From NCBI GenBank assembly GCA_028695135.1, contig JAQVJM010000007.1:1-34674 (forward strand): a DNA stretch of 34,674 nt, given 5' to 3'. Each line of letters starts with the position of its first letter. Within the stretch, counting starts at the first letter, position 1. This DNA comes from Candidatus Moraniibacteriota bacterium. Lineage in GTDB: Bacteria > Patescibacteriota > Minisyncoccia > Moranbacterales > UBA9337. Position numbers and translations under genes: made by a program. The notes beneath the pieces are model-generated. The model was not told where the DNA came from. It did no database searches and saw only the letters and a program-made list of their open reading frames with translations. Below are positions 1 through 34,674 of the stretch, piece by piece.

Positions 1-90
1 TGGGACATCGGCGCGGATGAATATGGCGGTTATACCAAGGCGGAATTTCAGGGAACAGTCAATTTCCAAGGGACTGTTAATATTGAATGA
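1..90 (+). CDS. C-terminal end of a CDS truncated by the window start (possibly right-handed beta-helix type)
   Basis: Open frame 1 from base 1 to TGA at 88-90, translating WDIGADEYGGYTKAEFQGTVNFQGTVNIE; the WDIGADEYG motif resembles C-termini of parallel beta-helix proteins. Confidence 0.5.
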   Translation, partial: WDIGADEYGGYTKAEFQGTVNFQGTVNIE

Positions 91-220
91 AATGGATTGA
101 GCAATATCGCAAATGTCCGAGAGTTTTGATCAGGAGGGCTTGCTTTCAAGTAAAAAACGTGTTAAAATTATTTTTGTTGGGCTCGTTTCGCTATAATTTG
201 CAGTAAAAAATAGAGAAAAA

Positions 221-817
221 ATGGAAAACTTGAACGAAAAAGAAGAAATATATTACGGAATAGGGGGATTTTTGGTGGAAATGGTAAAAATTTTTCTCCT
301 GGCGCTGGTAGTCATAATGCCCGTTAGGATTTTTTTGTTCCAGCCGTTTTTCGTCCAAGGAGCCAGTATGGAGCCTAATTTCGAGGATGGCCAATATCTC
401 ATCGTCAATGAATTGGGATACAAAAATACCGACTTGAAAATAGCGACTGTTGAGCCTTTCAAGGAAATAGAGAGAGGATATGTGATGATTTTCCGTTATC
501 CCAAAAACCCAAAACAGTTTTTTATCAAAAGGGTCATCGGACTGCCCGGAGAAAAGGTGGAGTTAAAAAACGGAAAAGTTTATATCTATAACGATGAAAG
601 TCTCGAAGGAACGGAGCTTAAAGAAGATTATCTGCCAGATGATACTTACACCCAGGGGAGTGGAAAGTATGAGGTGGGCGAGGACGAATATTTTGTTTTG
701 GGAGACAACCGCTCGCACAGTTCCGATTCCAGATCCTGGGGATTGGTAAGCTCGAAAGATATTATCGGGAAAGTCCTTCTCAGGGCTTGGCCGATAAATA
801 AAGCGGGGGTGTTTTAG
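221..817 (+). CDS. lepB: Signal peptidase I (S26 family)
   Basis: N-terminal TM, GASMEPNF (Ser box), RYPKNPKQFFIKRVIGLPGE (Lys box), VLGDNRSHSSDSRSWG. Confidence 0.95.
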   Translation: MENLNEKEEIYYGIGGFLVEMVKIFLLALVVIMPVRIFLFQPFFVQGASMEPNFEDGQYLIVNELGYKNTDLKIATVEPFKEIERGYVMIFRYPKNPKQFFIKRVIGLPGEKVELKNGKVYIYNDESLEGTELKEDYLPDDTYTQGSGKYEVGEDEYFVLGDNRSHSSDSRSWGLVSSKDIIGKVLLRAWPINKAGVF

Positions 818-992
818 GTTGCTTTCCGTTTATTTTTATGCTAAGTTAATGGATCGGATCGAAGAGATTTTCGGTATGTCGAAAGTCGATCAGTTTGATT
901 TATATAAGGATTAATCTCTGCAAATTGCGCGGTGAGCGTCCGCCAATGTTTCGCATAGCGACAGTGTTCGCTTTGCTTGCAGGCCAAAAGGT

Positions 993-2465
993 ATGCCAAG
1001 AAAAAAAGCCGCCAAAAAATCCCGAAAGGCTGCTGTTAAGAGAAAACTTTCCGGAAAAAAATATGCGAGAAAAAAATTTGCAAAAAAAAATCCGAGAAAA
1101 AGAACGGCCGCGGCCAAAGCGACAAATAAGAAATCTTCAGGCGCCGTCAATCAATCCCAAGTTGTCGAACCGATCCTGCTTCAGCCACCTAGAGGGATGA
1201 AAGATATCCTTCCGGGAGAGCAGGAATATTGGAACAGGATAAGGCAGGTCTTAGACAAAAGCTACATGCGTTACGGTTTTCAGAGGATCGATACTCCCCT
1301 GGTTGAATTTACCAATCTTTTTATAAGATCGATCGGAGAAGGGACGGACGTGGTTGACAAGGAACTTTATTCTTTTACTACCAAGGGAAAAGACAGGGTT
1401 TCTTTGAGACCCGAACTTACGGCCGGAATCGCCAGAGCTTATATACAGCATGGAATGAACGTTCTGCCCAAACCGATAAAACTTTTTTCCGTCGGACCGG
1501 TTTATCGTTATGATCGTCCGCAAGAAGGAAGATACAGGGAGCATTGGCAGGCCAATTTTGACATTTTCGGAGAAGATGATCCGGTTTTGGACGCTCAGAT
1601 AATGCAACTGGCCTATCAAGTGCTTACCAGCTTGGGCATTAAAAATATCCAATTCCAAGTAAACACTATCGGATGCGCCGATTGCCGGGACGGATATGTC
1701 GATATGCTCACCAGCTATTTTGAATCCAAAAAAAACAAGCTTTGCCGGACATGCAAAGATAGGCTGAAGAATAATCCTCTGAGAATATTGGACTGCAAGG
1801 AGGACAAATGCGTCCAAGTTGCGACAAATGCTCCTCAGACTGTAAATCATCTGTGTGAAGGATGCCGAAATCATTTCAAAAATTTATTGGAATATTTGGA
1901 CGAACTGGAAATTCCTTATATGATAAACCCGCAACTGGTGAGAGGCTTGGACTATTATACCAGGACGGTTTTTGAGATTTGGACGCTTGAAGACGGAAAG
2001 AAAAAGTCTTTGGGAGGCGGAGGGCGTTATGACAATCTGATTGCTAATATTGGAGGCGAACCGACTCCGGCTATCGGTTTCGGATTGGGATTGGAAAGAG
2101 TGGCTTTGGAAATGAAAAAAGTCAAGGCTAAATCCTATGAACCTCCCAAGCCCAAAGTTTTTATCGCGCAATTGGGCAATCTGGCCAAGAAAAAAAGCCT
2201 TAATCTGTTTGCCACAATGGAAAAAAGTAGTATATTGGTAGCAGAGAGTTTTGGAAGAGGAAGCCTGAAATCCCAACTGAGAATGGCTAACAAGCTGGGA
2301 GTGGAGGTTACGCTGATAATAGGTCAAAAAGAAGCCCTGGACGAGACGGTGATAGTAAAAAATATGACGACCGGAACCCAAGAAACTGTGCCGATTGAAA
2401 AGGTTATCAATGTTATAAAGAAAATTCTCAAGATCAAGCCCGTTTTTAACGGCAAGAAAAATTAA
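993..2465 (+). CDS. hisS: Histidyl-tRNA synthetase with Lys/Arg-rich N-terminal extension
   Basis: PRGMKDILPGE, LRPELTAGIARAY, PVYRYDRPQEGRYREHWQANFDIFG, LVRGLDYYTRTVFEIW, GGGGRYDNL, GFGLGLER motifs; about 65-aa basic extension before the usual start region. Confidence 0.95.
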   Translation: MPRKKAAKKSRKAAVKRKLSGKKYARKKFAKKNPRKRTAAAKATNKKSSGAVNQSQVVEPILLQPPRGMKDILPGEQEYWNRIRQVLDKSYMRYGFQRIDTPLVEFTNLFIRSIGEGTDVVDKELYSFTTKGKDRVSLRPELTAGIARAYIQHGMNVLPKPIKLFSVGPVYRYDRPQEGRYREHWQANFDIFGEDDPVLDAQIMQLAYQVLTSLGIKNIQFQVNTIGCADCRDGYVDMLTSYFESKKNKLCRTCKDRLKNNPLRILDCKEDKCVQVATNAPQTVNHLCEGCRNHFKNLLEYLDELEIPYMINPQLVRGLDYYTRTVFEIWTLEDGKKKSLGGGGRYDNLIANIGGEPTPAIGFGLGLERVALEMKKVKAKSYEPPKPKVFIAQLGNLAKKKSLNLFATMEKSSILVAESFGRGSLKSQLRMANKLGVEVTLIIGQKEALDETVIVKNMTTGTQETVPIEKVINVIKKILKIKPVFNGKKN

Positions 2466-2473
2466 TTCCTATT

Positions 2474-2824
2474 ATGAAAGACTGCCTCTTCTGCAAAATT
2501 ATAAACAAGGAAATTCCCGCCGATATCATTTACGAAGATGATGAAGTTTTGGCCTTCAATGATATCCATCCCCTGGCGCCGATGCATGTTTTAATAATCC
2601 CGAAAAAGCATATCGGCTCAATAAACGATCTCCAAGAGGATGATTCGGAGTTAGTGGGAAAAATGATTTTAATCGCAAAAAAATTGGCAAAAGATAAGGG
2701 CATAGATAAAGACGGATATAAGCTGTTATTCAGAACGGGAAAACACGGGGGCCAAGAAGTTCCGCACATCCATCTTCATCTTATCGGAGGAGCGCAACTG
2801 AAAGAAGGGATAGGACCTGTGTAA
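2474..2824 (+). CDS. HIT family nucleotide-binding protein
   Basis: CLFCKIINKEIPADIIYEDDEVLAFNDIHPLAPMHVLIIPKKHI and HIHLHLIGG histidine triad. Confidence 0.95.
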   Translation: MKDCLFCKIINKEIPADIIYEDDEVLAFNDIHPLAPMHVLIIPKKHIGSINDLQEDDSELVGKMILIAKKLAKDKGIDKDGYKLLFRTGKHGGQEVPHIHLHLIGGAQLKEGIGPV

Positions 2825-2954
2825 AAAATTCAAAATGCAAAGTTTTGATGCAGATGCGATTTTAAGTTTGTTAAATGAATAGATCGTTTTATCTTTAGCG
2901 ATATAACGATCTAATAATTCAGCAATATAAATTTTTTAGAAAGGAGGGGTTTAA

Positions 2955-3209
2955 ATGATCCAAGTCAGAAAAAAAGAAAGAGAAAACGCGGAAAGCTTGA
3001 TAAGAAGATTCTCCCGCCGTATACAGCAAAGCGGTGTCTTGGTGCAGGCCAGAAGGAGCCGTTTTCAGGATGAGGAGAAAAGCAAGCAAAAAAAACGCGA
3101 AGAAGCTTTATACAAGGTAAAGATTCGAAAGGAGATCAACAAATTGAAAAAAATAGACAAATTCGACAATGAAGCCCTCAAAAATATCAAAAAAAGAATG
3201 AATAAATAG
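2955..3209 (+). CDS. rpsU: 30S ribosomal protein bS21 (with long basic C-terminal part)
   Basis: RKKERENAESLIRRFSRRIQQSGVLVQARRSRFQ; good Shine-Dalgarno (aaaggagggg) upstream. Confidence 0.85.
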   Translation: MIQVRKKERENAESLIRRFSRRIQQSGVLVQARRSRFQDEEKSKQKKREEALYKVKIRKEINKLKKIDKFDNEALKNIKKRMNK

Positions 3210-3300
3210 ATGCGAATCCTAGATTCGAATTTTAGCGAATAATATAAATATTCTATTTGAGACATTCGGAAAATAATTTGTAAATTAGCGTTATAAATCT

Positions 3301-3759
3301 ATGTTGAGGCAACAGATCTTATCTGACTTAAAAGATGCCATGAAATCCGGCGACACGGAAAAGCGGGATGTTTTGAGAATGCTTGACAGTATGGTTAAGA
3401 ATGCTGAAATAGAGAAAGGCAAGAGGGAAAGCGGGCTCAATGATGAAGAAATAGTCGAAGTTTTGCGTCGGGCGATCAAGCAGAGAAAAGAAAGCGCGTA
3501 TCAGTATCAGAAAGGAGGCAGGGAAGATTTGTCGGAAAAGGAAAAAGCTGAAGCGGAAATATTGTCCAAGTATCTTCCGGAGCAGATGGGCGGGGAAGAG
3601 CTGAGGGCGGTCATCGCCGGAGCCATAGAGGAATCGGGAGCCAAGGATAAAAGCGGTATGGGAAAGGTAATGGGAATTGTCATGGGCAAAGTAAAAGGCA
3701 AAGCGGATGGAAATGAAGTCAGAAAAATGGTGGAGGAAATTTTTAACTCCCCAAAATAG
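3301..3759 (+). CDS. yqeY: GatB/YqeY domain protein
   Basis: LKDAMKSGDTEKRDVLRMLDSMVKNAEIEK...EKAEAEILSKYLPEQM...GMGKVMGIVMGKVKGKADGNEV typical of YqeY. Confidence 0.92.
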   Translation: MLRQQILSDLKDAMKSGDTEKRDVLRMLDSMVKNAEIEKGKRESGLNDEEIVEVLRRAIKQRKESAYQYQKGGREDLSEKEKAEAEILSKYLPEQMGGEELRAVIAGAIEESGAKDKSGMGKVMGIVMGKVKGKADGNEVRKMVEEIFNSPK

Positions 3760-3762
3760 CCG

Positions 3763-4215
3763 ATGAAGATATTTTTGGAAATAAATAATAAGACCGATTG
3801 TAATTTTGATGAAAAAAAGATAGAATTGGTCATAGGAGAGACTGTGAGGAAGAGCGGATTGAAAAATATCGATTCCAAAAAGATCGAAGTGAGCGTGGGA
3901 GTAGTCTCCCCTCAGGAGATGAGGGAAATAAACGAAAAATACCGGGGCAAAGATTCATCTACGGATGTTCTCTCTTTTTCCAATTATGCAGGCCGGGAAG
4001 GTATTTCCAAAGATAAAAGCAAAAAAATTTTTTTGGGGGAGATAATCGTCTGTTTTGAAGATATAAGAGAGTACGCCGACAGAAAAAAAATTTCTTTTGA
4101 TGAAGAGCTATCCAGAGTTTTTAGCCACGGGACGCTTCATCTGCTCGGGTTCTCCCACGGAAAGGATATGTTTTCAATCCAAGAGAGAGTGGCAAATTTT
4201 TTTAGTAAAAGTTAA
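3763..4215 (+). CDS. ybeY: rRNA maturation endoribonuclease YbeY
   Basis: REINEKYRGKDSSTDVLSF and HGTLHLLGFSH metal-binding motif. Confidence 0.93.
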   Translation: MKIFLEINNKTDCNFDEKKIELVIGETVRKSGLKNIDSKKIEVSVGVVSPQEMREINEKYRGKDSSTDVLSFSNYAGREGISKDKSKKIFLGEIIVCFEDIREYADRKKISFDEELSRVFSHGTLHLLGFSHGKDMFSIQERVANFFSKS

Positions 4216-4268
4216 CCGCTTCAAAAGATAAATCAAAATCTTCCGAATTTCTAAAAAATAAAATAAAA

Positions 4269-4643
4269 ATGGAAGAAAATAGCAATATAAAAATGAGAAG
4301 TTTTAAAAAGAGCGTCCAGTATGCTTTTCGGGGCTTGAAATATGTCATTAAAAATGAGCGCAATTTCAAAATTGAGCTGTTTTTTGCAGTGGCTATTTTA
4401 TTTTTCTGCGCTTTTCTGGGAGTGGAAAGATGGGAACTGGTAGTAATAATATTTTTGACGACTCTTGTTCTAGTGACCGAGCTTATCAACACGGTGGTGG
4501 AGAGAGTGGTTGATATCTTGGAACCGAGAATGCACCCTTTTGCCAAACTGATAAAAGACATAACGGCGGCGATAGTTCTGATATCGGCGATAATGTCCGT
4601 CATTATCGGCTTAATTATTTTTTTGCCCTATATACTCAGATAA
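4269..4643 (+). CDS. dgkA: Diacylglycerol/undecaprenol kinase (DgkA family)
   Basis: FRGLKYVIKNERNFKIEL...ELINTVVERVVDILEP.MHPFAKLIKDITAAIVL. Confidence 0.9.
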   Translation: MEENSNIKMRSFKKSVQYAFRGLKYVIKNERNFKIELFFAVAILFFCAFLGVERWELVVIIFLTTLVLVTELINTVVERVVDILEPRMHPFAKLIKDITAAIVLISAIMSVIIGLIIFLPYILR

Positions 4644-4657
4644 ATTTATTTATTTTT

Positions 4658-5908
4658 ATGTCCAGTAGCAAATTTTTTAGTTTAGATGTCGGATCCAGCA
4701 ATATAAGAATTACGGCTGCCCAATTTGACTCGGAAGGAAAGATGAATATTATCGGAGCCGTATCCGCGCCTTCTGCCGGAGTTAGAAGAGGAGCTGTTAT
4801 CGATATAGAAGAAAATTCCCAGGCGATAAGCTTGGCGGCGGAAAAATTGGAAGGCATTATTGAGCAAAAGATCAAAAATGCGGTTTTGGGAATAGGGGGA
4901 ACGGAGATAAAAATGAATGAATCGAAAGGGGTGATCGCTATCGGCAGGGCTAATGGAGAAGTGAGCGGAGATGATATAGAACGGGTTCTCGAATCGGCTC
5001 AAAATGCTTCTATGCCCGTAAATAATGAAACCGTCCATGTCGTGCCCAAGGAATACAAGCTGGATGATCAATCCGGCATAAAAAATCCGATCGGTATGCA
5101 TGGGATTCGTCTGGAGGTGGACGCTTTGATGATAGAAGACTCCGCCACTCACTTGAGCAACTTGACCAAGAGCGCAAGCCAAGCCGGAATCAGCGTGGGA
5201 GGCATAATGGCAGGCCCTCTGGCTGCGGCAACGGCTGTTCTGGATAAGAATGAGAAAGAATTGGGAGTGGTCGTAATCGATATCGGAGGAGGAACTACTT
5301 CTATTTCAATTTTTGAAGAGGGTGATTTGGCTTATATTTCCGTTTTGCCGATCGGCGCCGGCCATATTACCAATGACATAGCCATAGGATTAAGGGTTCC
5401 CATCGAAACGGCGGAGAAAGTAAAATTAGGATATGGAAGCGCTTTCCCGGAAAATATAAGCAAAAGAGAAATGATAGATTTGAGCATCGTTGACCCTCAG
5501 GAACAAGGAGAGGTTTCCCGTTATCATGTAGCGGAAATAATAGAAGCCAGACTGAGTGAAATATTTGAAATGGTCAACGGAGAACTGAAAAAAATAGGAA
5601 AGGCCGGATTGCTTCCGTCGGGAGCGGTTTTGGTCGGAGGAGGAGCGGAGCTTCATGACATAGTGAATTTTGCCAAAAACTCTCTGGGATTGCCGGCTAA
5701 AGTGGGATATCCCAAAGGGATAAGCGGAATTGTCGACAAAGTCGACTCTCCTTCTTTTGCGGCTTCGATAGGCCTGTTTAGCTATTTGGAAAACGATTCC
5801 TATAAAAAAAGCGGCCGCGGTTATGAAAAGTTTCTATCCATAGGAGGAGTTGATATTAAAAGCATGGGCAAGAAACTAAGGAATTGGACAGATAAATTTT
5901 TACCTTAA
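4658..5908 (+). CDS. ftsA: Cell division protein FtsA
   Basis: SLDVGSSNIRI, VVVIDIGGGTTSISIFEEGDL, GAVLVGGGAEL; directly upstream of ftsZ. Confidence 0.95.
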   Translation: MSSSKFFSLDVGSSNIRITAAQFDSEGKMNIIGAVSAPSAGVRRGAVIDIEENSQAISLAAEKLEGIIEQKIKNAVLGIGGTEIKMNESKGVIAIGRANGEVSGDDIERVLESAQNASMPVNNETVHVVPKEYKLDDQSGIKNPIGMHGIRLEVDALMIEDSATHLSNLTKSASQAGISVGGIMAGPLAAATAVLDKNEKELGVVVIDIGGGTTSISIFEEGDLAYISVLPIGAGHITNDIAIGLRVPIETAEKVKLGYGSAFPENISKREMIDLSIVDPQEQGEVSRYHVAEIIEARLSEIFEMVNGELKKIGKAGLLPSGAVLVGGGAELHDIVNFAKNSLGLPAKVGYPKGISGIVDKVDSPSFAASIGLFSYLENDSYKKSGRGYEKFLSIGGVDIKSMGKKLRNWTDKFLP

Positions 5909-5919
5909 AAAACGTAAAC

Positions 5920-5949
5920 TTGACAGCAAGTTATTTGTTGTGATAGATT
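5920..5949 (+). promoter_or_regulatory. Candidate sigma70 promoter upstream of ftsZ
   Basis: TTGACA (5920-5925), 17-18 nt spacer, ATAGAT/TAGATT. Confidence 0.45.
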
Positions 5950-6042
5950 TATATACCAAGGCAGTTTATCTGTTTTTTAAATCAAAATAAAGTCTAACGT
6001 GTTTGCAGTCTTTCTGCTTATCCGTTAATAACTATCAAGCTT

Positions 6043-7236
6043 ATGGCTGAAATAAAACCAGACATAGAAACATCAGCAAAAATAAAAGTAGTCGGAGTGG
6101 GAGGTTCGGGAGGCAACGCTATAGAGAGGATGATAGAATCAAATATAAAAGGAGTTGAATTTATAGCCATTAATACCGACGCGCAGGATCTGCATCATTC
6201 GAAAGCCAGCGAAAAAGTTCATATAGGAAAAAATCTGACCAAAGGCTTAGGCGCCGGAATGAATCCGGAAATCGGCCGGCAAGCCGCTGAAGAAAATAGA
6301 GATGAGATCCAAGAGGTCTTGAAGGGAGCCGATATGGTTTTTGTTACCTGCGGATTGGGAGGGGGAACCGGATCCGGAGCGGCTCCGATCGTGGCGGAAA
6401 CAGCCAAGGAATTGGGAGCCTTGACGATGGCTGTTGTTACTAAGCCTTTTTCTTTTGAAGGCGCGCAAAGAAGCGCCATTGCCGACGAGGCTCTGGAACA
6501 CCTCAAGAAAAGAGTTGATACTTTTATAACTATACACAACGATAGATTGCTTTCCATAATCGACAAAAAAACCACTTTGATAAACGCTTTTAGAATAGTG
6601 GATGATGTATTGAGACAGGGAGTCCAAGGAGTTTCTGATCTTATAACCAAACCCGGAATAGTCAATGTTGATTTTAATGACGTCAAGGCTGTTATGACGG
6701 ATGGAGGAAGCGCTTTGATGGGAATAGGGGTGGCCAGCGGAGAAAACAGGGCGGCAGAGGCCGCAAAAGCCGCGATAAGCAGCCCTCTCCTGGAGCTTTC
6801 CATAGATGGCGCCAAGGGGGTGTTGTTCAATGTTTCCGGATCCAGCGATCTGACTATGCTTGAAATCAGCGAGGCGGCCAATATCATTACCGAAAATGTT
6901 GATCCTAACGCCAAGGTGATATTCGGAGCGGTTACCAGCGATCAGATAAGGAAAGGAGACATACAGATCACGGTTGTTTCCACTGGTTTTGATTCTGATC
7001 ATGTCAGCGAACCTCCGGCTGACGCTATGTCCAGAGTTAGGGAAGAAGAAATTATGAAAGAAGAACCGGAAGACGAATTGGGGGAAGGATTTGGAAAAAT
7101 AGCTTTTCCGTCTAAAAAAATGATAATTGATGAAAAGGTCCAGCCGAAGAAAGAAAATAATAATATGCAAAGAGAGCCTGAGGAAGATGACGAACTTGAA
7201 ATCCCGGCCTTTATAAGGAGAAAAATGGGGAAATAA
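6043..7236 (+). CDS. ftsZ: Cell division protein FtsZ
   Basis: [33 protein letters not shown] tubulin signature, C-terminal [15 protein letters not shown]. Confidence 0.98.
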
Positions 7237-7263
7237 ATCTTAAAAAAATAATTTTTTTAAAAA

Positions 7264-7288
7264 GCGGGCATAAATGGCCTGTTTTTTT
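7264..7288 (+). terminator. Rho-independent terminator after ftsZ
   Basis: gcgggc-ataaatg-gcctgt followed by a T run. Confidence 0.7.
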
Positions 7289-7545
7289 CTCTCTTGTAAA
7301 CGGATTATTATATTTGGGAAGAATAATCCGCTCTTTTCTAATCCTTCCCTTAAAGAGGGGAGGAAAATATGGGTTTTCATTTTTTAATCTTTTATTTTTC
7401 GAGATATAAATATCGGGCGGGAGAGCAGGTCGCTTGAAATAATTTCGTTTTTAGTATAAGATTAATTTTGTAATGCCGCGTACAAGCGCGGTAAAAGTTT
7501 TTTGTAGCCTGTGGATAACTTTGCTTGGTTTGTAGAAAAATCGTG

Positions 7546-7573
7546 TTGCATCATTATTTTCTTGTGGTATAAT
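7546..7573 (+). promoter_or_regulatory. sigma70-type promoter for nrdR
   Basis: ttgcat - 16 nt - TATAAT with upstream TGTGG (extended -10). Confidence 0.7.
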
Positions 7574-7584
7574 TTAAGTGAAAT

Positions 7585-7600
7585 ACACAATATATAGTGG
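7585..7600 (+). promoter_or_regulatory. NrdR box
   Basis: acacaatatatagtgg matches the NrdR box consensus acaCwAtATaTwGtgt, just downstream of the -10 of nrdR. Confidence 0.8.
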
Positions 7601-7680
7601 TATTAAGATATGCAACTAAGATATCGGATAAAGGGGCAAGGAGGCTATTTGTGGGATTAAACAGTCAGATAAAATTTTTT

Positions 7681-8136
7681 ATGTTATGCCCATTTTGCAA
7701 CCATAGCGAAACCAAGGTTATCGATTCTCGCGATGCCAATGATGGAAAGACTATCAGGCGTAGGAGAGAATGCGAGAAATGCAAAGCGCGTTTCAGCACT
7801 TATGAAGAAGTAGAAATAATGAGGCTTATGGTCGTTAAGAGAAACGGAGAAAAAGAGGAATATGACACGGAAAAAATAAGAAGAGGAATAGACAAATCTT
7901 TGGAAAAAAGGCCGGTGAGTTATGATAAGAAAGACAAGCTCCTGGGAGATATAGAATATTGCATCCACAACAGAAGCAAGGATGGCGAGATAGAGAGTAA
8001 AGAAATCGGAAGAATAATTCTGGAAAAGCTGAAAGAAGCCGACCAAGTGGCCTATCTGAGATTTGCAAGCGTTTACAAATCTTTCGGAAGCCTTAATAGT
8101 TTCAAGAAAGAATTGGAAAAATTAGAAGAAGAATAA
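7681..8136 (+). CDS. nrdR: Transcriptional repressor NrdR (ORF track start 7597 is probably too early)
   Basis: MLCPFCNHSETKVIDSRDANDGKTIRRRRECEKCKARFSTYEEVE then ATP-cone; ATG at 7681 aligns with the canonical NrdR N-terminus. Confidence 0.95.
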   Translation: MLCPFCNHSETKVIDSRDANDGKTIRRRRECEKCKARFSTYEEVEIMRLMVVKRNGEKEEYDTEKIRRGIDKSLEKRPVSYDKKDKLLGDIEYCIHNRSKDGEIESKEIGRIILEKLKEADQVAYLRFASVYKSFGSLNSFKKELEKLEEE

Positions 8137-8145
8137 AGATAATTC

Positions 8146-8269
8146 GGATCTACGAACAGTATTCAAATGCCCTGAATAGGGATAATAAGATCTACAAATG
8201 ATATACGAATATCTCGAATGCGATGGTTGGGGTATCTATCTAGGTCATTTGAATTAAATTTGCAGATCC
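8146..8269. repeat. Imperfect inverted-repeat element in nrdR-nrdD intergenic region
   Basis: Left arm ggatctacgaacagtattcaaatg (8146-8169) versus reverse complement of right arm ggatctgcaaatttaattcaaatg (8246-8269), 17 of 24 positions identical. Confidence 0.5.
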
Positions 8270-8327
8270 AAGCTATATTGATAAGTAAGTCTCATTAAAT
8301 CTTAAACCTAAAACAGAAAATAAAAGT

Positions 8328-10439
8328 ATGGCAAAAATGAACAAAAAAACAAAAAAAGGAAGGAAAAAATCGGATTCAAAAAAAAGTTCTCAGGCAGTAT
8401 CGAAAATTACAAGAATAATAAAAAGAAGCGGAAAAGTGGTGCCTTTCAAGCAGGAAAAGATAACTAAGGCTGTTTTAAAAGCGTTCGGGGATACCGGAGA
8501 AGGCGGTTTGAGAGAAGCTGAGAAAGTGAGCAAAAAAGTTGTCCAGCTTTTGAATAAAAACTACAAAAAAGGGTATGTCCCGGAAATCGAAGAAATTCAG
8601 GATATGGTTGAAAAGGTGCTGATGATCCTTGATTTTGACGCAACTGCCAAGGCTTATATCTTGTATCGCGATCAGCACAGAAAAGTCCGGGAAACCGAAG
8701 AAGCTTTGAAAGAAGCCGTCGATTTGGTGGACGACTATATCCAGGAAGCCGATTGGAGGATAAAAGAAAACTCCAATATGGGATTTTCTCTCCAGGGGCT
8801 TAATAATTTCATATCTTCGGCGGTAAGCTCAAAATATTGGATGAACAGGGTTTATACCAAAGATGTCCGCGAGGCGCACGAAGAAGGGGATCTGCATGTC
8901 CATGATCTTCAAATGGTGGCAGCCTATTGTTGCGGGTGGGATCTTCACGATCTCTTGCTTAAAGGCTTTGGGGGAGTTCCCGGAAAAGTGCATTCCGCTC
9001 CTCCCAAGCATTTCAGAAGCGCTCTCGGACAGATGGTGAATTTTATCTATACTCTCCAGGGTGAAGCTAACGGGGCGCAGGCTTTTGCTAACTTCGACAC
9101 TTTGTTGGCGCCTTTCGTCCATTATGACAAGCTGAAATATAAGGAAGTGAAGCAGGCTATCCAAGAATTTGTTTTTAATATGAATGTTCCGACAAGGGTG
9201 GGATTTCAAACGCCTTTTTCCAACATAACCTTGGATCTGCAAGCCCCTTCCAATTATAAAGACGAATCAGTCATTATCGGAGGCAAACCGCAGAAGAAAA
9301 AATACGGAGAATTTCAGAAGGAAATGAATATGATAAACAGAGCTTTTGCGGAAGTGATGAGCAAGGGAGATTCGCAAAATAGGGTTTTTACTTTTCCGAT
9401 ACCGACTTACAACATAACCAAAGATTTTGACTGGGAAGATAAGGCGTTAAAGCCGGTCTGGGAAATGACAGCCAAATACGGGATGCCTTATTTCGCCAAT
9501 TTTGTTAATTCTGATATGAGTCCGGATGATGCCAGGAGCATGTGTTGCCGTTTGCGATTGGATAACAGGGAACTAAGGAAAAGAGGGGGAGGCCTTTTCG
9601 GAGCCAATCCGATGACCGGGTCGATAGGAGTAGTGACCATAAATCTTCCGAGGATCGGATATCTGGCCAGGGACAGGAAAGATTTCATGGAAAGACTGGA
9701 TAATTTGATGGATATATCCAAGAACAGCCTTGAATCGAAAAGGGTTTTTATCGAAAGGCTTACGGAGCTGGGGCTTTATCCTTATTCCAGATATTATCTT
9801 GGCGATATAAAAAATAGACGGGGAACCTATTGGGGAAATCATTTTTCCACCATAGGTCTGATCGGAATGAATGAAGCCTTGCTCAACTTGCTGGGAAAAG
9901 ATATAACTACTAAAGAAGGCAATAGGTTTGCCCAAAGAGTTTTGGAGCATATGAGGAAGAGGATGGTCAAGTATCAGAAAGAAACCAATAATATGTACAA
10001 TCTTGAGGCCACTCCAGCTGAAGGAACGACTTACCGGCTGGCCAAGCTGGATCAAAAAAAGTATCCCAAAATAATTTTTGCCAATGACGAAGCTGTAAAA
10101 AAAGACGGAGCGGAGCCTTATTACACCAATTCATCCCAATTGCCGGTAGGATATACCAATGATATATTCGAGGCGCTCGACCTGCAGGATGGGCTTCAGA
10201 CCAAATATACCGGAGGAACGGTGCTCCATGGATTTTTGGGAGAAAAGATCAATGATACCGAGGTGGTCAAGAATTTAGTGAAAAAAATCGCCAACAAATA
10301 TTCATTGCCTTATTTTACCTTTACGCCGACATTCAGTATCTGTCCGGAACATGGATATATAGCGGGAGAGCATGGATTCTGTCCGAAATGCAAAGTTATG
10401 ATCAAAAAAGAGGAAGCCAAATTTGAGACGGTAAAATAA
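8328..10439 (+). CDS. nrdD: Anaerobic (class III) ribonucleoside-triphosphate reductase, catalytic part; lacks the C-terminal glycyl radical motif
   Basis: N-terminal ATP-cone, HVHDLQMVAAYCCGWDL, MCCRLRLD, GSIGVVTINLPRIGYLARD, NNMYNLEATPAEGTTYRLAKLD, C-terminal CPEHGY...CPKC zinc site; no RVxG[YFW] before the stop. Confidence 0.93.
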   Translation: MAKMNKKTKKGRKKSDSKKSSQAVSKITRIIKRSGKVVPFKQEKITKAVLKAFGDTGEGGLREAEKVSKKVVQLLNKNYKKGYVPEIEEIQDMVEKVLMILDFDATAKAYILYRDQHRKVRETEEALKEAVDLVDDYIQEADWRIKENSNMGFSLQGLNNFISSAVSSKYWMNRVYTKDVREAHEEGDLHVHDLQMVAAYCCGWDLHDLLLKGFGGVPGKVHSAPPKHFRSALGQMVNFIYTLQGEANGAQAFANFDTLLAPFVHYDKLKYKEVKQAIQEFVFNMNVPTRVGFQTPFSNITLDLQAPSNYKDESVIIGGKPQKKKYGEFQKEMNMINRAFAEVMSKGDSQNRVFTFPIPTYNITKDFDWEDKALKPVWEMTAKYGMPYFANFVNSDMSPDDARSMCCRLRLDNRELRKRGGGLFGANPMTGSIGVVTINLPRIGYLARDRKDFMERLDNLMDISKNSLESKRVFIERLTELGLYPYSRYYLGDIKNRRGTYWGNHFSTIGLIGMNEALLNLLGKDITTKEGNRFAQRVLEHMRKRMVKYQKETNNMYNLEATPAEGTTYRLAKLDQKKYPKIIFANDEAVKKDGAEPYYTNSSQLPVGYTNDIFEALDLQDGLQTKYTGGTVLHGFLGEKINDTEVVKNLVKKIANKYSLPYFTFTPTFSICPEHGYIAGEHGFCPKCKVMIKKEEAKFETVK

Positions 10440-10491
10440 TAAATTAACTGCTCTTTATAATGAGCGTTTAATATAAACAAAAATAAAAAGC

Positions 10492-10529
10492 GGTTCTGAG
10501 CCTAGGTCGGACTAGTCCCAGAACTGCGA
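10492..10529. other. Stem-loop between nrdD and the glycyl-radical ORF
   Basis: gcggttctg...cagaactgc, 9-bp stem with one G-U; inner ctag/ctag; A-rich on the + strand 5' side, so it would read as a terminator on the - strand. Confidence 0.5.
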
Positions 10530-10535
10530 AAAACT

Positions 10536-10811
10536 ATGAAAGAGGAAATAATTTGCCACGATTGTGGAAAAAAGTTGGGGAAAGGGGAAAAATTCGTAAG
10601 ATTTTCTTCCGTCAGTAAGGGCGAGGATGTTTTTAAATGCGAAAAATGTTTCGATTCAAATCCGGCATTGGAGAACTTCCAAGCCTGTGACGTTTATTCC
10701 AGGGTAGTGGGGTTCCATACCCCGATCAGCCGTTGGAATAAAGGAAAATCTTCCGAGTGGAAAGACAGGAAAACTTTTATTGTGGAAGCATCCGGATGCG
10801 CAAGCTGTTAA
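10536..10811 (+). CDS. Stand-alone glycyl radical domain protein with N-terminal zinc-ribbon-like CxxC pairs (split C-terminal part of class III RNR)
   Basis: CHDCGKKL...CEKCFD...CDVYSRVVGFHTPISRWNKGKSSEWKDRKTF; matches the NrdD C-terminal pattern CEVYSRVVGYxRPVxxWNKGKxEEFKDR; predicted radical Gly59. Confidence 0.85.
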   Translation: MKEEIICHDCGKKLGKGEKFVRFSSVSKGEDVFKCEKCFDSNPALENFQACDVYSRVVGFHTPISRWNKGKSSEWKDRKTFIVEASGCASC

Positions 10812-10852
10812 ATTTCTGGTATGTTTATTATAGGTAGAAGCTAAAAGATTGT

Positions 10853-10881
10853 AGGGCGATTCTTGCCTCAAGAATCGCCCT
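10853..10881. terminator. Perfect 13-bp inverted repeat hairpin after the glycyl-radical ORF
   Basis: agggcgattcttg-cct-caagaatcgccct; no long T run, so terminator function is uncertain. Confidence 0.45.
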
Positions 10882-10973
10882 AAGCATTATATATCTCTAC
10901 GAACTAATAATTTTTACGAAATTGATAAATTTTTACCAATTACTGATTTTTTAAGAATATACGAATTAGCGTT

Positions 10974-11131
10974 TTCCTCCTTTGGAAAAGGGGGACTGAA
11001 TGCGAGTCGGCGAACATTTGGGGGGATTTGAAAAATTTGCGAAAATGAATAAGATGATCGGTTTATCAAATTTTTTTCAAATCCCTCTGTCTCGCATGGC
11101 GAGACACCTCCCTTTTCCAAAGGGAGAGAGT
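10974..11131. repeat. MITE-like palindromic repeat
   Basis: cctttggaaaaggggga...gggggatttgaaaaattt versus aaatttttttcaaatccctctgtctcgc...cctcccttttccaaaggg, long inverted repeats in the nrdD-nrdG intergenic region. Confidence 0.7.
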
Positions 11132-11187
11132 TGAAATGAGGAAAATATATTTTTATATTTGCAAAAGATTTGTAATTTTGTAGGAAT

Positions 11188-11889
11188 ATGAATATCGCCA
11201 GTTTCCAAAAATTTACCATGGTGGACTATCCGGGATATGTCGCGGCTACGGTTTTTACTGTCGGATGCAATTTCCGCTGTCCGTTTTGCCATAATCCGGA
11301 ATTAGTTCTCGGTTCACAGTTCTCGGTTCACAGCAGTGGAAATGAAAGAGAGTTTTTCAGGTTTCTTGGGACTCGTGAGGGCAAACTGGATGGAGTTTGT
11401 ATTACAGGAGGAGAGCCGACTTTGCAGCCGGATATTATAGAATTTATGATAAAAATAAAAAGCTTAGGCTTTCTTGTGAAATTAGATACCAATGGAACCC
11501 GTCCGGATATCATCAAAAAAGCGCTGGATATGAAAGTTGTCGACTATATTGCCATGGACATAAAAAATTCTCTCAAAAAATACGAAAGAACCGTCGGAGC
11601 CAAAATCGATCTGGAAAGGATAAAGCTGAGTGCGGATCTGATACGTAACAGCCGGATCGATTATGACTTCAGGACGACTGTTGTTCCGGGATTTCACAGT
11701 GAAAAAGATTTTGACGATATTGTCAGTTGGCTCGGCGGATCCAAAAGATATTTCCTCCAAAGATTCAGGGATTTCAAGACTCTTGATCCGGGCTTAAAAG
11801 AAAAAATAAGGGGAAAAAAGGAGCTGGATCTGGAAAAGATCGCCAAAAAGCTTAAAAAACACTTCGGGGAAGTGGGAATCAGGGGCTGA
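11188..11889 (+). CDS. nrdG: Radical SAM anaerobic ribonucleotide reductase activating protein
   Basis: FTMVDYPGYVAATVFTVGCNFRCPFCHNPELV (CxxxCxxC), GVCITGGEPTLQPDI; located after nrdD parts. Confidence 0.9.
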   Translation: MNIASFQKFTMVDYPGYVAATVFTVGCNFRCPFCHNPELVLGSQFSVHSSGNEREFFRFLGTREGKLDGVCITGGEPTLQPDIIEFMIKIKSLGFLVKLDTNGTRPDIIKKALDMKVVDYIAMDIKNSLKKYERTVGAKIDLERIKLSADLIRNSRIDYDFRTTVVPGFHSEKDFDDIVSWLGGSKRYFLQRFRDFKTLDPGLKEKIRGKKELDLEKIAKKLKKHFGEVGIRG

Positions 11890-11944
11890 AATATCATAAG
11901 CAAAATCGTCTGCTCCGTATGACAGCATCGGGACAAGATAGGAT

Positions 11945-11973
11945 CCGTCGTCAGTGATGCCGGCGGTTTTTAT
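11945..11973 (+). terminator. Rho-independent terminator after nrdG
   Basis: ccgtcg-tcagtgatgc-cggcgg followed by tttttatttt. Confidence 0.7.
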
Positions 11974-12002
11974 TTTGACTCTTTTTATTTTGTGTATCTT
12001 TT

Positions 12003-12024
12003 TGTGTATCTTTAAAGATACACA
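12003..12024. repeat. Perfect 22-nt palindrome
   Basis: tgtgtatctttaaagatacaca; additional half copy tgtgtatctttt just upstream. Confidence 0.6.
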
Positions 12025-12138
12025 GGATAGAAAGGTCGTTATTTATTATTTTTTCCGAAAAGAATTGATTTTTTTCCGTTTTAATGATAAAAATTTAATC
12101 AGTTGTTTCTTATCAAATCAAAAAAAGGAGAGAAAAAA

Positions 12139-12336
12139 ATGTCATTAAATGAAGATCCTGAGGTCACCTTAAGAGCCTTGAAAAAAGGACTTTTTTCGCC
12201 CAAGGAGGCCGAAAGGCAGGTTAAAGATCTTCTGGCTGAAATTTCCAGCGGCATCTGGAGTTTTGAACAGCTGGGGTTAGAAGGTGAGGAAGATCTGATG
12301 AGATATGCTGATCTTGATCCGCGCAGAAGCGACTGA
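12139..12336 (+). CDS. Small hypothetical protein (65 aa)
   Basis: Strong SD aaaggag before ATG at 12139; MSLNEDPEVTLRALKKGLFSPKEAERQVKDLLAEISSGIWSFEQLG...; followed by a strong terminator. Confidence 0.65.
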   Translation: MSLNEDPEVTLRALKKGLFSPKEAERQVKDLLAEISSGIWSFEQLGLEGEEDLMRYADLDPRRSD

Positions 12337-12352
12337 AAAATAATTTATTCGA

Positions 12353-12394
12353 ACCGGTTGATCCGTATTGCGGGTTGACCGGTCTTGTTTTTTT
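12353..12394 (+). terminator. Rho-independent terminator
   Basis: accggttgatccg-tattg-cgggttgaccggt (13-bp stem with G-U pairs) then cttgttttttt. Confidence 0.85.
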
Positions 12395-12409
12395 ATTTTA
12401 TAATGAAGT

Positions 12410-12973
12410 ATGGATAAAAAAGAAATAAAAATTTACAGCGCCATGACGATAGCTGTCTTTGCATTTTTTGCTCTGCGGGGCTATTATAGCGCGGAAAATT
12501 ATTCCGAAATGGCGACGGGAATGCTTGAGGAATTTCGCAACGAAATGTCTTTCATCCTGAATGCAGGTCCGGTAGCGATCTTTTTCATAATCCTTATTAA
12601 CAATTCCGTAAAAACTTTTTTGTTCATGCTCTCGGGATTTTTATTCGGACTCCCTCCTTTTTTATTGCTGGCTTTTAACGGGATATTTTTGGGAATCGTT
12701 GCCAATATAGTTTCCAAAAGCGAAGGATGGAGGTTTTTGCTGGCGGGTATCATCCCCCATGGTATTTTTGAGATTCCGGCCATCATCCTTTCTATGAATT
12801 ACGGGCTTTGGCTGGGACACGGATTTTACAGAAAATTGAGATTCAAAGAGCCTTTCAGAGAAAAACTTTCTGTTGCCATAAGATTTTTCTCAAGAATAAT
12901 CTTGCCATTGTTAATCATTGCCGCCATCGTCGAAGCATTCATAACGCCGGCAATCTTGGATAATTTTTTATAA
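12410..12973 (+). CDS. Stage II sporulation protein M (SpoIIM/DUF95) family membrane protein
   Basis: FIILINNSVKTFLFMLSGFLFGLPPFLLLAFNGIFLGIVANIV...IIPHGIFEIPAIILS pattern. Confidence 0.8.
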   Translation: MDKKEIKIYSAMTIAVFAFFALRGYYSAENYSEMATGMLEEFRNEMSFILNAGPVAIFFIILINNSVKTFLFMLSGFLFGLPPFLLLAFNGIFLGIVANIVSKSEGWRFLLAGIIPHGIFEIPAIILSMNYGLWLGHGFYRKLRFKEPFREKLSVAIRFFSRIILPLLIIAAIVEAFITPAILDNFL

Positions 12974-13072
12974 GATTTATTGAGCCCTTAAAGATTCGGA
13001 TATTAAAAATATCAGATGTCGGAATAAACCGTTTTTGTCATATTTTAAGCGAAAAAAGCGCTTAAACCTACC

Positions 13073-13101
13073 TTGACTTTTGAGCGCTTTTCTGCTATGT
13101 T
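13073..13101 (+). promoter_or_regulatory. sigma70 promoter for the MMPL/LolA-like/beta-barrel operon
   Basis: TTGACT (13073-13078), 17-nt spacer, TGC-TATGTT (13096-13101). Confidence 0.65.
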
Positions 13102-13120
13102 AGCAGGTCGCATTGTGCGA
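13092..13120. promoter_or_regulatory. Two adjacent inverted repeats overlapping/downstream of the -10 (candidate operator)
   Basis: ctgcta-tgt-tagcag (13092-13106) and tcgca-ttg-tgcga (13108-13120). Confidence 0.4.
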
Positions 13121-13181
13121 TAAATTTTTCTTTGAAAATTGAATAAAAGATTAGAAATATAAGGAAAAAAGGAGAAAGGAA

Positions 13182-15926
13182 ATGAGCAGGAAAATAAGCT
13201 TCACGGTGTTTGCGGTTATTTTTATGGCCGCGATTTCCGTCTGGAGCTCCTTGCTCTGGACGCAGACGATATCTCTTATCGATCATTCGATCAGGGATGA
13301 AAATAACGAAATGGTTCTGGGAGAGAAAGCGGCTCTCGAGTCGCCGATCAATCACAGCAATCCTCTCGTAATCAATGTCAAGATGCGAAACATAAGCAAA
13401 AAAAACTTGCTTGCTGTTATAAATGTCAGCGAAAGACTCAAGAGGTTTTACGCCGACAGAGGCATCGAGATCGATGTGGCAAGTCTTGCTACTATTACAG
13501 ATTACAAAGGAGAAACACTTGACAAATTCATAAGCATTTCCAAAATCACCGATCCGGATTTCTATCCGCTCAAGTGGTATGAGGAAAACGCCGACAGGCT
13601 CACTCTCAGAAATATTTTCTTGGGAAAAGTCGAGGATTATTTTTATACCTCGATCATTATTTTCCCCGAGCAAGGCGCGGATGAAATGGAGATCGCCCGG
13701 ACATTTCTGCTTTTCAAAGCGGGATGGAGCGATTACAAATTCGACTGGCTGAAAAATGTTTCTAGTTGGAACTGGGAGAATCTTAAGCGCTATTTTGCAC
13801 TTAATTTTAATCCCGAAGTCGAGCAGGAGAGATCCATAAATCTTTTTGAAATCGAGGATAAGTCCGGCAAAACTGTTTTAGTCAGAAGCAATATTTATCT
13901 CCAGCCATACGGCTGGACATTCCATCGCCTGGAAATCGACGCGATGGCGAGAATCGGCTCTTACGCCTCTCTCGGGCTTGCGTTTCTGGCACTGGCAGTT
14001 TTTTCTCTGGCGGCTCTGGGTACTTGGCGTAAGGTTATTGCCTCTATGGCGATAATCGTGCTGGCGTTCGTTTATTCCAAGGGAAGCATCGGGATCATCA
14101 ACCAGTTTATAATTCTGGTCAATTCCTATGCTTCAAATATCGGCTGGCTCGATTGGCTGGCAAACAGCTTTTTCCAGCACTCCTATGAGGACGTGTTTAC
14201 GATCGAAGCTTATTTTGCCATCCTGGTGTCGGGAATTTCTTTTCCTTGGCACTATATGAGAAAGTTCGGCCGGGTGCGCGAGGCTTATCCGAGCTCCGCG
14301 CATTATTGGAGCTCATGGGAAAAAGCCAGAGAAAAAGTCAGGATTATCGCGCTTATCAAAAATATCGCGGTGTTTGACTTTCTGCTTTCGCTTTCGGTCG
14401 CCAATTATTACGGCGCGAGGGCGATGTGGCAGGTCGGCCTGGTTTCCGCAGTTGGTGTTTTGTCGGCTTGGTTTCTTGCCCATTATTCGCTTCCGATTTT
14501 CTATTACTTGATCGGAGGCGTATCCGACAGCCGTAAGATTTCTCAGGGAAAGATGCACGCGCATCTGGAGAATCTTTTGGGCATTATTGTCGGGCGCTTG
14601 ATTTCCGGTTGGGTTTCAAAGAAAATTAGCGCCCCGATTTCAATCGGAGTTGTAATTTCTATGACAGCACTGTCGATGGTTCTGAGTCCGTTCTTTTTAA
14701 AGACGGACAATGACCTGAAGCAGTTTCTTAAAAGAGCTCCTTCAGAGCAGATCTATGACGATATGAACGGGCCCGGAGGAACGGGCGTGGCCTTATTCAG
14801 TCCCTTCTTTTCAATCGATCTTTATGACGCCAAAGCGCTGGATCAATTGAGGATTTATCTTGAGAGAGCGGGCGAAAAAAGCCGGATGGCTTATTCTCCG
14901 CTTTATTTTTTTCTCGAGGTGCTCAAGGAGGATTACGGATATGGCGGAGGCTCCATCAAAGATAAGATCTTAAAGGAAGCCGAGCTCAATCTTAAAGATT
15001 ACGGGCTTGAATTTTCCGATGAATCTTTGTCTCAAGAGGCGAGAGAGATAATGAAGTCCGTCTGGGGAAGCATCCTGGATGAGGATGACGGACTTCTCAG
15101 GCACCTTGTCCATTTTCCCGAAGGATCCGGTCAGGGATACGCAATAGCGCTGGTAACCAGCGCCGATAGTAGCACTCGCAATCTGACGGAACTGAGAGAC
15201 GGTGTTTTGGTCGGCTATGCCCAAGAATTCCATAAATTCAAGGTCGTTATGGCTGATAAAGTTTCTCAGTATCTGGAAATTGACCGGATTATTTCCAGCG
15301 GAAGGTGGATTTATAACATTCTTTCCCAGCTGGCGATTGCAGTTTTTTGCTTAGCCTATTTTTACTGGCGAAACAAAAAAAGCGCGCCGGCTAGATGGAG
15401 GATGTCCGCCAGCCGTTCGGGATTACTGGTGGCGGTTCCGTTTATCTGGGCTACCGCCGTTATGTATATCCTTATAATGGTGATTGGCATGCCGCTCGAT
15501 ATCGCTTCGGCTTCAATAGGAGCCATGGCGGTTGCGATTGCGGTGGATTTTCCCTTGTTCGTGGTCGACTTCTTCAGAAGAATAATTTCCCGGAAGGAAA
15601 ATATTTCAAAAGAAGATGTTTTCCTCTCCGTTATAGAAGATGTCGAAACCAAAAACGCTGTAATCGATGTCGTAGTCGATTACATGGGAAATGCTATCCT
15701 GTTTGCTTTTATGATGGCGACCCCCGTTGAAGCGGTCCGTCGGGTAGGCATCTTAGAGGAATGGGTGCTTCTTAACTGCATCATTGCCACCGTGTTTTTC
15801 ACTTTGCCGATGATGCGCTGGACCATAGTTGGCAAAAGCGAAACCCATATTTTCCGCGAGTTGTTCGCTTATATGAGGAACGGAAAAAAATATGGGGAGA
15901 TAGCAAAAGCGATCAGCGCTCCGTAG
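13182..15926 (+). CDS. MMPL/RND superfamily exporter (HpnN-like)
   Basis: 914 aa, two TM clusters separated by large soluble loops; MPLDIASASIGAMAVAIAVDFPLFVVDFFRR is typical of RND TM4-like helices. Confidence 0.8.
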   Translation: MSRKISFTVFAVIFMAAISVWSSLLWTQTISLIDHSIRDENNEMVLGEKAALESPINHSNPLVINVKMRNISKKNLLAVINVSERLKRFYADRGIEIDVASLATITDYKGETLDKFISISKITDPDFYPLKWYEENADRLTLRNIFLGKVEDYFYTSIIIFPEQGADEMEIARTFLLFKAGWSDYKFDWLKNVSSWNWENLKRYFALNFNPEVEQERSINLFEIEDKSGKTVLVRSNIYLQPYGWTFHRLEIDAMARIGSYASLGLAFLALAVFSLAALGTWRKVIASMAIIVLAFVYSKGSIGIINQFIILVNSYASNIGWLDWLANSFFQHSYEDVFTIEAYFAILVSGISFPWHYMRKFGRVREAYPSSAHYWSSWEKAREKVRIIALIKNIAVFDFLLSLSVANYYGARAMWQVGLVSAVGVLSAWFLAHYSLPIFYYLIGGVSDSRKISQGKMHAHLENLLGIIVGRLISGWVSKKISAPISIGVVISMTALSMVLSPFFLKTDNDLKQFLKRAPSEQIYDDMNGPGGTGVALFSPFFSIDLYDAKALDQLRIYLERAGEKSRMAYSPLYFFLEVLKEDYGYGGGSIKDKILKEAELNLKDYGLEFSDESLSQEAREIMKSVWGSILDEDDGLLRHLVHFPEGSGQGYAIALVTSADSSTRNLTELRDGVLVGYAQEFHKFKVVMADKVSQYLEIDRIISSGRWIYNILSQLAIAVFCLAYFYWRNKKSAPARWRMSASRSGLLVAVPFIWATAVMYILIMVIGMPLDIASASIGAMAVAIAVDFPLFVVDFFRRIISRKENISKEDVFLSVIEDVETKNAVIDVVVDYMGNAILFAFMMATPVEAVRRVGILEEWVLLNCIIATVFFTLPMMRWTIVGKSETHIFRELFAYMRNGKKYGEIAKAISAP

Positions 15927-15941
15927 AGACTACGGAGCGCT
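15915..15941. other. Perfect 12-bp hairpin overlapping the exporter stop codon
   Basis: agcgctccgtag-aga-ctacggagcgct; no T run follows, likely intra-operon stabiliser. Confidence 0.6.
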
Positions 15942-15962
15942 TCAAAAAAAAGGAGAGGAAAA

Positions 15963-16781
15963 ATGGAAAGCGAACTCAAATTCAAACTGGGAATAATAGT
16001 TCTCCAGATAATTTTTCTGGTCTTTATTTTTTTCTTCGCCATCCCTTCGGACGGCGCAGAAATTACCGCCAAGGAGACAATGGCGAAAGCCTGGTCCGAT
16101 GCTTATCCTGCAAGTCTACAAACCGAATTCATTTTCGGCAAAGAGGCGGAAGGGGAGAAACGTGACTTTGGCGCCTGGACGGATCTGCACTCCGGCAAAG
16201 CTGAGGTTTTTATCGGATCTTATAATGATGCCAAAGGGGTTTTTTCGGGACGCACCGGAGGGACTTTGTTTGTTCCGGCCGATGATCATTTCGGCTACAA
16301 AGTCTATGTTTCTCGCGAGACCGGACGACGTGCCAACGTGAAAGAAAAAGCCGGATCATTTGATGCGCCGGCTAATGGGACTCAACTTAATTATTTCGAT
16401 GTTGTCCGGAGCCTTCTCCCCGAAGATCCGGAAAAATTCGAATTTCTCTTCGTATTGGGAGAAGGCGCCGACTATCTGGTCAGAGCCGAACCCAAAAATC
16501 CCGTTGAAGGCGACTACGCCTTCAGGATTTTTTCCCTTAAAAAAATGAGCGATGGGAAATTGGTAATTACCAAAATTTTCCATTATTTAGAAGGGAATAA
16601 GCTTTCAAAAACCATCGAAAATAGCCAATGGGATTTGGCAGATGGAATTTGGAGGTCGAGAGAGCTTCTTATTAAAACCGATAATGAATCCACACGGATA
16701 GTTATCGAAAAAAGGGAATTCAATCAAAAATTCGGCGACCTTTCCGAGAAAGATCTCAAGGAAGGCCGGCCGGCGAGATAA
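15963..16781 (+). CDS. Outer membrane lipoprotein-sorting (LolA-like) protein
   Basis: N-terminal TM/signal; WTDLHSGKAEVFIGSYND...DYAFRIFSLKKMSDGKLVITKIFHYLEGNKLSKTIEN, beta-rich LolA/LolB-like pattern; sits between RND exporter and beta-barrel candidate. Confidence 0.65.
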   Translation: MESELKFKLGIIVLQIIFLVFIFFFAIPSDGAEITAKETMAKAWSDAYPASLQTEFIFGKEAEGEKRDFGAWTDLHSGKAEVFIGSYNDAKGVFSGRTGGTLFVPADDHFGYKVYVSRETGRRANVKEKAGSFDAPANGTQLNYFDVVRSLLPEDPEKFEFLFVLGEGADYLVRAEPKNPVEGDYAFRIFSLKKMSDGKLVITKIFHYLEGNKLSKTIENSQWDLADGIWRSRELLIKTDNESTRIVIEKREFNQKFGDLSEKDLKEGRPAR

Positions 16782-16791
16782 GGAGAGGAGA

Positions 16792-18033
16792 ATGAAGATG
16801 AAAAAATTTCTTCTGATAATCGTGTTGCTTCTGCCTCTCGCTTCCTTGGTTTTTGCCGAGGAGAGCGAGGAGGAGGCGACTGATTCCGGTTTATATTTCT
16901 CCGGCGACGTATGGTCCAATGCGGACTATTATTTTTCCGGGGAAGGCGAGTTTAATGTCGGAGCCTTTCTTTCTCTCGAAAAAGAACTTTCTTCCGAATG
17001 GACCGGAGCTGTTTCGGTCCAGACGGGAGCGGGTTCAATTGAGAGAAACGGCGCAGATATATTTACCCGAGACGGGGAGCGTCCGATCGTTTCTTTGCGC
17101 GAGGCCTATATCAGTTCCGAATCATGGAGGATCGGCAAACAGGTGCTTGCCGATGAGATGAGCGTTAAATTTGACTTTGTCTCGTTTAATCTCCTCGAGA
17201 CGCGGGATCTGAGCCGGCCATTTTCATCATTGGATTCCGATCGCCTTCTGGGAAACTGGGGGGTGGCCAAATCCTTTTTTGACGGAAGGCTCAAGGTTAT
17301 AGCGAGCCTCTCGGATCCGCCGACGATCGCTACGGACGATGATGATCCGTGGACGAGGGAATTGCCTCAGGGCTTCTCTTACGGAGAAATCCGGTCTGAG
17401 GCCGAGTATTCTGTCGGCGCGCGCTGGGGAGATGACATCGGAAATGCAAAGTATGATGTCTATATCCAGCACGGCGCGGGAAGCTCTCTGGTTGACGTTG
17501 AAGCCAGTCCGGAAGGCGAAGTCCGGCCAATTGTTGCCCAGCAGACAGCGGTGAGTGGAATGGTCCAAAAGCCTTTGGGCGAATGGAATCTCCGCTTGGG
17601 ATCGGCCGGATATTTCCAGTCAGGCTATAGCGACTTCGTTGTCGCCGTAGCGGAGCTGGAAAGGTTCTGGGAGTTTGACAACGGAAGCGTTTTCTTCTTT
17701 GACTTCGGCCTAGCCGATACCTGGGAGACTCAGTCCGATGATGATATGCCGGAGCTGGATCTCCGCCGGATCTATGAAGGCGGGACGATCTTGGCGGCTG
17801 CCGAGTATTCCTTCGACCATTCCGCGCTGAAGCTCAAAGGGGCTTACAACGTTAAGGACGAGGGACTTTATTTCTCGGCCGAGTTTTCCTGGGCCGTAAC
17901 TGACTCTGTCGATCTATCCCTGAAATATGAAGCGATTGATGGAGAAGCCAGTAAGGCCAGTCCCGCGGATAATGCTTGGTCGCAATATTCCGATTGCGAC
18001 AGAATTGTTGCGGGGCTTACGTTTTATTTCTAA
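16792..18033 (+). CDS. Porin-like outer membrane beta-barrel protein
   Basis: Signal peptide MKMKKFLLIIVLLLPLASLVFAEES; alternating amphipathic strands; C-terminus DRIVAGLTFYF ends in Phe, as in BAM-targeted barrels. Confidence 0.75.
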   Translation: MKMKKFLLIIVLLLPLASLVFAEESEEEATDSGLYFSGDVWSNADYYFSGEGEFNVGAFLSLEKELSSEWTGAVSVQTGAGSIERNGADIFTRDGERPIVSLREAYISSESWRIGKQVLADEMSVKFDFVSFNLLETRDLSRPFSSLDSDRLLGNWGVAKSFFDGRLKVIASLSDPPTIATDDDDPWTRELPQGFSYGEIRSEAEYSVGARWGDDIGNAKYDVYIQHGAGSSLVDVEASPEGEVRPIVAQQTAVSGMVQKPLGEWNLRLGSAGYFQSGYSDFVVAVAELERFWEFDNGSVFFFDFGLADTWETQSDDDMPELDLRRIYEGGTILAAAEYSFDHSALKLKGAYNVKDEGLYFSAEFSWAVTDSVDLSLKYEAIDGEASKASPADNAWSQYSDCDRIVAGLTFYF

Positions 18034-18061
18034 TTTTTCATCCCGCGGGAGGAGGGATGGC

Positions 18062-18098
18062 AAAGGGGTTTGGCAAAAATTTGCTAAACCCCTTTTTT
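18062..18098 (+). terminator. Rho-independent terminator closing the envelope operon
   Basis: aaaggggttt...aaacccctttttttatttcc. Confidence 0.85.
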
Positions 18099-18145
18099 TA
18101 TTTCCAATCCGATATCTGAATAAATTTTGTTTTCCGAAAAACAAA

Positions 18146-18250
18146 GCGTCCAAACTATCCACGTGCGACAAAACTGACACTATTTTTTTTCCAAGGATTT
18201 ATCCGGAGTGTCCAAACTGTCCACGTGCGATAAAAAAAGACACTATTTTT
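18146..18250. repeat. Pair of about 42-nt direct repeats offset by 62 bp
   Basis: gcgtccaaactatccacgtgcgacaaaactgacactattttt (18146) and gtgtccaaactgtccacgtgcgataaaaaaagacactattttt (18208). Confidence 0.75.
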
Positions 18251-18268
18251 AAAAAATTTAAACATACT

Positions 18269-18294
18269 TTTGAACATACCATGGTATGTTCAAA
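18269..18294. other. 26-nt perfect palindrome overlapping the mpg stop codon
   Basis: tttgaacataccatggtatgttcaaa. Confidence 0.7.
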
Positions 18295-18886
18295 TTTTGG
18301 ATACGAAAGGATTATTTTTGATATAAAACCGGAGATGCCGATCTTTCCATTTTCCGGCATAATCGACGCCGATCCGTTTGGTTTTTTTGATTTTACTTTT
18401 CGGAATCTCGATCTTCCTATCTTCGATATATAGTTTTGCACCCTTGGAAATTGCGGAAGTGCAATTCATTCCCCTGTCAATTTCAAGCGCTTGGCACAGT
18501 TTTCCGGGACCGCTTGCGAGATTTAAAATCTCATCCGTTTTCCGATTTTTCTTCATTTTTCCGATCCCTTCCAACGGTTCAAGCGCCCTTATGAGGACTG
18601 CAGATGGATGATCTTTTTCTTCGGTAACGATATTCAAACAATGATAAAATCCATAAATCATATAAACATACCATATTCCGGCCTTTTTAAACATCGCGCT
18701 TGTCCGTTCGGTTTTTCCTCTGGAAGCGTGGCAGGCCAGGTCATGGGATCCGATATAAGCTTCAGTTTCAACGATTTTTCCGGAAATCTTATCTTTGCCG
18801 ATTTTTCGCACCAAGACTTTACCGAGCAGTTCACGGGCGACAGCTTCCGTCTTTCTGTTGAAAAATCTTTGATCCAATCTAGCCAT
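18290..18886 (-). CDS. mpg: DNA-3-methyladenine glycosylase (AAG/MPG family)
   Basis: ARELLGKVLVRKI...GKIVETEAYIGSHDLACHASRGKTERTSAMFKKAGIWYVYMIYGFYHCLNIVTE, LASGPGKLCQAL. Confidence 0.95.
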   Translation of the reverse strand: MARLDQRFFNRKTEAVARELLGKVLVRKIGKDKISGKIVETEAYIGSHDLACHASRGKTERTSAMFKKAGIWYVYMIYGFYHCLNIVTEEKDHPSAVLIRALEPLEGIGKMKKNRKTDEILNLASGPGKLCQALEIDRGMNCTSAISKGAKLYIEDRKIEIPKSKIKKTKRIGVDYAGKWKDRHLRFYIKNNPFVSKI

Positions 18887-19002
18887 ATGGATAGTTTTAA
18901 TATGAATGGAGAATCGAATTAATTATAGATCTTAATTGAATATTTTTTCAACCCTTGCCGTGATTTTTTCTCGGGGAGTTTTGCATGTAAAACTAAAATA
19001 AA

Positions 19003-19037
19003 AAAAACGGACCGAATAGATCAGCCCGTTTTTTTAA
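19003..19037 (-). terminator. Terminator (likely bidirectional) downstream of the secreted repeat protein
   Basis: aaaaaaaacgg...cccgttttttt. Confidence 0.6.
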
Positions 19038-19044
19038 GATTTCT

Positions 19045-19854
19045 TTATTTAACTTTAACTTTGTATTTTACCCCGGTCAGAGCGCCTGGAATAACAACTC
19101 TTCCGTCGTCATCAGTCTGCATCGTTCCGATCAATGCTCGTTGCCCGCCTACATAGGCATAGAGCTCAACGGTCGTTTCTTCATCAATTCTTTCCGCATC
19201 GTTATTTAGAAGCGTCATGTCTAAGACAAAAGGCATATCTGGAGTAGCGTCTCCGGTCTTGTATTTGAATTTGTATTTTCCAGGGGGGACATCTTTTACT
19301 CTTAGTATCTTGTCCGTATCGGTTCTCGTATAAAGAGCCCTGAACCATTTGCTGTCGTCTATCTTTGCGTTAATCTTAATTCGGTATTTACCATCTTTTT
19401 GGCTTAAGCTAGCATTGTCTTTTACGTCTAATTCATAAACAATATCCGGCACCATGACGGCCATTTCCAGCCATCCTTCTTCATCCGTTTCCAGCGTTCC
19501 GACAAAAGTTTTCGTACCATTCATGTGCATATATATATCAACATCGGTCTTTTCTCTTATTCTTTTTCCATCTTCGTCAAGCATCCTGAACTTTCCCGCA
19601 ACTATTTGATTGTCCTCGATGTCTTTGTCCCTTATCTCAATTTTGTATTTACCGGGAATGACATTTTTTATTTCTAGGACTCCATTATCGTCAGTTTTGA
19701 CATAGAGAGCCCTGAACCAATCTCCGCCTTGCCTTGCGAAAATTTTGATTTTTACCTCATCGGCATTTGCCCCGGATAGAGCAAGGGCTGAAGCGCCGGT
19801 AAGCGACAATGCGACGGCCGCTATAAACGCCATGATTATTCTTGTTTTTTTCAT
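19045..19854 (-). CDS. Secreted protein with an internally duplicated beta-sandwich-like unit
   Basis: Signal peptide MKKTRIIMAFIAAVALSLTGASALA; duplicated blocks WFRALYVKTDDNGVLEIKNVIPGKYKIEI / WFRALYTRTDTDKILRVKDVPPGKYKFKY and FVGTLETDEEGWLEM / LIGTMQTDDDGRVVI. Confidence 0.75.
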   Translation of the reverse strand: MKKTRIIMAFIAAVALSLTGASALALSGANADEVKIKIFARQGGDWFRALYVKTDDNGVLEIKNVIPGKYKIEIRDKDIEDNQIVAGKFRMLDEDGKRIREKTDVDIYMHMNGTKTFVGTLETDEEGWLEMAVMVPDIVYELDVKDNASLSQKDGKYRIKINAKIDDSKWFRALYTRTDTDKILRVKDVPPGKYKFKYKTGDATPDMPFVLDMTLLNNDAERIDEETTVELYAYVGGQRALIGTMQTDDDGRVVIPGALTGVKYKVKVK

Positions 19855-20000
19855 TTTTATTTTTTTGTGCCGCCGTTTTTAGCGTGCGACATGTTAGTTA
19901 ATTATTTGTAAGTATTTTACAACAAAATGATCAAAAAAACCATGGAATTATCCACAGGTTCATTTTTTTCAATATTATGAATGGTAAGATATGAAAAATA

Positions 20001-20720
20001 TCATCCACTGACCCAGATAGAATCGAAAAGCAACTGAAAAATATCTTTTATATCTTCATTTTCTATGTAAAATCCCGTATTTTCTTTGATAACTATCAGG
20101 CTGTCGGCGATTATTACAGCCATTTCCGAAGACATATCGGCGCTTAGGATCTTTTGGTTTACATATTTTAAGGAAGACCTATTTGCAAAATTTCCGAAAT
20201 ATATTTCTCTGATTCTTATATTTCTCAGCCTGTTGTTTATTTTTATGTATTCCTTCTTAAGATTTAAAGGATTTCTTCCGATAAAAATTACTTTAATTTC
20301 TTTGGAAAGGGTGTTGGAAAAGTTTTCTAAAAGACCTTTGCGGCTTTTATGGCCCTTATAAATTTTTATTTTGCATTTATTTTTTACGGAATATTTGGTC
20401 TGAAGCATCGATATTATCCTTAAAAATTCTCTCTCTTGTTCCTCGGCCTCTCTTCTTTTTATCTTAAGCATGCCCAAAAGCTCTTCTGGAGAGCTGGCGG
20501 TAAAATATTTTTTGTTTTTTTCCTTTGTCTGGGATACCAATTTTTTCTTTTCCAGGCCCCTTAAGACACGATAAACAGTCGGACGGCTGATGGACGCTTT
20601 CTTGGCTATTTCGTAAGCCGTGGCTTTTGTCAGTTCGAGGGATATGAGATAAATTTTTGCTTCTCTTTCGGTGAGTCCCAGCTTTCTTAATTCAAATGGA
20701 AGAATGTCAAAATTATTCAT
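20001..20720 (-). CDS. TrmB family transcriptional regulator
   Basis: LRKLGLTEREAKIYLISLELTKATAYEIAKKASISRPTVYRVLRGLEKKKLVSQ helix-turn-helix plus coiled/C-terminal domain. Confidence 0.85.
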   Translation of the reverse strand: MNNFDILPFELRKLGLTEREAKIYLISLELTKATAYEIAKKASISRPTVYRVLRGLEKKKLVSQTKEKNKKYFTASSPEELLGMLKIKRREAEEQEREFLRIISMLQTKYSVKNKCKIKIYKGHKSRKGLLENFSNTLSKEIKVIFIGRNPLNLKKEYIKINNRLRNIRIREIYFGNFANRSSLKYVNQKILSADMSSEMAVIIADSLIVIKENTGFYIENEDIKDIFQLLFDSIWVSG

Positions 20721-20793
20721 GGCCTATAATCTAACATATCCGCGCCGTTTTATCAAGGTTTTGGGATAAAAAATGGCAATATATCGTCTTAAT

Positions 20794-20821
20794 TTGGCAT
20801 TGCCTATTTTTGTGATAGAAT
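20794..20821 (+). promoter_or_regulatory. Candidate promoter for the DUF167 gene
   Basis: TTGGCA - 16 nt - TAGAAT; inverted repeat ggcaat (20775) / attgcc (20799) overlaps the -35. Confidence 0.45.
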
Positions 20822-20879
20822 CTTTTAAAGAGCTTTATTTTCTTATTTGGACATTTTTAAATATTTAGAAAAAAATAAG

Positions 20880-21098
20880 ATGAGAATTTATGTTAAAGTG
20901 ATTCCCAGATCTTCCAGAAATGAGGTGAAGGAGATAGGGGAAAACGAATACCGGGTAAAAGTGACCGCTCCGCCGGTTGACGGGGAGGCGAATAGCATGC
21001 TGATAAAAGTATTGGCAAAATATTTCAATGTGCCTAAAAGCTCTTTGAACATAGTTGGCGGAAGATCCGCAAAAATAAAGATAATTGATATTATGTAA
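20880..21098 (+). CDS. DUF167 / YggU family protein (ATG at 20880 preferred over TTG at 20847)
   Basis: MRIYVKVIPRSSRNEVKEIGENEYRVKVTAPPVDGEANSMLIKVLAKYFNVPKSSLNIVGGRSAKIK. Confidence 0.92.
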   Translation: MRIYVKVIPRSSRNEVKEIGENEYRVKVTAPPVDGEANSMLIKVLAKYFNVPKSSLNIVGGRSAKIKIIDIM

Positions 21099-21142
21099 AA
21101 AAGGGGAGAGCTATGAAATTTAACGTTTTATCGATCATTCGG

Positions 21143-21175
21143 ACGGCTCTATGGAAATAGAGGCCGTTTTTTTTT
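21143..21175 (+). terminator. Rho-independent terminator
   Basis: acggctctat-ggaa-atagaggccgt followed by ttttttttt. Confidence 0.8.
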
Positions 21176-21192
21176 GCTATAATGAATAAAGA

Positions 21193-22644
21193 ATGAATTT
21201 GAATAAATCCAAGATATTTCTGATCTTGTCTTTATCTTTTTTATCGGGAATCTTTTGCAGGTCTTTTTACGAACCCGATGTGTTTTGGATATGGATTTTT
21301 GCTACAGCAGGAATCGCTGTTTTTGTTTCCAATCATAAAAATATAAAAGCGGTTGTTTTTTCTCTAGCTGCTGTTTTTTTTCTGGCGGGAATCTGGCGAA
21401 CGGATTCGGCTTTAGAAAAGACTCAGAACATCCCGGATTTTGATGGAGAAATAGCAGATACGGCTTATATCATAAAAGAGCCGGAAGACAAGGAGTGGTA
21501 CAAAAATGTGGTTGTAAAAACCAAAGATGATAGAAAAATTCTTGTGAGAGCCGGATTGTTTGAGGAATTGAATTATGGCGATGAGATAAACTTGTCCTGC
21601 GATCCGGAAATTCCTCAAAACTTTTCCCAGGATTTTGATTACCGGATGTATTTGGCCAAGGACGGAATTTTTTATGTCTGCCAGAAGGCGGAGATCGAAA
21701 AAACCGGAAAAAGGATGAATAATATCTATTCTTTCGTTTTAGAATTGAAGAAAAAAATGGAAAAAAATGTCGATAGAGCCATCCCGGCTCCACAGTCAGC
21801 TCTGGCCAAGGGTCTTCTCTTCGGGGGAGACGAGGGCTTGTCCAAAGATTTGCAGGAGTCTTTTTCCAAGACCGGTATGACGCATATTGTGGCGGTTTCG
21901 GGATATAACGTGACCATAATTGCCGAATATCTTATGCTCTCTGGGATATTTTTGGGAATGTGGAGAAAGCAGGCTTTTTATTTCGCCCTTTTCGGGATTT
22001 TTCTTTTTGTGGCCATGATCGGCTTTCCGAGTTCCGCGATCCGCGCCGGACTTATGGGCTCTCTGCTTCTTTGGGCGATGAAAAACGGCAGATTGGCCAA
22101 TATCGATAATGCTATACTTTTAGCTGGAGCGATCATGCTTTGGATAAATCCGCTTTCTCTCAGGTGGGATATAGGCTTTCAGCTTTCATTTTTGGCGACT
22201 TTTGGAATTGTAAAAATGGCTCCTCTGTGGGAAAGATATTTTTTTTGGAAAAACAAGGCGCTGGGGATTGTGGACATAGCTCTTATGACCATAAGCGCTC
22301 AGATATTTGTATTTCCGATAATTATGTATAATTTCCACACGCTTTCGGTCGTTTCAATTTTGGCTAATATTCTTATTCTTCTCATTATTCCTATTACGAT
22401 GCTTTTTGCTTTTCTTTCGGCGTTAAGCGGATTTATCGCCTATCCTTTGTCGCTGGCTTTCGGTTGGGCGGGATATTGGCTCTTGCGTTATGAAATCGGC
22501 GTGGTAGAAATTCTGGCAGATTTCGATTGGTCTAGCATGGAGATAAACAATTTTGGAGCCTCGGGTGTTATCATCTGGTATATTTTCTTATCCGTTTTGA
22601 TATTTTTTATTTCCAAGCTTGATAAAAAAGAGGTTTTCGCTTAG
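21193..22644 (+). CDS. comEC: ComEC/Rec2 family channel domain protein (no MBL domain)
   Basis: ALAKGLLFGGDEGLSKDLQESFSKTGMTHIVAVSGYNVTII, FPSSAIRAGLMGSLLL, NPLSLRWDIGFQLSFLATFGIV. Confidence 0.92.
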   Translation: MNLNKSKIFLILSLSFLSGIFCRSFYEPDVFWIWIFATAGIAVFVSNHKNIKAVVFSLAAVFFLAGIWRTDSALEKTQNIPDFDGEIADTAYIIKEPEDKEWYKNVVVKTKDDRKILVRAGLFEELNYGDEINLSCDPEIPQNFSQDFDYRMYLAKDGIFYVCQKAEIEKTGKRMNNIYSFVLELKKKMEKNVDRAIPAPQSALAKGLLFGGDEGLSKDLQESFSKTGMTHIVAVSGYNVTIIAEYLMLSGIFLGMWRKQAFYFALFGIFLFVAMIGFPSSAIRAGLMGSLLLWAMKNGRLANIDNAILLAGAIMLWINPLSLRWDIGFQLSFLATFGIVKMAPLWERYFFWKNKALGIVDIALMTISAQIFVFPIIMYNFHTLSVVSILANILILLIIPITMLFAFLSALSGFIAYPLSLAFGWAGYWLLRYEIGVVEILADFDWSSMEINNFGASGVIIWYIFLSVLIFFISKLDKKEVFA

Positions 22645-22804
22645 ATTAAAAAATATTTATTTTATATCGATTCAATTGTGGTAGAATTAGATCTATACGG
22701 ATCATTGTAGCTGTAATATTCTTTCGATAAATATCTTTTTATCATTACATCAAAATAAAACAAATTAAATTTATTTGTAGATTTGTATTAAATTCGTAAT
22801 TCGT

Positions 22805-23674
22805 GTGAGTATGCAGAACAGAAAATTAGTCTGGGGAATTATTGCTTTCTTGCTTTTTTTGGCTCTGGTTTTGGGATTTATAATTTTTATATTAAAAAAA
22901 GACAGAGGGATCGAAGTGTTTTTCTTGGATGTGGGGCAGGGGGACGCGATTTTGATCCAACAGGGCGCCAATCAGGTTCTTATTGACGGAGGAAGGAATG
23001 GAACGGCACTTTTGGAAGGACTTGGAAAAAGTATGCCTTTTTGGGATAGGGAAATCGAAGCGATTATTGTCACTCATCCCGATATAGATCATTATGGGGG
23101 ACTTATGGGCGCCCTGGATAATTATAGCGTGAAAAATGTCATAAAAACGGATGCTTTTAAAGAAGGCAAGGAGTGGAAAATTTTTGAGGAAAAAATAAAG
23201 AACGAAAATGCTTCGGAAATAAAATCAGTTTGTGGTATGGAGCTGATTTTCTCCAACGGAGCCAAGTTCCAAGTCGTTTATCCCTTGGAAGGAAATATTG
23301 TCTCCAATGACAGTAATAATTACAGCGTAGTCACAAAAATGGATTTTGGGGAAAACAGTTTTCTTTTCACGGGGGATATCGAAAGAGAAACGGAAAATAT
23401 TTTGATAAACTCGGGCATCAGATTGGATGCGGATTTTTTAAAAGTCTCCCATCACGGATCAAAAAGCTCCAGCAGCGATGAATTTTTGGATGCCGTAAGT
23501 CCGGAGGACGCGATCATTTCAGCAGGCGCAGGCAATCCGTATAATCATCCTCATAAAGAAACTTTGAAAAAATTGGAAAACAGGCTTGTCCGGATTTGGA
23601 GAACCGATAAGGAAGGGCGCATAATTTATAAATGTCGGAATAAAAATGAGAAATGCCGGGCTTTTGCTGATTGA
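22805..23674 (+). CDS. ComEC-type metallo-beta-lactamase domain protein
   Basis: VFFLDVGQGDAILIQ...LIDGG, VTHPDIDHYGGL, FLFTGDIERE, LKVSHHGSKSSSSDEFL, SAGAGNPYNHPH. Confidence 0.92.
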   Translation: MSMQNRKLVWGIIAFLLFLALVLGFIIFILKKDRGIEVFFLDVGQGDAILIQQGANQVLIDGGRNGTALLEGLGKSMPFWDREIEAIIVTHPDIDHYGGLMGALDNYSVKNVIKTDAFKEGKEWKIFEEKIKNENASEIKSVCGMELIFSNGAKFQVVYPLEGNIVSNDSNNYSVVTKMDFGENSFLFTGDIERETENILINSGIRLDADFLKVSHHGSKSSSSDEFLDAVSPEDAIISAGAGNPYNHPHKETLKKLENRLVRIWRTDKEGRIIYKCRNKNEKCRAFAD

Positions 23675-23728
23675 TTCTTTATATATTTTATGCTATAATA
23701 TGCATAATAAAGCTAAAATAATAAAAAT

Positions 23729-24307
23729 ATGAACACCAATATATCCACGCTTTCGGGAATCATTGTTGTCGCCGTAGTCGCGGCTGCTTCGGGAGCATTT
23801 ATCTTTTCGGAGTTTGAAAAACAGGATTTTGATTTTTCTCCGATTATAGCGCAATATGATGTTTCAAAAACAGATACAGATAAAGGAGCAAATGAAGGAG
23901 GAGAGGTCGTTTGCAAAAATGAAAGTGCGTCGGGAGTCGATCTTCCGGCGATAAGATTCATTCCGGCCATATTTTCAGATGAAGAAAGGGAAGAATTGAC
24001 GGAAAAAGTGATCAATCCTTTTATCGAATTTGAAAAAGAATCTTACGTGGAAAACGGCATAATCAGCATCGCTGTGAATAAATACAGCGATAGCGAACTG
24101 GCCGAGATGAAAGATCCTAAATATATATATAAGATCGATGTGGTGTATCATGAGGGCTGGGGTGGCTGGCTGGAAAGGGAGGCGGGAGAGAAAATCGATT
24201 GGTGGGTTCCGGATTGCTTGGACGGATGCGAATTTTCAGATGAGTTTAAGGAAAGATATCCGGAAGTGGTGGAAAAATACGATGATCTGCAAAATTCGCA
24301 GGAATAA
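23729..24307 (+). CDS. Membrane-anchored hypothetical protein
   Basis: N-terminal TM segment, long acidic soluble part; preceded by a TATAAT-like box (tgctataat near 23692). Confidence 0.55.
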   Translation: MNTNISTLSGIIVVAVVAAASGAFIFSEFEKQDFDFSPIIAQYDVSKTDTDKGANEGGEVVCKNESASGVDLPAIRFIPAIFSDEEREELTEKVINPFIEFEKESYVENGIISIAVNKYSDSELAEMKDPKYIYKIDVVYHEGWGGWLEREAGEKIDWWVPDCLDGCEFSDEFKERYPEVVEKYDDLQNSQE

Positions 24308-24459
24308 GTAGCCGTTTTTTTATAAATTTCTTTAGAGGCTTCTAGTTTTAATCAGGAAGGGGGAGGAAATTGAGTAAGTTTAAAATTATTCCAAATAAAC
24401 AGGGTTATTGCGGGCACTTTAGCGCCACTGACAGGCTGTGGATAACTTTTATAAAATAA

Positions 24460-24487
24460 TTGACATATTTTTTAAAAGTGGGATAAT
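24460..24487 (+). promoter_or_regulatory. sigma70 promoter
   Basis: TTGACA - 16 nt - GATAAT. Confidence 0.65.
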
Positions 24488-24578
24488 ATTAATGAGAGCG
24501 ATATTTAAAAAACAAAAATACAATTGAATATGGGAGGTATTCGTTTTTTGAGTAAAAACTCGAGAACCTTGAAAAATA

Positions 24579-24611
24579 TAGCAAAATCGTGGGTAGCGTT
24601 TTGCTTTTTTT
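24579..24611 (+). terminator. Terminator/attenuator between promoter and 47-aa ORF
   Basis: agcaaaa-tcg-tgggtag-cg-ttttgct followed by ttttttg. Confidence 0.6.
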
Positions 24612-24643
24612 GTTTTTATTAAACAATAAAAAAGGGGGATGAA

Positions 24644-24787
24644 ATGGGACGCGAAGAAGTTTTAATAATACTGGAATTGAGTCCGGTTTTTCAGGAGCTG
24701 GATGAAAAGTATAGGGAGGATGCCATTGTATATTTTCGAGACGCCGTAGAAAGCGCTGAAAAAAAATTAAAGGATCTTCCAAATTAG
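24644..24787 (+). CDS. Small hypothetical protein (47 aa)
   Basis: SD-like aaggggga before ATG; MGREEVLIILELSPVFQELDEKYREDAIVYFRDAVESAEKKLKDLPN; below the ORF-track length cut-off. Confidence 0.5.
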   Translation: MGREEVLIILELSPVFQELDEKYREDAIVYFRDAVESAEKKLKDLPN

Positions 24788-24842
24788 AAAATCGACCCCT
24801 TTTCTCGGAGGAAAAGATGAAAACAAAAACAATCAGGGTTTG

Positions 24843-24885
24843 ACCGTTGACATTTAAAAAGCTAAACAGCTTGTCAGCGGTTTTT
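24843..24885 (+). terminator. Rho-independent terminator
   Basis: accgttgaca...aagct-aaac-agctt...tgtcagcggt followed by ttttt. Confidence 0.8.
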
Positions 24886-25017
24886 ACTTTTATTCAGAAT
24901 TGGGAAAAAACCTTGATTATCTGATAAAAAACTGCTAAACTCGTTTAGTATATTTTTCCGAATCATTCACAAAGATTTGCCTAAAACCTAATAGCTAAAA
25001 CCTAAGACCTGAATAGA

Positions 25018-25092
25018 GGCCCCATCGTCTAGCGGCTAGGACGCAAGGTTCTCATCCTTGTAACAGGAGTTCGATTCTCCTTGGGGTCACCA
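25018..25092 (+). tRNA. tRNA-Glu (anticodon CTC), CCA encoded
   Basis: Cloverleaf: acceptor ggcccca/tggggtc, anticodon stem caagg-ttCTCat-ccttg, T arm aggagttcgattctcct, 3' acca. Confidence 0.95.
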
Positions 25093-25178
25093 TAGGAAGA
25101 AAAGTTCAAAATTTGAAGTTAAAATTTTGTAAAATTAAATGCCAAATTCCGATTAGGGCTTATAAAATCGATAAAAAT

Positions 25179-25206
25179 TTGACAATAAAAAAATTTCTGT
25201 TAATAT
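25179..25206 (+). promoter_or_regulatory. Promoter for greA
   Basis: TTGACA - 16 nt - TAATAT. Confidence 0.55.
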
Positions 25207-25266
25207 TATTTTTAATAAATAACTGCTTGAGGGCGGTCTTTTTAATTGCTTAAACTAAAAAAACAA

Positions 25267-25725
25267 ATGACGAAGATAGTCACAAAGGAAGGGCTACAAA
25301 AACTTCAGGAAGAGCTAGAGGACAGAAGAACAAGAATAAGGCAGGGTATCGCCAAAGATATCAAGGAAGCGAAAGAGCAGGGGGATCTGAGTGAGAACGC
25401 GGAATACAGCGAAGCCAAAAGACAACAAGCCGAAAACGAGGCAAGGATCGCCAAGCTGGAAATGACAATAAAAAACTCCCAAGTGTTTGAAAAGAACGGG
25501 GATTCCAACGGAAATGTGGAAATAGGATCGGATGTGGAGGTAAAATTTAACGGCAATAAAATCACTTTCCATATAGTGGGCGCCAGCGAAGCGGATCCCG
25601 CCAGCTTTAGGATTTCGAACGAATCTCCAATGGGCAAGGCTTTTATCGGAAAGAAGAAGGGGCAGATTGCCGAAGTGGAGACTCCCGGGGGAGTGGTTAA
25701 ATATAAGATTTTAAAGGTCTCTTAG
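25267..25725 (+). CDS. greA: Transcription elongation factor GreA (ATG 25267 preferred over TTG 25246)
   Basis: LQKLQEELEDRRTRIRQGIAKDIKEAKEQGDLSENAEYSEAKRQQAENEARI...SPMGKAFIGKKKGQIAEVETPGG. Confidence 0.95.
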   Translation: MTKIVTKEGLQKLQEELEDRRTRIRQGIAKDIKEAKEQGDLSENAEYSEAKRQQAENEARIAKLEMTIKNSQVFEKNGDSNGNVEIGSDVEVKFNGNKITFHIVGASEADPASFRISNESPMGKAFIGKKKGQIAEVETPGGVVKYKILKVS

Positions 25726-25751
25726 ATTTATCAATTTATAATTTTTTAAAG

Positions 25752-25779
25752 CTGTCCGCACAAAAGCGGGCGGTTTTTT
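25752..25779 (+). terminator. Rho-independent terminator after greA
   Basis: ctgtccgc-acaaaa-gcgggcgg followed by tttttt. Confidence 0.75.
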
Positions 25780-25846
25780 GTAATCTCTATGAATTACGAA
25801 TTTTACGAATGTACGAAATTATTCCTCCTTTTTATTTTTTAATAAG

Positions 25847-25875
25847 TTGACAGTTTGAAAAAAAAGTCTTAAAAT
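25847..25875 (+). promoter_or_regulatory. sigma70 promoter for clpB
   Basis: TTGACA - 17 nt - TAAAAT. Confidence 0.8.
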
Positions 25876-25879
25876 ATCA

Positions 25880-25906
25880 TTAGCACTCGTTAGAGTAGAG
25901 TGCTAA
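25880..25906 (+). promoter_or_regulatory. CIRCE element (HrcA operator)
   Basis: TTAGCACTC-gttagagta-GAGTGCTAA, perfect match to the CIRCE consensus with 9-nt spacer. Confidence 0.97.
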
Positions 25907-25976
25907 TATAAAAATTAATTCAAAAATCAAGGACAGCAATTTTTAACTTTGCACTTTGAATTTTGGACTTATAAAT

Positions 25977-28586
25977 ATGGACATAAATAAATTTACCGCA
26001 AAAAGCCAGGAGGCTATAAGGATCGCCCAAGACATAGCTGTCGGAAAAAACCAGCAACAGGTGGATACCTATCACTTATTAAGTGCATTGATCTCCCAGG
26101 AAGATTCGATTGTTTTTACCGTTCTCAAAAAAATTGAGATAAATCTGGATGATTTTAGAAAAGAAATTGAAGAAAAGATAGATCGTTTGCCTAGGATTGC
26201 AAGTCCGACAGAGGGGCAGATCTATATAACCCAGTCCGTCGGAATGGCTCTGGAGCAAGCGGAAAAAGAAATGGCAAAGATGGGCGACGAATTCGTTTCT
26301 ACCGAGCACATTTTTTTAGCTGTTTTAAATTCTCATGAATTAAAAGATATTTTTGAGAAGTATGACATAGGATATGACAATGTCTTAAAGATCCTTTCCG
26401 AAACCAGGGGGAGCCACAAGGTGGACAGTCCCGAGCCGGAAGGGAAATTCCAGGCTTTGGAAAAATATACAGTAAATCTCACAAAGTTGGCCAGGGAAGA
26501 AAAACTTGATCCGGTTATAGGTCGAGACGAGGAGATCAGGAGAGTTTCCCAGGTATTGAGCCGAAGGACGAAAAACAATCCGGTCCTGATAGGCGAGGCG
26601 GGAACAGGAAAAACTGCAATAGTGGAGGGGTTGGCGCAAAGGATAGTCTCGGGAGATATTCCGGAAAGCTTGAGGAACAAAGAAATCGTGAGCTTGGATC
26701 TAGGATCCCTTTTGGCCGGAGCGAAATTCAGGGGATCTTTTGAAGAGAGGCTCAAGGCAATATTGAAGGAGATAGAGGTTTCCGCCGACAAATACATTAT
26801 TTTCATAGACGAACTTCATACCCTGGTGGGAGCCGGAGCGGTTGAAGGCGCCCTGGACGCTTCCAATATGCTCAAACCCGCATTGGCCAGAGGAAAAATG
26901 AGGACGATCGGAGCAACCACTTTGAAGGAATATCAGAAATATATCGAAAAGGATGCGGCGCTGGAAAGAAGGTTCCAGCCGGTATATGTGAGCGAGCCTT
27001 CCGAGGAAGATGCTATCGCGATACTTAGGGGGATAAAGGAAAAATACGAACTCCATCATGGGATAAGAATTACTGATAACGCCATAGTTTCAGCGGTAAA
27101 GCTTTCTAATCGGTATATCTCCGACAGATTTTTGCCTGACAAGGCCGTTGATCTTATCGACGAGGCGGCTTCTTCTTTGCGCATCGAGATAGACTCACGT
27201 CCTACAGAAATTGACCAGTTGGAGAGAAAAATCAGAAGGCTGGAAATCGAAAAAAAAGCTCTTAAAAAAGAAAAAAATCATAAGGCCAAGGAAAAGATAT
27301 CTGAGATAGGAAGAGATCTGGCCGATCTGAAAGAAAAGTCAAAAAAGCTGACATTGCAATGGAAGTCGGAAAAAAATCTTATTTCCGCAATTCAAAAGCA
27401 CAAAGAAGACATCGATAAGCTAAGATCCGAAGCTGAAGTTGCCGAGAGAAAGGGGGAATTGGATAAGGTGGCGGAGATCCGTTATGGAAAAATACCGGAG
27501 CTGGAAAAATCGATAAAGAAAGAAGGCGAAAAACTCAATAAGCTTCAGGAAAAAGGAGCGGTTTTAAAAGAAGAAATTACCGAAGAGGATATCGCCCAAG
27601 TCGTTTCGCGCTGGACCGGGATTCCGGTTTCCAAAATGCTTCAGAGTGAAATTCAAAAACTTTCCAAATTGGAGGAATTTCTAGGAAAGAGAGTGGTTGG
27701 CCAGGAGGAAGCGATAAGATCCGTTTCTAATGCCATAAGAAGATCTAGGGCCGGAGTTTCCGAAGAGGGGCGCCCGATAGGATCTTTCATATTTCTCGGT
27801 CCTACCGGAGTAGGGAAGACCGAATTGGCCAAAGCTTTGACCGAATCTCTCTTCGACGATGAAAAAGCGCTGATCCGCTTAGATATGAGCGAATATATGG
27901 AAGCCCATTCCACATCCAAAATGATCGGGTCTCCTCCCGGATACGTGGGGTACGATGAAGGAGGACAGCTTACGGAAATAATCCGCCGCCGGCCTTATAG
28001 CGTGATCCTTTTTGACGAAATAGAAAAGGCCCATCCCCAGGTCTTTAATATCCTTCTCCAGATCTTGGATGATGGAAGGCTTACTGATGCCAAGGGCCGG
28101 GTGGTGAGCTTTAAAAATGCCGTCATCATAATGACTTCCAATGTCGGTTCGGAAATTATTTATAGTAGCAGTGAAGAAGTGGGATTTAAGAAAAAAAGCG
28201 GAAGAAAGATAATTGAAGAAGACATGCGCGAAAAAGTCATGGCGTCGCTCAGAGAAAGGTTCAAGCCCGAATTTCTGAACCGCTTGGATGATATAATAAT
28301 CTTCCATCCGATCAACAGAAAAATGCTTGAGAAGATAGTGGATCTGCAGTTAGAAGTTGCCAAAAAAAGATTGGGAAGAAAGGAAATCAAAGTTGAATTT
28401 TCCAAAGATGCTAAAAAATATCTTGCCAAAAAAGGTTATGATCCCGTTTACGGAGCCAGACCGCTCAAGCGCGTAATCCAAAATGAGATTCTTGATGAAA
28501 TGGCACTAAGGATCATTGAAGGAAAAATCAAAGAGGGCGATAAAGTCATAATAACTTTAAAAAACAATAGAATAAATATTGGATAA
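25977..28586 (+). CDS. clpB: ATP-dependent chaperone ClpB (ATG 25977 preferred)
   Basis: Clp N domain, [13 protein letters not shown] and [14 protein letters not shown] Walker A motifs, long coiled-coil middle domain, [16 protein letters not shown]. Confidence 0.95.
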
Positions 28587-28613
28587 AATCCGGATCGGTG
28601 CTAAAATACAAGC

Positions 28614-28739
28614 ATGAACACATTAAATGTATTTCTGGATAATTTTTTGAGAAAGACTCTTTGGATATGGCTTCCCTTTTATGCCTTATATCGCCTTACC
28701 AGGGAGATTTTGAAATTTTCCAATGGCGATAAAAAATAA
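28614..28739 (+). CDS. Small 41-aa membrane-associated protein overlapping the next ORF
   Basis: MNTLNVFLDNFLRKTLWIWLPFYALYRLTREILKFSNGDKK; overlaps the downstream start by 17 nt. Confidence 0.5.
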   Translation: MNTLNVFLDNFLRKTLWIWLPFYALYRLTREILKFSNGDKK

Positions 28740-29655
28740 TATCCATCTTTCAAGGATAGTTTATCTTTCAGTTTTTTGTTTCATTATCCTTTTTTCTTTT
28801 TCTGCCGCCGATAACGCCAGTGCGGCTTTGGTGCCATGCGGAAGGACGGCGGATGATCCGGCGACTGCCATCAATGAAACAAATCCTTGCCGGCTTTGCC
28901 ATCTGATAACCGGAATCCACGGAATAATAACCTGGGGAAGGAATATCCTCATAATTGTCGGCATCGCGGCCATAACCATCGGGGGAGTGATGTATATAGT
29001 TTCGGCCGGAAACGAAGAGACGATGGAGACGGCCAAAAATTTCATCAAGCAGTCTCTCTACGGCGTGGCGATAGTCCTGGGAGCCTGGCTCATCGTCAAT
29101 ACTACTATGTGGCTTCTGGCAACCAATGACGATCTGGGAATAGGTGTTGCCGGCTGGGATGAATTCAATTGCTATCCGGATGGCATTGTTCCGCCAACTC
29201 CAACTCCAGCTCCAGCCCCAACTCCAACTCCAACAACGCCTCCTCCCGCAGAACCCATAATGGGAACAGAGCAGGAAGTGAGAGATTTATTTGCTTCTGA
29301 AGGGATATCAATAAACAATCTTCCTTGCGAACCTGGCCAGACAGTGGGATGCACGGATGTGGGAGGGCTTTTGTCGAGTACCATAAATGGAGTGATAGCT
29401 CTCAATGACGCTTGTCCGGAATGCAATATTATTATAACAGGCGGATCAGAAGGCGGGCATGCGCCGGGAGACTATTCTCACGAGACCGGATACAAGGTCG
29501 ACCTCGGGCTTAATTCAACTCTGAATAATTATATAACCACCAATTATGATTTTATCGGAACGCGGAGCGACGGAGCGCGGATGTATGAGGATGACGGTGG
29601 CAATATTTACGCTTTAGAAAGCAATCATTGGGATGTCTGCTATCATTGCTTTTAG
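28723..29655 (+). CDS. VirB2/TrbC-like pilin domain fused through a Pro-rich linker to an M15/DD-peptidase-like domain
   Basis: ILIIVGIAAITIGGVMYIVSAGNEETMETAKNFIKQSLYGVAIVLGAWLIVNTTMWLL; PTPTPAPAPTPTPTTPPP linker; GGHAPGDYSHETGYKVDL...ESNHWDVCYHC. Confidence 0.75.
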   Translation: MAIKNNIHLSRIVYLSVFCFIILFSFSAADNASAALVPCGRTADDPATAINETNPCRLCHLITGIHGIITWGRNILIIVGIAAITIGGVMYIVSAGNEETMETAKNFIKQSLYGVAIVLGAWLIVNTTMWLLATNDDLGIGVAGWDEFNCYPDGIVPPTPTPAPAPTPTPTTPPPAEPIMGTEQEVRDLFASEGISINNLPCEPGQTVGCTDVGGLLSSTINGVIALNDACPECNIIITGGSEGGHAPGDYSHETGYKVDLGLNSTLNNYITTNYDFIGTRSDGARMYEDDGGNIYALESNHWDVCYHCF

Positions 29656-29674
29656 TATTTTTTGAATATTATAA

Positions 29675-30121
29675 ATGAAAAAAAATAAAGCGATTTTTTA
29701 TTTTATTTTTTATTATCTCCCCGTTTTTCTCTGGATGGGGCTGATTTTTTATTTTTCATCCCTTCAGGGCAATGGAATAAAATGGGAGCCCAACTTTTGG
29801 TTCTATGCGGAAAGGAAGGGCGCGCATATATTCGAATATTTCGTTTTGACTTTTTTGATCGCCAGAGCTTTTTTTGCCGGAGAAAAGATTGAAAGCACAA
29901 GGCCTGATCTTAAAGACAAAAATTTTTTAAAGATCATTCTTGCTGGCGCAGTTTCTCTTTTGTACGCTTTTTCGGACGAGATGCATCAGGCATTCGTTTT
30001 TGGAAGAGAAGGCAAGATTTCGGATATCGGAATAGATCTAGCAGGTATTTTAATTGCGATTTTTATAGTTATTAGATTCCGTAAAAATAAATTCTTTAAG
30101 ACTATTTTTTACGTAAAATGA
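29675..30121 (+). CDS. VanZ family protein
   Basis: PVFLWMGLIFYFSSLQG...ERKGAHIFEYFVLTFLIARAF...YAFSDEMHQAFVFGREGKISDIGIDLAG. Confidence 0.92.
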   Translation: MKKNKAIFYFIFYYLPVFLWMGLIFYFSSLQGNGIKWEPNFWFYAERKGAHIFEYFVLTFLIARAFFAGEKIESTRPDLKDKNFLKIILAGAVSLLYAFSDEMHQAFVFGREGKISDIGIDLAGILIAIFIVIRFRKNKFFKTIFYVK

Positions 30122-30451
30122 AGCATCTCTCATAATGAGCAGCAAAGGGGCATTCTTTTATTTTTTAGGTCTACGCACAGGTAAGGGGTTCGGTAAGACT
30201 TTTTTTGTTTTAAAATCAGATAAAGATAATCGGCTTAAAATTAAGAACTACAAGAAATTATCAAATAAATTATACGATTATGTTGCGGTCGCAATAAAAC
30301 CGTATAATTATAATTTTGTTTTTTTAAGAATTTATTTTTTGAATAATAAAATAAATTTGATCAAACTGGATAAAAATAAAATATTGAAACCATATTTGCG
30401 CGGTCGAACATGAGCGGTATATTATAGTTTTTAAAAAAATTTTAAAATTAA

Positions 30452-30477
30452 AAAACATCCGTCGAAACGGATGTTTT
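30452..30477 (-). terminator. Terminator for the infC-rpmI-rplT operon (bidirectional hairpin)
   Basis: aaaacatccgt-cgaa-acggatgtttt. Confidence 0.75.
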
Positions 30478-30518
30478 CAATAAGCCAAGAAGTTAAAACC
30501 TAAAAACTAAAAGCCGAT

Positions 30519-30866
30519 TTATTTCTTCACTTCTTCCATGAATTTCTCAAAAACTTTGGGATCATCTTTAGCCATTTGAGACAGGACTTTTCTGTCTAAT
30601 TCTATTTTTTTATCTTTCAAAATCTTGATGAATTTGCTGTAGCTCAGATCAAAATTTCTTACCGCGTTATTGAGTCTTAAAATCCAGAGGTTTCGCATGG
30701 TTCTTTTCTTGGCCCGGCGGTCGCGATAAGCGTATTTTCCAGCCTTAAGGACAGCTTCTTTAGCCGCTCTAAAATTGGACTTTCTTCTCCAGCGAAAACC
30801 CTTGGCTAATTTCAATAAATTTTTTCTTCTCTTGCTGGCGGCAACTCCGCGTTTTACTCTAGTCAT
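30519..30866 (-). CDS. rplT: 50S ribosomal protein L20
   Basis: MTRVKRGVAASKRRKNLLKLAKGFRWRRKSNFRAAKEAVLKAGKYAYRDRRAKKRTMRNLWILRLNNAVR. Confidence 0.97.
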   Translation of the reverse strand: MTRVKRGVAASKRRKNLLKLAKGFRWRRKSNFRAAKEAVLKAGKYAYRDRRAKKRTMRNLWILRLNNAVRNFDLSYSKFIKILKDKKIELDRKVLSQMAKDDPKVFEKFMEEVKK

Positions 30867-30952
30867 AAATTAGCTTCCTAGCTCCCTAGCTTCCTAGCTC
30901 CCTAGCTTTAAAATTATAAAAAAGCTATGAGCTATAAGCCAAAAGCTGATAT

Positions 30953-31144
30953 CTAGTTAATTGCTTTTAAAATATTAGCAGCTTCTTTTCCGACTATCTG
31001 TCTGTCTAGCCTCTTTTTTCTTTTGAATTTACCGGTCTGCTTGCTGTTAAAATGATTCTGCTTGGTATATCTTCTCATAACCTTTTTCTTTCCGGTTATC
31101 CTAATTTTTTTCATAAGAGACCTTTTACTTTTCATCTTTGGCAT
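30953..31144 (-). CDS. rpmI: 50S ribosomal protein L35
   Basis: MPKMKSKRSLMKKIRITGKKKVMRRYTKQNHFNSKQTGKFKRKKR; between infC and rplT. Confidence 0.92.
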   Translation of the reverse strand: MPKMKSKRSLMKKIRITGKKKVMRRYTKQNHFNSKQTGKFKRKKRLDRQIVGKEAANILKAIN

Positions 31145-31257
31145 AACTTAGAATTTAGAATTTGGAATTTAGAATCTTTGATTATCTATATACCAACTCC
31201 ATATTTAATTTCTTAAATTTATATAATTTTATTGGGTGGCGCCTAGGAGCGCGAATC

Positions 31258-31800
31258 CTATTCCGGAGCTATCAGCATAATAAATCCTCCGGGAAACCTT
31301 TTTACGTCATCTTCAATCCTGTAAGGAATATCAATTTTATTTACAAAATTTCTTATGCTTTTTACGGCCAGATCTTGATGCGCCTTTTCTCTTCCCCTGA
31401 GCCTCAGTTCCAATTTTACCTTGTGTCCCTTGGCCAAAAATTTTTCCGCCTGTTTCTTCTTGAATTCGATATCATGGCTGTCAGTTCTGATTCCCAGGCG
31501 TATTCCCTTAGTGTCGGTTTTTTTCTGTTTGGCTTTATTCAAACGGTCTTGTTTGGTTTGGCTATATTGGAATTTTCCATAATTGGTTATTTTGCAGACC
31601 GGAGGTCTCGAATTGGGAGAAACTTCCACCAGATCTAATCCTTTTTCTCTGGCTATTTCAAGAGCTTTAAGATTGCTCATTTCCCCAAGTTGTTTTCCGT
31701 TCTCATCCACTACAAAAACTCTGGGAATTCTTATATATTCATTTACCCTGTATCTGGGTCGTTGAGGCTTAATCGGTCTTTTATTGTAGCGTCTTCGCAT
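31258..31800 (-). CDS. infC: Translation initiation factor IF-3
   Basis: YRVNEYIRIPRVFVVDENGKQLGEMSNLKALEIAREKGLDLVEVSPNSRPPVCKITNYGKF...KGIRLGIRTDSHDIEFK. Confidence 0.97.
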   Translation of the reverse strand: MRRRYNKRPIKPQRPRYRVNEYIRIPRVFVVDENGKQLGEMSNLKALEIAREKGLDLVEVSPNSRPPVCKITNYGKFQYSQTKQDRLNKAKQKKTDTKGIRLGIRTDSHDIEFKKKQAEKFLAKGHKVKLELRLRGREKAHQDLAVKSIRNFVNKIDIPYRIEDDVKRFPGGFIMLIAPE

Positions 31801-31805
31801 TTTTT

Positions 31806-31903
31806 GGGTAATTAGTAACTGGTAATCAGTAACTAGTAATTGTTATTTATTTAGCAATCCGTTTTCACTAGTTACGAGTTACTAGTTACGGATTACTGAT
31901 TTG
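31806..31903. repeat. Inverted pair of gtaacta-type heptamer repeats between infC and ssrA
   Basis: attagtaactggtaatcagtaactagtaatt and cactagttacgagttactagttacggattactgat are approximately reverse complementary. Confidence 0.65.
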
Positions 31904-31913
31904 TGGAGCTGGC

Positions 31914-32318
31914 GGGATTTGAACCCACGTCCAGAATTGGCCTTAAAAACCTTTCTACAAGCTTAGTTTATTTTCATTCCATTGCAAAATGGAAATTTAA
32001 ATCGATAAATATAAAATAAACAAAAGTTTATCGATCGATTTCTCGATTAGCTTTGCGGACTATTCGAGAACGTCATAATCCGCTATCCCAGTGATTGGCA
32101 CCGAGGTTCGCTTACCGGGAGTAGGCGATTCGATGGCTGTCGCAATATTAGGCAACAGCTGTGGCAAAAGATGGTGCAAATGCGCGAGCAATTGCGTCTT
32201 TGGCCTTAGATACTAAGTTTGCACTTATGAATCTTGCAACTTAAGTTTTACGACTTTGACTTGCGCCGGTCGGCTTGCTTGGTTTTTAAAGTTCAAGCTG
32301 TCGAAACTAAACAGCCCC
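31914..32318 (-). ncRNA. ssrA: tmRNA (transfer-messenger RNA)
   Basis: Minus strand 5' GGGGCTGTTTAGTTTCGACAG and 3' GGACGTGGGTTCAAATCCCGCCAGCTCCA pair as acceptor; tag ORF on minus strand at 32222-32148 encoding ANLVSKAKDAIARAFAPSFATAVA*. Confidence 0.95.
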
Positions 32319-32355
32319 GCCCGCAATGCTTAAAAAGTATTGTAAGCGGGAATGT

Positions 32356-32802
32356 TTATCTTGATTTCATGGTTCTATTAAGCCTTATTTTTGATTCTCT
32401 ATCCTTGATATTTTCTCTCTTGTCGTACTTCTTTTTACCACGACCAACACCAAACTCTAGCTTTATGAGTCTTTTCTTAGTATAAACCCGAATCGGCACC
32501 ATTGTCAAGCCTTCAGAGCGGCTTTTTCCCAGTAATTTCTTGATTTCCGACTTATTTAGGAGCAATTTTCTTGATTTTGTGGGATCATAATTTTTTAATT
32601 CTCCGGCAAACTTGTATTTCGGTATAGTGGCGTTTGTGAGGTAAAATTCTCCATCTTTTATCGTGACAAAACTTCCTTTTAGGCTGATATGTCCGGTCTT
32701 TACCGATTTAACTTCCTGTCCGCTCAAGACTAAACCGGCCTCATATTTGTCTTTGAGGTCGTAATCAAACTTTGCTCGCTTGTTTACTGCTAGTGTTTTC
32801 AT
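32356..32802 (-). CDS. smpB: SsrA-binding protein SmpB (start at internal ATG, not the 32850 ORF start)
   Basis: MKTLAVNKRAKFDYDLKDKYEAGLVLSGQEVKSVKTGHISLKGSFVTI...REGL-like EGLTMVPIRVYTKKRLIKLEFGVGRGKKKYDKRE. Confidence 0.96.
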   Translation of the reverse strand: MKTLAVNKRAKFDYDLKDKYEAGLVLSGQEVKSVKTGHISLKGSFVTIKDGEFYLTNATIPKYKFAGELKNYDPTKSRKLLLNKSEIKKLLGKSRSEGLTMVPIRVYTKKRLIKLEFGVGRGKKKYDKRENIKDRESKIRLNRTMKSR

Positions 32803-32844
32803 ATAATAAAGTATAAGGTAGTAAGTAGTAAGTAGCAAGTAGTC

Positions 32845-32872
32845 TTGCATTTATGGGTATTTCTGGTAAAAT
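32845..32872 (+). promoter_or_regulatory. Promoter for T-box/ileS
   Basis: TTGCAT - 16 nt - TAAAAT with TGG upstream of the -10. Confidence 0.6.
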
Positions 32873-32879
32873 AAATTTA

Positions 32880-33162
32880 CAAATTCAAAACTCTTTGACG
32901 GTGGCAATCACTGCCGGATTCTCTTATGAGAAAGGGTGCGGGAAGAAATTTAATTACGTAATTAATTACATATTTAATTGCGTAATTCTAGAATAGAACT
33001 CGCCGGAAAGATGTTCGTAAACATCAAAAGGAAGGGTAGGAAGCAGTAGGTAGGAAGTATGAAGCACAGGCTTAATACTTAATACTTAATAATACTTTCT
33101 ACTGAATTAAGGTGGTACCACGCCGATTGCGTCCTTAAGCATTATATGTTTAAGGTTTTTTA
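32880..33162 (+). promoter_or_regulatory. T-box riboswitch leader of ileS
   Basis: T-box core aaggtggtaccacg at 33109-33122; ttaagg 33107-33112 and ttaagg 33150-33155 can alternatively pair with ccttaa 33133-33138 (antiterminator versus terminator), followed by a T run. Confidence 0.88.
33133..33162 (+). terminator. T-box-controlled intrinsic terminator
   Basis: ccttaagcattatatgtttaagg followed by tttttt. Confidence 0.8.
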
Positions 33163-33180
33163 TTTTTCAAATATAAAATT

Positions 33181-34674
33181 TATGTCTGATTTTAAAAAAG
33201 TCCAATCAAATCAAAATTTTCCTGAAATGGAGAACGAAGTGATTAAATTTTGGGAAGAGAATAAAATTTTCGAAAAATCTTTGGAATCAAGGAAAGGTTC
33301 CAAGGAGTATGCTTTTTACGATGGGCCTCCCTTTGCAACGGGGACCCCTCATTATGGACACTTGGTCGGAAGCATAATGAAAGATGTGGTGCCGAGATAC
33401 TGGACGATGCGCGGATATTATGTGGAGAGAAAGTGGGGGTGGGATTGCCATGGCCTTCCGATTGAAAACATCGTTGAAAAGGAATTGGGATCCAAAAAAA
33501 AGAAAGACATTGAGGTCATGGGAGTGGATAAATTCAATGAATTGTGCCGGAGCAAAGTTTTGTTTTATGTCGATGAATGGAAAAAAGTTATCAAGAGACT
33601 TGGTCGCTGGGCGGACATGGAAAATCCTTACAAAACTATGGATCTGGATTATATGGAAAGCGTCTGGTGGGTTTTTAAAGAACTTTATGATAAAGATCTT
33701 ATTTATGAAGGATATCGATCAATGCACATCTGTACTCGCTGTGAAACTACGCTTTCCCAGCAAGAAGTGGCGGAGGGATATCAGGACATAAAGGATCTGT
33801 CGGCTATAGCTAAATTTGAGTTGCTCTCTACGAATTACGAATCTGATACGAATGTACGAATTACGGATGATGAAAAAACATATATCTTGGCGTGGACGAC
33901 GACCCCGTGGACGCTTATTGGAAATGTGGCTTTGGCTGTGGGTGAAGATGTTGATTATTGCAAAGTCAAAAGTCAAAAGTCAAAAGTCAAAAGTGCAACT
34001 GAAAATTTAAAACTCAAAAAAGGTGAATCATACATTCTAGCTAAAGATAGATTGGGTGAGATTTTAAAGGATGAAGAATATGAGATTGTCGAAGAGTTCA
34101 AAGGGAAAGATTTGGTCGGCAAAGAATACAAACCGCTTTTCGATTATTATCAGGGAAAAGGATTGGACAATGAAGAAAACGGATGGAAGATCTATCCGGC
34201 GGATTTTGTGACTACGGAAGAGGGGACGGGCGTGGTGCATATCGCGCCGGCGTTCGGCGAAGACGACTTAAGGCTCGGAGAAAAATACAAACTGCCGTTC
34301 GTCCAGCACGTGGGACTTGATGGAGTTATAAAGGATGAAGCTAAGGATTTTGCGGGACTGTCTGTTAAGCCCTCCTTCGCTGAAGCTTCGGCGGGTAAAA
34401 AAGAAAAGGATTCTCATCAGAAGACCGATATTGAAGTTATCAAATATCTGGCGCACAATAATTTGCTTTTTGCCAAAGAAAAATACGAGCATAGCTACCC
34501 GCACTGCTGGAGATGCGATACCCCGCTCATTAATTATGCAACAAGTTCTTGGTTTGTAGCAGTGGAAAAAATAAAAGAAAAAGCCTTGGAATTAGCCAAA
34601 GAAATAAATTGGTCTCCGTCTCATATGAAGAAGGGGCGATTCGGCAATTGGCTTGAGGGAGCGCGCGATTGGTC
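33181..34674 (+). CDS. ileS: Isoleucyl-tRNA synthetase, 3'-truncated by window end (not in ORF track)
   Basis: Continuous frame from ATG 33181: YAFYDGPPFATGTPHYGHLVGSIMKD, WGWDCHGLPIENIVEKELG, YILAWTTTPWTLIGNVALAV, GTGVVHIAPAFGEDD, SYPHCWRCDTPLINYATSSWF. Confidence 0.97.

Follow-up and report, generated by a model that had tools for sequence, protein, structure and literature searches.

A probable two-polypeptide class III ribonucleotide reductase with its glycyl-radical domain on a separate small protein in Moranbacterales

Class III ribonucleotide reductases (RNRs) are oxygen-sensitive enzymes that produce the building blocks of DNA. In those of the papers cited here the radical resides in the catalytic chain, and an enzyme with a separate radical subunit would differ from them. 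The DNA analysed here (the window; 34,674 nucleotides of contig JAQVJM010000007.1) contains a 703-residue NrdD without a glycyl-radical motif (8328..10439, + strand) followed by a 91-residue ORF that has one (10536..10811, + strand), and the question is whether the two make up a single enzyme, as a preliminary description of this DNA had proposed. Its coordinates and lengths for the two ORFs, their common reading frame and the 96-nucleotide gap with in-frame stops between them were reproduced. We consider it very probable that the pair constitutes a two-polypeptide class III RNR in which the radical is carried by a separate small subunit, a former spare part that is now the only radical source. 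This reading is grounded in observations of the anatomy of the two ORFs, their conservation, the selection acting on them, the repeated loss of the in-chain radical tail and the lack of any other RNR found.

The gene order on the + strand, derived from the ORF list and profile matches, is nrdR, nrdD, the small ORF and nrdG2, with NrdG and NrdR genes on either side of the nrdD/small-ORF pair. nrdR (7681..8136; TIGR00244, 180.8 bits; PF22811 and PF03477) encodes the transcriptional repressor of RNR genes, and nrdG2 (11188..11889; TIGR02495, 198.4 bits; PF04055) encodes a 233-residue NrdG2-type radical-SAM activase, the expected installer of the glycyl radical. Just upstream of nrdR–nrdD, FtsA-like and FtsZ-like ORFs (4658–7236 of the window) were recognized by inspection of their sequences. 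The source genome comprises 911 kb in 37 contigs, with a completeness figure of 100%. A PF13597 profile search of this genome matched two places, the long and the small ORF, and found no second NrdD, and a PF02867 search found no class I or II RNR (there was no separate search for the small-subunit families of class I). With no further NrdD and no PF02867 match, the pair is therefore the only RNR found in the genome; an intact second nrdD, which would have refuted the proposal, was not found elsewhere. A full-length NrdD standing beside a small radical protein, the arrangement of GrcA/YfiD, does not occur in this genome.

The catalytic chain has the PF13597 domain and barrel fold, the barrel and finger-loop cysteines and the nearby NrdG expected of a class III RNR, as well as the ATP cone found in most members, but it lacks a C-terminal glycyl-radical motif of its own, the motif being located on the separate ORF. 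PF13597 matches over profile positions 1–528 of 562 (618.7 bits) and the NCBIfam model PRK08270 over 3–649 of 684 (1052.7 bits). The N-terminal ATP cone spans residues 29–118 (8412..8681, + strand; PF03477, 83.2 bits). Cys201-Cys202 (YCCGWD; 8928..8933, + strand), of which Cys202 is nearly invariant, contains what we take from family knowledge to be the likely barrel active-site cysteine. Cys406-Cys407 (MCCRL; 9543..9548, + strand) forms the finger-loop double-cysteine motif, the expected site of the thiyl radical, and a double-cysteine class of NrdD has been described (PMC9669993). A zinc-site remnant, CPEHGY...CPKC, occupies residues 672–688 (10341..10391, + strand), with Cys685 and Cys688 invariant in alignment A2. 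The absence of a radical motif downstream was correctly noted in the preliminary description, but the chain does not stop right after the zinc site as stated there, its end lying 15 residues past CPKC. Because the profile match stops at 528 of 562 and the motif is on the other ORF, we filed the protein as a split variant, a non-canonical NrdD.

The small ORF carries the missing part together with a CxxC...CxxC element, as had been recognized: it matches PF13597 over positions 510–562 of 562 (40.7 bits) and consists of a zinc ribbon of its own (Cys7/Cys10/Cys35/Cys38), the radical motif RVVGF within YSRVVGF (10701..10715, + strand; Gly59 codon at 10710–10712) and a Cys-rich tail. Both PF13597 scores are far above chance, and since they span 1–528 and 510–562 the two halves overlap at the zinc site and jointly complete the family. 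Residues C7, C10, C35, C38, Y54, S55, R56, V58, G59, P63 and W67 are invariant in 55 homologues. The second zinc ribbon means that the small ORF is not simply the cut-off end of NrdD; judged from its sequence, the protein is a duplicate of the zinc-plus-radical tail and not a mere continuation of NrdD. A Pfam scan detected no PFL-type radical domain in it, PF13597 (NRDD) being the sole radical-domain match, and the annotation libraries scanned hold no dedicated family for such small ORFs. A PDB sequence search with the small protein returned only zinc-finger cross-matches, which were regarded as chance. No clear Shine–Dalgarno site precedes the small ORF. One homologue (L086, GW2011_GWF2_35_54, from the same genome as L041; ORF near 4340–4606) lacks the first CxxC of the ribbon; a misplaced start or a sequencing fault could explain this, as could a genuine absence of the ribbon.

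The split is conserved in sister genomes. Within the window's order, Moranbacterales, a separate radical ORF or match is present in 56 of the 57 genomes with a truncated NrdD, and in the lone exception (G065) the contig runs out 153 bases from the truncated NrdD. Among genomes of the order with an intact NrdD a further radical match occurs in 29 of 51 and is absent from 22 (Fisher p = 8e-8 for the association, uncorrected for kinship; the order-wide truncated and intact counts were made by hand from the genome table). In two cases with a truncated NrdD the small ORF escaped the initial pattern but is present. Most of the relatives compared are metagenome-assembled genomes; the same split is seen in many genera and in many assemblies made independently, which rules out assembly error. 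Continuous homologues in sister genomes, another outcome named in advance as a refutation, did occur in some of them; many of these also encode the small protein, in that an intact NrdD is followed by the same 80–100-residue protein, and they therefore represent ancestral and intermediate states and not an artefact. The window's family is mostly split, with an intact NrdD alone in genus g5, and the intermediate state accounts for 27 of the 98 members of the tree set. Judged from this arrangement, the small protein beside an intact NrdD in these relatives appears to be a GrcA/YfiD-like spare part for NrdD, its repair role being inferred.

A tree of the 98 NrdD cores, trimmed before the radical tail, requires at least nine changes between intact and truncated forms by parsimony; the label of truncated NrdD plus zinc-radical ORF requires eight, and at least six when only strongly supported branches are used. 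The exact number is soft, as this is a quick tree from a single matrix and parsimony alone cannot separate gain from loss. On this tree the radical tail disappeared from the NrdD chain on several occasions. Genus g27 includes both an intact NrdD with a spare (G043) and an NrdD that ends ...CEIYSRVL-stop (G028), the stop falling inside the motif one residue before the radical glycine. The latter ends about where oxygen cleavage would be expected to leave the chain, and it mimics the O2-cleaved form, as in the spare-part logic of PFL; it also resembles the hand-built form of PFL with a stop placed at Gly734 (PMC8683613).

Both genes are under strong purifying selection and neither is decaying. 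Pairwise dN/dS in split and intact-plus-spare lineages is 0.025–0.11 for the small protein and 0.02–0.09 for NrdD, although several pairs approach saturation at synonymous sites. In-chain and spare radical domains show no clear sign of gene conversion (76% identity within the same genome versus 73% to the spares of other genomes). The selection bears directly on the reading that the truncated nrdD is a dead gene, the small ORF a fragment and the cell a user of deoxynucleotides salvaged from a host. Host-dependent Patescibacteria often lose biosynthesis, and 14 of the 129 genomes of the order have no NrdD match; however, both ORFs of split lineages are under strong purifying selection, the cysteines and motif are invariant and dozens of genera have kept the pair, which leaves this reading very improbable indeed. 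Alternatively, the small protein might be no more than a spare part or regulator, with some other source providing the truncated NrdD with its radical. The coexistence of the small protein with an intact NrdD in many relatives makes a repair role plausible there, but the two PF13597 matches leave no other NrdD-type radical domain in the source genome (PFL-type domains were outside this search) and truncated NrdDs are almost never found without a separate radical ORF, so that we hold a different source to be very unlikely.

The gap between the ORFs decides whether they could be joined after transcription, by an intron, ribosomal bypass, readthrough or frameshift, to give a continuous NrdD and no two-subunit enzyme. 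In the window the two ORFs are in the same frame, and a strong, GC-rich RNA hairpin of unknown role lies between them (10490..10527, + strand; z −4.15), both of which would suit such joining. The gap itself has no ORF and six in-frame stops (TAA, TAA, TAA, TGA, TGA and TAG). In homologues the small ORF can be in any of the three frames with respect to NrdD, at spacings from overlap to a few hundred bases downstream, and unlinked spares accompany an intact NrdD in Staskawiczbacteria and others. Since neither the length of the gap nor the frame is fixed and the two genes are not always linked, splicing, bypassing and readthrough are excluded as a general mechanism, in agreement with the earlier exclusion of simple readthrough from the in-frame stops. 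Further evidence against joining is that no Rfam intron was found, that a fusion would duplicate the zinc ribbon, since the small protein has its own, and that the small protein is kept beside an intact NrdD in many genomes; we regard joining as extremely unlikely. The hairpin is single-copy in the genome, has no Rfam match and is not conserved in the gaps of relatives, and was rejected as a conserved element. With no ORF, no Rfam match and only this single-copy hairpin, no mobile element or remnant was found between the halves.

The shared frame made it possible to build a pseudo-fusion (P0003) by reading through the gap, with stops read as glycine and the gap translated as a linker; it is a modelling device only. 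The AlphaFold2 model (pLDDT 76, pTM 0.71) aligns with solved NrdDs with Z scores of 27–32, residues 120–818 superimposing on 85–735 of P. copri NrdD (Z 32.0, r.m.s.d. 3.3 Å, 555 residues), and its alignment with PFL (2pfl) ends at 820 versus 759. These end offsets place Gly795 of the pseudo-fusion (Gly59 of the small protein) about at Gly711 of P. copri NrdD and Gly734 of PFL. The finger loop and radical loop are of low confidence (block pLDDT about 34–55). Folded alone, the small protein is weakly predicted (pLDDT 65; radical region 55–59), and its zinc ribbon rises from a block pLDDT of 67–83 alone to 79–94 in the fusion. In the model the small protein sits where solved NrdDs carry the glycyl-radical domain. 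A fusion is no proof of binding in trans: AlphaFold may merely recall the NrdD fold, and the pseudo-fusion is no test of binding by separate chains.

In the two-polypeptide enzyme that we favour, the 703-residue NrdD would supply the ATP cone, allosteric sites, barrel and finger-loop cysteine, and the 91-residue protein would supply the glycyl-radical loop, docking at the NrdD barrel in the usual place of the C-terminal tail. The neighbouring NrdG activase would put the radical on Gly59, which would hand it to the finger-loop cysteine (Cys406/407) in each turnover. The small protein may have arisen as a duplicated spare NrdD tail on the GrcA/YfiD logic of repairing O2-cleaved enzyme; with the spare present, the in-chain tail would have become dispensable and have been lost repeatedly, leaving the spare as the only radical subunit. 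A split class III RNR with GrcA-like logic and a sole radical subunit, as outlined in the preliminary description, fits all of the genomic tests. The radical on Gly59, docking, catalytic turnover in trans, exchangeability and the repair role are inferred without biochemistry.

Split NrdDs are found beyond the order. An even sample of 287 Patescibacteria genomes contains about 70 with NrdD, of which at least 32 are split, and many Patescibacteria splits have a shorter radical ORF (45–76 residues) without the zinc ribbon. In two genomes (G237 and G285) a truncated NrdD of another subfamily occurs with a radical protein of ∼145 residues located on another contig or ∼31 kb away on the other strand, and a member of the same family (G373) has an intact NrdD and the same protein, unlinked. 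The N-terminal ∼80 residues of this protein have no convincing Pfam match. The loci of this NrdD subfamily and its unlinked protein are L161/L162, L165/L166 and L179/L180. Separately, NrdD ORFs of ∼1000–1550 residues with a break in the PF13597 match, often near position 157, were noted in G293, G349, G367, G241, G189 and G333, which suggests that they bear inteins. In Desulfobacterota, the Desulfobacterales record CP070697.1 bears an unlinked spare, and about ten other genomes appear to be split (eight were inspected); L307–L314, from this phylum, have split NrdDs in at least two NrdD subfamilies. The NrdD zinc site itself looks degenerate in L312 and L313.

The viral records (L206–L286; 35 IMG/VR contigs plus ANMV-1) were picked by radical-motif match, and the contigs may be fragments. 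In 34 of the 36 the NrdD core is absent and only a stand-alone radical protein of the NrdD type is encoded, the other two having an intact NrdD. These stand-alone proteins have ∼45–147 residues, with or without a zinc ribbon, the named virus example being that of ANMV-1 (144 residues, AJP62049.1), and have no family of their own in PHROGs. Evenly balanced, in our judgement, is the wider proposal that detached NrdD radical subunits are widespread exchangeable radical cartridges, which would re-arm O2-damaged NrdD, serve as the sole radical source in many lineages and be carried alone by viruses as a means of retaining or seizing control over the enzyme of the host.

Only two spare parts, both for PFL, had been validated according to PMC8683613, which allows that others might exist; the present system bears on the open question of spare parts for glycyl-radical enzymes besides PFL. 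It traces an inferred route from a repair protein to an essential subunit, with a visible spare-part stage and several losses of the in-chain counterpart. With two components it is also tractable, because the half that carries the radical could be swapped, labelled or mutated alone. No description was found in the literature on split NrdD, separate glycyl-radical domains, spare parts and Patescibacteria RNRs; this covered open-licence papers only and an earlier description is possible.

Several known systems share features with this one. Interrupted phage nrdD genes, e.g. those of phiAS4 and Lactococcus phage 949 (PMC3653736), also have the nrdD reading frame in pieces, but have been put down to introns, inteins or unexplained breaks, with no independent radical subunit described. 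RNR catalytic chains in two polypeptides are known from the split class II enzyme NrdJa/NrdJb (NrdJab; PMC9669993) and the functional genes-in-pieces NrdA of phage Aeh1 (PMC2988022, PMC3653736). There the break lies in class I or II chains and, in Aeh1, arose via a homing endonuclease, whereas here it is precisely the radical domain that has become detached, a spare-part intermediate exists and no mobile element lies in the gap. With canonical class III NrdDs (P. copri, 8p23/8p2s; T. maritima, 4coi; phage T4, 1h7b) the system shares the ATP cone where present, the barrel, finger-loop cysteine, zinc site, RVxG[YFW] motif and NrdG, but the chain stops before the motif, which is on a separate zinc-ribbon protein. 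A parallel in logic is provided by the PFL spares, E. coli GrcA/YfiD and phage T4 Y06I, in which a small stand-alone glycyl-radical protein likewise completes a tail-less chain; the viral stand-alone proteins resemble Y06I in this respect. In contrast to these spares, the small protein described here is NrdD-type and not PFL-type, has a zinc ribbon instead of a disordered N-terminus and is the only radical source.

Follow-up and report, generated by a model that had tools for sequence, protein, structure and literature searches.

An operon of the RND-LolA-DUF1302 transporter kind in Patescibacteria with no detected Omp85

The AmeABCD cassette of Castellaniella defragrans encodes a HAE3 RND transporter (AmeD), a LolA-superfamily DUF1329 protein (AmeB), a DUF1302 outer-membrane protein (AmeA) and a YCF48-like protein (AmeC), and has been tied experimentally to monoterpene tolerance in this diderm (PMC6394551). 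For the ApeL, ApeM and ApeN proteins of E. coli aryl polyene clusters, an RND transporter and a LolA-like chaperone are proposed to bring lipid to the outer membrane (PMC8253772). Simpler gene sets occur in other diderms. Prevotella nigrescens (NZ_CP082843.1; Bacteroidota) encodes an MMPL - outer membrane lipoprotein-sorting protein - DUF1302 operon, in an order identical to that described here, and the same genes are found, rearranged, in the Fusobacteriota Haliovirga abyssi and Ilyobacter polytropus (in the latter, the barrel is unannotated). Patescibacteria are held to be without an outer membrane (PMC12102498).

We analysed a stretch of 34,674 nucleotides (the window) from a 911 kb genome rated 100% complete. 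The contig belongs to one family with a named Candidatus Moraniibacteriota MAG, and a contig profile search with a two-sequence alignment returned a named Moraniibacteriota relative as its sole match. The host is thus patescibacterial, as had been suspected from the letters of the window. Three tightly spaced genes had been noted at 13182-18033, and the open reading frames do lie there, with intergenic gaps of 36 nt (RND-LolA) and 10 nt (LolA-barrel). Strong Shine-Dalgarno sequences precede all three genes, those of genes 2 and 3 being almost identical (AAGGAGAGGA). These genes form a genuine operon, which includes no YCF48-like fourth component of the AmeC type. The features of the region are as follows.

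13073..13101, + strand: promoter-like TTGACT-17-TATGTT with extended -10, 5' of the operon; such matches are no more frequent in the region than expected by chance
13182..15926, + strand: RND-superfamily transporter (HAE3/MMPL/HpnN-like), 914 aa
15915..15941, no strand assigned: perfect hairpin of 12 bp at the junction of transporter and LolA-like genes, resembling a terminator when read on the - strand
15963..16781, + strand: LolA-like protein of 272 aa, secreted, with a hydrophobic N-terminal signal region (PF17131, 'outer membrane lipoprotein-sorting protein')
16792..18033, + strand: probable beta-barrel protein of DUF1302 type, secreted, 413 aa, with signal peptide, LREAY...GKQ motif and C-terminal IVAGLTFYF
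18062..18095, + strand: intrinsic-terminator-like hairpin and T run, directly 3' of the barrel gene
19045..19854, - strand: secreted SpaA/transthyretin-like two-repeat protein

The first gene had been read as an MMPL/HpnN-like exporter, and the profile of the patescibacterial RND set agrees: its best solved-structure match is HpnN (6wu0, E 5e-7), with MmpL4/5 matched weakly. Aligned by hhalign to three diderm MMPL proteins, the family scored 99.9% (E 1.7e-34). TIGR00921 (HAE3) matched the window RND at E 6.5e-5, under the family cut-off. Hydropathy places 11 of the 12 expected transmembrane segments over a simple threshold, and two large extracytoplasmic loops (residues 26-261 and 507-708) fit the RND pattern. 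Asp789 of TM10 (window RND numbering), the acidic residue of the proton relay, does not vary among the eight patescibacterial rows and is also found in most of the diderm ones. Membership of HpnN itself was rejected on score, as the NCBIfam HpnN model gave no match for the window protein and its relatives, at 17-24 bits, stay far below the cut-off of 752. Also excluded from the set was the RND match in genome G258, a TetR-linked RND of classical type that falls outside the patescibacterial group.

The LolA-like assignment of the second gene stands, with matches to Pfam LolA_like (PF17131; E 1.6e-6) and to PDB 4z48 (E 3.5e-11) and 3bk5 (E 3e-8). The window protein scores 28.4 bits on PF17131, for which the gathering cut-off is 30, and the homologues in G029 and G051 exceed this cut-off (76 and 60 bits). 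The family profile matches 4z48, 3bk5 and 9tp6, and hhalign related it to the counterparts in the diderm operons at 98.2% (E 5.6e-14).

For the third gene, a secreted barrel had been proposed from the terminal IVAGLTFYF, and this is substantiated at the level of the family, which matches the DUF1302 family by profile-profile comparison (99.1%, E 6.5e-19) over 306 columns reaching the C-terminus. The G051 barrel alone matches at 98.7% (E 4e-16, LREAY..GRQ..W motif included) and the window barrel alone at 89.6% (E 1.9e-6). The Pfam DUF1302 model (PF06980) matched neither protein. A C-terminal Phe is present in five of the six family members. The AlphaFold model of the window barrel (mean pLDDT 57.5) is confident over the second half only, where residues ~200-413 are mostly above 70 and form an up-and-down strand meander. 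In Foldseek, this model has 34 PDB matches at E <= 0.001, every one of them a membrane barrel or a derivative of one (best E 6e-6; TM-scores by query length 0.24-0.39). A simple statistic for beta periodicity did not help: z was 2.4 for the window barrel, but several relatives lie near control values. With profile matches for all three proteins and diderm operons of the same genes, the assignment of this gene set to diderm envelopes in the sequence-only reading is supported.

The RND gene is present in 7 of 143 related genomes (7 of 132 within the order), in three families and in varying gene contexts. The barrel is confined to these carriers (5/7 vs 0/136 non-carriers, p 4.5e-8); none of this family was found in G065 and G086. 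A LolA-like gene adjoins the RND gene in G000, G001, G029 and G051, and no such neighbour was recognised in G065, G082 and G086. In G390, the barrel matches DUF1302 weakly, and a 283-aa neighbour is not a recognisable LolA. RND frames are long and intact in all carriers other than G001, in which the gene is split into two frames. Genes for a SpaA/transthyretin-like protein were identified in 6/7 carriers vs 12/136 other genomes, near the transporter in four carriers. Some neighbouring genes point to lipids: PlsC-type acyltransferase and methyltransferase genes adjoin the operon in G051 and G086, and a ketoacyl-synthase-III-like gene does so in G390 and in Haliovirga. A defence role is unsupported (no match in PADLOC). 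MPG neighbourhoods, looked at when seeking an empty site, are not conserved in the family.

The segment had appeared more GC-rich than its surroundings. The operon is indeed richer in GC than its flanks, and gene by gene this is confirmed for RND and barrel, with GC3 of 0.546 and 0.580 vs 0.437 +/- 0.039 (maximum 0.523) for 24 flanking ORFs; the LolA gene has 0.465. GC3 is raised in some carriers only: it equals the local value in several, follows the AT-rich host in G029 and G086, and is not fully adapted in the operons of the f1 genomes and G390. In the tree, all eight RNDs from Patescibacteria fall into a single group, separated from six other sequences at 100/100 support. Divergence among the patescibacterial RNDs is about one or more changes per site. 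The patescibacterial LolA rows likewise cluster together, separate from the small number of diderm relatives included, as is also the case for RND; a recent single transfer is unlikely because RND and LolA each group in this way. Patescibacterial rows do not all group in the barrel tree, and so the three genes may lack one common history.

Horizontal acquisition, or else an outer layer or host-contact surface not yet recognised, had been suggested to account for the operon. The composition and trees favour acquisition that probably took place long ago, given the well-supported RND group, its depth, and the local GC3 in several carriers; with an outgroup this small, they do not amount to proof. 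A search for BamA/Omp85 (PF01103) found none in the window's genome or in any carrier; the same search was positive in 7/14 control genomes, Thermotoga among them. An ordinary outer membrane is therefore argued against.

We consider it likely that this is a Moranbacterales-type operon of the diderm RND-LolA-DUF1302 transporter kind, obtained from a diderm in the distant past, with later diversification among Patescibacteria. By analogy with the described systems, a proton-driven RND would take hydrophobic or lipid cargo through the cytoplasmic membrane or out of it; beyond this membrane, the LolA-like protein would carry the cargo in a greasy half-barrel, and the DUF1302-type barrel would form the far-side port. 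Cargo may move by export or by uptake. As no Omp85 was found, the barrel would need an unrecognised factor to place it, the ability to fold without help, or a site in the outer membrane of a partner. From the same analogy, we infer a hydrophobic or lipid cargo. Ketoacyl synthase (KAS, PF00109) is absent from all seven order-level carriers, for which reason a host-derived or modified lipid seems a more likely cargo than a de novo product; most relatives without the operon lack KAS too. The best reading is that the system continues to be kept by an organism for which no means of building an outer membrane is known. It is doubtful, though conceivable, that an epibiont with neither an outer membrane nor a barrel insertase of its own exchanges lipids with its host via this line, ending in the host outer membrane or in an unseen outer layer of its own.

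An outer membrane-like layer of these bacteria, to which the operon feeds lipid as in diderms, would suit a full set of three trans-envelope parts in which signal peptides occur, the barrel usually has a terminal Phe, and conservation spans three families. We think such a layer unlikely, since no carrier yielded Omp85 in a search that detects it in half of the controls, an envelope layer should be general and the operon is rare in the order, and the literature has Patescibacteria without an outer membrane. It is similarly improbable that the genes are a relic or recent passenger, no longer working or mattering in a new host: distribution is patchy, the G001 RND gene is broken and some operons are incompletely adapted in GC3, but the other frames are intact, gene order, spacing and the TM10 Asp are kept, and divergence is deep without decay. 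Export of the barrel into the outer membrane of a diderm host, with assembly by the host BAM, would make the operon a bridge between cells that draws or delivers lipid. Patescibacteria are described as relying on hosts for lipids (PMC13059738), carriers without KAS presumably lack fatty-acid synthesis, and the barrel retains a BAM-type C-terminal signal though its carriers yielded no BAM. However, it would presuppose a host for these genomes and a delivery route for the barrel, and KAS absence extends to most relatives without the operon, which makes this bridge quite improbable. Fusion of diderm DNA to a patescibacterial contig during assembly or binning, to which the GC3 step at both ends of the operon might point, is very improbable: no join was found near 13.0 or 18.1 kb, where a chimera had been feared; a second MAG has the same operon with the same SpaA-like gene downstream (L012), a neighbour thus shared by two genera; independent MAGs of one order, in three families and differing contexts, carry homologous operons, so that contamination was rejected; the patescibacterial proteins resemble each other more than diderm ones; and operon GC3 tracks the host in the AT-rich carriers.

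Many Patescibacteria are held to take their lipids from other cells by a route yet to be described, and the operon bears on that question. A conserved putative lipid-transport operon ending in a barrel of outer-membrane type, in genomes without detected Omp85 or ketoacyl synthase, makes it testable which layer holds the barrel, and whether lipid moves in or something moves out.

Among known systems, HpnN (6wu0, 5khn) resembles the window transporter in its RND/HAE3 fold and is the best solved-structure match, but differs in family score, as given above, and needs no dedicated partners (PMC6394551). The Ape system likewise pairs an RND transporter with a LolA-like chaperone; unlike the window operon, it has a LolB-like lipoprotein in place of the DUF1302 barrel and lies within a large biosynthetic cluster. 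AmeABCD is likewise a single cassette that combines an HAE3 RND with a DUF1302 outer-membrane protein and a periplasmic protein of the LolA superfamily, but it has four genes, including the YCF48-like one, and its DUF1302 and DUF1329 proteins are longer, at 605 and 451 aa. The Prevotella operon shares the three genes, their order and their close spacing, and all are homologous by profile comparison, with sizes of 805/259/435 aa vs 914/272/413 aa in the window. Identity of the Prevotella and Fusobacteriota operons to that of the window is ~20%, and their hosts are diderms, in contrast to patescibacterial carriers in which no Omp85 was found. The kind of transporter is already known; what is new is its setting, in Patescibacteria without known outer-membrane assembly.

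The three genes of the operon are tightly spaced, with gaps of 36 nt (first to second gene) and 10 nt (second to third), and the open reading frames bear out the coordinates and spacing of the sequence-only reading. Strong Shine-Dalgarno sequences lie upstream of all three starts, those of the second and third genes being nearly identical: AAGGAGAGGA. The operon and its bordering signals are:

13073-13101: promoter-like site (such matches are as frequent as expected by chance)
13182-15926, + strand: first gene, RND transporter, 914 aa
15963-16781, + strand: second gene, LolA-like protein, 272 aa
16792-18033, + strand: third gene, barrel protein, 413 aa
18062-18095: intrinsic-terminator-like hairpin, 3' of the third gene

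Just beyond the terminator, 18145-18250 holds two direct-repeat units (29 nt at 90% identity, then 18 nt at 89%), 62-63 nt apart, with a 26-nt core that is unique within the window. A perfect 26-bp palindrome, TTTGAACATACCATGGTATGTTCAAA, at 18269-18294 between the operon and a DNA glycosylase gene, is possibly an operator or bidirectional terminator.

The RND protein of the window has no significant match in Pfam, and matches TIGR00921 (HAE3) only at 6.5e-5. Its identity is nevertheless clear because matches of its relatives supplement these weak ones. The homologue in the related genome G086 scores above the Pfam MMPL cut-off, the family profile matches the hopanoid transporter HpnN in the PDB (6wu0, E 5e-7; MmpL4 and MmpL5 more weakly), and hhalign relates the family to three diderm MMPL proteins (99.9%, E 1.7e-34). 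The initial MMPL/HpnN-like assignment stands. Eleven predicted transmembrane segments are recognisable in the window protein, as are two large loops on the outside. Asp 789 in TM10 is invariant across eight patescibacterial RND proteins, and a TM4 site that is acidic in some relatives is Ser in the patescibacterial rows.

The second protein, also correctly read as LolA-like, matches Pfam LolA_like slightly below the cut-off (E 1.6e-6); homologues in G029 and G051 exceed it, and the family profile matches PDB entries 4z48 (E 3.5e-11), 3bk5 and 9tp6.

The third protein of the window has no match in Pfam, NCBIfam or PDB sequence searches. A profile built from the genes accompanying RND in other carriers aligns with the DUF1302 outer-membrane protein family to the last residue (99.1%, E 6.5e-19). 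The G051 barrel, which was found by this profile and had no part in building it, alone matches DUF1302 at 98.7% and contains the motif LREAY..GRQ..W. The C-terminal residue is Phe in five of six family members. An AlphaFold model of the window protein (six sequences; mean pLDDT 57.5) predicts an up-and-down strand meander at residues about 200-413, which mostly exceed 70. Foldseek gives 34 PDB matches at E <= 0.001, every one a membrane barrel or a derivative of one, with low TM-scores; they include VhChiP (E 6e-6), OMPLA, MOMP and OmpU. We regard homology to membrane barrels as well supported, as first suspected; the exact fold is a prediction.

The RND protein occurs in 7 of 143 related genomes, the window's included (6 of 78 genera, three families), and these are also the 7 carriers among the 132 genomes of the order. 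One additional patescibacterial carrier, G390, belongs to another class. The barrel family is present in 5/7 carriers versus 0/136 other relatives (Fisher p 4.5e-8, for related genomes that are not independent). The order RND-LolA-barrel is found in the window, G001, G029 and G051 (in the last divided between two contigs with ends overlapping within the LolA gene). G082 has RND-barrel, and G065 and G086 have RND with other genes. The G001 RND gene is split into two overlapping frames (L012:5447-8091), reflecting either decay or sequencing error. In G065 (L014:8170-11416), two secreted proteins are encoded next to RND: one is sialate-esterase-like (SASA) and includes a masked stretch, and the other, of 228 aa, ends in IGVVYFIE and may be a small barrel.

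The RND and barrel genes of G390 lie in a GC-rich island (L035:6010-12312; 0.56-0.59 versus 0.41-0.45 in most neighbouring genes) that also holds a ketoacyl-synthase-III-like gene and that looks recently acquired. The island further encodes a secreted protein that cannot be recognised as a LolA.

The window is an entire contig of a 911 kb genome (37 contigs, rated 100% complete). Its patescibacterial affiliation is confirmed through G001, of the same family, whose contig L012 has the same sequence as L039 (JAOUHN010000033.1), named Candidatus Moraniibacteriota; NCBI places this taxon in the Patescibacteria group, Parcubacteria group. The operon is flanked by ordinary small-genome bacterial genes (ftsA, ftsZ, nrdD, clpB, rplT, infC, smpB, ileS and tmRNA; protein names assigned from our reading of translations). 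Other neighbours, in the window and in relatives, are:

19045-19854: secreted SpaA/transthyretin-like two-repeat protein
L016:3272-9600 and L057:260-6789: PlsC-type acyltransferase, methyltransferase-like protein and 7TM histidine kinase, beside RND or barrel in two families

The histidine kinase, with its N-terminal 7TM region, is encoded near the operon in G082, G029, G051, G086 and G390, and the acyltransferase and methyltransferase-like genes adjoin the operon in G051 and G086; the kinase and acyltransferase are absent from the window. The window, G001, G082 and G029 have the SpaA-like gene close to the operon. The SpaA-like protein occurs in 18/143 relatives, comprising 6/7 carriers versus 12/136 others (p 1e-5; again, related genomes are not independent). 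At 19045-20720 this gene adjoins a TrmB-type regulator, and TrmB genes lie near it in L013 and L017. Elsewhere, 28723-29655 encodes a secreted protein whose N-terminal half scores 26.1 bits against the type IV secretion pilin PF18895 (cut-off 26.6) and whose C-terminal half appears D,D-peptidase-like by eye; such a predicted pilin-peptidase fusion would be unusual.

Operon GC3 exceeds that of the flanks in the window, in agreement with the GC-richness noted earlier, and in G001, G051 and G390; it is not clearly higher in G082, G065, G029 and G086. The tree of 14 RND proteins places the eight patescibacterial sequences on one side of a branch (support 100/100). The LolA tree shows the same grouping (95/92), and the barrel tree gives no resolution on this point. 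Because the RND and LolA trees group the patescibacterial rows, albeit with long branches and only three to six outgroup rows, we read the proposed horizontal acquisition as one or more old events, probably followed by spread and partial loss. A recent single transfer is not favoured, and no donor can be named.

The genes are maintained as a unit, in an arrangement homologous to the RND-LolA-DUF1302 kind of diderms and in genomes with no detectable Omp85. The search for BamA/Omp85 was negative in the window's genome, the other carriers among the 143 relatives and G390, although a very divergent insertase could escape it; one weak, below-cut-off match came from a non-carrier, and the search works in control genomes, including Thermotoga. 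Patescibacteria are regarded as having no outer membrane (PMC12102498). Ketoacyl synthase (PF00109) is missing from all 7 carriers and most relatives, which accords with a published description of Patescibacteria as relying on hosts for lipids (PMC13059738). We consider it probable that the three genes are co-transcribed and that the RND protein would use protons to move a hydrophobic or lipid molecule, handing it to the LolA-like carrier, from which it would pass through or into the barrel. An unrecognised outer layer would suit the diderm homology and fits poorly with the Omp85 result; we think it unlikely. A barrel seated in the outer membrane of a host cell is slightly less likely still. 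Both readings refine the site of action as much as they rival RND-to-barrel transport.

The literature searched, the coverage of which is incomplete, yielded no paper that describes this set of genes for Patescibacteria. Prevotella nigrescens has an annotated order (MMPL transporter, outer membrane lipoprotein-sorting protein, DUF1302) that matches the window. The order is DUF1302-MMPL-LolA in Haliovirga abyssi, with a ketoacyl-synthase-III gene upstream, and LolA, a barrel-sized hypothetical protein and RND in Ilyobacter. A Pseudomonas plasmid carries a four-gene version (DUF1302-DUF1329-YCF48-MMPL) of the AmeABCD kind; deletion of AmeABCD in Castellaniella reduced monoterpene tolerance (PMC6394551). 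For the aryl polyene lipids of E. coli, delivery to the outer membrane by RND and LolA-like proteins has been proposed (PMC8253772).
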